Made by a program: the position numbers and the translations under genes. From Agromyces atrinae (GTDB lineage: Bacteria > Actinomycetota > Actinomycetes > Actinomycetales > Microbacteriaceae): a DNA stretch of 64,000 nucleotides. This document shows positions 1 through 64,000 of the stretch, in pieces. Within the stretch, counting starts at the first letter, position 1, and each line of letters starts with the position of its first letter. The DNA lies in the NCBI RefSeq assembly GCF_013407835.1, contig NZ_JACCBI010000001.1, positions 2,666,001 to 2,730,000 of the forward strand, written 5' to 3'. Below the pieces are notes generated by a model that was given only the letters and a program-made list of their open reading frames with translations, was not told the DNA's origin and made no database searches.

Positions 1-774
1 GTGATCACCCCGCTCGATCTGAGCGACGGCACCACACTCATCGTCAACCGTGGGTGGGTCGCCGCGTCGGCGGCGGACGACACGACACCCGAGGCGATTC
101 CGGCCGCGCCCCGGGGTGAGGTCGACGTCGTCGTACGCCTGCGGCCGACGGAGGCTCCGCGGGGATCGGCGGTCTCCGCGGGCAGCACGGTCAGCTCCAT
201 CACCCTCTCGACGATCGGGGAGACCGTCGACGGCGAGCTCTACACGGGTGCCTACGGCCTCCTCGACACGCAGCAGCCGCCCGGCGACGCGGGGCTCACG
301 CCCATCCAGACCGAGGCTCCCCGCGAAGACGCGGCGATGCACTACTCCTACGCGGTGCAGTGGCCGATCTTCGCCGTCATCGGGTTCGTGGCATTCGGTC
401 TCGGCGCGCGTCGTGAGTACCGGCGTCTGAACATCGACGACCCGCGTGAGCAGGAGCGTGCGAACGAACGCGCACGCAAGGACGCGACGAAGCCCTTCAC
501 CGACGAGGAGCTCGAAGACGAGAGCCTCGACGGGTATCTCTCTCTCGCCCGGTGGGGCGGATCGCGAGGTCTGCCCGGCGCGGCAAGCCGGATCGCAGTG
601 GGCGGCTCCACGCGCCCCGCCGATCGCGCGATCGGCGGCGAAGCAGGAACGGCGTCAGCGGCCCCCGCCGAGCCGATCGTCTACCGCATCCACTCGGTGG
701 ATGACGGTGGCGATGCGGCGGATGACGCGGGGCCGGCGGATGACGCTGAGCCGCGTCAGCTTGAGTCGCCGTAG
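1..774 (+). CDS. SURF1 family cytochrome oxidase assembly protein, 5' end missing
   Basis: SURF1-family proteins are inner-membrane factors for assembly of heme-copper oxidase. The visible 257 residues begin at the window edge with the conserved core TLIVNRGWV (about residues 12-20). A YAVQW motif (117-121) leads into a transmembrane helix (about 120-135), as at the C-terminal end of SURF1. The family's N-terminal helix is absent, so the gene starts upstream and the GTG at base 1 is not its start. The last ~70 residues are acidic and low in complexity. The heme O synthase gene ctaB lies 0.4 kb downstream, consistent with a cytochrome oxidase biogenesis locus. The family call is good; a heme-binding role is inference. 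Confidence 0.85.
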   Translation: MITPLDLSDGTTLIVNRGWVAASAADDTTPEAIPAAPRGEVDVVVRLRPTEAPRGSAVSAGSTVSSITLSTIGETVDGELYTGAYGLLDTQQPPGDAGLTPIQTEAPREDAAMHYSYAVQWPIFAVIGFVAFGLGARREYRRLNIDDPREQERANERARKDATKPFTDEELEDESLDGYLSLARWGGSRGLPGAASRIAVGGSTRPADRAIGGEAGTASAAPAEPIVYRIHSVDDGGDAADDAGPADDAEPRQLESP

Positions 775-786
775 GTTCATTCATCA

Positions 787-828
787 ACGACGAGAGCCCG
801 CCGGATCACTCCGGCGGGCTCTCGTCGT
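787..828. terminator. Bidirectional hairpin terminator
   Basis: A 19-bp perfect inverted repeat (787-805 with 810-828) closes a 4-base loop. It lies between the stop of the SURF1 gene and the stop of the convergent small secreted protein gene. There is no clear T-tract, as is common in high-GC actinobacteria. Confidence 0.75.
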
Positions 829-838
829 GCGCGAGGGA

Positions 839-1042
839 TCAGCGAGCGACCCACGTGTTGTACTGGTTCCACCAGTTCGTGTAGCTGCCGTCGGCGTTCT
901 GCCAGACGGCGGTGCACTGGGTGCCGTCATCCACGATGACGACGTCGGCGGACGCCATGCTGGCGGCCCCGAGCGTGAGTCCGCCGGCGAGGCCGATGGC
1001 CGCTGCCGACTTGATTGCGAGTCCACGAATCGACACAGACAT
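839..1042 (-). CDS. Small secreted protein, 67 aa, unknown function
   Basis: The ATG at 1042 is chosen because a GGAG ribosome site lies just upstream and the product then opens with a classical signal peptide: MSVSIRG, a hydrophobic Ala/Gly-rich core, and a likely cleavage after ASMASA (about residue 28). The mature part is only about 40 residues, with a single Cys and several Trp (NWWNQYNTW near the C-terminus). I do not recognise a family. It is divergent from ctaB and convergent with the SURF1 gene, sharing the hairpin at 787-828. Longer in-frame starts up to 1186 exist but would bury the signal peptide. Confidence 0.6.
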   Translation of the reverse strand: MSVSIRGLAIKSAAAIGLAGGLTLGAASMASADVVIVDDGTQCTAVWQNADGSYTNWWNQYNTWVAR

Positions 1043-1120
1043 AGTCGTCTCCACTCTCTTTGCGCCGCGGGTCGGGCGCACCTGTTGGTGATTTCGAGAG
1101 TACGAAGAGCCCCGTTCGGG

Positions 1121-1149
1121 GGGTACCCGTATTTGCACGGGTATCCCGT
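1121..1149. promoter_or_regulatory. Nested inverted repeats between the small secreted protein gene and ctaB
   Basis: tacccgt (1124-1130) pairs with acgggta (1137-1143), and the same acggg (1137-1141) also pairs with cccgt (1145-1149). The palindrome gggtaccc (1121-1128) sits at the left. The site lies in the 168-bp gap between two divergent genes, where an operator would be expected. No regulator can be named. Confidence 0.3.
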
Positions 1150-1210
1150 GTACGTGGCGTGCGCGGGCGAGTCGATGGAGCGACATGCCGGCGGATACAA
1201 TCGAAAGTGA

Positions 1211-2191
1211 GTGTTCTCATCACTCCATACATCCCGTCGCGAAAGCTGCCACTTGTCTTCCCTTGAGCCGTCTCCCCTCGACGGCACCGATGTCGCAATC
1301 GCCGTGCGCGCGCAGGGCGCCGGGCCGCTGAACAACGTGGCGCGCTACATCTCGCTCACGAAGCCGCGCGTTCTCGCGGGCAACGTGCTCACCACCATCG
1401 CGGGCTTCGCGCTCGCGAGCGCGGGTGTCTTCGATTTCGCCGCGCTCGGCTGGGTCACGCTCGGTACCACGCTCGTGATCGCCGCGGCGTGCGTCGTCAA
1501 CAACATCCTCGACCGCGACATCGATCAGTCGATGGCGCGCACGAAGAAGCGCGTCTCGGTCACGGGGGCGATCTCCGCTCGGGCGGCGACGATCTTCGCC
1601 ATCCTTCTCGGCGTCTCCGGCCTTCTCGTGCTCCTCTTCCTGTCGAGCCCGCTCGTCGCCGCGATCGGTGTCGCCGGGTTCCTCGTCTACGTCGTGCTCT
1701 ACGGCATGTGGACGAAGCGCATGTCGGTGCACGGCACCCTCGTCGGCAGCATCTCGGGGGCGATCCCCGTGCTCGCGGGCTACGTCGCCGTGACGGGTGC
1801 GTTCGATGGGACGGCGCTCATCGCCTTCCTCATGATGTTCCTCTGGCAGGAGCCCGAGTTCTACTCGATCGCCATCTACCGCCGCGACGAGTACAAGGCC
1901 GCCGGCGTTCCCGTCATCTCGGTCTCGCGCGGCATCGAGCACACGAAGCGCCAGATCCTGCTCTACACCGTGCTCTTCGCCGCGAGCGCCCTCGCGCTGC
2001 CGCTCTTCGGCGGCGTCGGCATCACCTACACCGTCGTCATGGGCATCGTCAGCCTCGTCTGGATCGTCATCGCGATCCGCGGCCTCCGCGCGACGGATGA
2101 CGCACAGTGGGCACGAGGCAACTTCCGTTACTCGCTGTGGGTCGTGCTCATCATGTGTGCGATGTTCGCCATCGGCCCCGTACTGCCGTAG
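1211..2191 (+). CDS. ctaB: Protoheme IX farnesyltransferase (heme O synthase)
   Basis: CtaB moves a farnesyl group onto heme b to give heme O for the terminal oxidase, as an integral membrane UbiA-type prenyltransferase. The first Asp-rich motif is clear: NNILDRDIDQSMARTKKR at residues 97-114. Multiple hydrophobic helices follow and the length (326 aa) fits. The second conserved block, usually WQxPHF, reads WQEPEF here (212-217), so the usual His is Glu. The GTG at 1211 opens the frame; a TTG at 1253 is a possible later start because the first residues are not conserved. It follows SURF1, as expected for oxidase biogenesis, and its stop faces the stop of the 2211 gene. Confidence 0.9.
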   Translation: MFSSLHTSRRESCHLSSLEPSPLDGTDVAIAVRAQGAGPLNNVARYISLTKPRVLAGNVLTTIAGFALASAGVFDFAALGWVTLGTTLVIAAACVVNNILDRDIDQSMARTKKRVSVTGAISARAATIFAILLGVSGLLVLLFLSSPLVAAIGVAGFLVYVVLYGMWTKRMSVHGTLVGSISGAIPVLAGYVAVTGAFDGTALIAFLMMFLWQEPEFYSIAIYRRDEYKAAGVPVISVSRGIEHTKRQILLYTVLFAASALALPLFGGVGITYTVVMGIVSLVWIVIAIRGLRATDDAQWARGNFRYSLWVVLIMCAMFAIGPVLP

Positions 2192-2210
2192 GGCGAGGGC
2201 GACTCCTCAG

Positions 2211-2732
2211 CTACTCGGAGACGTCGATGCGCTGCGCCAGATCCGGCCGCGCGCCGGCGACATGGTCTCGAACCATCGTCAGCTCGTCGGCATCCGCGAG
2301 GATCACGAAGTATGCCCGGCCCTCGGTCGTGCGCAGGCCGATGCCGGGACCCCGACGATTCACGAACGCCAGGACGCCGCCCGGTGCGAGCCGAAGACCG
2401 ACGCCGGCGAACTCCGCGGGCGAAGCACTCTCGCGGAACTCCACCGACGCGAGGTCGGCGTATCGAATGCGTCTCGTCAGGAACGGCCAGTATCTGAGCC
2501 TCAGCCCGTCGGCCTGACCGTCGACCCGGTGGCAGGCCCACGACAGGGGCCACATGCAGATCATCATGACGACGAAGACGAGAACCAGTAGCCACGGGTT
2601 GCCGTCAGGATCCGCGAACTCGCGGGGAATGAACACCGCCGCGAGCATCGGCGCGAGCAGCAGGATCGCGCGTACGCCGCCCGGCAAGTAGATCCGTCGC
2701 GTCGTCCAGGGCATCGTGCTGCTCACCGTCAC
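2211..2732 (-). CDS. Membrane protein with PH-like C-terminal domain, unknown function
   Basis: The product is 173 aa. Two hydrophobic segments form a hairpin (about residues 20-35 and 48-65), followed by a soluble domain with a beta-rich pattern (LRLRYWPF, YADLASVEF, GLRTTEGRAYFVILADADEL) that resembles bacterial PH-like domains of small actinobacterial membrane proteins. The start is uncertain: GTG 2732, GTG 2726 and ATG 2714 are in frame, and an AGGGGG stretch fits 2726 best by spacing. It is convergent with ctaB, with 19 bases between the stops. The function is unknown. Confidence 0.65.
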   Translation of the reverse strand: MTVSSTMPWTTRRIYLPGGVRAILLLAPMLAAVFIPREFADPDGNPWLLVLVFVVMMICMWPLSWACHRVDGQADGLRLRYWPFLTRRIRYADLASVEFRESASPAEFAGVGLRLAPGGVLAFVNRRGPGIGLRTTEGRAYFVILADADELTMVRDHVAGARPDLAQRIDVSE

Positions 2733-2895
2733 CCCCTGCGGCGTCGACTCTTCAGAATGAGATGCGACATCTCAGGCCTGTTCCATGCGTGCCGTGCCGT
2801 CGCACGCTCGCACCAGTTCCAAGCCTAGTGAGGCGACCGAACGGTCCGTTGCTCCCGTACTGCCCGAGCGTGTGCGCGGAGCGCATGCCGCGCTC

Positions 2896-3420
2896 TTACT
2901 TCTCGAGGCGCTCGAACTCGATGTTCCACTGGGCCAGGTAGTCGCGGTCGCTCAGGCTGCCGTCATCCCGCCGCTCTTCTGCGTCATGTAGTCGCTCAAT
3001 CGTGCGAGTGATCTCGTCGAAGCGAGCATCTGCCAGCGTCGGCGCGGCGGACACGCGTCGCCGCGCGTGCGCTGAGACGGCGTGTGAGCGCGCCGGCGCA
3101 GACGCTCGCCGCAGTGCGATCCCGGTCGCGATGAACAGTGCGAGCGGGCCGCCGCCGGCGATCGCGACTGACACGTCCGCCACGGCCACGACGACCGGCG
3201 CCGTCGCGACGGTGCCGGCCGCCGAGACGGGAGTCCACATGCGGGCGAGGTGGGCGCAGCGCCGCAACGCCCGAGACGTGCCGGGAGCGAAGATGTGCAC
3301 GCCGATCGACTGCGTGCCGTATCGACCGGTGCGAGCGACCGCGTAGCCCCAGCGGTAGCGCCCATCCACCATCCACCGCGCCCACCGGCGCACGTGCGCG
3401 GTCGGATGGCGGCCCCTCAC
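2896..3420 (-). CDS. DUF6611-like protein translated with mrpG
   Basis: The product is 174 aa. The GTG at 3420 is chosen because it overlaps the mrpG stop as GTGA, continuing the chain of 4-base overlaps through the Mrp operon. The N-terminal part (RWMVDGRYRWGYAVARTGRYG, then FAPGTSRALRRCAHLARMW) resembles the actinobacterial DUF6611 pattern of a WG sequence and an RYG sequence followed by a PPG-like turn. Two hydrophobic helices follow (about residues 65-105), then a charged C-terminal helix with RLHDAEERRDD. The function is unknown; position suggests a link to the antiporter. The family assignment is from memory and moderate. Confidence 0.65.
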   Translation of the reverse strand: MRGRHPTAHVRRWARWMVDGRYRWGYAVARTGRYGTQSIGVHIFAPGTSRALRRCAHLARMWTPVSAAGTVATAPVVVAVADVSVAIAGGGPLALFIATGIALRRASAPARSHAVSAHARRRVSAAPTLADARFDEITRTIERLHDAEERRDDGSLSDRDYLAQWNIEFERLEK

Positions 3421-3746
3421 GTGCCGTCCTCGAGCTCGTCGTACCGGGCGCGGCGCATCGGCGCCCCGGTGAGTGAGGCGGAGCGCGCGATCGCAATGCT
3501 GCCGATGGCGGATGTCGCGAGCTGCAGCGCCACGATGAGCACGACCTTCACCGCGTCCAGGATGTTCGGCTGCAGAGCGAGCGCTCCGATCACGACGAAC
3601 ACCATGCCCAGGCCGCCCGCAGTGCCGACGGCCGAAATGCGCGTGTAGGCATCGGGGAACCGGAGTACGCCGAGGGCTGCCGATGCGAAGATGAGCGCGC
3701 CGACCACGATCAGTGCGTTTCCGATGATGTCGAAGGCGAAGGTCAT
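3417..3746 (-). CDS. mrpG: Mrp Na+/H+ antiporter subunit G
   Basis: A 109-aa membrane protein with three hydrophobic helices and the MnhG/PhaG pattern ALGVLRFPDAYTRISAVGTAGG (about residues 24-45). MrpG is a small required subunit of the multisubunit cation/proton antiporter in the cytoplasmic membrane. The start codon overlaps the mrpF stop by ATGA (3743-3746), and its stop overlaps the next gene's GTG. The length is normal for the family. Confidence 0.92.
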   Translation of the reverse strand: MTFAFDIIGNALIVVGALIFASAALGVLRFPDAYTRISAVGTAGGLGMVFVVIGALALQPNILDAVKVVLIVALQLATSAIGSIAIARSASLTGAPMRRARYDELEDGT

Positions 3747-4000
3747 CGCTTTCCTCTCGTGAGGACACGGGCGAGGGAGAGTGCGCTGAGGAAGCCGAGC
3801 AGGGCGGCGACGAGCACGAGATCGAAGGTCGCCGTCATCGCCGCGCGAACGCCGAAGAGGGCGACGAGGCCGACCATCCCGAAGAGCAGGAGGTCGCCCG
3901 CAATCGCGCGGTCGGCTTCACTCGGGCCCCTGAGGATCCGGTAGGACGCCGCGAGGCAGGAGATCGCAATGATGATGATGCCGATGTCGAGACCGATCAT
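3743..4000 (-). CDS. mrpF: Mrp Na+/H+ antiporter subunit F
   Basis: An 85-aa protein with three transmembrane helices and the MnhF signature YRILRGPSEADRAIAGDLL (about residues 21-39). It is a small structural subunit of the Mrp complex. ATGA overlaps join it to mrpE upstream (3997-4000) and mrpG downstream. The length is normal. Confidence 0.92.
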   Translation of the reverse strand: MIGLDIGIIIIAISCLAASYRILRGPSEADRAIAGDLLLFGMVGLVALFGVRAAMTATFDLVLVAALLGFLSALSLARVLTRGKR

Positions 4001-4380
4001 GTGCTGAGTCCCTTCCTGCGGAATGCGCGGAGCATCCGCGTCTCCATGTCGGCGAGGGCCGCTCGCAGATCATCGGCGTCAGCCGCATACATGCCGTGCA
4101 CGATGAGCGCCCACGGTTCGGCATCGTCGCTGTCATCCTGCTCAGCGTCGACGCGAATCGTGCCCAGAGTGAGTGTTCCCGGGGTGAGCGTCACGAACGA
4201 GGCGAGCGCCGTGATCTCGGCGTCGGTGCGGCAGCGAGAACGGAAGCGCGCGATGCCGGGGGTGGAGTCCTGCCCTGCGGTGAGATTGTCGCGCAGGATG
4301 GCGACGTTAGAGATGACGATCTCCCGCGCGAACCAGAGTATGAAGGCCGCGAGCCGAAGCGGCCACGTCAACCAGGTCAT
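3997..4380 (-). CDS. mrpE: Mrp Na+/H+ antiporter subunit E
   Basis: A 127-aa product with the MnhE pattern: an N-terminal hydrophobic helix, FAREIVISNVAILRD (about residues 18-32), then TLTPGTLTLGTI and IVHGMYAADADDL. It is shorter than the roughly 160 residues of many MrpE proteins because the N-terminal membrane part is short. ATGA overlaps link it to mrpD (4377-4380) and mrpF (3997-4000). Confidence 0.88.
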   Translation of the reverse strand: MTWLTWPLRLAAFILWFAREIVISNVAILRDNLTAGQDSTPGIARFRSRCRTDAEITALASFVTLTPGTLTLGTIRVDAEQDDSDDAEPWALIVHGMYAADADDLRAALADMETRMLRAFRRKGLST

Positions 4381-5900
4381 GAGCCGATCACCGCCTCGGT
4401 ATAGGCCGCGGTATCGATGAGCCCCGCGGCCGCGATGTCGGCGAGGCTCAGCAGCCCTTCCGCCCCGATGCCGAGCGCGAGGGTGAGCGCCGCGAGGATC
4501 ACGGCCGGCGCGGCGAGTGCGATGCCGACGCGCGACCGCGGCGGGGCGGCGAGCGCGATCGATCCGCCGGAGGACGCCACGGAGGTGTTCTCGCCCGGCA
4601 TCTCGCCCCAGAAGACGCCCGACCAGATCTTCAGCATCGAGAGGAGCGTGATGAGCGAGACGACGAGCATGACGACGACGAGCACGACCTGGCCGACCTC
4701 GAGGGCGGCCATGACGAGGGCGAGCTTCGCGACGAACCCCGAGAACGGCGGGAGCCCGGCCATCGAGAACGCGGCGACGAGGAACGCGCCCGCGATGACC
4801 GGCTCGCGCCGCGCCATCCCGCCGAGCCGTGAGAGTGCACCTGTGCCGTAGCGCACCTCGATGGCACCGGTGCTGAGGAACAGCGCCGCCTTCACGATCA
4901 TGTGGTGGATCAGATAGAAGATGCCCGCGGCGAGGCCCGCGACGGTGAAGAGTGCGACGCCGATGAGGATGTAGCCGATCTGGCTCACCATGTGGAACGA
5001 CAGGATCGACCGTGTCGTGGTCTCGCCGGCCGCCGCGAAGACCCCGACGACCATCGTGATGCTGAAGACGATGATCCCCACGAGGAGGAACCGGTCATCG
5101 CCGTCGAAGAGCTGCGCGTAGATGCGGTAGATCGCGTAGATCGCGACCTTCGTGTGCAGGCCGGAGAAGAGCGCCGTCACTGCGACGGAGGTCGACGGGT
5201 AGGTGCGGGCGAGCCACCCGTAGACCGGTACGACGGCGGCTTTGATCATGAGCGCGAAGAGGCAGATTCCCGCCGCGACGGCGACCTCTGTCGACTCGTG
5301 TGCGGCTCCCGAGAGTTCGGCGAGGTTGACCGTGCCCGTCGTTCCGTAGACGAAGGCGACGCCCGCGAGGAACACCGTCGACGTCAGCAGGTTCACCGTC
5401 ACGTGGAGACGAGCCCCGCGCACCTGCTCGACCCCGCCGCCACCCGGCGGCGCGAGTACGAGCAGAGCGTAGGAGGGGAGGAGCATGACCTCGATGAAGA
5501 CGAAGAGGTTGAAGAGATCGGCAGTCAGCAGGGCGCCGCTCACTCCCGCCATGAGCACGAGCACGAGAGGTGCGAAGAAGCGGTTCGCGGCCGCGCCCGC
5601 GGCGATCGCGAACATCGAGCACACCGTCGTCAGAAGGCCCGTCGCCGTCACCATGAGCGCCGTCAGCATGTCGGCGGCGAACGGGATCGCGATGCCTGCG
5701 GGCCAGAGGCCCACGCCGTGCGCGACCGGTCCGTCATCGAGCACCACGGCGACGAGCGCCGCGCCACCTCCGGTCGTCGCGAGCGAGGCAGCGAGGAGGA
5801 GACCGGATCGGATGCGAGGGCGGCCCCCGAGGGCGAGCAGCAGACTCGCGAGCAGGAGCGGACCGGCCACGAACAGCGGCAGGAGCGGGGCGGCGCTCAT
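4377..5900 (-). CDS. mrpD: Mrp Na+/H+ antiporter subunit D
   Basis: A 507-aa polytopic protein related to complex I antiporter subunits such as NuoN/NuoM. Conserved blocks are visible: LFNLFVFIEVMLLPSYALL with the key Glu, IKAAVVPVYGWLARTYPS with the key Lys, FSGLHTKVAIYAIYRI, and HHMIVKAALFL. It forms a proton-translocating module of the Mrp complex. ATGA overlaps occur at both ends (mrpC stop at 5897, mrpE start at 4380), so the operon is translationally coupled. The length is typical. Confidence 0.93.
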   Translation of the reverse strand: MSAAPLLPLFVAGPLLLASLLLALGGRPRIRSGLLLAASLATTGGGAALVAVVLDDGPVAHGVGLWPAGIAIPFAADMLTALMVTATGLLTTVCSMFAIAAGAAANRFFAPLVLVLMAGVSGALLTADLFNLFVFIEVMLLPSYALLVLAPPGGGGVEQVRGARLHVTVNLLTSTVFLAGVAFVYGTTGTVNLAELSGAAHESTEVAVAAGICLFALMIKAAVVPVYGWLARTYPSTSVAVTALFSGLHTKVAIYAIYRIYAQLFDGDDRFLLVGIIVFSITMVVGVFAAAGETTTRSILSFHMVSQIGYILIGVALFTVAGLAAGIFYLIHHMIVKAALFLSTGAIEVRYGTGALSRLGGMARREPVIAGAFLVAAFSMAGLPPFSGFVAKLALVMAALEVGQVVLVVVMLVVSLITLLSMLKIWSGVFWGEMPGENTSVASSGGSIALAAPPRSRVGIALAAPAVILAALTLALGIGAEGLLSLADIAAAGLIDTAAYTEAVIGS

Positions 5901-6244
5901 GCGGCGCCCTCCGTCTCGGCCGGTGAGTCGTCGGATGCCTCGTCGAGGGTGTCATCGTCGCGTCGCCCGGTGACCGCCAGCGCGAGGAGGAACATCGTGA
6001 TCGAGAAGGCGATGACGATTGCGGTGAGTACGAAGGCTTGGGGCAGCGGGTCGGCGTAGCCGGTCGTGTCATCCTGCGTGCCGAACGGCGGCGTTCGATC
6101 CGACGTGCCGCCCGCCGCCATCAGGATGAGGTTCACGGCGTTGCCGAGCAGGATGAACCCGAGGATGACGCGCAGCAGTTCACGTCGCTGCAGCAGATAG
6201 ACGGCGCCGCACACGAGGATTCCGGCTGAGATCGCGACGGTCAT
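5897..6244 (-). CDS. mrpC: Mrp Na+/H+ antiporter subunit C
   Basis: A 115-aa NuoK-like subunit with three helices: the first near residues 5-17, then ELLRVILGFILLGNAVNLILM (22-42), and ADPLPQAFVLTAIVIAFSIT (64-83). The ATG at 6244 is chosen because it overlaps the stop of the A/B gene as ATGA and gives the family length. Longer in-frame starts would add an Arg-rich stretch antisense-like in composition. The C-terminal ~20 residues are acidic. Confidence 0.92.
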   Translation of the reverse strand: MTVAISAGILVCGAVYLLQRRELLRVILGFILLGNAVNLILMAAGGTSDRTPPFGTQDDTTGYADPLPQAFVLTAIVIAFSITMFLLALAVTGRRDDDTLDEASDDSPAETEGAA

Positions 6245-8994
6245 CGCGCGCTCCTCTCTGTCAGGGCGGGCACGGCGGGCGAGCGACGGTCGACGCCGAG
6301 CAGGTTGAGGGCGGCCAGCACGACGCCGACGACGGTGAGGTAGACGCCGACGTCGAAGACGAGCGCCGTCGTCAGCTTCACGCCGAGGACGTCGACATGC
6401 AGCGGCCGCAGGAAGGATCCGTCGCCGTAGCCCGCCAGCCCGGTCACGGTGGCGATCGCGATACCGAGGCCGATGAGGGCGAGGTACGGCCACCGGATGC
6501 GCGATTCGCGGTCACTCGGTGCCGCGAGGTAGAGCAGCGCGAAACCGGCGGCACCGACGAGGGCGGCGATGAACCCGCCGCCCGGCTCCTGGTGTCCGCG
6601 CAGCAGGAGAGTGAGCGAGAGCACGATGATGACCGGCACGGCCCATCGCGTCAGCGTGCGGGTGAAGACGGCGTTGGCGCGCGCGTCGGCGAGCGGTGAC
6701 GTCGTCCGGTACGGCGAGTCGTCCTCGGCGAGCGACGTCACGCGTCGCGCCGAGAGGAGCACGGCCATCGCCACCCCGGCGATGCCGAGCACCGTGAGTT
6801 CCCCGAGGGTGTCGAGGGCACGGAAGTCGACGAGGATCGTGTTCACGATGTTCGCGCCGCCGGTTTCCTCCTCGGCGTTCCCGAGGAAGTAGCCCGCCGC
6901 CGACGAGAGCTCGCGCCGCCCGGTGAGGGCGAGCACAGCGGCGGTGGTCGCCACGCCCGCCGCGACCGCGACCGTCGCCGACAGTACCCGTCGCGACATC
7001 CGGTCGCGGTGGAACCGTCGAGGCAGGTGGCGCAGCACGAGGACCAGCACGCACACGGTGAGGATCTCGACGAGAAGCTGCGTCAGTGCGACATCCGCCG
7101 CGCCGAGCCAGAAGAACCACAGTGTCATCGCGAAGCCGATCATCCCCATGACGACGATCGCGGCGACGCGCGTGTGCGCCAGCACGGCCGCGATGGTTCC
7201 CGCCAGGATCAACGCGACAAGCACCCCATCGAGCGGTCGCGTCGGATCACCCACGATGGGCGGAAGATTGGTGAGGTGCGGCGCGCTCACCGCGGCGAGC
7301 ACGAGGAGGCAGAGGATCGGAACGAGGAGGTGCCGACGAGGTGCATCGGTTGCCGTCATCCTGCCGGTCAGTGCGCCGAGACGGACGACGCCGAGCCGGA
7401 TCGCATCGACGAGTGCGAGCGCGGAGAACGGGAAGCGCATGCGAGCGACCAGTGAGTCGGTGCGGCGGCGCAGCGCGACGAGTGCTGTACCGAGTGAGAG
7501 CACGATGACCGACACGATCAGTGCGGGGGTGACGCCGTGCCACAGCTCGAGGTGGGCGTCGACCGTCGCGCCGACGGCGCTCGTGCTCGCCGCGCCCACC
7601 AGTCCGTCGAGGAGGAACGGGAGTGCGCCGAGCATGAGGCCGCCGAGGGCGAGGGCTGCCGGCACCACCCAGAACGGGGCACTTCCCTCCGTGACGCTCG
7701 GGCCTGCACGGCCCCCGAATGCTCCGATCAGGAAGCGTCCCGAGTAGGCGAAGGTCAGTACCGTCGTCAGCGCGACGGCAGTCGCCACGAGAACCGTGAG
7801 TCCGACCGGGCCCGGTGCCTCGATGAGTGAGGCGAACATCCCCTCCTTGCTGACGAAGCCGAGCAGAGGGGGCACGCCGGCCATCGATAGGGCGCCGAGT
7901 ACGGCAGCGGTCAGGGTGACGGGCAGGCGCACGCGACGGCCGGCGAGTTCGCGTATGTCGCGCGTGCCGGCCCGGATGTCGATGATGCCGACCACCATGA
8001 AGAGTGTCGCCTTGAAGAGTGCGTGCGCGATCGTGTGCACCACCGCAGCGGTGAGCGCTTCGGGCGTGCCGACACCGATGAGTACGGTGATGAGTCCGAG
8101 TTGACTGATCGTCGAGTAGGCGAGCAGTTCCTTGAGGTCGGTACGGCGGATCGCGGCTGCGGCCCCGAGTAGTGCTGTCGTCGCACCCGCCGCGATGAGC
8201 AGCGTCGACCACACCGCGTGATCGTGCAGTACGGGGGAGAACCGCAGCATCAGGTAGATACCGGCCTTCACCATCGCCGCAGCGTGCAGGTAGGCGCTCA
8301 CCGGCGTGATCGCTGCCATCGAGTCGGGCAGCCATGCGTGGAAGGGGAACTGCGCCGACTTCGTGAACGCTGCGACCGCGAGCAGCACGGCGATCCCCGT
8401 CGTCGCCGCGGCGTCCGTCGTCCAGAACGGGGCGTCGAGGATGACGCTCAATCGCGTCGTTCCTGCGGCGACCGACATCGCGACGACCGCGGCGAGGAGG
8501 GCCAGCCCGCCGAGGGCGGTGACGAGGAGTGTGCGAATGGCCGGCTCTCGCGCAGCCGGGCCCGAGCGGGCGATGAGGAAGAACGAGCAGAGCGTCGTGA
8601 GTTCCCACGCGACGAAGAGCAGGATCACGTCGTCGGCGAGGACGAGAGTGAGCATCGCGAGGGCGAAGAGCGTCATCAGGACGTAGAACGACGTTTGCCG
8701 AGCCCGTGCGAGGTAGCGGGTCGAATAGAGGAGCACGCCCGCACCGATCACGGTGACGAGAAGCCCGAACACGAGCCCCAGGCCGTCGAGGCGGAGGGCG
8801 AGGTTCACTCCGAGCGACGGGATCCACGCCCACGACTCCTCGGTGGCGCTCGTCGAGGAGGCGACGACGAGCATCGCGGCGGCCGCGAGAAGCGGCGCGG
8901 CGAGCAGGAAACCGAGATCACGGCCGAGATATCGGCCAAGCGCAATGGCCGCGAGGCAGGCGCCCGCGACGAGTGCGATGCAGAGAAGCAGCAT
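6241..8994 (-). CDS. mrpA: Mrp Na+/H+ antiporter subunit A fused to subunit B
   Basis: A 917-aa fused protein. Residues 1 to about 500 form a NuoL-like antiporter module with FVAWELTTLCSF (key Glu near 131), TKSAQFPFHAWLPDSM (key Lys near 212), DLKELLAYSTISQLGLI and HALFKATLFM. A middle part carries the MrpA C-terminal domain. The last ~140 residues are an MnhB domain, recognised by LLLRGHQEPGGGFIAALVG and the following helices. Fusion of A and B accounts for the lack of a separate mrpB. The ATG at 8994 has only a weak ribosome site. It is the first gene of a seven-gene coupled operon that likely exports Na+ and supports pH homeostasis. Confidence 0.93.
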   Translation of the reverse strand: MLLLCIALVAGACLAAIALGRYLGRDLGFLLAAPLLAAAAMLVVASSTSATEESWAWIPSLGVNLALRLDGLGLVFGLLVTVIGAGVLLYSTRYLARARQTSFYVLMTLFALAMLTLVLADDVILLFVAWELTTLCSFFLIARSGPAAREPAIRTLLVTALGGLALLAAVVAMSVAAGTTRLSVILDAPFWTTDAAATTGIAVLLAVAAFTKSAQFPFHAWLPDSMAAITPVSAYLHAAAMVKAGIYLMLRFSPVLHDHAVWSTLLIAAGATTALLGAAAAIRRTDLKELLAYSTISQLGLITVLIGVGTPEALTAAVVHTIAHALFKATLFMVVGIIDIRAGTRDIRELAGRRVRLPVTLTAAVLGALSMAGVPPLLGFVSKEGMFASLIEAPGPVGLTVLVATAVALTTVLTFAYSGRFLIGAFGGRAGPSVTEGSAPFWVVPAALALGGLMLGALPFLLDGLVGAASTSAVGATVDAHLELWHGVTPALIVSVIVLSLGTALVALRRRTDSLVARMRFPFSALALVDAIRLGVVRLGALTGRMTATDAPRRHLLVPILCLLVLAAVSAPHLTNLPPIVGDPTRPLDGVLVALILAGTIAAVLAHTRVAAIVVMGMIGFAMTLWFFWLGAADVALTQLLVEILTVCVLVLVLRHLPRRFHRDRMSRRVLSATVAVAAGVATTAAVLALTGRRELSSAAGYFLGNAEEETGGANIVNTILVDFRALDTLGELTVLGIAGVAMAVLLSARRVTSLAEDDSPYRTTSPLADARANAVFTRTLTRWAVPVIIVLSLTLLLRGHQEPGGGFIAALVGAAGFALLYLAAPSDRESRIRWPYLALIGLGIAIATVTGLAGYGDGSFLRPLHVDVLGVKLTTALVFDVGVYLTVVGVVLAALNLLGVDRRSPAVPALTERSAR

Positions 8995-9264
8995 CAGTCC
9001 ACTTTCGGATCGAATCGACGAGTGAGGGCGTCGAACCGATCGCGAGAACGCTCAGCTGCGCTACGCGCGAGAAGAGCTCGGACCGACGCCTATGCGTCGA
9101 TCGTGCAGGGCGATGAGCCTGCCAGAATGGCGCCCCACGTCGAGACGTAGCCATTCGTGCCCGGGTGCGACGGAAGCCACCGAGTGGGCGTGAAGCCCTC
9201 AGCAGTCGTCGAGCATCCGAAAGTCATCCGCTCATTTTAGCCGATGAGCCTGAGTGGAGCCCGG
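8995..9264. other. Intergenic region between mrpA and acr3
   Basis: These 270 bases hold no convincing gene. They should contain the mrp operon promoter and the 3' end of the arsenic operon. A 10-bp inverted repeat (actttcggat at 9001-9010, atccgaaagt at 9215-9224) and a weak 6-bp hairpin near 9230-9249 are visible, but neither is strong enough to name. Confidence 0.4.
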
Positions 9265-10347
9265 TCACGGGCGTCGCTGGGCGTCGAGGGGGTCGCGTTC
9301 GGAAGGGAAGAGCCGCGGCCGCAGCCAGAGCGCCACGTAGACCAGGGCAACCAGCACGGGCACCTCGATGAGAGGCCCGACGATGCCAGCGAGGGCCTGG
9401 CCGGATGTCGCTCCGAACGTTCCGATGGCGACGGCGATCGCGAGCTCGAAGTTGTTGCCTGCCGCTGTGAACGCCAGTGTCGCCGTCCGTTCGTAGCCGA
9501 GCGAGATGGCTCTTCCCAGTCCGAATCCGAGCAGGAACGTGACCACGAAGTAGATCAGGAGCGGCAATGCGATGCGAGCGACGTCGAGTGGTCGATCGAT
9601 GACCTGCTGGCCTTGCAGGGCGAAGAGCATGACGATCGTGAAGAGCAGGCCATACAGGGCGAACGGTCCGACTCTCGGCAGGAAGCGCTCCTCGTACCAG
9701 GTGCGCCCCTGGGTCGCTTCGCCGATCCGTCGCGAGAGGTACCCGGCGAGCAGGGGGATGCCGAGGAAGACCAGCACGGAGACGGTGATCGCCCAGAAGG
9801 AGAAGTCGGCGCTCGTCGTGGGGAGTCCGAGCCATCCGGGGAGGATCTGCAGGTAGAACCAGCCGAGCGCACCGAATGCGATGACCTGGAAGACCGAGTT
9901 CACGGCGACGAGGAACGCGGCCGCCTCGCGGTCACCGCACGCGAGGTCGTTCCAGATGAGCACCATGGCGATGCAGCGGGCGAGTCCGACGATGATCAGT
10001 CCGGTGCGGTACTCGGGCAGATCGGGAAGCAGCAGCCAGGCGAGCGCGAACATGAGTGCCGGGCCGACGAGCCAGTTCATGACGAGCGATGAGACGAGGA
10101 GTCTTCGATCGCCGGCGACCGCACGGGCGTCGGAGTACCGCACCTTCGCCAGCACCGGGTACATCATGACGAGGAGGCCGATCGCCACGGGCACGCTGAC
10201 GGAGCCGATCTGGAACGCGTGCAGCGCTTCACCGACCGCGGGGACGAAGGCGGCAAGGAGCAGCCCGGCACCCATGGCGATCACGATCCAGACGGGAAGG
10301 AACCGGTCGGTGGTGCTGAGCCGTGCGGCCGTCATCCTGTCGGTCAT
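9265..10347 (-). CDS. acr3: Arsenite efflux permease Acr3
   Basis: A 360-aa, ten-helix membrane protein of the BASS superfamily that exports arsenite, As(III), using the membrane potential. The Acr3 signature GLARCIAMVLIWNDLACGD carries the conserved Cys of transmembrane segment 4 that is required in characterised Acr3 proteins. Also visible are FLVAVNSVFQV and the AFTAAGNNFELAIAVAIG block. Its ATG overlaps the stop of the flavoprotein gene as ATGA (10344-10347), so the two are co-translated. The ArsR fusion gene is divergent upstream, giving an inducible arsenic locus. Confidence 0.93.
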   Translation of the reverse strand: MTDRMTAARLSTTDRFLPVWIVIAMGAGLLLAAFVPAVGEALHAFQIGSVSVPVAIGLLVMMYPVLAKVRYSDARAVAGDRRLLVSSLVMNWLVGPALMFALAWLLLPDLPEYRTGLIIVGLARCIAMVLIWNDLACGDREAAAFLVAVNSVFQVIAFGALGWFYLQILPGWLGLPTTSADFSFWAITVSVLVFLGIPLLAGYLSRRIGEATQGRTWYEERFLPRVGPFALYGLLFTIVMLFALQGQQVIDRPLDVARIALPLLIYFVVTFLLGFGLGRAISLGYERTATLAFTAAGNNFELAIAVAIGTFGATSGQALAGIVGPLIEVPVLVALVYVALWLRPRLFPSERDPLDAQRRP

Positions 10348-11711
10348 GCCGTGCTCCGCACCCAGGACTGCGCGGCGACCTGCACGGCGTCCCAGGGCGA
10401 GCCGAGCGGCGGGGTGTACGAGAGGTCGAGATCGCTCATCGCGTCGACGGTCATGCCGTGGTGCAGGGCGGTGGCGTAGGTGTCGACACGCTTCGCGACC
10501 TCGGCCCCGCGAGAGCCCACGAGTTGTGCGCCGAGCAGCACGCCGTTGTCGGTATTGCCCGTGATGCGGATGCTGATGGGCGTCGCCCCCGGGTAGTACG
10601 CCTTGTGGTCATCGGCGACGGCCGTATTGCTGCGCGGCGCGTACCCCGCGGCACGCGCTTCGCTGTCGCGCAGACCGGTACGCGCGGCGACGAGATCGAA
10701 GACCTTCACGACCTGGGTGCCGAGGCTCCCGGTGAATCGGGCATCTCCGCCGATGGCGTTCTCGCCGGCGACGCGGCCCTGCTTGTGCGAGGTCGTGCCG
10801 AGCGGAAGGTAGGTCACGCCGAGTAACCGGTGGTGGGTGACGATTCCGTCGCCGGCCGCCCAGATATGGGGCAGTCCGGTGCGCATCTGCTCGTCGACGA
10901 CGGCGGCTCCGCCGGCTCCGGTCCGAGCGCCCGCGTCGGTCAGGAGGCTCGTATTGGGTCGGACGCCGACGACGACGAGCACCAGGTCTGCGGTGCGCTC
11001 GAAAGTGGCCCCGTCGCGCAGTCCCAAGACGGTGAGAGTCCCGCCTGTCTTCGACACGCGTTCTACGCGGGTGCCGGTCACGACGTCGACCCCATGCCGG
11101 GTGAGTTCGTCGTGCACGAGGCTGCCGAGCTCCGGGTCGAGAGTGGAGAGCACCTCGGGGCCGCGTTGCACCTGCGTGACCCGAATGCCTCGGGTGGTCA
11201 GTGCCTCGGCCATCTCGAGCCCGACGTAGCCGGCGCCGACGATGACCGCGGTGTCGGGCTGTCGCGCATCGAGGTACTCCTCGAGAGCGAAGGTGTCACC
11301 CATCGAGTGCAGCAGGTGTACTCCGTCGGCGGCGCCGAGTGCGTCGAGACCTGCGATGCCGGCGGTCGATGGCGAGGCTCCGGTGCCGACCATGAGTTCG
11401 TCGTAGGCGATCGTCGACTCGGTGCCTCGCTCGTCGACGACGGTGAGCTTCCGCCCGGCGACATCGATGCCGGTGGCGAGAGTGTCGAGGCGCAGACGCA
11501 TACCTGTCGCCTCGAGGTCGGCGTGGGTGCGGTGAGCGAGCGATTGCCAGGGGTGGACGTCGCGCGAGAAGTAGTAGGGGATTCCGCAGATCGAGAAGTT
11601 CGGGTAGGCGTCGGCGACGACGACCGTCACGTCGACCGACGGGTCGAGTTCACGGGCTCGGAGAGCTGCGGAGATGCCGGCGTCGCTTCCGCCGATGACT
11701 GCGAGGTGCAT
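10344..11711 (-). CDS. CoA-disulfide reductase-like FAD/NAD(P)-dependent oxidoreductase of the arsenic operon
   Basis: The product is 455 aa. The start at 11711 gives MHLAVIGGSDAG, the FAD-binding Rossmann motif, and has an AAAGG ribosome site; an upstream in-frame start adds only 15 unlikely residues. The active-site Cys lies in SICGIPYY (Cys42), as in the CoA-disulfide reductase/NADH oxidase group. A second dinucleotide fold starts at VIVGAGYVGLEMA, and IWAAGDG closes the FAD domain. It probably keeps thiols reduced or supports arsenate/arsenite redox chemistry in the operon, but the substrate cannot be read from sequence. It starts the operon with acr3 and faces the operator at 11738-11769. 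Confidence 0.82.
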   Translation of the reverse strand: MHLAVIGGSDAGISAALRARELDPSVDVTVVVADAYPNFSICGIPYYFSRDVHPWQSLAHRTHADLEATGMRLRLDTLATGIDVAGRKLTVVDERGTESTIAYDELMVGTGASPSTAGIAGLDALGAADGVHLLHSMGDTFALEEYLDARQPDTAVIVGAGYVGLEMAEALTTRGIRVTQVQRGPEVLSTLDPELGSLVHDELTRHGVDVVTGTRVERVSKTGGTLTVLGLRDGATFERTADLVLVVVGVRPNTSLLTDAGARTGAGGAAVVDEQMRTGLPHIWAAGDGIVTHHRLLGVTYLPLGTTSHKQGRVAGENAIGGDARFTGSLGTQVVKVFDLVAARTGLRDSEARAAGYAPRSNTAVADDHKAYYPGATPISIRITGNTDNGVLLGAQLVGSRGAEVAKRVDTYATALHHGMTVDAMSDLDLSYTPPLGSPWDAVQVAAQSWVRSTA

Positions 11712-11737
11712 GGTGCCCTTTCGAAGAGTTCGGGGCC

Positions 11738-11769
11738 ATCTTGACTCACGAAACAAGTTCAGTCAAGAT
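11738..11769. promoter_or_regulatory. Symmetrical ars operator overlapping divergent promoters
   Basis: A perfect 9-bp inverted repeat, atcttgact (11738-11746) and agtcaagat (11761-11769), separated by 14 bases, fills the 65-bp gap between the two divergent starts. Each arm supplies a TTGACT that could be a -35 element for the gene on the opposite side, with CAAGAT 17 bases away. If so, the arsR transcript would begin close to its ATG, and no ribosome site is visible before that ATG. The position fits binding by the adjacent ArsR. Confidence 0.65.
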
Positions 11770-11776
11770 TGAACCA

Positions 11777-12451
11777 ATGAACACTGAACATCATGAGGGT
11801 GTCGTAGCGCGGGCCGCGAGACACGCGGCGCTCGGCGAGCCCGCACGCCTGCACATCATCGACCTGCTCACGCTCGGCGACCTCTCGCCCACCGAGATCC
11901 GTGTATCCCTCGGGGCCCCGGCGAACCTCGTCACCCACCACCTCAACGTGCTGGAATCCGTCGGTCTGGTGACCCGTTCCGCATCGGAAGGCGACAAGCG
12001 TCGCAGCTACGTGCACCTCGCGCCGGGTGCCTTCACCGATCTGGTGCCGGGCGCCGTGCGCACCGCGAGCCGTGTCGTGTTCGCGTGCTCGGCGAACTCC
12101 GCGCGATCGCAGCTCGCGGTGGCGCTGTGGCAGCGGCAGAGCACCATTCCCGCGGCATCGGGTGGCACGCGCCCGGCGGCGCAGGTCGCACCCGGCATGA
12201 TCGCCGCCGCCGCCCGACATGAGATCACCCTGCCCGGATCAGTCCCGACCGCGCTCGCCGATGTCCTGAACGACGATGACTTCGTGATCACGGTGTGCGA
12301 CAACGCCCATGAAGAGCTGGGCGTGCGAGGCGATCTGCACTGGTCGATCCCCGATCCGGTGCGTATCGGCACGGATGACGCCTTCGACGCCGCATTCACC
12401 GACCTGGAGCGCCGCATCGCCGGTCTCGCTCCGCGACTCCTCGCCTCCTGA
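11777..12451 (+). CDS. ArsR-type repressor fused to a low-molecular-weight phosphatase/arsenate reductase domain
   Basis: The product is 224 aa. Residues 1-95 form an ArsR/SmtB winged helix (EPARLHIIDLLTLGDLSPTEI, then NLVTHHLNVLESVGLVTRS). Residues 99-224 form an LMW-phosphatase/ArsC fold with the loop CSANSAR (CX5R, Cys104-Arg110) and HWSIPDP, which keeps the catalytic Asp-Pro. A further Cys lies in VITVCDNAHEEL. The protein probably senses As(III) and represses both operons while the C-terminal half may reduce arsenate. The ATG at 11777 is preferred over the TTG at 11741, which lies inside the operator. No Shine-Dalgarno is seen, suggesting leaderless translation. Confidence 0.85.
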   Translation: MNTEHHEGVVARAARHAALGEPARLHIIDLLTLGDLSPTEIRVSLGAPANLVTHHLNVLESVGLVTRSASEGDKRRSYVHLAPGAFTDLVPGAVRTASRVVFACSANSARSQLAVALWQRQSTIPAASGGTRPAAQVAPGMIAAAARHEITLPGSVPTALADVLNDDDFVITVCDNAHEELGVRGDLHWSIPDPVRIGTDDAFDAAFTDLERRIAGLAPRLLAS

Positions 12452-12470
12452 CCAGAAAGCCGAACACGCC

Positions 12471-12869
12471 ATGATCGAGACGAAGCCCGTCGTCCTGTTC
12501 CTCTGTCAGCACAATGCCGGGCGCTCCCAGCTCGGCGCAGCGCTGCTCGAACACCTCGCCGCCGATCGGTTCTCCGTCACCTCGGCCGGATTCGACCCCG
12601 CCGAGGTCGTCAACCCGGCCGTCGCCGCCACGGTCGCCGAGCTCGGCGTCGACATCTCCGGCCGCGTCCCGCGATCCGTGACCACTGCAGACCTCGAAGG
12701 AGCCGACATCGTCGTGCTCATGAAGCCCGGTCTGCCGTTGCCGGCCGTCCCGCGCGGAGAAGTGCTCCACTGGTCGTTCCCGAACCCGGAGGCCTGGGAT
12801 GTGGACTCCGTCCGGCCCCTCCGCGAAGCCGTCGCCGAGAAGATCCGCGTCGGCCTCCTCGAGCGCTGA
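12471..12869 (+). CDS. arsC: Low-molecular-weight phosphatase-family arsenate reductase, single-Cys type
   Basis: A 132-aa LMW-phosphatase fold. The nucleophile loop CQHNAGR (Cys12-Arg18) fits ArsC proteins. It is the only Cys in the protein, so the thioredoxin-coupled Cys triad is absent; a mycothiol/mycoredoxin-dependent mechanism, known in other actinobacteria, is the likely alternative. The usual general-acid Asp-Pro loop reads HWSFPNP, with Asn in place of Asp. It follows the ArsR fusion gene by 19 bases on the same strand. The role is arsenate reduction ahead of Acr3 export, with activity uncertain because of the Asn. Confidence 0.8.
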   Translation: MIETKPVVLFLCQHNAGRSQLGAALLEHLAADRFSVTSAGFDPAEVVNPAVAATVAELGVDISGRVPRSVTTADLEGADIVVLMKPGLPLPAVPRGEVLHWSFPNPEAWDVDSVRPLREAVAEKIRVGLLER

Positions 12870-12907
12870 CGCGGGCTCGAGGCGTCCGCTCCTCGTCGAC
12901 ATTCCAG

Positions 12908-12978
12908 AGCGGATGACGGGAATCGAACCCGCGCTATCAGCTTGGGAAGCTGAAGTTCTACCATTGAACTACATCCGC
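12908..12978 (-). tRNA. tRNA-Gly, anticodon CCC
   Basis: A 71-base cloverleaf on the minus strand. The acceptor stem is GCGGATG with CATCCGC and a discriminator U. The D-arm contains AGTTCAATGGTAGAACT, the anticodon stem is TCAGC/GCTGA with loop TTCCCAA, and the T-loop has GGGTTCGATTCCC. Bases 34-36 read CCC, giving tRNA-Gly for GGG codons. CCA is not encoded. Confidence 0.97.
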
Positions 12979-13051
12979 ATGCGGCATCCCGGGGCGTAAC
13001 CGGCGCCGATTCGGCCAGCTTAGCAAGGCCCCTCCGCACTACGATGACAGC

Positions 13052-13657
13052 GTGCTTCTCTCCGACCGCGACATCAGTGCCGAACTCGATCAGCAGCGCA
13101 TCCAGCTGGAGCCGTATGACCCGGCGATGATCCAGCCGTCGTCGATCGACGTGCGCCTCGACCGGTACTTCCGGCTGTTCGACAACCACAAGTACCCCTT
13201 CATCGACCCGGCGGAGGACCAGCCCGACCTCACGCACCTCATCGAGGTCAAGCCTGACGAGCCGTTCATCCTGCACCCGGGGGAGTTCGTGCTCGGCTCG
13301 ACGTTCGAAGCGGTCAGCCTGCCCGACGACGTCGCCGCGCGCCTCGAGGGCAAGTCGTCGCTCGGCCGGCTCGGGCTGCTGACGCACTCGACCGCGGGCT
13401 TCATCGATCCCGGCTTCACGGGGCACGTCACGCTCGAGCTCTCGAACGTCGCGACCCTCCCGATCAAGCTGTGGCCGGGCATGAAGATCGGTCAGCTGTG
13501 CTTCTTCCGCCTCACGTCGCCGAGCGAGAACCCGTACGGCTCGGCCGCGTACGGCTCGCGCTACCAGGCGCAGCGCGGGCCGACGGCATCGCGTTCGTTC
13601 CAGAACTTCCACCGCACGGATGTCTCGACGACCGAAGCGGGATCGCCCGGCCGCTAG
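13052..13657 (+). CDS. dcd: dCTP deaminase
   Basis: A 201-aa dUTPase-fold enzyme that deaminates dCTP to dUTP; the actinobacterial enzyme is often bifunctional and continues to dUMP. Conserved blocks: [17 protein letters not shown], the [11 protein letters not shown] substrate loop, and [17 protein letters not shown] with the catalytic Glu. The GTG at 13052 is followed directly by the conserved MLLSDRDI start. The tRNA-Gly gene lies just upstream on the other strand. The length is slightly above the ~190 residues of the mycobacterial enzyme, with a Thr/Ser-rich tail. Confidence 0.95.
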
Positions 13658-13685
13658 TGTCGGCTGTCGTCGTTACGCTCCCGGC

Positions 13686-14807
13686 ATGGAGCAGTTTCGA
13701 TGGGAGGTCGGCGAGGCCGACCTCGACGAGCTGAGGCGACGCGCCCGCGAGGCTCGGTTCCCTCGGCCGATCGGTGATGCGGCGGCCGAGAGCGGGCTTA
13801 CGCTCGATCGGCTCGAAGCGCTCGTCGCGCGCTGGGGCGGCGACTTCGACTGGAGAGCGGTCGAGGGGCGCCTGAACGAGGTGCCTCAGTTCACCACGGT
13901 GATCGACGGGCAGCTCATTCACTTCGCTCGCATCGAGGGTGTCGGTACCCCTCGTGCCCGGCGCGTTCCGATCATCGTGTTCCACGGCTGGCCGTACTCG
14001 TTCATCGAGATGCTGCCGCTGGCCATCGAGCTCGCCGGCACTGAGGTCGATGGCGTCGTCTTCGACGTCGTCGTGCCTTCGCTCCCCGGCTACGGGCCCT
14101 CCGCAGCGCTCGACGGGGCGCCGTTCACCGGGCCCGTCGTCGCCGAGCTTATGCACTCGCTCATGACCGATGTACTCGGCTACTCGCGGTACCTCTCCTA
14201 CGGCGAAGACGTGGGCTCGACGACGAGCGACTTCCTCGCTGCGCTCCACCCCGAATCCGTGGCCGGGCTCATCGCGACCCACGCGGCGTTCCCTCCGCCG
14301 TCGCGCGCAAACGACCTCACGCCCGTCGAGCAACGGTGGGTCGACTGGCACGACGGTGAATGGAAGCGCGCATCGGCGTATGCGGCGCTCCAATCGACAC
14401 GGCCCGAGACGCTCGCCGTCGCACTCTCGGATTCACCGGCGGGCCTCGCCGCGTGGATCATCGAGAAACTCCTCGCGTGGTCGGGCCCGGGCGACTGGTG
14501 GTCCGATGACGAGCTTCTGACCACGGCATCCCTCTACTGGTTCACGGGCAGTATCGGCTCGTCGTTCGCGGCGTACCGCGATTATCGACTGCAGCCCGAG
14601 CTTCCGCTCGTCTCAGTGCCGGTCGCCGTCGCGGTGCAGCACGGCGAACGCGGGTTCCCCCGCAGCTACGCGGAACGCACGTACACCGACATCCGTCAGT
14701 GGGCCGATCTTCCCACAGGCGGCCACTTCTCGGCCTGGCAGACTCCGCAACTCGTCGCCGCCGAGATCCGTTCGTTCGCGGTCGGGCATTTCGACCCGGT
14801 CGGCTGA
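13686..14807 (+). CDS. Epoxide hydrolase family alpha/beta-hydrolase
   Basis: A 373-aa protein with the epoxide-hydrolase N-terminal segment (FRWEVGEADLDELRRRARE, DWRAVEGRLNEVPQF) before an alpha/beta-hydrolase core. The oxyanion motif HGWP is followed by the nucleophile elbow YGEDVGS, and the C-terminal GGHFSAWQTP carries the catalytic His. These enzymes open epoxides with water, often in xenobiotic or juvenile-hormone-like substrates; the substrate here is unknown. The ATG at 13686 matches the family start. It follows dcd by 28 bases and precedes the 14849 gene by 41. Confidence 0.88.
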   Translation: MEQFRWEVGEADLDELRRRAREARFPRPIGDAAAESGLTLDRLEALVARWGGDFDWRAVEGRLNEVPQFTTVIDGQLIHFARIEGVGTPRARRVPIIVFHGWPYSFIEMLPLAIELAGTEVDGVVFDVVVPSLPGYGPSAALDGAPFTGPVVAELMHSLMTDVLGYSRYLSYGEDVGSTTSDFLAALHPESVAGLIATHAAFPPPSRANDLTPVEQRWVDWHDGEWKRASAYAALQSTRPETLAVALSDSPAGLAAWIIEKLLAWSGPGDWWSDDELLTTASLYWFTGSIGSSFAAYRDYRLQPELPLVSVPVAVAVQHGERGFPRSYAERTYTDIRQWADLPTGGHFSAWQTPQLVAAEIRSFAVGHFDPVG

Positions 14808-14848
14808 CAGGACTCACCGCCGAAACCTGCGTCGGCTACCATCCCCGC

Positions 14849-15349
14849 ATGACCGACCGATTCGCCGAAGCGCTCATCGCCGCCGGGCCGACGAGCGAAT
14901 ACCCGGTGCGCATGCGCGAGTTCGCCCGACTCGTGGGCCGGTGGGATGCCCGCGGGCGACGCCTCGACGAGGGCTCCGGCGAGTGGCGTGAGCGCACGTT
15001 CGAGTGGGTCGTCGAGTACGTGCTCGAGGGGCGCGCGGTTCAAGACCTCGAGATCACGACGGATGACGCGCGCCGATCGATCGCGACGGCCGTGCGTGTC
15101 TACGACCCCGAGGCCGGCGCCTGGCGAGTGAGCTTCTTCTCACCCGAGACGGGGGAGTACTGCACCCTCGTCGCGACGTCGTACCGCGACGGAATCCGCC
15201 AAGACGGAACGCGCACCGACGGCCTGCCGATCCGTTGGAACTTCAGCGGCATCACCGACGACACCTACACGTGGGACGGCTGGGTCTCGCACGACGACGG
15301 CCGCACGTGGGTGCACACCGACCACGTCGAGGCGACCCGCCTGCGCTGA
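14849..15349 (+). CDS. DUF1579-like hypothetical protein
   Basis: A 166-aa soluble protein with a lipocalin-like pattern: LVGRWDARGRRLDEGSG, EYVLEGRAVQDLEI, VRVYDPEAGAWRVSFFSPETGEY, and a C-terminal WNFSGITDDTYTWDGWVSHDDGRTW. This matches the layout of small DUF1579-type proteins that measure or bind small molecules, but the function is not established. The ATG at 14849 is the natural start. It follows the epoxide hydrolase on the same strand and may be co-transcribed. Confidence 0.7.
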   Translation: MTDRFAEALIAAGPTSEYPVRMREFARLVGRWDARGRRLDEGSGEWRERTFEWVVEYVLEGRAVQDLEITTDDARRSIATAVRVYDPEAGAWRVSFFSPETGEYCTLVATSYRDGIRQDGTRTDGLPIRWNFSGITDDTYTWDGWVSHDDGRTWVHTDHVEATRLR

Positions 15350-15402
15350 CCCGCGCTCGCACCCGCGGCACCCTGTCCGCACCCCAGCACCCTGCCCACG
15401 CC

Positions 15403-15462
15403 TGCGCCACTTCCTGCGCGTTTGCGCCACTCCGGCTGGCGCAAACGCGATGAAGTGGCGCA
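15403..15462. repeat. Long nested intergenic palindrome
   Basis: The outer arms tgcgccacttc (15403-15413) and gaagtggcgca (15452-15462) enclose perfect 13-bp inner arms cgcgtttgcgcca (15417-15429) and tggcgcaaacgcg (15437-15449), with bulges of 3 and 2 bases and a 7-base loop. The word tgcgccact is also directly repeated (15403 and 15423). It lies between the 14849 gene and padR. It could terminate transcription, though no T-tract follows. Confidence 0.7.
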
Positions 15463-15490
15463 CGCCCGCGACATCCACTATTCAGTCTTG

Positions 15491-15535
15491 CTATCTACCG
15501 GTACTCGGCGTTACTATCTACCGGTAGTCAGTAAC
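15491..15535 (+). promoter_or_regulatory. PadR operator candidate: direct repeats and 26-bp palindrome
   Basis: ctatctaccggta occurs twice, at 15491-15503 and 15514-15526, 23 bases apart (about two helical turns). The second copy is the centre of a palindrome from gttact (15510-15515) to agtaac (15530-15535), with 11 of 13 positions paired around ctaccggtag. It lies 23 bases before the padR start, as expected for autoregulation. Confidence 0.6.
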
Positions 15536-15557
15536 ACCGAATAGTGAAAGAGGCGTC

Positions 15558-15908
15558 GTGGCGAAACAGATGACCGAGATGCTCAAGGGAACCCTTGAGG
15601 GCGTCGTGCTCGCGATCCTCGCGACGAAGCCGGCCTACGGGTACGACATCACCGCGCGGCTGCGCGACCAGGGCTTCACCGACATCGTCGAGGGCACCGT
15701 CTACGCGCTCCTCATCCGCATCGAGCAGCGCGGGCTCGTCGACGTCGAGAAGGTCCCCTCCGAGAAGGGCCCGCCCCGCAAGGTCTACTCGCTCAACGCG
15801 GCGGGCGCCGAGTACCTCGACGAGTTCTGGAAGACCTGGGCGTTCCTCGCCGACCGCATCGAACACCTCCGCGGCGAGGTCGCAGCCACCGAGACAGAAG
15901 GAGAATGA
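15558..15908 (+). CDS. PadR family transcriptional regulator
   Basis: A 116-aa PadR winged-helix repressor: MLKGTLEGVVLAILATKPAYGYDI (about residues 8-31), then VEGTVYALLIRIEQRGLV, followed by PPRKVYSLNAAGAEYL and a C-terminal dimer helix. The GTG at 15558 has AGAGGCG upstream. PadR-DUF1048 pairs commonly sit before ABC exporters and control them; here the ATPase and permease follow directly in one operon. The palindrome just upstream is its likely operator. Confidence 0.9.
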   Translation: MAKQMTEMLKGTLEGVVLAILATKPAYGYDITARLRDQGFTDIVEGTVYALLIRIEQRGLVDVEKVPSEKGPPRKVYSLNAAGAEYLDEFWKTWAFLADRIEHLRGEVAATETEGE

Positions 15909-15910
15909 CC

Positions 15911-16291
15911 ATGGCAGCGAAATGGATCGAAGCGCTCACCGGATCGCTCGAGCAGAAGAAGCAGTACAAGCAGGCCGTCGCCCGCATCGAGGCCCTCCCC
16001 ACGCCCTACCGCGAGACCGCGAAGGCGCTCAACCGCTACCTCATGTACTACGGCGGTGTGACCGACGGCGACACGATCGTGACGATGTTCCTCGATCACG
16101 CCGACCTGTGGGAGCGCGCGGCCGTCGACGAGACCCCCGTCCGCGACATCGTCGCTGACGATCCCGTCGAGTTCGCCGAGTCGTTCGCGCGAGCATACGC
16201 CGGCGCGCAGTGGATCGACAAGGAACGCGCCCGCCTGACCGCTGCCATCGACGCGGCCGTCGGGGATGCCTCGGGAGGCGAACCGTCATGA
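15911..16291 (+). CDS. DUF1048 family protein
   Basis: A 126-aa soluble alpha-helical protein with the DUF1048 pattern: YLMYYGG, FLDHADLWERAAVDETPVRDIVADDPVEFAESF. The ATG at 15911 is preferred to the ATG at 15905 because AGGAG at 15899-15903 is then 7 bases away; the earlier ATG would overlap the padR stop. DUF1048 genes follow PadR genes in many Gram-positive genomes. Its role is unknown, possibly modulating PadR or the transporter. Its stop overlaps the ATPase start by ATGA. Confidence 0.82.
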   Translation: MAAKWIEALTGSLEQKKQYKQAVARIEALPTPYRETAKALNRYLMYYGGVTDGDTIVTMFLDHADLWERAAVDETPVRDIVADDPVEFAESFARAYAGAQWIDKERARLTAAIDAAVGDASGGEPS

Positions 16292-17091
16292 CGATCGAGA
16301 CCGGGCCCGCCATCAGCGTGCGCGGCATCGCGAAGTCGTTCGGTGAGGTCGACGTGCTGCGCGGGGTCGACTTCGATGTCGCTGCTGGCAGCATCTTCGC
16401 TCTCCTCGGCTCGAACGGCGCGGGCAAGACGACGCTCGTGCGCATCCTCTCGACCCTCCTGCCCGCCGACGGTGGTGCGGCGACGGTCGTCGGGTTCGAT
16501 ACGGCGACGGATGCCGATGAGGTACGCCGCGCGATCAGCCTGACGGGTCAGTTCGCGGCCGTCGACGACGTGCTGAGCGGTCGCGAGAACCTCGTGCTCG
16601 TCGCGCGCCTCCGTCACCTCGACGATCCGGGCACGATCGCCGACGCCCTGCTCGCCCGTTTCGAGCTCACCGAAGCCGGAGGGCGCCGCGTCGCGACGTA
16701 CTCGGGCGGCATGCGCCGACGTCTCGACATCGCCATGAGCCTCGTCGGCGACCCGGCGGTCATCTTCCTCGACGAGCCGACCACGGGCCTCGACCCCGAG
16801 GCGCGCATCGAGGTGTGGCAGACGGTGCGCGAGCTCGCCTCGCACGGCACGACCGTGCTCCTCACGACCCAGTACCTCGACGAGGCGGAACAGCTCGCCG
16901 ATCGCATCGCGATCCTGCACGAGGGCGTCATCATCCAGAACGGCACGCTCGCCGAGCTCATCGCCCTGCTGCCGCCCGCGAGGGTCGAGTACGTCGAACG
17001 GAAGCCCTCGCTCGAAGAGGTCTTCCTCTCTCTCGTGGGTCGTTCGCCCGCGTCATCCGTCGACGAATCGACGAAGGAGGACAGATCATGA
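16288..17091 (+). CDS. ABC transporter ATP-binding protein (DrrA-like)
   Basis: A 267-aa ATPase. Walker A GSNGAGKT (41-48), signature YSGGM (138-142), Walker B VIFLDEP (158-164) and the TTQYLDEAEQLADRI H-loop region, where the usual His is Gln, match the DrrA/CcmA group of drug or antibiotic exporters. The C-terminal ~60 residues are the extra domain of this group. The ATG overlaps the DUF1048 stop by ATGA; the stop overlaps the permease start. It energises the following membrane protein. Confidence 0.93.
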   Translation: MTIETGPAISVRGIAKSFGEVDVLRGVDFDVAAGSIFALLGSNGAGKTTLVRILSTLLPADGGAATVVGFDTATDADEVRRAISLTGQFAAVDDVLSGRENLVLVARLRHLDDPGTIADALLARFELTEAGGRRVATYSGGMRRRLDIAMSLVGDPAVIFLDEPTTGLDPEARIEVWQTVRELASHGTTVLLTTQYLDEAEQLADRIAILHEGVIIQNGTLAELIALLPPARVEYVERKPSLEEVFLSLVGRSPASSVDESTKEDRS

Positions 17092-17852
17092 GTCTGCACG
17101 CCCTCGGGGAGACCCGGATTCTCACGGGCCGATCGCTCCGGCACATCCTGCGGAGCCCCGACACGATCATCACGACGGCGGTCACGCCGATCGCGCTCCT
17201 GCTGCTCTTCGTCTTCGTGCTCGGCGGGGCGATCGATACGGGCGCCGGCGTCTCGTACGTCGACTACCTGCTGCCCGGCATCCTGCTCATCACGATCGCG
17301 TCGGGCGTCGCGTACACGTCGTACCGCCTCTTCCTCGATCTGCAGGGCGGCATCGTCGAACGATTCCAGTCGATGCCGATCGCGCGGTCGAGCGTGCTGT
17401 GGGCGCACGTGCTCACGTCGCTCGCGGCGAACCTCGCCTCGATCGCTCTCGTCACGGGCGTCGCCCTGCTCATGGGGTTCCGCACGGGTGCATCGATCGC
17501 CGCGTGGCTCGCCGTCGCCGGCATCCTCGTGCTCTTCACCCTCGCTCTCACGTGGGTCGCGGTGATCGCCGGACTCTCGGCGAAGACCGTCGACGGCGCG
17601 AGTGCGTTCAGCTATCCGCTCATCTTCCTGCCGTTCATCAGTTCGGCGTTCGTGCCGACCGAGTCGATGCCCGCGCCCGTCGCATGGTTCGCCGAGAACC
17701 AGCCGGTGACGTCGATCGTCGACACGATCCGCGCGCTGTTCGCGGGGCAGCCCGACGGGGGAGAGATTGGGGTGGCCCTCGCGTGGCTCGTCGGCATCCT
17801 CATCGCCGCCAGTTCGATCGCGACGCTGCTGTACCGGCGACGCGTGCGCTGA
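17088..17852 (+). CDS. ABC-2 type transporter permease (DrrB-like)
   Basis: A 254-aa membrane protein with six hydrophobic helices and the ABC-2 pattern LLPGILLITIASGVAYTS, FQSMPIARSSVLWAHVL and FLPFISSAFVPTESMPAPV. The start overlaps the ATPase stop by ATGA and is preceded by AAGGAGGA. Together with the ATPase it should form a DrrAB-type exporter for a hydrophobic compound, which the sequence does not identify. Expression is probably controlled by the PadR at the operon start. Confidence 0.92.
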   Translation: MSLHALGETRILTGRSLRHILRSPDTIITTAVTPIALLLLFVFVLGGAIDTGAGVSYVDYLLPGILLITIASGVAYTSYRLFLDLQGGIVERFQSMPIARSSVLWAHVLTSLAANLASIALVTGVALLMGFRTGASIAAWLAVAGILVLFTLALTWVAVIAGLSAKTVDGASAFSYPLIFLPFISSAFVPTESMPAPVAWFAENQPVTSIVDTIRALFAGQPDGGEIGVALAWLVGILIAASSIATLLYRRRVR

Positions 17853-17894
17853 TTCGTTCTTGCCTTACTGTGCGGCTGCAGGAGGACGACTGAT

Positions 17895-18839
17895 ATGAAC
17901 CCGTTCGAGATCATCGACACCTACGCGGATGACGTCGCGGGGCGTCTTCCGCGGCGGCAGCGCTCCGACGTCGCGGCCGAGCTGCGCTCGCTTCTGCGCG
18001 ACGAGCTCGAGGGCCGGGCTGCCGACTCGGGCCGACCGGCCGACGAGGCCATGGTGCTCGACCTCCTCCGGTCGTTCGGAGCACCTGACGAGGTGGCTGA
18101 TCGCTACCGGCCGGCCGGCTTCACCGTCATCCGCCCCGCCGACGCCCCGGCGTTCGCCTGGATCGCCCTCATCGGCGTCGCCGCGCAGTGGGCGCTGACG
18201 TTGCCCGGCGTGTTCATCGGAGCGGATGAACCGTGGGGACGCCTCGCCGCCTGGTGGCTGTCGTGGGGGCTCGGTGCGTTCTGGTGGCCCGGCTTCCTCG
18301 TGACGATGACGCTCATTGCTGGGTGGGTCGGCTCGCAACGGGGTGAGCGAGTCTGGTCGCCGCGCGTCGTCGACCGTGACCGCGTGAATCGCGGGTTGTA
18401 CGTGCTCTACATCGCCCTCGGCGTGGTCGGTGCGAGCATCGTGATCTCGCTGCCGTGGCTCGCCGTCTGGGCGACCTGGTTGCCGCAGCCGGTGATCGAC
18501 GTGTTCGCGTTCGACGCGGAGTTCCTCGCCTGGCGTGCCGTGTGGGTGCTGCCGCTGTGGCTCGCACTTCTCGCGCTCAGCATCGTCGTGCTCGCCGCAG
18601 GGCGCTGGAGTCGCACGACCCGGCGCATCGCCCTGGTGATCGACGCCGCCTGGATCGTGGTGTGCGTGTGGTGGGTCGCCTCCGGCCCGGTGTTCGTCAA
18701 CGCGGATGCCGACGGCGTCACGCGCCTCGCGCTCATCCTGGTCGCCGTTCTCGCGCTCATCGAACTCGTGCGCGGAGTGCGCCGCGAACTCGCCGGGCGA
18801 CGTGCGCCCGTCGTGACGGTCGGGCCGCGCGCCGCGTGA
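17895..18839 (+). CDS. HAAS-domain membrane protein
   Basis: A 314-aa protein. Residues 1-70 form a HAAS-type helical signalling domain (PRRQRSDVAAELRSLLRDELEGR, MVLDLLRSFGAPDEVADRY). About seven hydrophobic helices follow. HAAS domains are usually encoded next to PadR regulators, and this gene ends the PadR operon 42 bases after the permease with its own AGGAGGAC ribosome site. It may sense membrane state or anchor PadR signalling; that is inference. Confidence 0.78.
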   Translation: MNPFEIIDTYADDVAGRLPRRQRSDVAAELRSLLRDELEGRAADSGRPADEAMVLDLLRSFGAPDEVADRYRPAGFTVIRPADAPAFAWIALIGVAAQWALTLPGVFIGADEPWGRLAAWWLSWGLGAFWWPGFLVTMTLIAGWVGSQRGERVWSPRVVDRDRVNRGLYVLYIALGVVGASIVISLPWLAVWATWLPQPVIDVFAFDAEFLAWRAVWVLPLWLALLALSIVVLAAGRWSRTTRRIALVIDAAWIVVCVWWVASGPVFVNADADGVTRLALILVAVLALIELVRGVRRELAGRRAPVVTVGPRAA

Positions 18840-18851
18840 GTGCCGACATGG

Positions 18852-18888
18852 CGCAGAGCCCGCCGTCACGATGACGGCGGGCTCTGCG
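18852..18888. terminator. Bidirectional hairpin terminator
   Basis: A 17-bp perfect stem (18852-18868 with 18872-18888) with a 3-base loop. It lies between the stops of the HAAS gene (plus) and the Gly/His-rich MarR gene (minus). The stem begins cgcagagcccgccgtca. No T-tract follows. Confidence 0.75.
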
Positions 18889-18917
18889 GGGTCGGGTGGG
18901 ATGACGCAGAGTGTGCG

Positions 18918-19724
18918 TCAGGCGGCGTCGGGGTGGATGCCGCGAGCTTCAGCCGCGCGACCCTGCTCGAAACCTCGGCCGTAGGCGAAGCCCTGCGCGA
19001 AGGCCGCGCGTCGGCCGAAGCCTCGGCGGTGTCCGCGCTCGGGGCCGAAGCCGTGGCCGGGGCCGAATTCAGGGCCGAAGCCAGGCCCGAAGCCGCGGTG
19101 CCCGTGAGGGTGGCCCTTCTCGCTGTCGTGCGGGTGTTCGTGCGCCTCGCGCGGGTCGAAGTCGAGTCCGAAGTCCGATCGCGGGTCGAAGCCGGGGCGG
19201 GGGCCGAAACCGAATCCGCCGCGCCCGTGACCGAATCCGCGTCCATGACCGAAGCCTCGTCCGTGACCGAAGCCGTGACCGCGGCGCTTGCCGCGCGGCA
19301 TCCGTTCGTTCTCGTCGAAGCCGAGTTCGTGGGCGATCGCCTCGAGGGAGGCGACGGTCGTCGCGAAGTCCTCGGGCGAGACGGCGCCGGCGACGCGGGT
19401 GCGCAGCGCGGTGACACGTTCGAGCAGGGCGTCGTGACCGGCTCGACCGGTCTCCGTGAGGACCCAGGCCCCGGGCTCACCCTCGACCCATCCGAGGTCG
19501 ATGAGGTGGCTGAGCTTGCCCGGGCGGGCGTCGAGACGAGCGGCGAGCGGGTGCTCGGCGCCGCGTTCGACGATCGAGAGTCGACGCCAGTCGCGTCGGG
19601 TGAGGTCTTCGGCGGCGAACAGCTCGTTCATCGCACGCTCGAGCGAGCGGTCGACGGCGCGGAGCCAGTAGCCGAGCGGGCGGTCGGAGGAGGGGGTGTC
19701 AGGTGTGTTGTCGGTGGTGTTCAT
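18918..19724 (-). CDS. MarR-like regulator with a Gly/His/Phe-rich tail
   Basis: The product is 268 aa. Residues ~15-120 form a MarR-type winged helix (LERAMNELFAAEDLTRRDWRRL, KLSHLIDLGWVEGEPGAWVLTETG). From about residue 140 the protein is low complexity: tandem GFGHGR units, then DPREAHEHPHDSEKGHPHGH and many GFGP units. The ATG at 19724 is preferred over an earlier in-frame start because AAGGA lies upstream. It is divergent from another MarR gene with a similar composition. The His clusters could bind metal, but this is inference. Confidence 0.72.
   Translation of the reverse strand: MNTTDNTPDTPSSDRPLGYWLRAVDRSLERAMNELFAAEDLTRRDWRRLSIVERGAEHPLAARLDARPGKLSHLIDLGWVEGEPGAWVLTETGRAGHDALLERVTALRTRVAGAVSPEDFATTVASLEAIAHELGFDENERMPRGKRRGHGFGHGRGFGHGRGFGHGRGGFGFGPRPGFDPRSDFGLDFDPREAHEHPHDSEKGHPHGHRGFGPGFGPEFGPGHGFGPERGHRRGFGRRAAFAQGFAYGRGFEQGRAAEARGIHPDAA
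19222..19285 (-). repeat. Tandem 18-base coding repeats (GFGHGR units)
   Basis: About three imperfect 18-base units of the type cgtgaccgaagc on the plus strand encode GHGRGF on the minus strand. The array lies in the tail of the MarR-like gene and is prone to copy-number change. Confidence 0.6.
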
Positions 19725-19760
19725 GGTGAGGGAGTCCTTTGTGAGTTCGTGATCGATCCC

Positions 19761-19809
19761 ATCGATCGATTGCATGCACTGTTACATGTATATGTAGGAT
19801 GACATGTAT
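19761..19809. promoter_or_regulatory. Operator-like repeats between divergent MarR genes
   Basis: The gap carries the palindromes atcgatcgat (19761-19770) and tgcatgca (19771-19778), and the 8-base word acatgtat twice (19784-19791 and 19802-19809, 18 bases apart). The second copy overlaps the start of the plus-strand gene. AT content is locally high. It is a plausible shared operator for the two regulators. Confidence 0.45.
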
Positions 19810-20494
19810 GTCGGACGAACGTCAAGCCGCTCACGGCGGGCTCCCAGGTGAGGGCATCCCCGCCGAGACCATCGCGCGCATCGAGCAGGCGCTCATCGCG
19901 CTCCGGCACGACCGTCGACGCGGTGGCCCGGGCGGGTTCGGCGGCCCCGGATTCGGCGGGCCGGGCTTCGGCGGACCCGGCGGCTTCGGGATGCGCGGCG
20001 CGGGCCCCCGGGGCGGAGCGTGGGGTCCCGGGTTCGGCCGTGGCCGCGGCGAGCACGAACACGGCGAAGCCGACGGCGGCGACACGTCGCACGACCACGC
20101 GAACCACGCGCACGAGCATCACGGCCGGGGCCCTGCGGCCTTCCGCCACATGGCGCGCATCCGGCTGCTCGAGGTGCTCGACGCGCGCGGCGCCACCGAC
20201 GCTCCGGCCCCCTCGATCAGCGAACTCGCGGCGCTCATCGGCGTCGATCAGCCGCGTGCGAGCCGCCTCGTGCAGGGCGCTCAGCGCGAGGGGCTCGTGC
20301 GGCGCACGGTCGATCCGCGTGATGCGCGTCGCAGCGTCATCCAACTGACCGCCGCCGGCGAGAGGGCGCTCGACGAATCACGCGAGTCGCGACGCGGGGC
20401 CGTGCGCAACGGACTCGCGGGCTTCACCCCCGCCGAGGCCGAGCAGTTCGCCGACCTCCTCGCGCGCTTCGCCGCGGGCCGCGCCGAAGCGTAG
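19808..20494 (+). CDS. MarR-like regulator with Gly-rich and His-rich N-terminal segment
   Basis: The product is 228 aa. After a short helical start (residues 1-38), a Gly-rich stretch of GFGGP units and a His/Asp cluster (GEHEHGEADGGDTSHDH, HAHEHHGRG) precede a C-terminal MarR winged helix (about 115-225: RIRLLEVLDARGATDAPAPS, DQPRASRLVQGAQREGLVRR, DARRSVIQLTAAGERAL). The ATG at 19808 is preferred to the ATG at 19799, which lies in the repeat region. The order of domains is the reverse of its divergent neighbour. The ligand is unknown; metal is possible. Confidence 0.75.
   Translation: MSDERQAAHGGLPGEGIPAETIARIEQALIALRHDRRRGGPGGFGGPGFGGPGFGGPGGFGMRGAGPRGGAWGPGFGRGRGEHEHGEADGGDTSHDHANHAHEHHGRGPAAFRHMARIRLLEVLDARGATDAPAPSISELAALIGVDQPRASRLVQGAQREGLVRRTVDPRDARRSVIQLTAAGERALDESRESRRGAVRNGLAGFTPAEAEQFADLLARFAAGRAEA
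19934..19990 (+). repeat. Gly-rich coding repeat (GFGGP units)
   Basis: Three to four imperfect 15-base units of the form ggcttcggcggaccc encode GFGGP in the N-terminal part of the MarR-like protein. It is the plus-strand counterpart of the repeat at 19222-19285. Confidence 0.6.
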
Positions 20495-20498
20495 GAGA

Positions 20499-21881
20499 TC
20501 AGCGCAGCTGCGCCTGCTTCGCCTGCACCGGGATGAGCAGCGCGAGGCCCACGACGAGCACGAGCACGATGCCGAGAATGCCGAAGTGCGCGCCGCCGAA
20601 GATCGCGATGAAGAGGCCGTACATCGTGGGCGACATCCACACCGCCGCGCGACCCGTGGTCGCGTAGAGGCCGAACACCTCGCCCTCGCGCCCGGCCGGG
20701 ATGAGGCGCGCGAGGAACGTGCGGCTCGCCGACTGGGCGGGGCCGACGAAGATGCAGAGCGCGAGGCCCGCCGTCCAGAACACGATCTGGCCGCCGTCGT
20801 GCAGCAGGAAGACGAGCATGCCCGAGATGATGAGGCCGATGAGGGCCGTGATGATCACGGGCTTCGCGCCGAGCTTGTCGTCGAGGAGGCCGACGGTGAT
20901 CGTCGAGATACCCGCGACGACGTTCGCGGCGATCGCGAAGATGATGACCTCGCCGGGCGTGAAGCCGAAGACCGTGCCGGCGAGCACGCCGCCGAAGGTG
21001 AAGACACCGGTGAGGCCGTCGCGGAACACCGCGCTCGCGAGCAGGAACCAGACCGTCTGGCGGCTGTCCTTCCAGAGACGACGGATGTCGCGGAAGAGGC
21101 GACGATACGAATCGACGATCCCCACGCGCTCACGAGCCGCGCTGGGCGGGGGCGTGAACTCGGGCACGGCGAACAGCACGGGAAGCGCGAAGAGGGCGAA
21201 CCAGACCGCCGCGATGAGCATCGACATGCGCACCGCGAAGCCGTCCTCGCCGACATCCGGCTGGATGAGGCCGAAGTAGACGATGAGCAGCAGCACGATG
21301 CCGCCGACGTAGCCGAGTCCCCAGCCGAGGCCGCTGACGCGTCCGATCGAGCGCGGCGTCGAGACCTGGGCGAGCATCGCGTTGTAGTTGACGCTCGCGA
21401 GCTCGAAGAAGACGGTGCCGACGGCGAGCAGCCCGAGGCCGAACCACAGGAACTCGGGCGCCGGGTACACGAAGTACATGAGCGCGATCGCGACGACGAC
21501 GATGAACGTGTTGACCGCGAGCCAGCGCTTGCGGTGCCCCGACGTGTCGCTGCGCTGCCCGATCACCGGTGCGAGCACGGCGACGATGATGCCCGCACCG
21601 GCGATCGCGATGCTCAGCGCGATGTTCGACTCCTCGGGGTTCCCGAATCCGGAACTCGTCAGGTAGACGGTGAAGACGAACGTCGTGACGACGGCGTTGA
21701 ACGCGGCGGAGCCCCAGTCCCACAGACCCCACGCGACGATCCTGCCCTTGCGCGCGCCTTGCGCCGCGACGGCCTCGACCTGAGCGGTGTCGATGCCGAT
21801 GGTCGCTGCCGCGCCATCCGCCCGGGTCAGGGGTGTGGGCGGGAAGTTGCGCGGGGCGCCTTCGCCTTCGGGCTCGCTCAT
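20499..21881 (-). CDS. MFS transporter of the UMF1/Atg22-like family
   Basis: A 460-aa protein with about twelve hydrophobic helices. The start of the membrane part (GRIVAWGLWDWGSAAFNAVV) and NYNAMLAQVSTPRSIGRVSGLGWGLGY are typical of UMF1-type permeases. The inter-domain loop and VGPAQSASRTFLARLIPAG in the second half support this. The substrate is unknown; Atg22 in yeast exports amino acids from the vacuole. The ATG at 21881 is the only good start. Its stop is 4 bases from the convergent MarR stop. Confidence 0.85.
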   Translation of the reverse strand: MSEPEGEGAPRNFPPTPLTRADGAAATIGIDTAQVEAVAAQGARKGRIVAWGLWDWGSAAFNAVVTTFVFTVYLTSSGFGNPEESNIALSIAIAGAGIIVAVLAPVIGQRSDTSGHRKRWLAVNTFIVVVAIALMYFVYPAPEFLWFGLGLLAVGTVFFELASVNYNAMLAQVSTPRSIGRVSGLGWGLGYVGGIVLLLIVYFGLIQPDVGEDGFAVRMSMLIAAVWFALFALPVLFAVPEFTPPPSAARERVGIVDSYRRLFRDIRRLWKDSRQTVWFLLASAVFRDGLTGVFTFGGVLAGTVFGFTPGEVIIFAIAANVVAGISTITVGLLDDKLGAKPVIITALIGLIISGMLVFLLHDGGQIVFWTAGLALCIFVGPAQSASRTFLARLIPAGREGEVFGLYATTGRAAVWMSPTMYGLFIAIFGGAHFGILGIVLVLVVGLALLIPVQAKQAQLR

Positions 21882-21890
21882 GGGTTCAGG

Positions 21891-22844
21891 CTAGCCCTGA
21901 GTGGTGAACGGCGGGTGTCCCGACGCGACGGCGCGCGCGATGTCGTCCTGCACGAGGTTCGCGTTGACCGCGGCGCCCGCCATCGATCCCGCGCCCATCG
22001 AGACGGGAACGTTGGCCATCGGGTTGACGACGTTGCCGGCTGCCCAGACACCCGGCACGCTCGTCGCGCCGAAGGCATCGACGGCGACGACCGTGCCGAT
22101 CGGCGACTCGGTGAGCTCGGCGCCGAGGTCGGCGAGCAGGGTGCCGTTCGGCACGAGCGTCGGCGCGGTGAAGATCGAGTCGATCGCGACGCTCCGGCCG
22201 TCGGCGAGCACGACCGCGGTGAGCACACCGTCGGTGGAGATCACCTCGGCGACCGGGCCCGGCTCGACGGTCACGCCGCGGGCCGCGAATCCTGCGGCGA
22301 CCTCGGCCTCCGGCATCCCCGTGGCGTTCTCGAAGTACGTGACCTGCGGCGACCACTGGCGCAGCAGCTGAGCCTGGTGCACCCCGCCCGCGCTCGTCGC
22401 GAGCACGCCGATGCGCCGACCGCGCACCTCGTAGCCGTCGCAGTACGGGCACGTGACGACGCCGCGGCCCCACTGCTCGCGGAGGCCCGGGATCGCCGGG
22501 AGCTCGTCGCGGAGTCCGGTCGTCACGATGAGGCGCCGCGCGGTGAGGGTGTCGCCGCCGTCGAGGGTCGCGGCGAATCCGCCGTCGACGGGCGCCGCCG
22601 TGACCGCGCGGCCGTCGACGAACTCGCCGCCGTATCCCTCGATGTCGCGGCGGCCGCGGGCGAGCAGGTCGGTCGGCTTCACGCCGTCGTGGCCGAGCAC
22701 GGCGTGCATGTGTTCCACCACGCCGTTCCGCGGTTCGCCCGCGTCGATGATCGCGACGCGGCGGCCCGCGCGGGTGAGCATGAGGGCGGCGCTCTGGCCG
22801 GCGGTGCCGCCGCCGATGATGAGGACGTCGTGTGTGAGGGTCAT
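21891..22844 (-). CDS. Thioredoxin-reductase-like FAD/NAD(P) oxidoreductase
   Basis: A 317-aa flavoprotein. The FAD motif is LIIGGGTAGQSAALML (8-23), the redox-active pair is CPYC (Cys132 and Cys135), and VWAAGNVV closes the FAD domain near the C-terminus. These features place it in the thioredoxin reductase superfamily; the partner could be thioredoxin or another small thiol protein, or none. The ATG at 22844 gives the expected start MTLTHDVLIIGGG. It is divergent from the XRE-cupin regulator, which may control it. Confidence 0.85.
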   Translation of the reverse strand: MTLTHDVLIIGGGTAGQSAALMLTRAGRRVAIIDAGEPRNGVVEHMHAVLGHDGVKPTDLLARGRRDIEGYGGEFVDGRAVTAAPVDGGFAATLDGGDTLTARRLIVTTGLRDELPAIPGLREQWGRGVVTCPYCDGYEVRGRRIGVLATSAGGVHQAQLLRQWSPQVTYFENATGMPEAEVAAGFAARGVTVEPGPVAEVISTDGVLTAVVLADGRSVAIDSIFTAPTLVPNGTLLADLGAELTESPIGTVVAVDAFGATSVPGVWAAGNVVNPMANVPVSMGAGSMAGAAVNANLVQDDIARAVASGHPPFTTQG

Positions 22845-22910
22845 GAGATCGAGGATGACGTCGGCGAGAGTGATCAGCAAGAAATCATGCCGATCTGGCA
22901 AGATGGGGTC

Positions 22911-23504
22911 ATGACGCCCTCACCCGCCGCCCAACTCGGTGCGCGACTCCGCGCCCTGCGACTCAGCCGCGACGTGACGCAGGCGCAGCTCTCGGCCGCG
23001 ATCGGCATCTCCGAGAGCACGCTCTCGCGGCTCGAGTCGGGCGGGCGGAAGGCGACGCTCGACATGCTGCTGGCGCTCGCCGGGTACTACGAAGTGAGCC
23101 TCGACGAGCTCGTGCATGCTCCGGCAACGGCCGATCCGCGCGTCATCCAGCGCCCCTTCACGCAGTCCGGGTCGACGATCGTCCCCCTCGGCAAGCCGCA
23201 CGGCGGTCTGCAGGCGTTCAAGCAGATCATCACGCGGAGCGACGCGTCGACGTGGACCCAGAAGACCCACGAGGGGTTCGACTGGATCTACGTGCTGAGC
23301 GGGCGGCTGCGCCTGCTGCTCGGCGAGCACGACCTCGTGCTCTCACCCGGCGAGGCGGCCGAGTTCGACACGCGTGTTCCCCACGCGTTCGGCAGCGCCG
23401 ACGGCGAACCGGTCGAGGTGCTGAGCCTCTTCGGCACCCACGGCGAACGCATGCACGTGCGCGCGAGCACGACGCCGCCTACGGGAGCGAACGCACCGAG
23501 CTGA
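22911..23504 (+). CDS. XRE-cupin transcriptional regulator
   Basis: A 197-aa protein: a Cro/C1-type HTH (about residues 8-65, LSRDVTQAQLSAAIGISESTLSRLE) joined to a cupin domain (about 85-190, GFDWIYVLSGRLRLLLGEHD, LSPGEAAEFDTRVPHAFG). Such proteins regulate nearby metabolic genes with a small-molecule cupin ligand. The divergent thioredoxin-reductase-like gene is the likely target. The last 26 bases overlap the 3' end of the convergent lipoprotein gene. Confidence 0.88.
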   Translation: MTPSPAAQLGARLRALRLSRDVTQAQLSAAIGISESTLSRLESGGRKATLDMLLALAGYYEVSLDELVHAPATADPRVIQRPFTQSGSTIVPLGKPHGGLQAFKQIITRSDASTWTQKTHEGFDWIYVLSGRLRLLLGEHDLVLSPGEAAEFDTRVPHAFGSADGEPVEVLSLFGTHGERMHVRASTTPPTGANAPS

Positions 23505-24057
23505 AGAACGCCGCGTACGTCGCGAAGTACATCGTGCCGTCGACGTAGGCGATCGAGGGCATGTAGTTCGGGTCGGTGTCGGGCGCCTGCAGCGTTCCCG
23601 GGAACGGGTCGTCGGTCTGCGTGTACCCCTCGGCGAGGAGTGCATCGCGCTCGGTGCCCCAACCGGCGCTATCGAGGTCGAGCTGCCCGTACCAGACCGA
23701 CACGTCGCCGTTCGGACTGTTCCACTGGCAGGCGAAGCCGCCCTCGGTCATGATCCGGTCGAGCGCGGGCCAGTACGACACGACCTCGTCGCCGAGCGTG
23801 ACGCCGTCGGCCGCGAGTGAGGCGTTCGTCTCGTCATCCAGCACGTTCTCGCACGTCGTCGCCTCGGCGGTCGGCACGGGCGTCTCGGTCGGCGTGGGTT
23901 CCGCGGTCTCGGTGGGCGTAGCTGTCGCGGTGGGTGAGGGCGTGCGCGTCGCGGTCGGCGACGGCGCGGGCTCGTCGGCGGGCGTGCACCCCGCGAGGGC
24001 GAGGGCGGCGATGGCGGCCACGGCGGCCGCTCGGGCGAGTCTCGTGGAGGTGCTCAT
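23479..24057 (-). CDS. Putative lipoprotein, unknown function
   Basis: The product is 192 aa. The signal peptide ends in a lipobox LAGC (21-24), so the protein should be lipid-anchored outside the membrane. A Thr/Pro-rich linker (about 26-65) precedes a small domain with CENVLDDETN and GGFACQWNSPNGDVSVWYG; two Cys may form a disulfide. I do not recognise the family. Its 3' end overlaps the convergent XRE gene by 26 bases. Confidence 0.72.
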   Translation of the reverse strand: MSTSTRLARAAAVAAIAALALAGCTPADEPAPSPTATRTPSPTATATPTETAEPTPTETPVPTAEATTCENVLDDETNASLAADGVTLGDEVVSYWPALDRIMTEGGFACQWNSPNGDVSVWYGQLDLDSAGWGTERDALLAEGYTQTDDPFPGTLQAPDTDPNYMPSIAYVDGTMYFATYAAFFSSVRSLP

Positions 24058-24163
24058 GCCTCCACGCTAAGCCCCCGCCCCGCGCTCGAGCGCAACGACA
24101 TCAACGAGTCACGAACCGCTCGGTCTAAGGTGGGAGGGGATTCCGGAGAGAAGGAGGGTCGGC

Positions 24164-24463
24164 GTGTTCGCACCACTTGCGCTCGTCACCGGCCTTCTCG
24201 GCGCCTCGACCGCGGTCGACGGCGCGAGCGGGATCGTGCTCATCGCCGGTGTCGCCCTCCTCGTCGGAGGCGTCGCGCTCGCCGCGGTGCGCACCATCGC
24301 CGTCGCGCAGGCCGCGAACGCCCCGATCTCGGCGCGCGCCGCCGTCGAACGACGCATCGACGCCCCGCCGCGCTCGGTCGTGAGCGACCCCGAAGCGCCC
24401 GGCAAGCCGAGATCTCGCGCGCCCGGTTCGGCCCTCGTGGCCACCGTGCGCACCCTCGCCTAG
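24164..24463 (+). CDS. DUF6412-like small membrane protein upstream of yidC
   Basis: A 99-aa product with two hydrophobic helices (about residues 2-20 and 22-45) and a Pro/Arg-rich tail. The GTG at 24164 follows a GAAGGAGG ribosome site. Small proteins of this type, labelled DUF6412, precede the second YidC gene in actinobacteria, and that arrangement is seen here. The function is unknown. Confidence 0.68.
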   Translation: MFAPLALVTGLLGASTAVDGASGIVLIAGVALLVGGVALAAVRTIAVAQAANAPISARAAVERRIDAPPRSVVSDPEAPGKPRSRAPGSALVATVRTLA

Positions 24464-24538
24464 GCGACCTCCTCGTCGCGTGCGCGACGTGTGGCCAGAA
24501 GAGAACCCTTCCTCCTCTGACCCACAAGGACGTCTTTC

Positions 24539-25321
24539 GTGAACCCCTATGAATTCGGGCCCATCGCGGCCCTGCTGGACGGCGCGTACTCGCTCGTCAT
24601 GGCACTGACCGATCTCATCGAGCCCGTCGCCGGCGGTGCCGCGGCGGCGCTCGCCGTCATCCTTCTCACCCTCGGAGTGCGCGTGCTGCTCGTGCCCGTC
24701 GGCATCTCGCAGGCGAAGGCGCAACGCATGCGCAAGCGTCTCGCCCCGAAGCTCGCCGAGTTGCGCCGCCGGTACGAGAAGAAGCCCGAGGTGCTGCAGC
24801 GGAAGACGATGGAGCTCTATTCGGAAGAGGGTGCGAATCCCCTCGCGGGCTGCCTGCCGCTTCTCCTCCAGGCACCCGTCATCTCGCTCGTGTACGGCAT
24901 CTTCCTCCTGCCGACGATCAACGGCCACGCGAACGCGCTGCTCGACTTCAGCCTCGCCGGAGTGCCGCTCGGGTCGTCGTTCGCGCACGGTCTCGTCACG
25001 GCGTCGGTGAGCGGGGCGTCGCTCCTCGTCTTCGGGCTCATCATCGTGGGCATCGGCATCATCGCGTGGTTCTCGCGCATGCTCCAGCTCAAGCTGATGG
25101 GCGACCCGGCGGTGGCTGCGGCCGACGCGCCGCCCGCCCTCCAACGGATGACGGGGGTGCTGTCATTCGCCCCGTTCATCACCGCGGTCATCGCGGCGTT
25201 CGTGCCGCTCGCGGCATCGCTGTACCTCCTGACGACCGTGACGTGGACGCTCGGCGAGCGATGGATCCTCTCTCGCGTCATCCGCGACGAGCCGGTTCGG
25301 GCGGTCGAAACTGAGAGTTGA
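24539..25321 (+). CDS. yidC: YidC/Oxa1 family membrane protein insertase
   Basis: A 260-aa Oxa1-type insertase. Conserved features are the first helix with the Arg in LGVRVLLVPVG, the coiled cytoplasmic loop (AQRMRKRLAPKLAELRRRYEKKP), NPLAGCLPLLLQAPVI, and the later helices. It inserts proteins into the cytoplasmic membrane. The GTG at 24539 is the start. Because it is not next to rpmH-rnpA, it is probably a second YidC paralogue. The first HAIR-like site of the dnaK operon overlaps its last codons. Confidence 0.88.
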   Translation: MNPYEFGPIAALLDGAYSLVMALTDLIEPVAGGAAAALAVILLTLGVRVLLVPVGISQAKAQRMRKRLAPKLAELRRRYEKKPEVLQRKTMELYSEEGANPLAGCLPLLLQAPVISLVYGIFLLPTINGHANALLDFSLAGVPLGSSFAHGLVTASVSGASLLVFGLIIVGIGIIAWFSRMLQLKLMGDPAVAAADAPPALQRMTGVLSFAPFITAVIAAFVPLAASLYLLTTVTWTLGERWILSRVIRDEPVRAVETES

Positions 25322-25337
25322 GTGGATGACGCTCAAC
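25317..25337. promoter_or_regulatory. HAIR-like element 1 upstream of dnaK
   Basis: gttgagt (25317-25323), seven bases, then gctcaac (25331-25337). This matches the HspR-associated inverted repeat CTTGAGT-N7-ACTCAAG with mismatches only at the edges. It overlaps the 3' end of yidC and lies about 140 bases before dnaK. Confidence 0.7.
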
Positions 25338-25352
25338 TTTGGTGATCTGAAC

Positions 25353-25408
25353 TTGACACCATTCCGTCGGCGCGGGAAACTTGATTCGTCAGGACTCAAG
25401 TCTTGACA
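25353..25408 (+). promoter_or_regulatory. dnaK: dnaK promoter region with HAIR element 2
   Basis: TTGACA occurs at 25353-25358 and again at 25403-25408. Between them cttgatt (25380-25386), seven bases and actcaag (25394-25400) form a HAIR site with one mismatch to consensus. HspR bound here would cover the promoter. The -10 elements are weak and not assigned with certainty. Confidence 0.75.
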
Positions 25409-25475
25409 TAACGACTTCAGCCGGCACCGATCGGCTGCACCATCGTCAGCCACACCATCAAGGAGAGAACAAGAT

Positions 25476-27335
25476 ATGTCCCGTGCAGTAGGAATCGACC
25501 TCGGAACCACCAACTCGGTGGTCAGCGTTCTCGAGGGTGGCGAGCCCACCGTCATCGCGAACGCCGAAGGCTTCCGCACGACCCCGTCGGTCGTCGCCTT
25601 CACCAAGGACGGCGAGGTGCTCGTCGGCGAGACCGCCAAGCGCCAGGCCGTGACCAACGTCGACCGCACGATCTCGAGCGTCAAGCGCCACATCGGCACC
25701 GACTGGACGCAGGAGATCGACGGCAAGAAGTACACGCCGCAGGAGATCTCGGCACGCATCCTCGGCAAGCTCAAGCGCGACGCCGAGCAGTACCTCGGCG
25801 ACACCGTCACCGACGCCGTCATCACCGTTCCCGCGTACTTCAACGACGCCGAGCGCCAGGCCACGAAGGAAGCCGGCGAGATCGCGGGCCTCAACGTGCT
25901 GCGCATCATCAACGAGCCGACTGCCGCCGCTCTCGCGTACGGCCTCGACAAGGGCAAGGAAGACGAGCTCATCCTCGTCTTCGACCTCGGTGGTGGAACG
26001 TTCGACGTCTCGCTCCTCGAAGTGGGCAAGGACGACGACTTCTCGACCATCCAGGTGCGCGCCACCTCGGGTGACAACCGCCTCGGTGGTGACGACTGGG
26101 ACGCCCGTGTCGTCGAGTGGCTCACCAAGCGCTTCAAGGAGTCGACGGGTGTCGACGTCTCGAAGGACAAGATCGCTCAGCAGCGCCTCAAGGAGGCCGC
26201 GGAGCAGGCGAAGAAGGAGCTCTCGAGCTCGACCTCGACGTCGATCCAGCTGCCCTACCTCTCGCTCACCGAGAACGGCCCCGCCAACCTCGACGAGACG
26301 CTCACGCGCGCCCAGTTCGAGAACATGACGAGCGACCTGCTCGACCGCACGAAGAAGCCCTTCGACGACGTCATGCGTGAGGCCGGCGTGAAGATCGCCG
26401 ATGTCGCACACGTCGTGCTCGTCGGTGGATCGACCCGTATGCCCGCCGTGGGCGAGCTCATCAAGCGCGAGACCGGTCAGGAGCCGAACAAGGGCGTCAA
26501 CCCCGATGAGGTCGTCGCCGTCGGCGCCGCACTCCAGGCCGGCGTGCTGCGCGGCGAGCGCAAGGACGTCCTCCTCATCGACGTCACCCCGCTGTCGCTC
26601 GGTATCGAGACCAAGGGCGGCATCATGACGAAGCTCATCGAGCGCAACACCGCCATCCCCACGAAGCGCAGCGAGACCTTCACGACCGCCGACGACAACC
26701 AGCCGTCGGTCGCCATCCAGGTCTTCCAGGGCGAGCGCGAGTTCACCCGCGACAACAAGCCGCTCGGCACCTTCGAGCTCACCGGAATCGCCCCGGCCCC
26801 TCGTGGCATCCCGCAGGTCGAGGTGACCTTCGACATCGACGCCAACGGCATCGTGCACGTGTCCGCGAAGGACAAGGGCACCGGCAAGGAGCAGTCGATG
26901 ACGATCACCGGCGGCTCGTCGCTTCCGAAGGAAGACATCGAGCGCATGGTGCGCGAGGCCGAGGAGAACGCCGCCGAAGACAAGAAGCGTCGCGAGTCGG
27001 CCGAGGTGCGCAACTCCGCCGAGCAGCTCGTCTACTCGATCGAGAAGCTCATCAAGGACAACGACGAGAAGCTCCCCGCTGACGTCAAGTCCGAGGTTCA
27101 GGGCGACGTCGACGCGCTCAAGTCGGCCCTCGCGGGTGACGACGACGAGGCCGTGAAGACCGCGTTCGAGAAGCTCTCGCAGTCGCAGGGCAAGCTCGGC
27201 GAGGCCATCTACGCCCAGGGCCAGGCGGCCGACGCCGCGGCCGGTGAAGACCAGGCGCCCACGGGCGAGCAGGCCTCCACCGACGAGGACGTCGTCGACG
27301 CCGAGGTCATCGACGAGGACGACGAGAAGAAGTAG
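25476..27335 (+). CDS. dnaK: Chaperone DnaK (Hsp70)
   Basis: A 619-aa Hsp70. The start [17 protein letters not shown] is the ATPase signature; [17 protein letters not shown] and [12 protein letters not shown] are the other two Hsp70 signatures. The substrate domain begins near [13 protein letters not shown] and the acidic tail ends DEDDEKK. The ATG at 25476 has AAGGAGAG upstream. It is the first gene of the dnaK-grpE-dnaJ-hspR operon. Two HAIR-like sites upstream indicate HspR repression, released on heat stress when DnaK is occupied. Confidence 0.98.
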
Positions 27336-27337
27336 TC

Positions 27338-27928
27338 ATGACTGACGAGAACCAGAAGCCGGATGACGCCGACGAGGTGACGCCCGAGGCCGAGTCGACC
27401 GACTCGCCCCAGGCCGATGCCCCCGAGGAGGCCATCGACGCCGAGGTCATCGATGTCGACGACGAACTCACGGTCGACGACATCCTGAACGCGGCGAACG
27501 CCGAGATCGACGATCCGTCGAGCGAGCACCTCGCCGACCTCAAGCGGGTGACCGCCGAGTACGCGAACTACCGCAAGCGCACCGAGGCCAACCGCGAGGT
27601 CGAGCGCGAGCGCGCGATCGGCTCAGCCGTCGCCGTGCTCCTGCCGGTGCTCGACGACCTCGACCGTGCTGAGAAGCACGGCGACCTCGTCGCCGAGACG
27701 CCCTTCGCGGCCATCGCGGCCAAGCTCCGCGGCTCGATCGCGAAGCTCGGCCTCGAGCCGTTCGGTGCCGTGGGCGAAGCCTTCGATCCGCAGCGACACG
27801 AGGCGATCTTCCAGCAGCCCTCGCCCGACGTCGAGGTCGACACCGTCGCTGACGTCGTCGAGACGGGGTACACGCTCGGATCGACCCAGCTGCGCGCGGC
27901 GAAGGTCGTCGTCCAGACACCCGCGTAA
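27338..27928 (+). CDS. grpE: Nucleotide exchange factor GrpE
   Basis: A 196-aa protein. An acidic N-terminal segment (1-60) and coiled-coil helix (RVTAEYANYRKRTEANREVE) precede the GrpE beta domain with LEPFGAVGEAFDPQRHEAIF and ETGYTLGSTQLRAAKVVV. It releases ADP from DnaK. It starts 2 bases after the dnaK stop. Confidence 0.97.
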   Translation: MTDENQKPDDADEVTPEAESTDSPQADAPEEAIDAEVIDVDDELTVDDILNAANAEIDDPSSEHLADLKRVTAEYANYRKRTEANREVERERAIGSAVAVLLPVLDDLDRAEKHGDLVAETPFAAIAAKLRGSIAKLGLEPFGAVGEAFDPQRHEAIFQQPSPDVEVDTVADVVETGYTLGSTQLRAAKVVVQTPA

Positions 27929-27938
27929 CGCGCACGAT

Positions 27939-27968
27939 GCGGGCCGGATCCTCGAGGGTCCGGCCCGC
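27939..27968 (+). terminator. Hairpin between grpE and dnaJ
   Basis: gcgggccgga (27939-27948) pairs with tccggcccgc (27959-27968), and the loop contains the palindrome cctcgagg. No T-tract follows, so it may act as a partial terminator or RNA stabiliser that sets dnaJ and hspR expression below dnaK. Confidence 0.55.
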
Positions 27969-28013
27969 GTCATCCCCATTCACTTTTCGATGCACCACAG
28001 GAGGGAGGCGTCC

Positions 28014-29006
28014 ATGGCCAGCCAGGATTGGTTCGACAAGGACTTCTACAAGGTCCTCGGCGTCTCCAAGGACGTCTCCGAGGCCGAGCTCAAGAAGACG
28101 TACCGCAAGCTCGCCCGTAAGTACCACCCCGACTCGAACCCCGGCGATGCGGCGTCCGAGGCGAAGTTCAAGGAGATCAGCGAGGCCCACTCGGTGCTCT
28201 CCGACCCCGAGCAGCGCAAGGAGTACGACCAGATCCGCGCGATGGGTTCGGGCGCTCGCTTCACCGCCCCCGGCGGCGGGCAGGGCACCGGCGGCTTCGA
28301 GGACGTCTTCGGCGGCATGTTCGGTGGCGGCGGTGCCGGCCAGCGCACGAGCTACCAGCAGGGCGGCGCCGACTACGACGACCTGCTCGGCGGGCTCTTC
28401 GGCGGCGGGCGCTTCGGTCAGACGACCGGCGGCTTCCGCGGCTACGGCGGGCCGACCCGCGGCCGCGACGTGACCGCCTCGACGACCCTCGACTTCATCA
28501 CGGCGACGCAGGGCGACCAGATCACCCTGCAGACCTCCGAGGGCAAGCCGATCACGGTGCGCATCCCCGCGGGCGTCTCCGACGGGCAGAAGATCAAGTT
28601 GCGCGGCAAGGGCCAGCCTTCGCCCGACGGCGGCGAGCCCGGCGACATCGTGCTCACTGTCTCGGTGCGGAAGCACCCCGTCTTCGAGCGCGATGGCCTG
28701 AACCTGCGCGTCACCGTTCCCGTGACCTTCGCCGAAGCCGCGCTCGGCGCCACGATCGAGGTTCCGACCCTCGGCGGCGCACCGGTCAAACTCCGTGTCG
28801 CCCCCGGCACACCGAGCGGCCGCGTGCTGCGCGTCAAGGGTCGCGGCGTCACGACGTCGAAGGGCACGGGCGACCTCCTCGCCGTCGTGCAGATCGCCGT
28901 TCCCGCCCACCTCTCGAAGGATGCCCAGGAAGCGCTGGAGGCATTCGCCGCGAAGCTGCCCGACGAGAACCCGCGCAGTGAGCTGCTGCGCGCCGCACGC
29001 GACTGA
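28014..29006 (+). CDS. dnaJ: DnaJ co-chaperone, zinc-finger-less type
   Basis: A 330-aa J-protein. The J domain (1-75) has HPD in ARKYHPDSN. A Gly/Phe-rich segment (about 85-145) follows, then the C-terminal substrate domains (ITVRIPAGVSDGQKIKLRGKG, VFERDGLNLRVTVPVTFAEAALG). There are no CxxCxGxG repeats, so it is the CbpA-like class, common in the actinobacterial hspR operon. The ATG at 28014 follows GGAGGGAGG. It stimulates the DnaK ATPase and delivers substrates. Confidence 0.95.
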   Translation: MASQDWFDKDFYKVLGVSKDVSEAELKKTYRKLARKYHPDSNPGDAASEAKFKEISEAHSVLSDPEQRKEYDQIRAMGSGARFTAPGGGQGTGGFEDVFGGMFGGGGAGQRTSYQQGGADYDDLLGGLFGGGRFGQTTGGFRGYGGPTRGRDVTASTTLDFITATQGDQITLQTSEGKPITVRIPAGVSDGQKIKLRGKGQPSPDGGEPGDIVLTVSVRKHPVFERDGLNLRVTVPVTFAEAALGATIEVPTLGGAPVKLRVAPGTPSGRVLRVKGRGVTTSKGTGDLLAVVQIAVPAHLSKDAQEALEAFAAKLPDENPRSELLRAARD

Positions 29007-29014
29007 GGCGACCC

Positions 29015-29431
29015 ATGGACGAGAAGAGCCCGATCTTCGTGATCTCCGTCGCCGCCGAGCTCGCGGGCATGCACCCGCAGACCCTGCGGCAGTACGACCG
29101 CCTCGGCCTCGTCTCGCCCGACCGCACGGCGGGCAAGTCGCGCCGCTATTCGATGCGCGACGTCGTGCAGCTGCGCGAGATCGCCGTGCTGTCGGCCGAG
29201 GGCGTGAGCCTCGAGGGCATCCGCCGCGTACTGCAGCTCGAGAACCGCGTGACGACGCTCGAAGCGCGCGTGCGCGAACTCGAGGGCGCGCTCGCCGACG
29301 AGATGCTCAACCGCCCGGGCCGCCGCGTCTTCGCCGCGGGCTCCGAGGGCGAGGTCATCTCGCTCCGCTCGGGCACGCGCGTGCGCCGCGAGACGGCCGT
29401 CGTCGTCTGGCGTCCCCTCGACAGCGAGTGA
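29015..29431 (+). CDS. hspR: Heat-shock repressor HspR
   Basis: A 138-aa MerR-family regulator. The HTH reads AELAGMHPQTLRQYDRLGLVSP, followed by RRYSMRDVVQLREI and a coiled coil (RVTTLEARVRELEGALADEM). HspR binds HAIR sites and represses dnaK, clpB and its own operon, with DnaK as co-repressor in Streptomyces. HAIR sites are visible at dnaK and clpB in this window. It starts 8 bases after dnaJ. Confidence 0.96.
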   Translation: MDEKSPIFVISVAAELAGMHPQTLRQYDRLGLVSPDRTAGKSRRYSMRDVVQLREIAVLSAEGVSLEGIRRVLQLENRVTTLEARVRELEGALADEMLNRPGRRVFAAGSEGEVISLRSGTRVRRETAVVVWRPLDSE

Positions 29432-29470
29432 CTACTCCGCCCCACCTACCTGAGTGATGCGTGCCGACAC

Positions 29471-29559
29471 TGTTCGCAATTCAGGTTGCGGTGCGGCGTG
29501 TCGGGTTCTTGAGTGGCGAGAGAAGGGTGCGACGCGCGCGCCAGCCTGAATTACGAACA
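29471..29559. repeat. 89-base imperfect palindrome between convergent genes
   Basis: tgttcgcaattcagg (29471-29485) pairs with cctgaattacgaaca (29545-29559) at 14 of 15 positions. The interior is GC-rich and can fold further through G-U pairs. It separates the stops of hspR and the convergent 29561 gene. It may be a terminator or a small remnant repeat. Confidence 0.6.
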
Positions 29560-29560
29560 A

Positions 29561-30214
29561 TCACCAGGAGTCGGCCGGCGCCTCGATGACGGGCACGGGC
29601 GACGTGCTCCAGTGCGTGCCGTTGCCGTAGTGGCTCGACGCCCACGGCGAGGCCCAGATCGCTCGCGCCGTGGCATCCGCCGACGTGCCCGCCTCGAGAC
29701 CGGCGACGATGTCGGTGTAGAACGAGCGGGCCTTCAGGTTGTCGGCCGCGTACTTCGCCGCCGTGACGAGGCTGTCGTAGCTGCCGAGACCGCTGCCGCC
29801 GCCCGATCCGTAGCCGTTGTTGAGCGGGTTGTTGCGGTTCCACCAGTTGTCGGGGCCGTTCTCCTGCCGCATCCAGCGCAGCACGACGTTGACGTTCTCG
29901 TCGGTCGTCGGCCAGTCGCCGAAGAACAGCACGAGCCGAGCCCAGTCGTGGTTCGTGCCGCCCGCGATGAGCGTCTCGGGCCCGGTCGACGCCGCGTAGC
30001 TGTCGCGCGAGACCGTCGGATCGGTCAGCTCCGACGACACCGAGATCGACTGCAGATCGGTCGTGGGCGCCTCAGCGACCTCGCCGTTCGCGTACGTCGA
30101 CAGGGGCGGAAGCACGGGCGCGACCGTGAGGCTGCCGACGAGGGCAGCCACGGCGAGGGCGACGAGGGCGCGAGCCGGTCGTCGCCGCGGTGTGGTGGAG
30201 GGTGCGTTCCGCAT
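29561..30214 (-). CDS. Secreted protein, possible cell-wall hydrolase
   Basis: A 217-aa product with an N-terminal Arg-rich signal peptide and a hydrophobic core (about residues 16-40). The mature part includes VNVVLRWMRQENGPDNWWNRNNPLNNGYG, then SYDSLVTAAKYAADNLKARSFYTDIVAGLEAG. A Glu followed by NNPLN resembles lysozyme-like or transglycosylase-like endolysin domains, but I cannot confirm the active site. It faces hspR and follows the two-component operon on the same strand. Confidence 0.55.
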   Translation of the reverse strand: MRNAPSTTPRRRPARALVALAVAALVGSLTVAPVLPPLSTYANGEVAEAPTTDLQSISVSSELTDPTVSRDSYAASTGPETLIAGGTNHDWARLVLFFGDWPTTDENVNVVLRWMRQENGPDNWWNRNNPLNNGYGSGGGSGLGSYDSLVTAAKYAADNLKARSFYTDIVAGLEAGTSADATARAIWASPWASSHYGNGTHWSTSPVPVIEAPADSW

Positions 30215-30249
30215 GCGGCAGAGAGGCTAACACCGCTGCCTGGGTTCCG

Positions 30250-31794
30250 TCAGTGCGTCTTCTGCGACGACTGCACGGGAGGCACGGGTGCGCCGCGCGG
30301 CTCGGCGACGGATGACGGTGCGGCGAGTTCGTTCGGCAGCTCGATGCGGAACACCGTGCGACCCGGCCGCGAGTCGACCGAGATCCGGCCCTCGTGGGCT
30401 TCGACGATCGAGGCGGCGATCGCGAGGCCGAGGCCCGTGCTGCCCGAGTGGCGTGAGCGCGAGGCATCCCCCCGCGCGAAGCGCTCGAAGAGTTCGGGCA
30501 CGAGTTCGGGGTCGATCCCGGGCCCGTCGTCGATGACCTCGAGCACCGTCGTGCCGCGGCCCGGCGTGAGCCGGGCGGTCACCGACGAGCCGCTCGGGGT
30601 GTGCACGCGCGCGTTCGCGAGCAGGTTCGCGACGAGCTGGTGCAGTCGCTCGCGGTCGCCGACGATCGGGCGGCAGTCGTCGGGCACGTCGGCGAGCCAC
30701 GTGTGGGTGCCGTCGGCGGCTCGCGCATCGCTCACGGCGTTGATGACGAGTTCGCACAGGTCGACGTCGTCGATGTGCAGGTCCTGGCCCTCGTCGAGGC
30801 GCGCGAGCAGCAGCAGGTCGTCGACGAGCGAGCTCATGCGGCGCGCCTCCGACTCGATGCGCGCGAGCGAGTGCTCGGTCATGTCGGGCAGCTGCGCGGC
30901 CTCCTGCCGCGTCAGCTCGGCGTACCCCTGGATCGAGGCGAGGGGCGTGCGCAGCTCGTGGCTCGCATCGGTGACGAAGCGGCGCATGCGCTTGTCGCTC
31001 GCGGCGCGCACGGCGAGCGCGCGGTCGACGTGGTGCAGCAGGTGGTTGAGCGCTTCGCCCACCTGGCCGACCTCGGTGCGCGGGTCGGTGTCGGCGGGGT
31101 CGACGCGGTCGGTGATGACGACCTCGCCGCGCTCGAGCGGCAGCTTCGCGACGTCGGCGGCGACGACGGCGACGCGCGAGAGCGGGCGCAGGGCGAGCCG
31201 GACGACGAGGATGACTCCCGCGACGGTGATCGCGAGGGCGAGCACCGAGAGGATCGAGATGAGCACGGTCTCGTCGAAGACGGCCTGACGCACGGTCGCG
31301 AGCGAGACACCGGCGATGAGCACCTGCCCCGACTCGTTGATCGTCGTCTGCACCCGGTACGGGCCGAGGTCGGGCAGTTCGACGGTGGTGCGGCCGGAGA
31401 TCGCAGGCCCCGAGTCGAGCACGGTGGTCTCGAGCTGGGTGACGACCTCGCCGCGGAGCGGTGAGGCGCCGCCATCGGTGAAGCGCGCGGAGTCGACGAT
31501 CTCGCAATCCTGCATGAGCGCGATGATCGTGTTCGGGGCGTGCCCGATGAAGTCGGCGAGCTCCTTCTTCGGGTACTTCGCGTTCGGGTCGGGAACGATG
31601 GGCATGTACTTCTCGACCGAGTAGTCGAGTGCGTTCATCGAGCCCGTCAGTTGCGTGTCGACGACCTTCGTCAGGCTCGCGCCGAGGGTGACGACCGAGA
31701 TGGCGCCGACGGCGACGAGCACCGCGGCGACGAGAGTCGTCGTGCCGACGACGATGCGACGGCGCAGCGTCCAGGGAGCGCGCGTGCCCGTCAT
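30250..31794 (-). CDS. Sensor histidine kinase
   Basis: A 514-aa kinase. Two transmembrane helices (about residues 14-38 and 177-200) enclose an extracytoplasmic sensor domain of ~130 residues. HAMP (201-262) and the HisKA domain follow with SHELRTPLASIQGYAEL (His279), then the HATPase domain (NLLANARVHTPSGS, DDGPGIDPELV, STGLGLAIAASIV). The ATG at 31794 overlaps the response regulator stop by ATGA, so the pair is co-translated. The signal is unknown. Confidence 0.93.
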   Translation of the reverse strand: MTGTRAPWTLRRRIVVGTTTLVAAVLVAVGAISVVTLGASLTKVVDTQLTGSMNALDYSVEKYMPIVPDPNAKYPKKELADFIGHAPNTIIALMQDCEIVDSARFTDGGASPLRGEVVTQLETTVLDSGPAISGRTTVELPDLGPYRVQTTINESGQVLIAGVSLATVRQAVFDETVLISILSVLALAITVAGVILVVRLALRPLSRVAVVAADVAKLPLERGEVVITDRVDPADTDPRTEVGQVGEALNHLLHHVDRALAVRAASDKRMRRFVTDASHELRTPLASIQGYAELTRQEAAQLPDMTEHSLARIESEARRMSSLVDDLLLLARLDEGQDLHIDDVDLCELVINAVSDARAADGTHTWLADVPDDCRPIVGDRERLHQLVANLLANARVHTPSGSSVTARLTPGRGTTVLEVIDDGPGIDPELVPELFERFARGDASRSRHSGSTGLGLAIAASIVEAHEGRISVDSRPGRTVFRIELPNELAAPSSVAEPRGAPVPPVQSSQKTH

Positions 31795-32564
31795 CCGTCG
31801 CTCGATCGCAGCAGGTAGCCGACGCCGCGCACCGTGTGGATCATCGGGGGCCGGTCGGCGTCGATCTTCTTCCGCAGGTACGAGACGTAGAGGTCGACGA
31901 TGCTCGCCTTGCCGGCGAAGTCGTAGTTCCACACCCGATCGAGGATCTGAGCGCGCGTGAGCACGCGGCGGGGGTTCCGCATGAAGTGGCGCAGCAGCTC
32001 GAACTCGGTCGAGGTGAGGTTGATGACCTCGCCGCCGCGCTGCACCTCGTAGCTCGACTCGTCGAGCCACAGGTCGCCGACGACGAGCCTCTCGTCGCTC
32101 TCCTCCGCGGTGTTGGCGAGGCGTCGCAAGAGGCCGCGGAGGCGGGCGACGAGCTCTTCGAGGTTGAACGGCTTCGTCATGTAGTCGTCGCCGCCGGCCG
32201 TGAGGCCGATGATGCGGTCGTCGACCGAGTCGCGGGCGGTGAGGAAGAGCACGGGCGTGCCGTCGTCGTACTGGCGCAGCGTGCGCAGCACGCTCAGGCC
32301 GTCGGTGTCGGGCAGCATGACGTCGAGCACGACGACGTCGGGGCGGTCGGCACGGTACCGCTCGATCGCCTCACGGCCGGTCGCGGCGGTGTCGACGAGC
32401 CAGCCCTCGTAGCCGAGTGCGAGGCTCACGAGGTTCGTGAGAGCCGGTTCGTCGTCGACGAGGAGGACCTTGACGGGCGAGCCGTCGGGCCGGTGAATGC
32501 GGGGTAGTTTGGCGAGGACCGCCCGTCGCCGGCCGGAGTCCGCGACCAGATCGGGAATGTCCAC
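31791..32564 (-). CDS. OmpR-family response regulator
   Basis: A 257-aa regulator. The receiver domain has DDEP (37-40), the phosphoacceptor Asp81 in VVVLDVMLPD and Lys131 in TKPF. The C-terminal winged helix carries LTSTEFELLRHFMRNPRRVLTRAQIL and RKKIDADRPPMIHTVRGVGYLL. The GTG at 32564 adds about 30 residues before the receiver; the exact start is uncertain. It begins the two-gene operon with the kinase. Confidence 0.92.
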   Translation of the reverse strand: MDIPDLVADSGRRRAVLAKLPRIHRPDGSPVKVLLVDDEPALTNLVSLALGYEGWLVDTAATGREAIERYRADRPDVVVLDVMLPDTDGLSVLRTLRQYDDGTPVLFLTARDSVDDRIIGLTAGGDDYMTKPFNLEELVARLRGLLRRLANTAEESDERLVVGDLWLDESSYEVQRGGEVINLTSTEFELLRHFMRNPRRVLTRAQILDRVWNYDFAGKASIVDLYVSYLRKKIDADRPPMIHTVRGVGYLLRSSDG

Positions 32565-32616
32565 TGGGGTATTATCCCGGTCACACCCCTATTCCGTATA
32601 GCTCAGAGCCACTCTC

Positions 32617-32652
32617 ATAAGAGACTCACATGTTCTCTTATCCCACACATGT
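32617..32652. promoter_or_regulatory. Operator-like repeats between the response regulator and GNAT gene
   Basis: ataagaga (32617-32624) and tctcttat (32634-32641) form an 8-bp inverted repeat with a 9-base spacer, followed by the palindrome cacatgtg (32645-32652). The site lies in the AT-richest part of the 179-base divergent gap. Autoregulation by the response regulator is possible. Confidence 0.4.
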
Positions 32653-32743
32653 GGGGTGTGCGTATGGTCTCCTTCATGAACGGGAACCACGCCGTACCGC
32701 TCATTGATGCATCGGTCGGGGGACGAGGCGCGGTGAGCCGACG

Positions 32744-33484
32744 ATGACCACGACTTCGGCACGACTCGGAACACGATCGCACATCGTGGCTCCGTCTTCT
32801 GAGAGCATCAGCGACGCTCTGCGCACGGCCCTGCGCTCCGCCGTGACGCTCGGCGGCCGCTTCCGCCGACCGCGGTTCCTCCGCGGGCCCCGCATCGAAC
32901 GCGCCGTCGTGGCTCGCGTCATCACGACCGACCGCCTCGTGCTGCGACCCCACCGTCGCGCCGACGCCGCCGCCTGGTTCGCCCTGCAGTCCGACCGCGC
33001 CGTGACGCAGTACCTCGACTGGCCCGAGCGCACCAAGGCTCAGTCGCGCCGTCACCTCCGAGACCGCACGCGCCACACGCGTCTGCTGCAGACCAACGAC
33101 TTCCTCGCCCTCGCGGTCGAGTACCAGGGCCGCCTCATCGGCGACGTCTCGCTCCACCTGCGTGATGTCGCGAGCGACGAGCGCTCGGCCGAGATCGGCT
33201 GGGTCGTGAGCCCGGATGTCGCGGGCAGGGGTCTCGCGACGGAAGCGGCGAACGCCCTGCTCGATGTCGCCTTCGATCAGCTCGGCGCCCGCTGGGTCAG
33301 CGCCGTCATGGATGTGCGGAACGACCGTTCGATCGCCCTCGCGCGACGCCTCGGCTTCCTGCCCGTCGGGCACCTCAAGGGCGACCTCGTCATGAAGCTC
33401 GCTGCGCCGACCGTCGAGGTCAGCGAGCCCGAGGTGACGGCTCCGGTGCACGAGTCGCGCGCGGCGCTCCGCCGCGCGGCCTGA
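32744..33484 (+). CDS. GNAT family N-acetyltransferase
   Basis: A 246-aa protein with an N-terminal extension of about 55 basic residues and a GNAT domain (about 58-215): TTDRLVLRPHRRADAAAWF, AEIGWVVSPDVAGRGLATEAAN (the acetyl-CoA loop) and RWVSAVMDVRNDRSIALARRLGF. It resembles RimJ-like acetyltransferases for proteins or small molecules. The 3' 65 bases overlap the convergent GT87-like gene. The long basic N-terminus is unusual and the start may be internal. Confidence 0.82.
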   Translation: MTTTSARLGTRSHIVAPSSESISDALRTALRSAVTLGGRFRRPRFLRGPRIERAVVARVITTDRLVLRPHRRADAAAWFALQSDRAVTQYLDWPERTKAQSRRHLRDRTRHTRLLQTNDFLALAVEYQGRLIGDVSLHLRDVASDERSAEIGWVVSPDVAGRGLATEAANALLDVAFDQLGARWVSAVMDVRNDRSIALARRLGFLPVGHLKGDLVMKLAAPTVEVSEPEVTAPVHESRAALRRAA

Positions 33485-34682
33485 CCTCGGCCGCGACCCG
33501 GGCGAACGCGATCCGGGCGAGCGCGAGCACCGACCATGCGAAGAGCGCCACGAGCATGGCGTTCCGCGCGAGCAGCACGACGGCGGGGACCGGCTCGAGG
33601 TCGACGAGCGGCAGGTAGAGGATCGGGAACACGATCGTCGTGAGCAGCTCGGCCACCGCGAGAGCGATCGCGACGCGCATCCACCGATCCCGCGCGACGA
33701 GCAGCCCGCCGACGACGACCGGCGCGAGCCACAAGAGGTACTGCGGCGATCCCACCTTGTTGAAGACGATGAGCGCGCCGACGAGGGCGAACGCTCCGAG
33801 GGCGACGAGATGCGCGCGCTCGGTCTCCGAGGCGACACGGCGCCGGGCGAGCACGAGCAGCACGGCGACGATCACGAACGCGACGACGAGCGCGGGCGTC
33901 GACGCGGCGACGGCGAGATGCGCGCCCGGACCGACGACCTCACGCGTCGCGAGCGCCTCGTTCTGATAGACCGACGCACCGGGAACCCCGAGGATCGCCA
34001 TCCACAGCCACGGCGTCGCGATGGGTGCCTCGACCTGCAGTGCTCGGTCGCCCTGGATGGTGAGGAACGTCGCGATCTGGCGGAGCCCGCCGAGCGACGC
34101 CGCGACGGCGAGGATGACGACCGTGACGGCCGCGCCCGCGGCGAGCACCGATCGGGCGCGCGCGAGCACGACGAGGGCTGCCGCGATGACGGCCGCGGGC
34201 CACACCTTGATCCATGTGGCGACCGCGAGCAGCACTCCCGCGACGGCGGGCTTCCGCATCAGGAGCGCGAAGGCCGCGACGACGAGCGGGCCCGTGACGC
34301 CTTCGAGCCGCAGCAGTGAGACCGGTGCGAGGAGGAACACTGTCGCGAGCCAGAACCACGCCGCGGGGTACGCGGACCGTCGCCGACCGCCCTCGGTCAG
34401 CACCCAAAGGGCCGCGCCGTTCGCTGCCGTGAGCATCGCGAGCCACACCGCTTGATAGAGGTACGGGCCGAGGAGGGCGGGCACGACGATCGGCAAGAGC
34501 GCGAGAAGCGGGTACACCCACGGGGCGTCGAGCCCGATCCACACGTCGTGTTCGAGCGCGCGCATCGCCCACTCGCGGTAGAGAGGAAGGTCGCCTTCCA
34601 CCCCGCCCGCGAGGATGAGCGGAAGCAGAGCGATCGCGTAGACCGCATGCAGCCCGATGAACCCCCACACGAGTGCGCGCAT
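33420..34682 (-). CDS. GT87/DUF2029-like membrane glycosyltransferase
   Basis: A 420-aa polytopic protein with about ten hydrophobic helices. The N-terminal Glu/Asp-containing loop (GGVEGDLPLYREWA) and VATWIKVWPAAVIA are typical of mannosyl or arabinosyl GT-C glycosyltransferases (GT87, DUF2029). The probable substrate is polyprenyl-phosphate sugar. Its 3' end overlaps the convergent GNAT gene by 65 bases, and the last ~25 residues are Arg/Pro-rich. Confidence 0.75.
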   Translation of the reverse strand: MRALVWGFIGLHAVYAIALLPLILAGGVEGDLPLYREWAMRALEHDVWIGLDAPWVYPLLALLPIVVPALLGPYLYQAVWLAMLTAANGAALWVLTEGGRRRSAYPAAWFWLATVFLLAPVSLLRLEGVTGPLVVAAFALLMRKPAVAGVLLAVATWIKVWPAAVIAAALVVLARARSVLAAGAAVTVVILAVAASLGGLRQIATFLTIQGDRALQVEAPIATPWLWMAILGVPGASVYQNEALATREVVGPGAHLAVAASTPALVVAFVIVAVLLVLARRRVASETERAHLVALGAFALVGALIVFNKVGSPQYLLWLAPVVVGGLLVARDRWMRVAIALAVAELLTTIVFPILYLPLVDLEPVPAVVLLARNAMLVALFAWSVLALARIAFARVAAEVRPRGGAPRATRAPEPSPRAR

Positions 34683-34752
34683 CCGGTCACCGTAGGGCCG
34701 GCGGGTGACGCGGGCGTGAACGCCCGGCGACCGATCCGCCTAGCATCGACAC

Positions 34753-35889
34753 ATGCCCCTCGACTTCGACAGCCTGCGCCGGTGGCCCGACGTCGAGGCG
34801 CCCGACCTCCTCGCGAGCGATGCCGCCGACCGCCTCATCCTCGACGAATCGGCGCCGTTCCGAGCCGGGCTCGGTGACGGAGCGCTCGCGATCATCGGCG
34901 ATTCGTACGGCGCGCTGACGCTGGGGGCGGCGGATGACGGTGCGACCGGCATCCGCGTGCACCAGGACGCGCTCTCGGGCGAGGGCGCCCTCGACGCCAA
35001 CGCGTACGCCGCCGACCTCGACGACCGGTATCGATCGTTCGACCTCGTGCCCGAGCTCGTCGCGGGGGCCGAGGTCGTCCTCGTGCGGTTGCCGCGCTCG
35101 CTCGACGCGCTCGCCGACATCGCCGATCTCATCGCGCGGCACGCGGCACCCGGTGTCGTCGTGATCGCGGGCGGTCGCCTCAAGCACATGACGATCGCCA
35201 TGAACGAGGTGCTCGAGCGCTCGTTCGGTCGACTCGACGTCTCGCTCGCACGGCAGAAGTCGCGCGTGCTCATTGCCCGGGAGCCGCGTGAACTCGACCC
35301 CTACGAGCGTGTGCGAACGGCGCACCATGACTCTCCGCTCGGCCCCGTCGAGGTGTGCGCCGTCGGTGGGGTCTTCGCGGGCGATTCGATCGACATCGGC
35401 ACGCGCTTCCTCCTCGAGAACCTGCCGACGACGATCCCGGGCGACCGGGCGGTCGACTTCGCGTGCGGTACGGGAGTGATCGGTGCGGCGCTCGCCCTGC
35501 GGCATCCATCTCTCGTCGTCGTCGCGAGCGACCAGTCGGCCGCCGCCGTCGTGTCGGCTCGCGCGACCGTCGCGGCCAACGGCCTCGAGGGGCGGATGAC
35601 GGTCGAGCGCGACGACGGGCTCTCTCTCCTTGCCGACGCGAGCGAGTCGTTCATCGTGCTCAACCCGCCCTTCCACGTGGGCGCCGCGGTGACCGGTGAG
35701 ATCGCTCCGAAGCTCTTCGCCGAGGCCGGGCGCGTGCTCGCTCCCGGCGGTCAGCTGTGGGCCGTGTGGAACACGCCGATGGGGTATCGCGCCGCACTCA
35801 ACGACCTCGTCGGTCCTACCCGGCAAGTCGCTCGGAACACGAAGTTCACCGTGACCGTGTCGGAGAGGCGTGAGAGGCTTGAGGTGTGA
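34753..35889 (+). CDS. RsmC/RlmG-like rRNA methyltransferase
   Basis: A 378-aa protein of the class I SAM-dependent methyltransferases. An N-terminal pseudo-domain precedes the catalytic domain (about 215-375) with [16 protein letters not shown] (SAM motif I) and the NPPFH motif ([11 protein letters not shown]) of N2-guanine methyltransferases. It probably makes m2G in 16S or 23S rRNA. Its stop overlaps the clpS GTG by 4 bases. Confidence 0.85.
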
Positions 35890-36170
35890 CCCAGACGCTC
35901 GAATCAGTCGAGACCGCGCAGGCGGCCTCGCTCGCGACGCCCTGGATCACGATCGTGTGGGACGACCCGGTCAACCTCATGACCTACGTCACCCACGTCT
36001 TCCGCACGTACTTCGGGTTCTCGAAGCCCGAGGCCGAGCGCCTCATGATGCAGGTGCACACCGAGGGGCGCGCCGTCGTTGCGACGGGCAACCGCGAACA
36101 GATGGAGCTCCACGTCGAGGCGATGCACGGCTACGGCCTGCAGGCGTCGCTCGCGAAGGCCGATTCATGA
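35886..36170 (+). CDS. clpS: ATP-dependent Clp protease adaptor ClpS
   Basis: A 94-aa adaptor that brings N-end-rule substrates to ClpC/ClpA. Conserved features are [18 protein letters not shown] (substrate pocket Asp) and [27 protein letters not shown] start overlaps the methyltransferase stop (GTGA) and its stop overlaps the next ATG. Confidence 0.95.
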
Positions 36171-36640
36171 TCGTCGCCGAGAACGACGGTGGGGTGCGGC
36201 TGACGGTCGAACCCGTCGAGGCGATGATGCTCGCGACACTCGCCGAACAGGTCGACACGGTTCTCATCACCGACGGCGACCCCGCGCTCGACCGGCTGCT
36301 GCCCGACGCCTACCGCGACGACGTCTCGGCGTCACGCGAGTTCTCGCGGTACACACGCGAGGGCATCGTCGAGTCGAAGCGACGTGCGGCACGGGCCGTG
36401 CGCGACGCCTCGTCGATCGACGACGAGCAGGACGACCCCCTCACGATCGACCTCGTCGGCGACGACGCGTGGGTGTGGCTGCGCTTCCTCACCGACCTCC
36501 GCCTCATCCTCGCCGAGCGTCTCGAGTTCGACGAGTCGGGCAACTCGCAGGCCGACGACCCCGAAGATGCCCTCCTCGGCGCCTACGAGTGGGCCGGCTT
36601 CATCCAGGGATCGATGCTCGAGGTGCTCGAAGCCGTCTGA
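36167..36640 (+). CDS. DUF2017 family protein next to clpS
   Basis: A 157-aa product. DUF2017 proteins follow clpS in actinobacteria; here the ATG overlaps the clpS stop (36167-36170). Visible features are [16 protein letters not shown] and [20 protein letters not shown]. The function is unknown, perhaps linked to ClpS or the protease. Confidence 0.85.
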
Positions 36641-36646
36641 GCAGGT

Positions 36647-37969
36647 TCAGGCCTTCTCGATCGACGGCAGTCGGTACGTTCCGTCGAGCACGGACTCGCG
36701 CGGCGAGTAGAGGCGGATCATCGGCCGGAACGGCGCGGCGGGCGCCGGCAGCCAGTTCGCGCGAGCATCGGCGTCGGTCGGCTCGTCGTGCGACAGGGTG
36801 AGTGTGATCGAGCCGTCGGCCGCGCGAACGATTCCCGGCGTGCGGTCGCCGACCGAGTAGCGGCCGATCGGGTTCGCGACGAGGTAGTAGTCGGGCAGGT
36901 CGTACATCGTGATCGACCAGAAGGCGTCGACGGGCGGAGGGGTGTCGAAGCGGATCGTGTAGGCCTTCGTGCCGTCGAGCGCGTCGCCGTCGGCGTCGAG
37001 GAAGGTCTGCGCGTAGGTCGCCTCGTAGCCGTGGTTGCCCCAGAGACCCACCTTCGCGGCGAAGGCCCGAGTCAGGAATCGCCGGGTCGGGTCGGTGATC
37101 GTCCACTCGGGGGAGTCGATCGTGCCGACGCCGAAGAAGTCGACGTTGTAGTCGAACGCGTGCGGCAGGCTCGACCAGCTCTCGCCCGGCGCGCCCGCTC
37201 GGCTCGCCGCGGCGATGAGGGCTTCGCCCCCGGCGGTTCCGGCGACGAGGCGCTCGCGGAGGTCGGAGGATGCCTCGACGAACGGTGACTCCGCGTCGGT
37301 GAGGCCGAGTTCGGCGAAGCGCGCGGCGTACTGGACGTCGCGTTCCGCGGGCGGATAGGCGAGGGAGAACGCGCGGGCCTTCTCCCAGAAGGCGAGGTCG
37401 GCGTCGACGGCGGCCGGCTCCACGACGCCGCGCGGCGGAACGAGCGAGCGCAGCACGGGCGTCACGGTGAGCTGCTCCTGCAGCGCGCGAACGGCCGGGA
37501 TGTCGTCGGTGCCGTCGCACGCGAAGCGACCGACGATCGACACGATCGTCGTCGGTGCTTCGATGCGGCGCGGGCCGCCGTCATCCGTCTCTCCGCCCGC
37601 TCCGGGAGGCACGATGAGGAAGTCCCCGCCCTGGTTGCCCGTCGCGCGGGTGCCGACGTAGGCGAAGTTGTTGGTCCATGCGTCGACGAACTGCAGGACG
37701 AAGTACCGGTCTCCCGTGGGCGGGACCGAGAGCAGGAGCGGCCCGTTCGAGAGGTCGAGCTGCGCGATCGAGTAGATCGTGTCGTTGTTGACCGAGACGA
37801 ACTTCTCGTTGTCGGTCGAGAGGCGGTCGCCGTGCGCGAACGTGTTGAACGGTGCTGCGGCGAGGGCGCCGAAACCGACGGTGACCGAGCGCTCGACCTC
37901 TCCCAGATCGAACACGAGCGGGAAGTAGTAGACGTAGGCCTCTGCGGCGAGGTCGTGTTCCACGGTCAT
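36647..37969 (-). CDS. DUF1254/DUF1214 domain protein
   Basis: A 440-aa soluble protein. DUF1254 lies in the N-terminal half (YVYYFPLVFDLGEVERSV, VSVNNDTIYSIAQLDLSNGP, FVLQFVDAWTNNFAYVGTR) and DUF1214 in the C-terminal half (FDTPPPVDAFWSITMYDLPDYYLVANP, RANWLPAPAAPFRPMIRLY). The family is common but its role is not known. No signal peptide is seen. The ATG at 37969 has GGAAGG upstream. It is convergent with DUF2017. Confidence 0.85.
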   Translation of the reverse strand: MTVEHDLAAEAYVYYFPLVFDLGEVERSVTVGFGALAAAPFNTFAHGDRLSTDNEKFVSVNNDTIYSIAQLDLSNGPLLLSVPPTGDRYFVLQFVDAWTNNFAYVGTRATGNQGGDFLIVPPGAGGETDDGGPRRIEAPTTIVSIVGRFACDGTDDIPAVRALQEQLTVTPVLRSLVPPRGVVEPAAVDADLAFWEKARAFSLAYPPAERDVQYAARFAELGLTDAESPFVEASSDLRERLVAGTAGGEALIAAASRAGAPGESWSSLPHAFDYNVDFFGVGTIDSPEWTITDPTRRFLTRAFAAKVGLWGNHGYEATYAQTFLDADGDALDGTKAYTIRFDTPPPVDAFWSITMYDLPDYYLVANPIGRYSVGDRTPGIVRAADGSITLTLSHDEPTDADARANWLPAPAAPFRPMIRLYSPRESVLDGTYRLPSIEKA

Positions 37970-38042
37970 CGTTCTGCCTTCCGATAGAGTTCGGGCACCG
38001 GGCTCACCTGCGACCCCGGGCAGTTCCTACGGAGGAGCGTAC

Positions 38043-39155
38043 ATGTCACTGTCGGCCACCCTCTCGCGCTTCCGTCAACGCCTCGATTCGAGTGCGACAT
38101 CGGTCGAGAACGTTGCACTCTACGTGGGCACGGGGGCGTTCATCGTCGTCGGGGTCATCGCTCTCTTCTACGTCGGCTTCACAGACATGCCCATCGCGGG
38201 CCCCGGCTCGCTCGGTCAGTTCGTCGCCTATGCGAGCGCGGCGGCCGCCGTCGTCGCGTTCGTCTTCGGGCGGCAGTTCTCGCTGAAGGATGACTTCATC
38301 CCCGGCATCCGGGGAGCGAAGCGGCACTGGGCGCTCCGTCTGCTCGACCTCGCCGCCGTCGCCTTCGCGCACGCCATCATCTGCCTGCTGCTGTGGGTCG
38401 TCGTCGCCGATGCGCTCGAGCGGGCCTTCCAGGGAGCGGTCGTCTACGCGCTCCCCGCGATCGTGCTCGCGGGCGTCGCCGCCGCACTGTCGGCGTACTT
38501 CGTCTTCCTCTCGTCGGTGAACCTCAACCCGCTCATGCTCTCGGCCGTGCTCGCGGTCTTCCTCGTCGTCGGCGCCTTCGCGAGCATGCTCACGGCGCAG
38601 GACCCGTTCTGGTGGAAGGAGAACCTCTCCGCCCTCGGCATCACGAACGACCTCTCGGCGTTCGCGTTCAACATCACGCTCATCGTCGGCGGCGCCATCG
38701 TCACGACGATCGCGCGCTACGCCACGGCCGACCTCGAGCGAGTCGATCGTGCGGAGGTGCGCGGCATCCGACTGGTGCGGATCGCCCTTGTCATCATCGG
38801 CATCTGCCTCGCGTGCGTCGGCATCTTCCCCGTGAGCGAGTTCTTCCTCATCCACAACACGGTGGCGACGGGGATGGCGGTCGTGTTCGCCGCGCTCGTC
38901 ATCGCGCTGCCGTGGATCCTGCCCTCCGTTCCGCGCCCGTTCGTGATCCTCGGCTGGGCCTTCATGGTCACGATCGCCGTGCTCGGCGTCTTCTTCGCCG
39001 TCGGCTATTACAACCTGACTGCGGTCGAACTCGTCGCGGCCGTGCTCATCTTCAGCTGGATCATCGTCTTCATCCGCACGTCGAGCGCGATGGCCTCCGA
39101 CAACCCGAAGACGGATGCCGACCGCGCATCGCTTCATGAGAGCGCGATCTCGTAA
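38043..39155 (+). CDS. DUF998-like membrane protein
   Basis: A 370-aa protein with about ten helices. NLSALGITNDLSAFAFNITLIVGG recalls the DUF998 pattern, and a soluble N-terminal segment precedes the first helix. The ATG at 38043 follows GGAGGAG. The function is unknown. It is divergent from the DUF1254 gene and precedes the alkylsulfatase. Confidence 0.68.
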   Translation: MSLSATLSRFRQRLDSSATSVENVALYVGTGAFIVVGVIALFYVGFTDMPIAGPGSLGQFVAYASAAAAVVAFVFGRQFSLKDDFIPGIRGAKRHWALRLLDLAAVAFAHAIICLLLWVVVADALERAFQGAVVYALPAIVLAGVAAALSAYFVFLSSVNLNPLMLSAVLAVFLVVGAFASMLTAQDPFWWKENLSALGITNDLSAFAFNITLIVGGAIVTTIARYATADLERVDRAEVRGIRLVRIALVIIGICLACVGIFPVSEFFLIHNTVATGMAVVFAALVIALPWILPSVPRPFVILGWAFMVTIAVLGVFFAVGYYNLTAVELVAAVLIFSWIIVFIRTSSAMASDNPKTDADRASLHESAIS

Positions 39156-39185
39156 TCCTTGCCAGCGCCGCCGCCGAGGGCCATA

Positions 39186-39204
39186 GTCGTTCGTAGCGAA
39201 CGAC
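39186..39204. promoter_or_regulatory. Inverted repeat before the alkylsulfatase gene
   Basis: gtcgttcg (39186-39193) and cgaacgac (39197-39204) form a perfect 8-bp repeat with a 3-base loop, 24 bases before the chosen start. It could be an operator or mRNA hairpin. Confidence 0.4.
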
Positions 39205-39227
39205 ACATGCACTCAGACGGGGGCGTC

Positions 39228-41099
39228 ATGAACAGCACATCGGCATCGCATTCGGTCGAGAAGGCGCACGAAGCGCTCCTCGACTCCCTCCCCTTCGACG
39301 ACGACGGCGATGTCGCCGCCGCGGATCGCGGCTTCCTCGGGGCTCTCGTGCCCGGGGTCGTGCGCGCGGCCGACGGCCGCGTCGTCTGGGACAACGACAG
39401 CTACGGCTTCCTCGATGCGCCCGCGCCGACGACCGTGCATCCGAGTCTCTGGCGGCAGTCTCAGCTCGTCGCTCGGCAGGGGCTCTACGAGGTCGTCGAG
39501 GGCATCTATCAGGTGCGTGGTCTCGACCTCTCGAACATCACCTTCGTCGAGGGCGATTCGGGTGTCATCGTCATCGACCCCCTGATCTCGACCGAGACGG
39601 CGGCCGCTGCCTTGGCGCTCTACCGGGAGCATCGCGGCGATCGCGCGGTCGTCGCCGTCATCTACACCCACAGCCACATCGATCACTTCGGCGGGGTGTT
39701 CGGGGTGACGACCCAGGCCGATGTCGACGCCGGTCGCGTGCTCATCGTCGCGCCCGAGGGATTCGTCGAGCACGCCGTCGCCGAGAACGTCTACGCCGGC
39801 ACCGCGATGGCCCGACGTGCGGGGTACATGTACGGTGCGGCACTCGAGAGAGGACCACGCGGCGCGGTGGGCGCCGGGCTCGGGCAGACGACGTCCACGG
39901 GCGAAGTGGGACTCATCGTCCCGACCCTCGACATCACGACGACGGGCGAACGCCACACGATCGACGGAGTCGAGATCGAGTTCCAGATGGCGCCCGGAAC
40001 CGAGGCGCCCGCCGAGATGCACTTCTACTTCCCGCGGTATCGCGCCCTCTGCATGGCCGAGAACGCGACTCACACACTCCACAACCTGCTCACGCTGCGC
40101 GGCGCGCTCGTGCGCGATCCGCACATCTGGTCGACGTACCTGACGGAGGCGATCGAGACCTTCGCCGGTCGCACCGACACGGTGTTCGCGTCGCACCATT
40201 GGCCGACGTGGGGCGCCGACGACATCGTGCGCTTCCTCTCGACGCAGCGAGACCTCTACGCCTACCTCCACGATCAGACTCTCCGCTATCTCAACCGCGG
40301 GTACACGGGCGCCGAGATCGCCGAACTCATCGAACTGCCTCCCGCGATCGAGAATGCGTGGAACGCTCGCGGCTACTACGGCTCGATCAGTCACAACGTC
40401 AAGGCCATCTATCAGCGCTACATGGGCTGGTTCGACGGCAACCCGGCACGACTCTGGCCGCATCCGCCTGAAGCGCTCGCGACGCGCTACGTCGACGCCA
40501 TCGGCGGCATCGACCGCGTCGTCGAGATCGCCCGCGCCGCGGTCGAGAGCGGTGACTTCCGCTGGGCCGCGACCTTGCTCGACCACGCGGTCTTCGCGGG
40601 CTTCGACAGCGACGAGGTGCGGCACCTCTACGCGGAGGCCCTCGAGCAGCTCGCGTACGGCGCCGAGAACGGCACGTGGCGCAACTTCTTCCTGTCGGGT
40701 GCGACCGAACTCCGCGGCGAGAATTTCGGAACGCCGACGTCGACCTCCGCTCCCACGATCCTCGCTCAGCTGACCGCCGATCAGCTGTGGGATTCGCTCG
40801 CGATCTCGGTGAACGGACCCGCGGCCTGGCATCTCGACCTCGCGCTCGACGTCTCGTTCACCGACCTCGACGTGAACTACCGCGTGACCCTGAAGAACGG
40901 CGTGCTCATCGCGATCGAGAAGCCCGCGAGTGACGGCGCCGAGGCGACGGTGCGCACGACCAAGGGGCGTCTGCTCGCGCTGCTGGGCGGCGACGTGACA
41001 TCCCCGGGTGTCGACATCACCGGCGACGCGACCGTGCTGCCGACCCTGTTCGGCGTGCTCGAGCCCGGCGACCCCTCGTTCGCGATCATGACGCCCTGA
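39228..41099 (+). CDS. Alkyl/aryl-sulfatase (SdsA-type metallo-beta-lactamase fold)
   Basis: A 623-aa enzyme. The binuclear zinc motif is THSHIDHFGG (147-156), followed by MAENATHTLHNLLTLRGALVRD and FASHHWPTWG, all typical of SDS-hydrolysing alkylsulfatases; a dimerisation domain and C-terminal SCP2-like domain follow. It cleaves sulfate esters to alcohol and sulfate. The ATG at 39228 has a G-rich ribosome site; an in-frame ATG at 39207 lacks one. No signal peptide is seen, so it is probably cytosolic. A SulP transporter gene follows after 41 bases. Confidence 0.92.
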   Translation: MNSTSASHSVEKAHEALLDSLPFDDDGDVAAADRGFLGALVPGVVRAADGRVVWDNDSYGFLDAPAPTTVHPSLWRQSQLVARQGLYEVVEGIYQVRGLDLSNITFVEGDSGVIVIDPLISTETAAAALALYREHRGDRAVVAVIYTHSHIDHFGGVFGVTTQADVDAGRVLIVAPEGFVEHAVAENVYAGTAMARRAGYMYGAALERGPRGAVGAGLGQTTSTGEVGLIVPTLDITTTGERHTIDGVEIEFQMAPGTEAPAEMHFYFPRYRALCMAENATHTLHNLLTLRGALVRDPHIWSTYLTEAIETFAGRTDTVFASHHWPTWGADDIVRFLSTQRDLYAYLHDQTLRYLNRGYTGAEIAELIELPPAIENAWNARGYYGSISHNVKAIYQRYMGWFDGNPARLWPHPPEALATRYVDAIGGIDRVVEIARAAVESGDFRWAATLLDHAVFAGFDSDEVRHLYAEALEQLAYGAENGTWRNFFLSGATELRGENFGTPTSTSAPTILAQLTADQLWDSLAISVNGPAAWHLDLALDVSFTDLDVNYRVTLKNGVLIAIEKPASDGAEATVRTTKGRLLALLGGDVTSPGVDITGDATVLPTLFGVLEPGDPSFAIMTP

Positions 41100-41140
41100 C
41101 CCGCCGACAGTCACTCGAGCCAGCTGAAGGAGGGGACCTG

Positions 41141-42781
41141 GTGCAGAAGCCACTCGCGGGTCTGACACGGAAGAACGTGGGCCGTGAACTCACGGCCGGG
41201 GTCACTCTCCTCGCGATCGCTATACCTCTGAACATCGGGTACGCCCAGATCGCCGGGCTGCCCCCGACGGCGGGCCTCTACGCCCTTATCGTTCCGACGA
41301 TCGTCTACGCCCTCGTGGTCTCGTCGCGTCAGGTGGTCGCATCGCCGGATGCCGCGGCCGCGGCTCTCGTCGCGTCGTCGATCGGTGGCCTCGCCGCCGC
41401 GGGCAGCGCCGACTACGCGACCCTCGCGCTCGCGCAGGCGATCCTCTGCGGCGCGATGTTCCTGCTCCTCGCGTTCTTCAAGCTCGGCTTCCTCGCGAAC
41501 TTCCTCTCGAAGCCGATCCTCGTCGGCTTCGTCGGCGGCCTCGCCCTCGACATCCTCGTCAGCCAGATCGCGAAGATGCTCGGGGTGAAGATCGACTCGG
41601 GGGGCGAGTTCGTCGACAAGGTCGTGGGGCTCGTCACGGGCCTCGGCACGACCAACCTCATCTCGCTCGCGATCTCCGTCGTCGCCGTCGTCATCCTCCT
41701 CCTCGGCAAGCGGTTCGCGCGGGCGATCCCGTGGGCGCTCGTCGTGCTCGTCGCGGCGACGATCGCGGTCGTCCTCGCCGATCTGGATGACGCGGGCGTC
41801 TCCGTTCTCGGAGAAGTACCCGCCGGCCCGCCCGCACTCACGTGGCCCGTCATCGACTGGGCGACGTGGCTGCTGCTCATCCCGTCGGCGATCGCGCTCA
41901 CGCTCGTGACGACCGCCGAGGGCCTCCTCGTCTCGCGGTCGTACGGCGAGAAGCGCGGCTACCCCACGAGCCCCAATCGTGACCTCTTCGCCTTCGGGCT
42001 CGGCAACATCGCGGCGGGTGCGAGCGGTTCGTTCGCCGTCGGCTCGTCGACCTCACGTACTGCCGCGATGGACCAGGCGGGCTCCCGCACGCAGCTGCCC
42101 TCGCTCGTGCTCGCCGTCGGCACGTTGCTGCTCCTGCTCTTCGGAACGGCGCTCCTCGCCGACATCCCCTCGCCCGCCATCGGGGCGATCGTCGGCGTCG
42201 CGATCCTGCCGCTCCTCGGAATCCGCGACTTCGCGATGCTGTGGCGCGTCGACCGGTTCGAGTTCGCGATCGGCGCCGTGTGCTTCCTCGTCACGCTCTT
42301 CGTCGGCTCGATCCCCGGCATCGTCGTCGCGTTCGTGCTCGCTCTCATCAACCTCGCGAAGCGCGCGGCGAACCCCGCGATCGACGTGCTGCGCGGCGAC
42401 GGCGAACCGGGCGACTCCCTGCTCGAGCAGGCGCCCACGGGTGAGACGACGGCACCCGGCGTCATCGTCGTGCGCCTTGCCGCTCCGCTGTTCTTCGCCA
42501 ACGGATCGGTCTTCTCCGATGCGGTGAAGACCGCGATCGGCGCCGCTCCCGCGGGCCAGGTGCACCACCTCGTCATCGACATGGAGGCGGTCACCGACAT
42601 CGACGTGACGGGTGCCGAGGCGTTCGAGTCGCTCACGCGGTGGCTCACCGATCAGCAGATCTCGCTCGCGTTCAGCCGTGTCCGCCCGGAGGCCCTCGCT
42701 CGTCTCGATAGTCTGGGGCTACGCGGTGACGCACGCGTGTACGACACCAACCGGGCCGCACTCGCGGCGCTTGCGGCGTAG
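41141..42781 (+). CDS. SulP family inorganic anion transporter with STAS domain
   Basis: A 546-aa transporter. The membrane part begins GVTLLAIAIPLNIGYAQIAGLPPTAGLY and contains GGLALDILVSQIAKML; the C-terminal STAS domain (about 425-545) has VIDMEAVTDIDVTGAEAFESL. SulP proteins carry sulfate, bicarbonate or other anions. The GTG at 41141 has GGAGGGG upstream. It follows the alkylsulfatase, suggesting sulfate handling, though substrate cannot be read from sequence. Confidence 0.92.
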   Translation: MQKPLAGLTRKNVGRELTAGVTLLAIAIPLNIGYAQIAGLPPTAGLYALIVPTIVYALVVSSRQVVASPDAAAAALVASSIGGLAAAGSADYATLALAQAILCGAMFLLLAFFKLGFLANFLSKPILVGFVGGLALDILVSQIAKMLGVKIDSGGEFVDKVVGLVTGLGTTNLISLAISVVAVVILLLGKRFARAIPWALVVLVAATIAVVLADLDDAGVSVLGEVPAGPPALTWPVIDWATWLLLIPSAIALTLVTTAEGLLVSRSYGEKRGYPTSPNRDLFAFGLGNIAAGASGSFAVGSSTSRTAAMDQAGSRTQLPSLVLAVGTLLLLLFGTALLADIPSPAIGAIVGVAILPLLGIRDFAMLWRVDRFEFAIGAVCFLVTLFVGSIPGIVVAFVLALINLAKRAANPAIDVLRGDGEPGDSLLEQAPTGETTAPGVIVVRLAAPLFFANGSVFSDAVKTAIGAAPAGQVHHLVIDMEAVTDIDVTGAEAFESLTRWLTDQQISLAFSRVRPEALARLDSLGLRGDARVYDTNRAALAALAA

Positions 42782-42791
42782 GGGGCACGTC

Positions 42792-43463
42792 ATGGGATCG
42801 ATCATCGGCGACATCCTGCCGCTCGCGCTCGGCATCGCGATCAGTCCGATCCCGATCATCGCAGCGATCCTCATGCTGCTCTCGCCGAAGGCGCGCGGAA
42901 CGAGCGTCGGGTTCCTCGCCGGCTGGGTCATCGGCATCGTCGTCGCGATCGTCGTCTTCACGCTCCTCGGAGCGATCCTCCCCGCGACCGACGACGACGC
43001 GTCGAAGCCCATCGCGGGGGCGATCAAGATCGTGCTCGGTCTCCTCCTCCTGCTCCTCGCGCTCAAGCAGTGGCGTTCGCGGCCTCACGGTGACAGCGAA
43101 CCCGCCCTTCCGAAATGGATGTCGGCGATCGATTCGATGACGGCGGTGCGGGCGTTCCTGCTGGCGTTCCTCCTCGCGGCGGTCAACCCGAAGAACCTCC
43201 TGATGGCGGCGTCGGCGGGCATCGTCATCGGGTCGGCGGGCGAGAGCGCGGGCGCGTCGACCGTGGCGATCGTCATCTTCACGCTCATCGCGGCGAGCTC
43301 AGTCGCCCTGCCCGTCATCGCCTACCTCGTCGCCGCGCAGAAGATGGCGGCGCCCCTCGAGTCGCTCCGCGGCTGGCTCGTGCACAACAACGCGACCGTG
43401 ATGTCGGTGCTGCTGCTCGTCATCGGCGTCGTCGTCATCGGCAAGGGCATCGGGAGCTTCTGA
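42792..43463 (+). CDS. GAP (Sap-like) family membrane protein
   Basis: A 223-aa membrane protein with six hydrophobic helices: GDILPLALGIAISPIPIIAAILMLLSPKAR and FLLAFLLAAVNPKNLLMAASAG. It belongs to the GAP or Sap family, related to the mycobacterial sulfolipid-addressing protein. The ATG at 42792 follows the SulP stop by 10 bases and a GGGGG ribosome site. The role in this organism is unknown. Confidence 0.8.
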   Translation: MGSIIGDILPLALGIAISPIPIIAAILMLLSPKARGTSVGFLAGWVIGIVVAIVVFTLLGAILPATDDDASKPIAGAIKIVLGLLLLLLALKQWRSRPHGDSEPALPKWMSAIDSMTAVRAFLLAFLLAAVNPKNLLMAASAGIVIGSAGESAGASTVAIVIFTLIAASSVALPVIAYLVAAQKMAAPLESLRGWLVHNNATVMSVLLLVIGVVVIGKGIGSF

Positions 43464-44569
43464 TCTCGCCGACGCTCCGCACCCTGCTCGGCCTCGCGGC
43501 CGCGGTCGTTGCGCTCGCGGGTCTGCACGTCGCGCGCGACGTGGTCGGGCCGCTCGCGCTCGCCGCGGTCATCGTCATCATCGTGCACCCCGTGCGGCGC
43601 CCTCTCGAGCGACGGGGCTGGCCGCGCTGGGCCGCCACGACGGCCGTCATCGTCGTCGCCTACGTCATCCTCGCCGCGCTCGCCGCCCTGCTCGCCTTCG
43701 CCGGATTCCAGTTCGCCCGCCTCGTCGCCGACTACGTCGACGACCTGCAGCGTCTCGCCGACGACGTCATCGCGTGGCTCGCGACGATCGGCTTCGATCA
43801 GCAGGGGGCTGACGCCGCGGCATCCTGGTTGCAACCCTCGACGCTGCTCGGCCTCGCGAGTTCGATCAGCGGTGCCGTGCTCGCCGTCGCGACGGCCTTC
43901 TTCTTCGTGCTCGCCTACGTCATCTTCATGGCCGCCGACGGTGCGCGCTACGACCGCGCGAGCGAGGTCTTCGGTGAGGAGCGCCGCCCGACGCTCGAGC
44001 GCTTCGGCCGGTTCAACTCGGGCGTACGCCGCTACTTCGTCGTCAACGCCTCGTTCGGCGCCGTCGTGGCGATCATCGACGGACTCGCGCTCTGGGCGAT
44101 CGGTGTGCCTGCACCCGCCGTGTGGGCCGTGCTCGCATTCGTCACCAACTTCATCCCGAACATCGGCTTCGTGCTGGGTCTCGTTCCTCCCGTCATCCTC
44201 GCCCTCGTCGTCGGCGGGTGGCCGCTCGCCCTCGCCGTCATCGCGATCTACTGCGTCGTGAACGTTGTGCTGCAGGTCCTCGTGCAGCCGAAGTTCGTGA
44301 GCGACGCCGTGAACCTCAGCCTCACACTGAGCTTCTTCTCGGTCATCTTCTGGACGTTCGTGATCGGCCCGCTCGGCGCCATCCTCTCGATTCCGCTCAC
44401 GCTCTTCGTGCGCGCGCTCGTGCTCGAGGGCGATCCCGACGCCCGCTGGTTGCGCTGGCTGTCGGGCGACCGCGTCGACGTTCACCCGCCCGACCCTGTC
44501 GCTCCAGCCCCGCCGGTGCTAGCGTCCGACGCAGAGACCCCGAGCCCCACCACGAGAACGGACGACTGA
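43460..44569 (+). CDS. AI-2E (PerM) family transporter with a probable CTG start
   Basis: The product is about 369 aa. It has the AI-2E family pattern: two N-terminal helices (TLRTLLGLAAAVVALAGL, PLALAAVIVIIVHPVRRPLERRG), the long coiled region, and NFIPNIGFVLGLVPPVILAL. No ATG, GTG or TTG is found between the previous stop and the first helix. CTG at 43460 overlaps the GAP stop as CTGA; the next GTG (43541) would delete the first helix. The solute is unknown; some relatives transport quorum signals or act as antiporters. Confidence 0.8.
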   Translation: MISPTLRTLLGLAAAVVALAGLHVARDVVGPLALAAVIVIIVHPVRRPLERRGWPRWAATTAVIVVAYVILAALAALLAFAGFQFARLVADYVDDLQRLADDVIAWLATIGFDQQGADAAASWLQPSTLLGLASSISGAVLAVATAFFFVLAYVIFMAADGARYDRASEVFGEERRPTLERFGRFNSGVRRYFVVNASFGAVVAIIDGLALWAIGVPAPAVWAVLAFVTNFIPNIGFVLGLVPPVILALVVGGWPLALAVIAIYCVVNVVLQVLVQPKFVSDAVNLSLTLSFFSVIFWTFVIGPLGAILSIPLTLFVRALVLEGDPDARWLRWLSGDRVDVHPPDPVAPAPPVLASDAETPSPTTRTDD

Positions 44570-45009
44570 TGGCCGACTTCGAGTACGGACCTGTTGAGAT
44601 CTACGTCATCGCCACGGAGGGGGAGAGACCCGACGATGCGACGTTCGCCGAGCTGGCACGCCTCATCGACGGCGACCTCGTGCGCCTCCTCGATCTCGTG
44701 ATCGTCTCCAAGAGCGCGGAGGGCGACGTCACCGTCGTCGAGATCGAAGACCTCGGCGACGAGGTCGACATCGAGGTGCTCGAACTCGAAGCCGGCGGTC
44801 TCGTCGGCGAGGAGGACATCGACGAGGTCGCCCCGCTCATCGAACCGGGATCGTCGGCGGCCATCGTCGCGCTCGAGCTCGTGTGGGCGAAGCAGCTCGC
44901 CTCGACGCTCGCCGCGTCCGGCGCCGTCGTGCTGAGCACCGAGCGCATCCCCGCGCCCATCGTCAACGCCGTCCTCGCCGAGGCGAGCGACGCCGAGCAG
45001 GAGGACTGA
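44569..45009 (+). CDS. DUF6325/DUF1269-like protein
   Basis: A 146-aa soluble acidic protein with a repeated beta-alpha pattern: VEIYVIATEGERPDD, VRLLDLVIVSKSAEGDVTVVEIED, and a C-terminal ALELVWAKQLASTLAASGAVVLSTERIPAPIV. It resembles proteins labelled DUF6325 or DUF1269 in actinobacteria. The ATG overlaps the AI-2E stop (TGATG). The function is unknown. Confidence 0.75.
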   Translation: MADFEYGPVEIYVIATEGERPDDATFAELARLIDGDLVRLLDLVIVSKSAEGDVTVVEIEDLGDEVDIEVLELEAGGLVGEEDIDEVAPLIEPGSSAAIVALELVWAKQLASTLAASGAVVLSTERIPAPIVNAVLAEASDAEQED

Positions 45010-45010
45010 G

Positions 45011-45322
45011 ATGCCGCTTTTCCGCAGGGTAGGACGCCCCGGACTCATCGGCCTCGCGGCCCGCACCGCCGTCGTCGCGGGAACGGCGACCGCCGTCTCG
45101 GGCGGCATGGCCCGTCGCCAGCAGAGCCGAGCGGCCGAGCAGGCCGAGGCCGCCGCGTACGAGCAGCAGCAGTATGCGCAGGCGCCCGCGCCTGCCGCTG
45201 CCGCCCCGGCTGCCGGGGGAGTCGACATCGTCGCCGAACTCCAGAAGCTCGGCGCCCTGCACCAGCAGGGCCTCTTGGATGACGCGGAGTTCGCCGCGGC
45301 CAAGGCACGTCTGCTCGGCTGA
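45011..45322 (+). CDS. SHOCT-domain small protein
   Basis: A 103-aa product. After a basic/Ala-rich N-terminal helix and a Gln/Ala/Pro linker, the C-terminal ~30 residues match the SHOCT domain (VAELQKLGALHQQGLLDDAEFAAAKARLL). It starts 1 base after the DUF6325 stop, and such pairs recur in actinobacteria. SHOCT domains probably mediate oligomerisation; the function is unknown. Confidence 0.85.
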   Translation: MPLFRRVGRPGLIGLAARTAVVAGTATAVSGGMARRQQSRAAEQAEAAAYEQQQYAQAPAPAAAAPAAGGVDIVAELQKLGALHQQGLLDDAEFAAAKARLLG

Positions 45323-45371
45323 GCCGAGAGCTCAGGCCTGCTCGACGATCGCTGAGCGTACGTCGCTCCAC

Positions 45372-45439
45372 CGAGAATCGCCGTTCGTGTCGAGAGTCGC
45401 CGCTCTATCGGGTCATCTCGACGCGAACGGCGATTCTCG
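45372..45439. repeat. Long palindrome between convergent genes
   Basis: cgagaatcgccgttcg (45372-45387) pairs perfectly with cgaacggcgattctcg (45424-45439). Through tgt/acg and cgaga/tctcg the stem reaches 24 bp (45372-45395 with 45416-45439, one G-U pair), with a 20-base loop. It lies between the SHOCT and TPR gene stops and may terminate both. Confidence 0.7.
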
Positions 45440-45455
45440 ATGCGAGGGGTGCGTG

Positions 45456-48260
45456 TCAGGCCTGCTCGGCGATCGCGCGGGCCTCGGCGGCCTCGTCGAG
45501 GCGACCGAGCGACTCGAGTGCATCGCCGAGCTCGAGGGCGGCGACGCCGCGCAACTCGGGAATCGCCTCCTCGCGCTCGAGCGCCGCACGGTAGATCGGC
45601 ACGGCGTCGGCGACGCGATCGGACTGCGCGAGCATGCGGGCCGCCGTGAGCTCGGCGCCCGCCGCACTCGCCGGGTCGCCCGCCTGCGCGTACCGGTCGG
45701 CCGCGGTGAGCGCGACCGGGATCGCCTCGTCGACGCGGCCGAGCGAACTGAGTGCGCGCGCACGCGAGTCGGTCACGTCGGCGATGAGCCAGTGCGCCTC
45801 GTGCTCGGCGGCGATCCGCTCGATCTCGTCGAACGTCTCGAGCGCGGCCTCCTGCCCCGCACTCGCCTGCGCGATGCCGTAGCCGTGCAGCACGTCGGTG
45901 AGGAGTCCTGCGTCCTCGGGCGTCTCACGCGCGGCGGTGGCCGCGGCCGAGAGCGATTCGAGCGCGTCATCCGTCTCGCCGAAGCGGCCGAGCAGTCGCC
46001 CCTGCATCGCGCCGGCGCGCGCCGCCCCGCGTGAATCACCGCCCTCGGTGAAGAGCTCGACCGCAGCGCCCCAGGCGCCGACGGCGTTGCCGTACTGCTC
46101 ATCGGCGTGCAGCGCCTGACCGAGCCACAGCAGCGTCTCGCCGCGCGACGCGGCCTCGATGCCGGCCTCGGTCTCCTGCTCGTAGACGTCCTGCAGCACC
46201 TCGATCGACTCGGCCGCGTGACCCGCGCCGAGCAGCGAGCGGCCGAATGCGAAACCGAGACCGGTCGCCGGCTGGTCGAGCAGCTCCGACTGGCGCACCG
46301 CGAAACGGAAGCGGTTGACGGCCTCGTCGGGCTCGCCGGCATCGGTCCAGAGGGCAGCGGCGAGGGCCGTCGCGTCGACGACGGCGGGGCGGATGTCGAG
46401 TTCGGTGAAGATGCGCGTCGCCGAATCGGCCGCGCGAGCGCCCGACGCGAAGTCGCCCGAGCCGCCGAGGATGCGGGCACGCGTGAGCAGCGAGAGGCCG
46501 CGCTCGCCGTCGCCCGGCTCGAGCGCATCGAGCTGGTCGAGGGTCGCGAGTGCGGCCTCGATGTCGTCGTCGGCGACCTCGCAGCGCGCGAGGAAGTGCA
46601 GGGAGGCGCGCACGCCACGCGGCGACTCGCCCGCGAAGAACCCGTCGGCCGCGGCCCCGGCGAGACGCTTGGCTCCGTCGGGCTCGCCCGTCGAGACGAG
46701 GAGCATGGCGAGGCTCAGACGGATGTCGGCGACGACGTCGGGCGGAGTCTCGGGTGCGATGTTCGCCAGTTCGTGTTCGAGCGCGGCACGGTCACTCGGC
46801 TCGGTGCGGCCAAAGACGGCGAGGCCGACGCGCTCCTCGAGTGCCGCCTGGTGCTCGCGCCCGTTGTCGCGGAGTGACGCGATGCGGGCGGGCAGAGCCG
46901 CTTCGGCGGCCTCCAGGTCGCCCGAGTTCACGAGGTACCCGATCGTGAGCGAGTGCATCTCGTCGCGGTCGCGGCCCGTCGCACCCTCGAGTGCACGGCG
47001 AGCGGCCTCGATCGCGGGCACACCGAGGCCCGCCATGGCGAGGTCGCGGGCGCGATCGGTCCAGCCCGCGGCATCCGTCGGTTCGGGGCGCGAGACGGGG
47101 GCGGGAAGGAAGGTGTCGGTGTTGATCGGCACGTCGTAGGTCGTCTCGGCGAGCGCCTTCGCGGCCGAGATGCGCCCGGCGAAGTAGTCGTTGCCGTTGC
47201 GGGCGTCGAACGCGTCAGCGAGCCGTGCGGCGGCTGCCCACGCGGCGACGCCGAGATCGGCGGCCGTCCACGTGCCGTCGTGTTCGCCGAAGAAGGCGAC
47301 GAGGCCCGGAGCGTCGGCGCCGCGAACGACGGCATCGCCGTGGCCCGCCCGCTCGACAGCATCGAGCAGGACGCCGATCGCGACGAGCGCCGAGAAGTGG
47401 CCTGCGGCGTTCAGTCCGTCGTGGGCGAGCCACCCGATGTGGCGCTCGAGCAGGGCCAGTCCGCGGGCCTCGTTGCCCGTGACGGCGCAGAAGACGAGGT
47501 GGTTCGCGACGATGTCGAGCTTGTCGGGGTTGTCGCGCGCGAGTCGGTAGCTGCGCACGTGCGCCTGCTTGGCATCGGCATCGCGGCCCGCGCGCAGGTA
47601 CGGCAGCATCGCGCGCGAGAGGGCGTGCTCGGGCTCGTCGCCGCAGCTGAAGTCGCCCTCGATCATCTCCTCGACGAGGGTGATCGCCTCGGCGTCGCGG
47701 TTCGTCTCGATGAAGAAGCCGCTCGACTGGCTGCGCACGCACGCGTCGCAGTGGCTGTACTCGTCGCGCGGCATTCCGGCGAGTTCGACGCGCCACTTCT
47801 CGGCCTCGTCGATGCGGCCGTTGACCCACGCGTCCTCGAAGCGCGACATGATCACGCCGCTCTGGCTCACGCCGGCGCGCGAGTAGTGCTCGTGCATGTC
47901 GTGGAGCACGGCATCGATCTGCTCGCGCGAGAAGATCGGCGACGCGCCGAGGGTGCCCGCCATCCACTTGTACTGCCACAGCAGGTCGGCGCCGCCGTTG
48001 CCGATGTCGAGGGGGAACCGCTCGGGATCGGAGTCGTGCTTCGCGAGGCACCACGCGAACGACGCGAGCATCGCATCGGTGTCGCCCGATTGGTTTGCCG
48101 AGCCCGTGAGGCGCATGCGCGCGCGGTACTCGAGCTTCTCGTCGCCCGCCTCGACCGCGAGGGCGATGGCCTCGTCGACGAGGGCGCGCTCGGCAGGGCC
48201 GAACGGCGTCTGGTCGATCTCCTCGAAGAGCTCTTTGATGCGGCGGGTCGTCTTGCTCAT
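45456..48260 (-). CDS. Large TPR-like protein coupled to the HSP90 gene
   Basis: The product is 934 aa, soluble, with no signal peptide. It is mostly pairs of Ala-rich helices in a TPR-like pattern: for example DAALESLSAAATAARETPEDAG-type units, ADAVPIYRAALEREEAIPEL and ALELGDALESLGRLDEAAEA. The N-terminal ~200 residues are different and include a CxxC pair in HCDAC. The ATG at 48260 overlaps the HSP90 stop by ATGA, so the two proteins are made together. A partner role with HSP90 is inference; no eukaryotic-type clamp partner motif is present. Confidence 0.78.
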   Translation of the reverse strand: MSKTTRRIKELFEEIDQTPFGPAERALVDEAIALAVEAGDEKLEYRARMRLTGSANQSGDTDAMLASFAWCLAKHDSDPERFPLDIGNGGADLLWQYKWMAGTLGASPIFSREQIDAVLHDMHEHYSRAGVSQSGVIMSRFEDAWVNGRIDEAEKWRVELAGMPRDEYSHCDACVRSQSSGFFIETNRDAEAITLVEEMIEGDFSCGDEPEHALSRAMLPYLRAGRDADAKQAHVRSYRLARDNPDKLDIVANHLVFCAVTGNEARGLALLERHIGWLAHDGLNAAGHFSALVAIGVLLDAVERAGHGDAVVRGADAPGLVAFFGEHDGTWTAADLGVAAWAAAARLADAFDARNGNDYFAGRISAAKALAETTYDVPINTDTFLPAPVSRPEPTDAAGWTDRARDLAMAGLGVPAIEAARRALEGATGRDRDEMHSLTIGYLVNSGDLEAAEAALPARIASLRDNGREHQAALEERVGLAVFGRTEPSDRAALEHELANIAPETPPDVVADIRLSLAMLLVSTGEPDGAKRLAGAAADGFFAGESPRGVRASLHFLARCEVADDDIEAALATLDQLDALEPGDGERGLSLLTRARILGGSGDFASGARAADSATRIFTELDIRPAVVDATALAAALWTDAGEPDEAVNRFRFAVRQSELLDQPATGLGFAFGRSLLGAGHAAESIEVLQDVYEQETEAGIEAASRGETLLWLGQALHADEQYGNAVGAWGAAVELFTEGGDSRGAARAGAMQGRLLGRFGETDDALESLSAAATAARETPEDAGLLTDVLHGYGIAQASAGQEAALETFDEIERIAAEHEAHWLIADVTDSRARALSSLGRVDEAIPVALTAADRYAQAGDPASAAGAELTAARMLAQSDRVADAVPIYRAALEREEAIPELRGVAALELGDALESLGRLDEAAEARAIAEQA

Positions 48261-50101
48261 GCTGGCCTGTCTGTATCGGGGGACGGCGCGGGCTCGGTGA
48301 GGCCCACGCTCAGTTGGATGAGATCGCCGAGCGCCGTCGTCATGAGGGCGCGGTCGGCGACGGCGAGGGGGCGGTGCCCGGCGAGGAGCGCCTGCACATA
48401 GAGGAGGTGAACGGAACGCGCGAACACGGCGTCGTCGTCGACGGCCGCGAGCTGGCGCACGACGGGCGTGTTCCAGTTGAGGCAGAGGCGTGCGACGGCG
48501 TCGGGTCGGTTCTCGGCCGCGCGCGACGCGTTCACGAAGTCGTCGACCTGGCTGAGCACGCCGCCCCACAGGCCGCTGCTCGCGCCGCGCGCCCGCGAGC
48601 GGTCGATGCGACGGAACACGGCGTCGTCGGCGACGTAGAGCGCAGGCAGGTCGTGCGGCTCGTACCCGCGGACGACGGCGCGGCACTCGACGGACGCGAG
48701 GGCGAGCGTCGCGCGGTCTTCGAGCCGGACGGCGGCGTCGCGTTCGGCGAGGGGAGGCTCGGCGAGGCGGTCGAGTTCGTCGGCGACATCCACGCGCTGC
48801 GCGGTGACGCCCTCGAACAGGGTGGGGAGGAGGCGGGCGATCTCGCTGTCGTAGACGTAGCCGCCGTTGACGATCGGTCGGTCCGAGCGGGCGAAGCTCG
48901 CGAGCTGCCGGAACTCGTCGACCGTCTCGGCGTAGCGCACTTCGGGGAAGCGGCGCACGAGAGTGTCGATCGTCATGCGTCCCGCGCTCGTCTCGACCGA
49001 GAGCCACTTCGTGATGAACCGCGCGAGCTCGTCGTCGTGCAGGACGAGCGCCTTGAGGGCGATGTCGTGCGTCGCGACGAACTGCGAGAGCAGGTGCGGG
49101 GCCTGCAGGCCGAGCTCCATGACCCAGCGGCGGAGCGTCGCTCCGATCTCGGCGCGCGTGTACTCGAGCGATTCGTCGTCGACGAGCGACTCACGGCTCG
49201 CGGTGGGGCTGAGGCCCGTCGAGTCGATCACGGTGCGCACGAAGAACGCCCACTCGGGCAGCACGTCGTCGATGCGCTCACCGAGGAGCATGCGCCCGAG
49301 ATAGACGCGGCTCGCCTGCCGTGCACCGGGCGGGGGAGAGAAGGGCAGCACATACGCGTATCCGCGCGTCCCCGTCGCCGGCACATCGATCTCGATCGCG
49401 TCGAACGGCTCGGCGCCGAGCAGGTCGCGACCGTACGCGAGCGTGTCGTCGGGCGATCCGCCGAGGAACGGGGCGTCGCGCGTGATGACCTCGACCCCGC
49501 CGCCCGGCAGGTCGACGCGCACGGGAACGGGCAGGAACTCGCCGAACGTCGTCGCGAGCGACAGCACCGAGGCGGTCGTCAGCAGATCGGACTGGTCGAA
49601 CCGGGGCGTCAGGTGCACGCTCGTGCCGATCGGTAGCTCGTCGGTCACCTCGCGCACGCTGAACGTGCCGTCGCCGAGGCCGACCCACTCGACCGCGGCG
49701 CCTCCGCGCGCGCTCCGCGAACGGATGACGATGCGGTCGGCGACCATGAAGCAGCTGAGCAGGCCGATGCCGAACTGACCGAGGTAGTCGCTGCGCGGCA
49801 GGTCGAAGATGTCGCGCTTCGACGAGCGGCCGACCGTCGACAGCAGTTCGGTCATCTCGCTCGCGGTGAGGCCGATGCCGTCATCCCGCAGCACGAACTC
49901 GCCGTCACCCGCGTCGAGCGGGGTGATCCGGATGCCGCGGGCGGAGTCTCCCCCGTCGAACTCGGCGCGTGCCGTGAGGGCGTCGCGACCGTTCTGCAGG
50001 AGTTCGCGCAGGAACACGCGAGGGCTCGAGTAGATGTGTCGGCTCAGCAGATCGACGACGCCGCGCAGGTCGACCTGGAACGGCAGGAGCTCGGAGCTCA
50101 C
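48257..50101 (-). CDS. HSP90-family ATPase (HtpG-related)
   Basis: A 614-aa protein. The ATPase (GHKL) domain has [13 protein letters not shown] (Glu33, Asn37), RDDGIGLT (73-79) and [17 protein letters not shown] (108-124). The middle domain has [20 protein letters not shown] and the catalytic Arg303 in [11 protein letters not shown]. The C-terminal ~200 residues diverge from HtpG and end without MEEVD. The GTG at 50101 overlaps the nitroreductase stop by GTGA. It is a second, divergent HSP90-like gene rather than canonical HtpG. Clients are unknown; the TPR gene follows by ATGA overlap. Confidence 0.88.
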
Positions 50102-50535
50102 TCGAACGGAGTCAGGAGGAACAGGGGAATGAGACGGTCGGTCTTCTTCTGGTAGTTCGCGTAGTCGGGCCAGACGGCGACCGCGCGCTCCAGCCACAGG
50201 GCGCGCTCCTCGCCCTCGAGCTCACGGGCGTGGTAGTCGCGCTTGACCGCGCCGTCCTGCAGCTCGACGTGCGGGTTCTTCGTGATGTTGGGGTACCACG
50301 CGGGGTTCTCGGGGGCGCCGCCCTTGGAAGCGACGACCACGTACTGGCCCTCGTGCTCGACACGCATGAGAGCGGTCTTGCGCAGCTTGCCGGTCGCGGC
50401 GCCGACGCTCGTCAGCACGATGATCGGCACACCGCGCATGGTGTTGGCCTCTTGACCGTTCGTCGCCTCGAACGTTTCAGCCTGCTCACGAGCCCATTCG
50501 GATGTGCTCGGTGCGTACTCGCCTTCCAGTGGCAT
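50098..50535 (-). CDS. Deazaflavin (F420)-dependent nitroreductase family protein
   Basis: A 145-aa protein of the Ddn/FDOR group: [50 protein letters not shown]. These use F420 to reduce nitro compounds, quinones or related substrates. The ATG at 50535 has GGGAAGGGAG upstream and is preferred to an in-frame start at 50565. It begins the operon with the HSP90-like and TPR genes. Confidence 0.88.
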
Positions 50536-50602
50536 GTTGCTCCCTTCCCCGTCCAAGAAAACCACACTTTCGGGGGGTACCGCGGCTCTTTAGGCTGGGC
50601 GT

Positions 50603-51523
50603 GTGAGCCCCTTCGGTCAGCACCCTCCGGCATCGCACGTCATCGCGCATCTGAGCGACCCGCATTTCCTCGGCGGCTCGCGGCCGCTGCATGGCGCCGT
50701 CGACCAGTACGCCAACCTCGATCGCACCCTCGCGACACTCGAGGCGACGGGGGTGAGGCCCGCCGCGATCGTCTTCACGGGCGATCTGACCGACCTCGGT
50801 GAGCCCGACGCGTACGTGCGTCTGCGCGAGACCGTCGAGCCCGTCGCGAGTCGGCTCGGCGCCGAGGTCGTCTGGGTCATGGGCAATCACGACGAGCGCG
50901 CGCCGTTCGCCGAACTGCTGCTCGACGCCGACGGCGATCTCGACGCGCCTCAGGACCGCGTGCACGAGTTCGACGGGCTCCGCATCATCGCGCTCGACTC
51001 GACCGTGCCGGGCTACCACCACGGCGAGTTCTCCGACGCTCAGCTCGCGTGGCTCGCCGACGAGCTGCAGACTCAGGCGCCGCATGGCACGCTCCTCGCG
51101 ATGCACCACCCGCCAATCCCGACGCCCCTGCTCGAAGCGATGGCGATCCTCGAGCTGCAGGAGCAGGAGCGGCTCGCCGATGTCATCCGGGGAACCGACG
51201 TGCGCGGCATCCTCGGTGGGCACCTGCACTACTCGACCCACTCGACGTTCGCGGGCGTTCCCGTGTCGGTCGCGTCGGCGTCGTGCTACACGCTCGACCT
51301 CGCGGCGCCGGGCCGCCTGCTCTCGGGCGTCGACGGCGGTCAGTCGTTCGACCTCGTGCACGTCTACGCCGATCGGCTCGTGCACTCGACCGTGCCGCTC
51401 GTCGATGCGCCCGAGGTCTCGGTCTTCCCCGAGTCGGCCCGTGTCGTGCTCGAGCGGATGACTCCCGCCGAGCGTCTCGAGGCCTTCTCGAACAAGCGCT
51501 CCACCTTCGACCCCCTAACCTGA
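50603..51523 (+). CDS. Class III cyclic nucleotide phosphodiesterase-like metallophosphatase
   Basis: A 306-aa calcineurin-fold protein. Metal ligands are seen in HLSDPHF (Asp19, His21), FTGDLTDLG, VMGNHDER, MHHPP and GGHLHYS. It is related to CpdA/Rv0805 phosphodiesterases that hydrolyse cAMP. The GTG at 50603 opens the frame. It is divergent from the nitroreductase operon and is followed by a long terminator. Confidence 0.88.
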   Translation: MSPFGQHPPASHVIAHLSDPHFLGGSRPLHGAVDQYANLDRTLATLEATGVRPAAIVFTGDLTDLGEPDAYVRLRETVEPVASRLGAEVVWVMGNHDERAPFAELLLDADGDLDAPQDRVHEFDGLRIIALDSTVPGYHHGEFSDAQLAWLADELQTQAPHGTLLAMHHPPIPTPLLEAMAILELQEQERLADVIRGTDVRGILGGHLHYSTHSTFAGVPVSVASASCYTLDLAAPGRLLSGVDGGQSFDLVHVYADRLVHSTVPLVDAPEVSVFPESARVVLERMTPAERLEAFSNKRSTFDPLT

Positions 51524-51551
51524 CCGCGCGCCCCCTTCTCTTCCGTCTCGA

Positions 51552-51620
51552 GTCTCGGCGTCACGTTTGTGCTGTTCGCTCGCGCTGAACAGCACAAACG
51601 TGACGCCGAGACGGGTTTTT
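51552..51620 (+). terminator. Intrinsic terminator with a 26-bp stem
   Basis: Arms 51552-51577 and 51587-51612 pair perfectly over 26 bp around a 9-base loop. The stem is followed by gggttttt (51613-51620), a T-tract rare in this window. It terminates the phosphodiesterase gene ahead of clpB. Confidence 0.85.
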
Positions 51621-51659
51621 GGGGGCGGTGGGGGATGGTGCGAGTGGGGTGCGTGCAGT

Positions 51660-51686
51660 AAAGTTGAGTTACATAGACTCAACTTT
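51660..51686. promoter_or_regulatory. clpB: Perfect HAIR element upstream of clpB
   Basis: aaagttgagt (51660-51669) and actcaacttt (51677-51686) are perfect 10-bp arms around seven bases. The core is the HspR operator pattern TTGAGT-N7-ACTCAA. It ends 13 bases before the clpB ATG. HspR from this window should repress clpB here. Confidence 0.85.
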
Positions 51687-51699
51687 GAAAGGAACCCCC

Positions 51700-53853
<2,154 letters not shown>

Positions 53854-53862
53854 GCTCGGTGC

Positions 53863-54912
53863 ATGCGTGCAACGGTCATCCATGGAGAACGTGACATCCG
53901 ACTCGAGGAGGTCGCCGACCCGGTGATCTCGTCGGGCGTCGACGCGGTCGTCCGCGTCGTCGCGGCGTGCGTCTGCGGCTCCGACCTGTGGCCGTACCGC
54001 GGCGTCACGGAGACGGAGCAGGCGCACCGCATCGGGCACGAGTTCGTCGGCGTCGTCGAGGCGGTCGGCGATCGTGTCGAGAAGGTCGCCGTGGGCGACT
54101 TCGTCATCGCGCCGTTCTACGTGTGCGACGGCACGTGCGCGAACTGCCTGAACGGCGTGAGCACGTCGTGCCTCACCGGTGGGTGGTGGGGAGCGGATGA
54201 CCGTGAGGGCGGTTTCGCCGACGGCGGTCAGGGCGAGCGTGTGCGCGTGCCCCTCGCCGACGGCACGCTCTTCGTCGTTCCCGGACCGGTCGACGATGCA
54301 CTCGTCCCCGGACTCCTCACGCTCTCCGACGTCATGGGCACCGGTCACCACGCCGCCGTCTCGGCAGGTGTCGGCCCGGGCGACTCGGTCGTCGTCGTGG
54401 GTGATGGCGCCGTGGGCCTCTGCGCCGTGATCGCCGCGAAGCGCCTCGGTGCGACGACGATCATCGCGATGTCGCGTCACGCCGACCGTCAGGAGCTCGC
54501 ACGCCGTTTCGGCGCGACCCACATCGTCGCCGAGCGCGGCGACGAGGGCGTCGAGGCCGTGCAGGCGCTCACCGGAGGCATCGGTGCCGACCGCGTGCTC
54601 GAGTGCGTCGGCACGAAGGAATCGATGGACCAGGCGATCCGCTCGGCGCGCCCCGGCGGCATGGTCGGCTACGTCGGTGTTCCGAACGGCGGCCCCGAGC
54701 TTCCCGTGCGCGCTCTCTTCGGCCGCAACGTCGGCGTCAACGGCGGCGTCGCCCCCGTGCGCGGCTACATCGCCGAGCTCCTGCCCGACGTGCTCTCGGG
54801 CGCGATCGAGCCCGGTGCCGTCTTCGACCTCGAACTTCCTCTCGCGGAGGTCGCCGAGGCCTACGCCGCGATGGACGAGCGCCGCGCGGTCAAGGTGCTG
54901 CTGCGTCCCTGA
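53863..54912 (+). CDS. Zinc-dependent alcohol dehydrogenase
   Basis: A 349-aa MDR-family enzyme. The catalytic zinc Cys and His lie in ACVCGSDLWPYRG and GHEFVGVVEAVGD; structural zinc Cys lie in CDGTCANCLNGVSTSC. The NAD(P) motif is VVVVGDGAVGLCAVIAAK. The substrate is unknown. The ATG at 53863 is 9 bases after the clpB stop. Confidence 0.9.
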   Translation: MRATVIHGERDIRLEEVADPVISSGVDAVVRVVAACVCGSDLWPYRGVTETEQAHRIGHEFVGVVEAVGDRVEKVAVGDFVIAPFYVCDGTCANCLNGVSTSCLTGGWWGADDREGGFADGGQGERVRVPLADGTLFVVPGPVDDALVPGLLTLSDVMGTGHHAAVSAGVGPGDSVVVVGDGAVGLCAVIAAKRLGATTIIAMSRHADRQELARRFGATHIVAERGDEGVEAVQALTGGIGADRVLECVGTKESMDQAIRSARPGGMVGYVGVPNGGPELPVRALFGRNVGVNGGVAPVRGYIAELLPDVLSGAIEPGAVFDLELPLAEVAEAYAAMDERRAVKVLLRP

Positions 54913-54927
54913 CCGCGCCCGCTCGCC

Positions 54928-57900
54928 TCACGCGAGGATGACCGCGTCGCGGCGCCTCTCGCCGATCGTCGTCACGGGGTCGTCCCACGGGGTGACGTGT
55001 TCGCCGCTCCAGAGCGGCACCTTCTTCTCATCCCCGATGATCTCGTGGCTCGCGAGCTCCATGCCGATGATGGGGATGCGGAGCTTCGCCGAGATGCCCG
55101 CAGCGATCACGATGTCGAGGCTGCCCTTCCACTTGCTCACGCGGGCGACGCCGTCCCACGTGCGCGTGAGGCCCGAGGCGAGCTTGAGGCTGACCTCGGC
55201 GACGACGCCGGCCGCGTCGTAGAGCAGCAGCGACAGTTCGAGTCCCAGGCCGGCCGAGGCCTTGAGGCTCGCCTGGAACGAGATCGAGTCCCCCGTCCAG
55301 CCGTCACCGGCGCCGAGCTTCGACGTATCGACGGTCGAGGTCGAGCGGTCGACCCAGCGGAACCCCTCGTTCTCGCGGTAGGTGTATCCGCGGACGGTGA
55401 CGTTCTGCGTGCGGTACTCGGCCGTGAAGCTGCCCGAGAGGCTGAGGTTCGCCTTCGCCTCGATCTCGACCCCGAAGGTGATGACGACGGGAATCGGGCC
55501 GGCGGCGAACGCCCACACCTTCTTGAACTCGTACAGGGTCTTCGAGAGCTTCTTCTCCCGGATCTCCTTCGCGGCGACCTTCATTCCGACGGTGAACTTC
55601 TTCGTCGTCTTCGACGTCGTCGTGACGATCTGGTCCATCTTCTCGACGACGATGCGCGGGCCGGTCCACCGCCAGCGGATGTCGACGTCGATGTCGACAT
55701 CGACGACGGTGCGGATCTCCGAGTCGATGGCGAGGGCGAATCCTCCGCCGACGCCCACCTTCTGCAGGAACTCCTTCTTCGCGGGCTCGCTCTTCGCCGA
55801 GTGGTCCTCGAAGCCGGGGGAGTCGGTGATCTCCTGCTGCTTGTAGCCCCAGTCGAAGCCGTACAGGTTCGACGTCTTCATGACGCTCTCGCTGCGGCTC
55901 GCGGCGGGGCGGGGGCCGACCGCGACGGCCGTCTCGGCGCGGCGCTCGCCCGACGTCTCGTCGATGCCGTCGACCACGACGCCGTCGATGACCTCGATGA
56001 TGTCGTCGTCGACGGGTGAGAGGTCGACGCTGTCGAGCGGCACGAACGTCGCCGTCGGCTCGTCGCCCTCGCCCGGTGCGACCGTGTCCTCGGCCGACGG
56101 GGCCGCATCCGGAACCTCGGTCCCCGGAGCCTCGTCGAGCGTGAGCGTCTCGTCGATGTCGGCTTGCTGCAGGATGTCGGTGAGCTTGGCGTCGATCGTC
56201 TGCACACGCCACGTGTCGCCGACGCGATCGATCGAGTCGACGCGTCCGATGAAGCCCTCCGGGGCATCCGCGGTGGCATCGACGACGACGAGGTCGCCGG
56301 GGGCGAAGGGCGGCTGGACGGCGAGGATGACGGTGCGAGCGTCGATCGAGACGATCGTGTCGGCGGAGCCGGGTACGACGCTCGAGTCGAAGGCGCGCAC
56401 GAAGCCCTGGTCGCTGACGACCCAGGTGTCGGCGTGCACGAGCACGTCGTCGACCTCGGCGAGGGTGATGCGGCGCTCGACGATCGTCGTCGCTTTCGCG
56501 CCCGCGAGGTCGACGAGGGTGATCTCGAAGGTGTAGTCGTCGCTCTCGGGGGCGCTCGACACCCACTCCCACGTCAGTCCGTCTTCGCCGAAGCGCGCGG
56601 TCGCGGTGCCGACGACGCCCTGGTCGCCGGACTTCTCGCCGCGAGCCCGGATCTCGATGCGATCGATCATGACGTCGGGCGTCGTCGCCGTTCCCGTGAG
56701 GGTGAACGTGCCCGTCGAGTCGAGAGCGATCTCGGCCGAGGCCTCGTCGGAGTCGATCGTCGGCGCGGCCGCGTCGTCGACCGCCGAGGCCGAGAAGCGG
56801 GCGTCGGCGCTCGCCGCGGCGACGAAGTCGCCCACGGGCTGAACGTGCGCGGTCGTCTCGCCGCGGCGCAGCTGCAGCACGGCCTCCGACCCGTCGACGG
56901 CCGTCAGCATGAGCTGCGGCTGAGCACCGCGCTCGGCGTCGATGACGGCTCCGCGTCCGCGGCCGTCGTGGCCGGGGCCGACGTCGATGACCGTCGTCTC
57001 GCCCGTGGGACGTGCATCGACGAGTGTGAGGCTGTACTCGGCATCCGCCGTCGTCGACACCGGGGCCGAGGGCCGCGTGTCGTCGCTCACGGCGACGGCG
57101 TGCGGCTCGACCTCCTGGGAGAGGGGCACGAACGCACCGTCGACCGTCGTCGACTCGGCGTTCGCGGGCGCCTCGGGCACCCAGGCGCGGATGTCGAGGC
57201 GGAGGTCGCCCGATCCGTCCTGGAGCGACGCGACGATGTCGCCGTCGACCGACGGGGTGACGACCGTCGTGATGCTCGTGCTGCCCGCCGGGACCGGCAG
57301 GGTCTGGTCGTCGAGGTGCAGCACGGTCGCGGTGTCGGTGTCCACGGTCGCGGTCACGAACGCCGCACGAACGCCGACCGCGACGACCTGCTCGTCGTGG
57401 CCCTGCTCGTGCACGCCGACGGTGCCGCCGACGACGCCGATGCGGCGCTCGTCGCCCGGGGTGAGCGTCGGTCCGGCGAGGCCGATCGCGGTGTCGGCAC
57501 GGGCGATGACCTCGTCGAGCACGACGACGGAACCCGGCACGTCGACGTCGCCCTCGAGTTCGGCGAGGACCTCGATGCGCACGGGCGCCGCCGTCGTCGC
57601 GGCGAGGGCGAGACGGCCCGAGTAGACCCGCAGCGGCAGGGTCGTCGATCCCGAACCGCCCGCGGCGACCGTGAGCGCGGGGGCGCCGGCGGCGAGGAGC
57701 GTGAGGTCGGCCGGTGCGCTCAGCACCGAGACCCGCACGAGGGCGGCGGTCGCATCGTCGAGTCCCGGCACGGCGAGACCGGCGGCGGGATCGGTTCCGA
57801 GTGCTGCGCCGATGCCGAGCTGCGACTCGATCTCGGGAAGCCCGCCGACCGAGATGCTCGTCTCCGCGGCATCCGGGATGTCGACGATGAAGCCGGGTTC

Positions 57901-57987
57901 GGGCTCGGCGGCGACGGGCGACGCGAGCCCGATGACGAGAGCCGTGGTCGTGGCGAGGCCGACGGCGGCGCCGAGTGCGGCCCTCAT
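54928..57987 (-). CDS. Large secreted surface protein, unknown function
   Basis: A 1019-aa protein. A signal peptide (ATTTALVIGLASPVAA) precedes a beta-rich region of about 500 residues with DUF-like tandem domains, then an acidic linker (DEAPGTEVPDAAPSAEDT) and a C-terminal domain with YRTQNVTVRGYTYRENEGFRWVDRSTSTV. No sorting motif or membrane anchor is seen at the C-terminus. The ATG at 57987 overlaps the stop of the 57984 gene, so the two are co-translated. The partner may anchor it. The function is unknown. Confidence 0.72.
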   Translation of the reverse strand: MRAALGAAVGLATTTALVIGLASPVAAEPEPGFIVDIPDAAETSISVGGLPEIESQLGIGAALGTDPAAGLAVPGLDDATAALVRVSVLSAPADLTLLAAGAPALTVAAGGSGSTTLPLRVYSGRLALAATTAAPVRIEVLAELEGDVDVPGSVVVLDEVIARADTAIGLAGPTLTPGDERRIGVVGGTVGVHEQGHDEQVVAVGVRAAFVTATVDTDTATVLHLDDQTLPVPAGSTSITTVVTPSVDGDIVASLQDGSGDLRLDIRAWVPEAPANAESTTVDGAFVPLSQEVEPHAVAVSDDTRPSAPVSTTADAEYSLTLVDARPTGETTVIDVGPGHDGRGRGAVIDAERGAQPQLMLTAVDGSEAVLQLRRGETTAHVQPVGDFVAAASADARFSASAVDDAAAPTIDSDEASAEIALDSTGTFTLTGTATTPDVMIDRIEIRARGEKSGDQGVVGTATARFGEDGLTWEWVSSAPESDDYTFEITLVDLAGAKATTIVERRITLAEVDDVLVHADTWVVSDQGFVRAFDSSVVPGSADTIVSIDARTVILAVQPPFAPGDLVVVDATADAPEGFIGRVDSIDRVGDTWRVQTIDAKLTDILQQADIDETLTLDEAPGTEVPDAAPSAEDTVAPGEGDEPTATFVPLDSVDLSPVDDDIIEVIDGVVVDGIDETSGERRAETAVAVGPRPAASRSESVMKTSNLYGFDWGYKQQEITDSPGFEDHSAKSEPAKKEFLQKVGVGGGFALAIDSEIRTVVDVDIDVDIRWRWTGPRIVVEKMDQIVTTTSKTTKKFTVGMKVAAKEIREKKLSKTLYEFKKVWAFAAGPIPVVITFGVEIEAKANLSLSGSFTAEYRTQNVTVRGYTYRENEGFRWVDRSTSTVDTSKLGAGDGWTGDSISFQASLKASAGLGLELSLLLYDAAGVVAEVSLKLASGLTRTWDGVARVSKWKGSLDIVIAAGISAKLRIPIIGMELASHEIIGDEKKVPLWSGEHVTPWDDPVTTIGERRRDAVILA

Positions 57988-58568
57988 CGCTTCACCGCCT
58001 GACGACGAACGGCGACGAGGATGGCTCCGGCCGCGGCGACCAGGAGGGCGAGGGCCGCGATCGAGAGCGCGGGGATGCCGGTGTTCGTGAGCGCATCGCG
58101 CGAGGAACCGGCCGTGGCCGAGTCATCCGGGTCAGCCGGGGCGACGGGCGTCGGGCTCGGGGCGATCTCGCCGGGCACGAGGTCGAGGCGGACGCTCGAC
58201 TCGTCGAGCAGTTCGCCGGCTGCCGCGAAGCTGATCGCCACGTCGGCGTCGGTCGCGACGGTGCTCGTGACGCGCGCTTCGAAGGAGCCCTCGGCGGCAC
58301 CGGTCACGGCGCCGACGCCGAAGGCCGTCGCCGAGAGCGGCACACTGCGCCAGCCCGAACCGTCGGTGACCTCGAGACGCACGTCGCTCAGGGTGAGGGC
58401 CGTGTCGTCGATGTCGATCCAGGCTTCGGTCGTGCCCGCGGGTGCGGTGACGGCGATCGACGCGCTGGCCTCGGCGGCTGCGGCTACTGCTGCGGGGGCG
58501 TCGTGCGCAGCGCCGATCGGCGCTATCGCGAGCCCGGCCGCGAGTACCGCGGCGCTCCAGAACTCCAT
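57984..58568 (-). CDS. Secreted protein with a sortase-like LTNTG tail
   Basis: A 194-aa product. A signal peptide is followed by a beta-domain (about 35-130), a Pro/Ser-rich linker (PTPVAPADPDD) and a C-terminal LTNTG, a helix and RRQAVKR. This resembles a sortase signal (LPxTG or LAxTG), but T at position 2 is unusual. The ATG at 58568 has GGGGAGGAATCC upstream. It starts the two-gene operon with the 1019-aa protein. Confidence 0.72.
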   Translation of the reverse strand: MEFWSAAVLAAGLAIAPIGAAHDAPAAVAAAAEASASIAVTAPAGTTEAWIDIDDTALTLSDVRLEVTDGSGWRSVPLSATAFGVGAVTGAAEGSFEARVTSTVATDADVAISFAAAGELLDESSVRLDLVPGEIAPSPTPVAPADPDDSATAGSSRDALTNTGIPALSIAALALLVAAAGAILVAVRRQAVKR

Positions 58569-58605
58569 GGATTCCTCCCCGAATCATGTGCTCACGACGC
58601 CTCCA

Positions 58606-58700
58606 TGGCGCATAGAACGTTTCAGAGTACTGGCGCGCAGAACGCCTCGTCATGCCCCCGAACGGGCGGTTGCGCGCAACAAGAAGTCATGGCGCGTAAC
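58606..58700. repeat. Three related 11-14-base repeats in the sfnG promoter region
   Basis: tggcgcatagaacg (58606-58619), tggcgcgcagaacg (58631-58644) and tggcgcgtaac (58690-58700) share TGGCGC. They lie in the 199-base gap between the surface-protein operon and sfnG and could bind a regulator. Confidence 0.4.
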
Positions 58701-58767
58701 GACTGTTCCGATCCGATGCGCGTTCGCTCATGCTGATGCTCACTGTCGTTCGTCCTGAGGAGCTCTC

Positions 58768-59922
58768 ATGTCCGATTCGCCCACCTCGCGCATCTCGCGC
58801 GAACCCCTGAAGTTCGCCTACTGGGTCCCCAATGTCTCGGGCGGCCTCGTCGTCTCGAACATCGAGCAGCGCACGTCGTGGGACTACGACTACAACGTGA
58901 AGCTCGCGCAGACCGCCGAGCGCGTCGGCTTCGAGTACGCCCTCAGCCAGGTGCGGTACCTCTCGAGCTACGGTGCCGCCCAGCAGCACGAGTCGACGTC
59001 GATCAGCCTCGCCCTGCTGCTCGCGACCGAGAAGCTCAAGGTCATCGCCGCCGTGCACCCCGGCCTGTGGGAGCCGGCCGTGCTCGCGAAGTTCATCCTC
59101 ACCGCCGACCAGTTCTCGAAGGGCCGGGCCGCCGTCAACGTCGTGTCGGGCTGGTTCAAGGACGAGTACACGAAGCTCGGCCTGCCGTGGCTCGAGCACG
59201 ACGAGCGCTACCGTCGGTCGGCCGAGTTCATCGAGGTGCTGCGCGGCCTCTGGACGCAGGAGAACTTCGAGTTCGCCGGCGACTTCTACCGCGTCAACGA
59301 CTTCAGCCTGCGCCCCGGCCCCTACTCCGTCGAGGGTCGTCCGCACCCCGAGATCTTCCAGGGCGGCAACTCGACCGCCGCACGCTTCAACGGCGGCGCG
59401 CATTCCGACTGGTACTTCTCGAACGGCAAGGACTTCGACGGGTTCACCGAGCAGTACGACGACGTCACGAGCGTCGCCGCCGAGCACGGCCGCACGGTCC
59501 GGTTCGGTCTCAACGGCTTCGCCATCGTGCGCGACTCCGAGGCCGAGGCGCGCGAACAGCTGCGTGAGATCATCGCCCAGGCCGACGAGGCATCCGTCGA
59601 AGGGTTCCGGAAGTCGGTGCAGCAGGCCGGGCCGGCGACGGCCGACAAGAAGGGCATGTGGGCCGACTCGACCTTCGAAGACCTCGTGCAGTACAACGAC
59701 GGATTCCGCACCCAGCTCATCGGCGACCCCGAGCAGGTCGCTCGTCGGATCATCGAGTACAAGAAGCGCGGCGTCGACCTCTTCCTCCTCGGATTCCTGC
59801 ACTTCATCGAAGAGGTGGAGCGCTTCGGCACCGACGTCATCCCGATCGTGCGCGAGCTCGAAGCCGAGCTCGACGCCGAACTCGATCGCACGGGAGAAGG
59901 GCTGCGCCCCGCTTCCGTGTGA
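58768..59922 (+). CDS. sfnG: Dimethylsulfone monooxygenase SfnG-like
   Basis: A 384-aa LLM-class flavin-dependent monooxygenase. The start REPLKFAYWVPNVSGGLVVS and VVSGWFKDEYTKLG are typical of SfnG. It uses FMNH2 from a reductase to convert dimethylsulfone to methanesulfinate. The ATG at 58768 follows GAGGAG. It is followed 77 bases later by a related flavoenzyme gene. Confidence 0.9.
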   Translation: MSDSPTSRISREPLKFAYWVPNVSGGLVVSNIEQRTSWDYDYNVKLAQTAERVGFEYALSQVRYLSSYGAAQQHESTSISLALLLATEKLKVIAAVHPGLWEPAVLAKFILTADQFSKGRAAVNVVSGWFKDEYTKLGLPWLEHDERYRRSAEFIEVLRGLWTQENFEFAGDFYRVNDFSLRPGPYSVEGRPHPEIFQGGNSTAARFNGGAHSDWYFSNGKDFDGFTEQYDDVTSVAAEHGRTVRFGLNGFAIVRDSEAEAREQLREIIAQADEASVEGFRKSVQQAGPATADKKGMWADSTFEDLVQYNDGFRTQLIGDPEQVARRIIEYKKRGVDLFLLGFLHFIEEVERFGTDVIPIVRELEAELDAELDRTGEGLRPASV

Positions 59923-59999
59923 GCGAGAACCGAACCCGCTCGACGGCTGGACCCGTCGAGACGACAGCATCACCCGCCAGCGACACCGAAAGGAACATC

Positions 60000-61244
60000 A
60001 TGACTCTGACATCAGCGACATCCGAGACGGTCACCGACCGTTGGCGAGACGCAACCCGCCCACAGGATAGCGCGGGCTGGATCCTGCGCGCGGAGGAGGT
60101 CTCCGACATCCTCGCCGCCGACGCCGTCGAGCGCGACCGTGCGGGGGCTCCGCCGCACGCCGAGGTCGCTCTGCTCAAGGCCTCGGGTCTCGTTACGCTG
60201 CTCGGGCCCACCGAGCACGGCGGAGGCGGGCAGGACTGGGCGACGGCGTACCGCGTCATCCGCATCGTCGCGCGCGGCGATGGATCGATCGGGCAGCTGC
60301 TCGGGTACCACTACCTGTGGGCGTGGGCCGCGCGGCTCGTCGCGACCGACGCGCAGATCAGCGCCGTCGAGCAGCTCTACACCGAGCAGAACCTGCTCTT
60401 CGGCGGCGCGGTGAACCCGCGCGACTCCGACCTCGTGATCACCGAAGACGGCGACGAGCTCGTCTTCACGGGGTCGAAGTCGTTCTCGACGGGCGGTGTG
60501 GTGAGCGACCTGACCGTGCTCGAGGGCGTGCTCGACGGCACCGAGACGCATGTGTTCGCGATCGTGCCGACCGATCAGCCGGGCATCGTCTTCGGGCACG
60601 ACTGGGACAGCCTCGGCCAGCGCCTCACCGAGTCGGGCTCGGTCGAGATCCGCGGCGTGCGCGTGCCGTGGGAGGCGGCGGCCGGGTTCGTCGACCGCGT
60701 CTTCCAGCCGCTCGTCTACAACACGCTCAACGTGCCGGCGATCCAACTCGTCTTCACGAACTTCTACCTGGGCATCGCCGAGGGTGCGCTCGAGCGGGCG
60801 GCGTCGTACACCCGCGAGAACACGCGGGCGTGGCCGTACGGCGGCGACGACAAGGCGCGCGCGACCGACGAGTGGTACATCCTCGAGGGCTACGGTCAGC
60901 TGCAGTCGAAGCTGTGGGCCGATGCCGCGCTCATCGACCAGGTCGGCGACGAGATCTCGGCGCTCCTGCACGCCCCGCGCGAAGAGCTCACGGCGCGTGC
61001 TCGAGGGGATGTCGCGGTGCGCATCGCCGCGGCGAAGGCGCGCATCATCGAGGACGGCCTCGAACTCGCGACGAAGGTCTTCGAACTGACGGGTGCTCGT
61101 GCGTCGGCGAACGCCGTCGGCCTCGACATCCACTGGCGCAACCTGCGCACGCACAGCCTGCACGACCCGCTGCCGTACAAGCGGCGCGAGGTCGGTGTCT
61201 ACACGTTGCTCAACGAGGTTCCGGAGCCCACCTGGTACACGTGA
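60000..61244 (+). CDS. Acyl-CoA dehydrogenase-family monooxygenase (SfnB/DszC-like)
   Basis: A 414-aa flavoprotein of the acyl-CoA dehydrogenase fold: LGPTEHGGGGQDWATAYRVIR, DGSIGQLLGYHY and a C-terminal HWRNLRTHSLHDPLPYKRREVG typical of SfnB or DszC. These act as FMNH2-dependent monooxygenases on organosulfur compounds. The ATG at 60000 has GAAAGGAAC upstream. It forms the sulfur operon with sfnG. Confidence 0.85.
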   Translation: MTLTSATSETVTDRWRDATRPQDSAGWILRAEEVSDILAADAVERDRAGAPPHAEVALLKASGLVTLLGPTEHGGGGQDWATAYRVIRIVARGDGSIGQLLGYHYLWAWAARLVATDAQISAVEQLYTEQNLLFGGAVNPRDSDLVITEDGDELVFTGSKSFSTGGVVSDLTVLEGVLDGTETHVFAIVPTDQPGIVFGHDWDSLGQRLTESGSVEIRGVRVPWEAAAGFVDRVFQPLVYNTLNVPAIQLVFTNFYLGIAEGALERAASYTRENTRAWPYGGDDKARATDEWYILEGYGQLQSKLWADAALIDQVGDEISALLHAPREELTARARGDVAVRIAAAKARIIEDGLELATKVFELTGARASANAVGLDIHWRNLRTHSLHDPLPYKRREVGVYTLLNEVPEPTWYT

Positions 61245-61253
61245 TCTGCGCGG

Positions 61254-61280
61254 GCGGCGGCACCGAAGCGGTGCCGCCGC
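61254..61280 (+). terminator. Hairpin terminator after the sulfur operon
   Basis: gcggcggcacc (61254-61264) pairs with ggtgccgccgc (61270-61280) around a 5-base loop, 10 bases after the 60000 gene. No T-tract is seen. Confidence 0.65.
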
Positions 61281-61283
61281 TCG

Positions 61284-61321
61284 TCCATACCCAAGGATAA
61301 AGCGCTAACCTTGGGTATGGA
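61284..61321 (+). promoter_or_regulatory. Operator-like inverted repeat at the fic ribosome site
   Basis: tccatacccaagg (61284-61296) and ccttgggtatgga (61309-61321) are perfect 13-bp arms around 12 bases. The right arm runs into the AGGAG ribosome site of the Fic gene. The protein has its own C-terminal winged helix and may autoregulate here. Confidence 0.65.
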
Positions 61322-61327
61322 GGAGTC

Positions 61328-62542
61328 ATGGACAACGTTGATCGTTCGGAGATGCGCGTCGAATGGCCGGTGACCACGTATGAACCGCGCCCCTGGGAAC
61401 GATCCGGTGACGAGGTCGCTTCCCGTCGGCGGTTGCGCGCGGCATCCGGCCCATACGATGCCGCAGTGCCACCCCTCATCGCCGAGCGCAGCTTTGCGCT
61501 GCCCGCTGATCTCCTCGCCGCATCGGAGGACGCTGGCCGGGAACTGACCCGCTTCGACGCCGAGGCGGGAACCATGCTCGCAGCGTTCGCGCCGATCCTG
61601 CTCCGGAGTGAGAGCGCCTCGAGCTCCGAGGTCGAGAACCTGACCTCGAGCGCCAAGCAGGTCGCCCTCGCCGAGATCGGTGGTTCGACGTCGATCAACG
61701 CGAACCTCGTCGTCGACAACGTGGCCGCCATGGAGGCTGCGATCGCGCTCGCGGATGACCTCGACACCCAGGCCGTGCTCACGATGCACCGAGCGCTGCT
61801 CGAACGCTCCCGACCCGAGATCGTCGGGCGGTGGCGAGACGAGCAGGTGTGGATCGGCGGCGGCGCCGTCTCACCGCACGGCGCCGTCTTCGTCCCTCCG
61901 CATCACGATCGGGTTCCGCCTCTGATGGACGACGTGATGCAGTTCGCACGACGCGCCGATCTGCCCGTCATCGCTCAGATCGCGATCGCGCACGCTCAGT
62001 TCGAGACCATCCATCCGTTCCCCGACGGCAACGGCCGCACCGGTCGTGCGCTCGTGCAGGGCATGCTGCGCGCGACCGGAGTGACGACGAACGTCACGGT
62101 GCCCGTCTCGGCGGGCCTGTTGGGTGATACCGAGGGGTACTTCGGCGCGCTGACGTCGTATCGAGCCGGTGACGCCGCGCCGATCGTCGAAGCGCTCTCG
62201 GATGCGGCATTCGCGGCGGTCGGCAACGGGCGGGCGCTCGAGAAGGACATCACGGCGATCGCCGAGCGTTGGGATGCCGTCGTCCGAGCCCGCGCGGACT
62301 CGTCCGCGCACGGCCTCAAGCGGCTCCTGCTGCGCCAGCCTGTCGTCACGGTCGGCCGGGTCGCGCGCGAGTTGGGCGTGAGCGAGCAGGCAGCCGACAC
62401 GGCGATCGGGCGACTCGTCGAGGCAGGCGTGCTGTCTCAGACGAGCGCCGGGCGCCGCAACCGCATCTGGCAGGCGAGCGAGATCCTCACCGCGCTCGAC
62501 GCCTTCGCCGCGCGAGCGCGCCGCCGTCGTGCGGGTCGCTGA
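61328..62542 (+). CDS. Fic/DOC family AMP-transferase with inhibitory motif and C-terminal winged helix
   Basis: A 404-aa protein. The catalytic loop is HPFPDGNGRTGR (229-240, His229). An inhibitory motif [S/T]xxxE[G/N] lies upstream: SSEVEN (Ser99-Asn104), placing it in class II Fic proteins. The C-terminal ~60 residues form a winged helix (VGRVARELGVSEQAADTAIGRLVEAGVL). It likely adds AMP to a protein target and is held off by its inhibitory helix. The ATG at 61328 follows AGGAG. Confidence 0.9.
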   Translation: MDNVDRSEMRVEWPVTTYEPRPWERSGDEVASRRRLRAASGPYDAAVPPLIAERSFALPADLLAASEDAGRELTRFDAEAGTMLAAFAPILLRSESASSSEVENLTSSAKQVALAEIGGSTSINANLVVDNVAAMEAAIALADDLDTQAVLTMHRALLERSRPEIVGRWRDEQVWIGGGAVSPHGAVFVPPHHDRVPPLMDDVMQFARRADLPVIAQIAIAHAQFETIHPFPDGNGRTGRALVQGMLRATGVTTNVTVPVSAGLLGDTEGYFGALTSYRAGDAAPIVEALSDAAFAAVGNGRALEKDITAIAERWDAVVRARADSSAHGLKRLLLRQPVVTVGRVARELGVSEQAADTAIGRLVEAGVLSQTSAGRRNRIWQASEILTALDAFAARARRRRAGR

Positions 62543-62572
62543 GCCGACGACGCGCCCCTCGCTCCTATCGGT

Positions 62573-64000
62573 TCAGCACGTGCTCATGTTCTGCACGCCC
62601 TCGCCCAGGACGCCCGGGCCGCCGACGAGTCGGATGTTGTAGGAGCCGCGCTCGATCAGGGTCGTGCGGGTGGCGGCGGGAATGCAGCTTCCGGGAACCA
62701 ACACGAGACGCGAGCCCGACGAACCCGCGATCGGAGCTGCGGCGAGTGCGTCAGCGAAGTCGGTTCCCATGGCGAGGAACGCGCGCCCGGGAGACGAGAA
62801 GGTCGACGAGAAGGACTGATCGGCGATGAGGCGGCTCGTCTCGTACCGGTCCGAGCCTCCGTAACGATGCACCGATACACCGCGGAATGCGGGCGGCAGA
62901 GACGCCGCATATCTCTCGCTGATCGCAGCCGGTCCTCCCGCGATCGACAACTCGGCGACGCGGAGATCGGTGAGCGTGCTCAGCGTCGCCGCGTCGATGG
63001 CCCGTGACTCTCCGTCGACGAGGACCAGTGGGCCGCCACGACGGCCGGCATCGGCGGCTGCACTGAGCGCATCCGCGAAACCACGGCCGGTCGCGAGCCA
63101 CACCTGCCGGCCCTTCGGCGCGTTCGCGAACGCGTCCGCCGCGAGCCTGCGAGACGTCTCATAGCGATCCGCGCCCGCGACACGGCGCACGGCGAAGCCT
63201 TCCGCTCGGAGAGAGGTCACCACCGAGTTCGACACCGCGCCCGGTCCTCCCGCGACGACGACTTCTGCGGGCCTCAGGCGGGCGAGCTCCGACAGGACGA
63301 CGGTCGGCACACCGTTCGGTGCGGTCAGGAGAAGAGGGCTGTCGCGGTGCGCCGCCGCCGGGGCCGCGCTCAGGGCATCGGCCCAGGCGGTGCCGCTGGC
63401 GAGGTAGACGGCGGCGACCCCCGGTGTGAACTCTGCTGCTGACAGTCGGACCGCGGTCTCGTAGCGAGTCGCACCAGCCGTGCGCCCGACATCGAACGAC
63501 CAGTAGTCGAGTGCGCCGTCGATGCCCGTGACGTCGCTCGCGGCACCCACGTCGACGAGTCGGGCCTTGTCCAGATACCGCGACCCGGGGTAGAACTCCG
63601 AGGGATACGCTGTCCGCTGACCGCTGGCACCTCCCTCGCCGGAGTGACTGAAGTGGATCAGGTACTTTCCTCGAGGTAGGCCGTGGATCGTGTAGGGGCC
63701 GTTGAAGTCCCGCTGAGCCATGGTGACGAACTCATATCCGCCTGTCACCGGGTCGTGCAGGTACGCGGAGGCCGTAAGGCCGTAGTTGAGGCCCGCCGGG
63801 GGCGCGGTGATCTCGCCGCTCACCGACGACGCCTGGGCGACGGTGACGACGAGGCCCGTGACCGGCGTCGTACCGTCGACGGTGATCGCGGTGGCGTGCC
63901 AGGAGAACGGGGTGTCACCGAACCACGCGCCGACCCACGGCGACGGTTCGTCGGTCGAGACTGAGCCGATTCTGAGAGTGTATGTTCCGGCCCTTGGCGC
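62573..64000 (-). CDS. Cell-wall-binding repeat 2 protein, 5' end missing
   Basis: 475 residues are visible and the frame remains open at the right edge, so the protein starts outside the window. Three cell-wall-binding repeats 2 (PF04122 type) occupy about the last 300 residues: RYETAVRLSAAEF, LASGTAWADALSAAP, VVVAGGPGAVS and their two copies, ending RLVGGPGVLGEGVQNMSTC. Before them is an Ig-like or carboxypeptidase-regulatory-like domain (GPYTIHGLPRGKYLIHFSHSG). It is likely attached to the cell wall non-covalently. Confidence 0.85.
   Translation of the reverse strand, partial: APRAGTYTLRIGSVSTDEPSPWVGAWFGDTPFSWHATAITVDGTTPVTGLVVTVAQASSVSGEITAPPAGLNYGLTASAYLHDPVTGGYEFVTMAQRDFNGPYTIHGLPRGKYLIHFSHSGEGGASGQRTAYPSEFYPGSRYLDKARLVDVGAASDVTGIDGALDYWSFDVGRTAGATRYETAVRLSAAEFTPGVAAVYLASGTAWADALSAAPAAAHRDSPLLLTAPNGVPTVVLSELARLRPAEVVVAGGPGAVSNSVVTSLRAEGFAVRRVAGADRYETSRRLAADAFANAPKGRQVWLATGRGFADALSAAADAGRRGGPLVLVDGESRAIDAATLSTLTDLRVAELSIAGGPAAISERYAASLPPAFRGVSVHRYGGSDRYETSRLIADQSFSSTFSSPGRAFLAMGTDFADALAAAPIAGSSGSRLVLVPGSCIPAATRTTLIERGSYNIRLVGGPGVLGEGVQNMSTC

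Follow-up and report, generated by a model that had tools for sequence, protein, structure and literature searches.

A conserved gene pair encoding an HSP90-family protein and a three-cysteine, TPR-like partner in Agromyces atrinae and other bacteria: a possible dedicated chaperone machine

Introduction

Does any bacterial HSP90 have a protein partner of its own? In eukaryotes, HSP90 is served by TPR co-chaperones such as Hop/Sti1, FKBP51, and CHIP, and CHORD-domain co-chaperones are zinc-binding Hsp90 partners. Bacterial HSP90 is usually portrayed as working with DnaK and, to our knowledge, without dedicated TPR co-chaperones. The question is raised by a locus of Agromyces atrinae, analyzed here within a 64,000-nt stretch of DNA (the window), in which an HSP90-like gene is followed by the gene for a 934-residue protein and preceded by a putative redox gene. 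A preliminary description of this locus had proposed that the three genes form an unusual operon that could encode a dedicated chaperone system. The abstract of one article states that bacteria have no orthologue of the co-chaperone Hop (PMC7688965), and the HTPG account of Chen et al. 2006 reports, in the part available, two HTPG copies of different groups in S. coelicolor and mentions no linked partner there (PMC1525184). Our literature search, outside which most subscription journals lay, found no title or abstract describing the pair.

Results and discussion

Gene layout and identity of the HSP90-family protein

The three genes lie on the minus strand (50535-45456) and, as originally described, overlap consecutively by GTGA (50101-50098) and ATGA (48260-48257). 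Their coordinates and those of the other features discussed below are collected in Table 1.

Table 1. Features of the HSP90-partner locus and its surroundings in the A. atrinae window
Feature	Position	Strand	Remarks
F420H2-dependent quinone reductase family gene	50098..50535	-	145 aa; PF04075, 159.3 bits (Pfam)
HSP90-family gene, NF010683 (PRK14083) clade	48257..50101	-	614 aa; GTG start; assigned by NCBIfam score
Partner gene	45456..48260	-	934 aa; N-terminal Cys3 module and TPR-like C-terminal half; TPR scores below Pfam cut-offs
Conserved N-terminal module of partner, residues 1 to about 385	47106..48260	-	from alignments A3 and A4
Codons C171, C174 (CxxC) to C206, probable metal site	47643..47750	-	341/342 full-length rows
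H234 codon, perhaps that of a fourth ligand in the majority of Actinomycetota rows	47559-47561	-	293/342 rows
ATGA overlap, HSP90 stop and partner start	48257..48260	-	read directly
GTGA overlap, F420H2-quinone-reductase-like stop and HSP90 start	50098..50101	-	read directly
HAIR-like (HspR operator-like) site 5' of clpB	51663..51683		2 mismatches to the HAIR consensus
ClpB/ClpA-like AAA+ chaperone gene	51700..53853	+	named by eye

The HSP90-like protein belongs to the NCBIfam family NF010683 (PRK14083, 'HSP90 family protein'), whose model it matches with 679.5 bits against a cut-off of 455 (residues 7-600 aligned to positions 7-597 of 604). It barely exceeds the cut-off of the Pfam HSP90 model PF00183 (24.8 vs 24.4 bits) and stays under that of the canonical HtpG model NF003555 (148.8 vs 371 bits). 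The window genome has one match to PF00183 and one to NF010683, and no HSP90 other than this protein was found in it. The preliminary description had pointed to the GHKL ATPase residues and the middle-domain arginine, and both are kept across the family: E33, N37, D73, G75, G77, G108, G111, and G113 are invariant outside gaps among 79 aligned proteins including that of the window, and R303 is present in 79 of 79. We take these positions to correspond to yeast Hsp90 residues with their catalytic roles.

The C-terminus had been called divergent and without MEEVD. The protein indeed ends in ...DTDRPA and lacks EEVD, but the C-terminal domain itself is retained, because the hhalign alignment of this family with HtpG-type proteins covers the full length (query 1-613 in 581 columns; probability 100, E 2e-57, 24% identity). 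None of the 79 tails of the family (a set without L023 and L063) ends in EEVD. The absence of this motif is ordinary for bacterial HSP90: it is likewise missing from the ends of 20 HtpG-type tails. Canonical HtpG thus resembles the window protein in its tail and in being alignable over the full length, and differs from it in model score and in the genes found beside it, as described below.

Linkage of HSP90 and partner in Actinomycetota

Linkage of the two genes is near-absolute in Actinomycetota. The partner gene lies directly downstream of HSP90 on the same strand in all 80 named loci, which are the best 80 of 114 genome-contig stretches encoding HSP90 relatives (77 by gene calling; L023, L063, and L078 by tblastn). 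Frame breaks occur in HSP90 at L063 and in the partner at L042. The 1426-aa frame at L063 (Nonomuraea dietziae) was considered as an HSP90-TPR fusion and rejected, because tblastn places the frame break inside the C-terminal part of HSP90. The survey of the order covered 198 genomes, of which 35 have NF010683 genes above cut-off, 36 in total. Each of the 36 has a module of the partner type (defined below) encoded on its own strand and no more than 2.5 kb away; 31 of these modules begin within 1.2 kb downstream of HSP90. The other five comprise one upstream module (G147, where the order is reversed and the 4-base overlap retained) and four at wider spacing (G065, G107, G121, and G135, with an extra repeat gene in between in G065). 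Doubled modules stand beside HSP90 in G055, G065, G107, G121, G133, G135, and G177. A survey of 296 genomes of the phylum gave the same picture, all 12 NF010683 genes (10 genomes) having a same-strand module at a distance of at most 2.5 kb. No module was found within 2.5 kb of any of 36 HtpG-type genes in the two surveys, a control that omits G478 and G261 (match split) and G064 (partial), three genomes without a module match. The two surveys and the named loci are not additive, because two genes occur in both surveys and some genomes repeat named loci. Since adjacency is kept in every named relative and at every over-cut-off survey gene, we regard it as beyond chance. The gene-neighbourhood survey that had been proposed as a check therefore found the two genes conserved together, and the claim of a conserved, coupled HSP90-TPR pair held, settling the part of the earlier doubt that concerned their co-occurrence.

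The coupling is also visible in gene spacing and in the trees. HSP90 and partner overlap by exactly 4 bases in 35/78 pairs (window included), compared to 97/512 other same-strand neighbours, and show a gap of 0 or an overlap in 47/78 pairs, compared to 124/512. Tree distances of the two proteins are correlated (r 0.88, 86 pairs; the maximum among 500 permutations was 0.12), with L063, L042, L038, L014, L079, and HSP90s of 560 aa or less excluded from the trees; co-inheritance, too, yields correlated trees. Arthrobacter is closest to Agromyces in both trees, and the nearest neighbours of Prescottella beyond its genus differ between them.

The pair is an accessory trait, with NF010683 present in 35/198 order and 10/296 phylum genomes, and its spread is patchy, HSP90 being missing from three of five other genomes of the same genus. 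Module profile matches occur in 38/198 order and 15/296 phylum genomes. Genomes with a module and no NF010683 match above cut-off are G019, G179, G010 (weak), G364, G397, and three weak ones. Of the module matches tallied (57 of 64 in the order survey, seven second pieces of counted genes being omitted, and 14 of 17 in the phylum survey, three weak ones being omitted), 19 of the 57 in the order survey are not within 2.5 kb of HSP90: five second copies in the same cluster, five large paralogues, four partial matches, and those of G019, G179, G052 (two), and G010. Apart from the second copies, these are located elsewhere or belong to genomes that lack this HSP90. Because modules occur without an NF010683 HSP90 (G364, G397, the Actinomyces oris record below, and others), the module can act otherwise too. 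The partners of G132, G146, and G147 were missed by the single-sequence search and recovered by gene context and profile.

Plasmid records and Bacillota

The pair recurs beyond the Actinomycetota. A tblastn search of 72,556 plasmid-collection records returned seven in which at least 80% of the HSP90 is covered: three from Streptomyces, one from Paenibacillus, two from Listeria, and one from Pseudanabaena. The module is likewise present in seven of the 72,556 records, namely the six non-cyanobacterial HSP90 records, where the two genes lie side by side, and one from Actinomyces oris, in which no HSP90 is annotated within 5 kb. Apart from these six, no non-cyanobacterial plasmid record encodes a relative of this HSP90 at full length; adjacency in two of the Streptomyces records and in the second Listeria record is taken from tblastn coordinates. 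The third Streptomyces partner, from Streptomyces globosus, has 1033 aa. In Paenibacillus cellulosilyticus, HSP90 overlaps by 4 bases a 353-aa partner that consists of the N-terminal module alone, and in one Listeria record two proteins made up solely of the module (324 and about 320 aa) come after HSP90; the module-only partners at L215 and L218 (Paenibacillus, Listeria) accordingly span about 320-353 residues. The Pseudanabaena relative of HSP90 is a distant, fused form with no module alongside. By profile score alone, NF010683 is above cut-off in 2/14 named control genomes.

The partner protein and its three-cysteine module

The preliminary description called the partner a 934-residue TPR-like protein. 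This holds for its TPR-rich C-terminal half; what is conserved is an N-terminal module, so far unclassified, in which three cysteines are near-invariant. Module boundaries (residues 1 to about 385) were drawn from alignments A3 and A4, of 34 and 10 diverse members. The N-terminal module is what the partners have in common; the TPR-rich half varies in length or is missing, as in L215, L218, L185, and L213. All Pfam TPR matches of the window partner are below threshold. Ten module members compared with Pfam and NCBIfam gave weak repeat and stray matches only (best E 7.5e-06, to TPR_8), and the A3 profile compared with the PDB matched largely designed helical repeats (best E 1.1e-05, across about 50 positions). 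Two protein searches returned 532 and 202 relatives, which among the 120 matches listed for each are mostly without a name or called hypothetical or TPR protein.

Of the 342 full-length rows, 341 have C171, C174, and C206, as do 54 of the 55 representatives at the 60% identity level. Together with R354 (341 rows), F351 (340), and P210 (340), they are the best-kept of the module positions tallied. The single full-length row without all three cysteines (L174, from G019) comes from a genome with no NF010683 match. The 342-row set leaves out 12 partial rows, including the cysteine-less L171 and L172. Among these partial rows are the partners of G146 and G147, which are paired with HSP90, contain no CxxC, and match the module weakly (42-43 bits). 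The most likely role of the three cysteines would be to bind a structural metal, probably zinc; the site is dispensable for pairing, because the HSP90-paired G146 and G147 partners have no CxxC. H234 is found in 293/342 rows and is absent from the Paenibacillus and Listeria rows shown. The row set labelled Bacillota was picked partly for lacking this residue and was therefore not used as evidence on it.

Comparison with eukaryotic co-chaperones extends to the pairing of a TPR-containing protein with HSP90, here by gene linkage only. The HSP90 of the window type has no EEVD tail, and the N-terminal module combines weak TPR matches with conserved cysteines. The analogy to EEVD/TPR-clamp co-chaperones that had been drawn thus fails on the HSP90 side, given 0/79 tails with EEVD. 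As a cysteine-rich, zinc-type HSP90 partner, the protein would bear a likeness to CHORD-domain co-chaperones.

The redox gene and other neighbours

The F420H2-dependent quinone reductase gene, which the preliminary description had included in the operon unit, adjoins HSP90 in the window only. Among called genes, no relative of it occurs near HSP90 in the 80 named loci (best 80 of 114; L035 has no upstream DNA), nor beside HSP90 at five additional same-genus or same-family loci (one of these, L190, probably duplicates L036). The gene is therefore incidental, and we ruled it out as a component; of the proposed chaperone system of three genes, the HSP90-partner linkage stood and the redox gene did not.

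The remaining neighbours differ by genus and include genes of the HAD hydrolase, malate-dehydrogenase, macrodomain, and rhodanese types, SDR, and DUF2017. In 14 of the 103 loci where an HSP90 was called, a YbjN (PF10722) gene is located nearby, often just upstream of HSP90 with a 4-base overlap, as in Cellulosimicrobium, Oerskovia, and others; nine of the YbjN proteins in all were confirmed by Pfam. None was found near HSP90 in the window or the other 89 loci. The module of one genome (G397) is itself fused to a YbjN domain. An anti-phage defence system was also considered and is unsupported by the neighbours identified and by PADLOC, whose component models gave no match to the partner and no full-protein match to HSP90, the hits to TmtA and to a type II restriction enzyme being confined to its ATPase region and reaching 27.8 bits at best.

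Proposed mechanism and alternatives

We propose, with a probability of roughly 0.55, that HSP90 and its partner make up a dedicated chaperone machine: the Cys3 module of the partner would dock on HSP90 and the variable TPR tail would present clients. HSP90 of the NF010683 clade would act as an ATP-driven dimer and work with its gene-linked partner through the N-terminal module of about 320-385 residues; in Actinomycetota this module mostly carries a variable TPR solenoid as an extension, which would present clients, and in the Paenibacillus and Listeria records it occurs alone or in tandem. The linkage is complete for a single HSP90 clade and absent for HtpG, and the N-terminal module is the common part of the partners; docking of the module on HSP90 is therefore the best explanation. 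The partner might instead be an obligate client: a long solenoid unable to fold without an HSP90 of its own, the coupling ensuring that it is made beside the chaperone. That HSP90 precedes the partner in almost every pair, that 4-base overlaps are common, and that one HSP90 is succeeded by two module proteins in some genomes and in Listeria would suit such a client. We nevertheless consider this reading unlikely, as the Paenibacillus and Listeria partner is a compact module of 320-353 residues, the conserved part is the N-terminal module rather than a long solenoid, modules occur without this HSP90, and gene order is reversed in G147.

Hsp33 is a redox-regulated chaperone, and by analogy the Cys3 centre could sense oxidation or metal loss and switch the HSP90 clamp. 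That the cysteines rank with R354, F351, and P210 among the best-kept positions tallied, and that the only full-length row without all three comes from a genome without an NF010683 match, is consistent with a sensor; a structural zinc accounts for the same pattern, the G146 and G147 partners are still paired without cysteines, and the adjoining redox gene is not conserved, so that we rate a sensing role as quite improbable. It is very unlikely that HSP90 and partner are merely co-inherited members of one stress programme that make no contact. A shared operon and the nearby HspR-like site in Salinibacterium (see below) would be enough for co-inheritance, from which the correlated trees follow as well, but linkage is complete in the surveys although other neighbours vary by genus, survives the reversal of gene order, and recurs in Bacillota.

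The reading as a dedicated HSP90 machine has a bolder, distinctly more tentative form, in which the partners would be the first dedicated family of bacterial HSP90 co-chaperones, with a Cys3 metal module common to Actinomycetota and Bacillota, a non-EEVD interface to one HSP90 clade, swappable TPR (sometimes YbjN) extensions that choose clients, and a metal centre that could gate the ATPase clamp. The conserved linkage suggests that some bacteria own a purpose-made HSP90 helper protein. With a gene-linked partner at every over-cut-off NF010683 gene in both surveys, the origin of HSP90 co-chaperones and the choice of clients would become testable in small bacterial systems, and the dedicated-partner reading, if true, would assign a function to proteins that at present mostly carry the label hypothetical.

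Heat-shock context

The pair may have a role in heat shock. No CIRCE operator was found in the 64,000-nt window at up to 4 mismatches. HAIR-like sites, scored against the HAIR consensus, stand upstream of clpB and dnaK in the window, and none lies 5' of the HSP90 operon. Such sites occur upstream of HSP90 in only 5 of 79 named loci with a called HSP90. Four of these are Salinibacterium loci, in which a protein 78% identical to the clpB-like product of the window is encoded divergently near HSP90; in three of them a site with one mismatch lies between clpB and HSP90, 101 or 140 bases upstream of the latter, and in L014 it lies farther away. The fifth, L044, has a site with two mismatches 1550 bases upstream of HSP90. 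Elsewhere in the window, positions 25476-29431 contain genes resembling dnaK, grpE, dnaJ, and hspR (named by eye), and there is a HAIR-like site at 25380.

Variant forms and genomic settings of the HSP90-linked Cys3 module

In genome G397, the Cys3 module and a second YbjN domain are fused in one protein, and a separate YbjN gene overlaps this fusion; the genome is without an NF010683 HSP90 over the cut-off. The overlap and the fusion link YbjN to the HSP90-partner system. The divergent HSP90 partners of L171 and L172 look like a CxxC-free, duplicated form of the module. Large module paralogues (~1190 aa) are located away from HSP90 in genomes that also carry the HSP90-paired version of the module.

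An HSP90-partner fusion in Nonomuraea dietziae was rejected, being only mimicked by a frame break within the HSP90 gene that may be either a sequencing error or a truly broken gene. The 877 aa HSP90-like protein of a Pseudanabaena plasmid bears an additional C-terminal domain, and its gene lies close to TIR-domain, TPR, VWA, and AAA genes; this may be a separate HSP90 system of conflict type. The window itself holds dnaK-grpE-dnaJ-hspR-like genes and clpB in the same 64 kb as the HSP90 pair.

Locations of the features discussed
Feature	Location	Remark
YbjN-module fusion, overlapping YbjN gene	L212:4532-6609	G397
Divergent partner	L171:2758-4998	
Divergent partner	L172:2764-4986	
Large paralogue	L206:2229-5801	
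Large paralogue	L207:4982-8560	
HSP90 gene frame break	L063:8007-12287	Nonomuraea dietziae
HSP90-like locus	L216:5213-13830	Pseudanabaena plasmid
dnaK-grpE-dnaJ-hspR-like genes with HAIR-like site	window:25380-29431	genes named by eye
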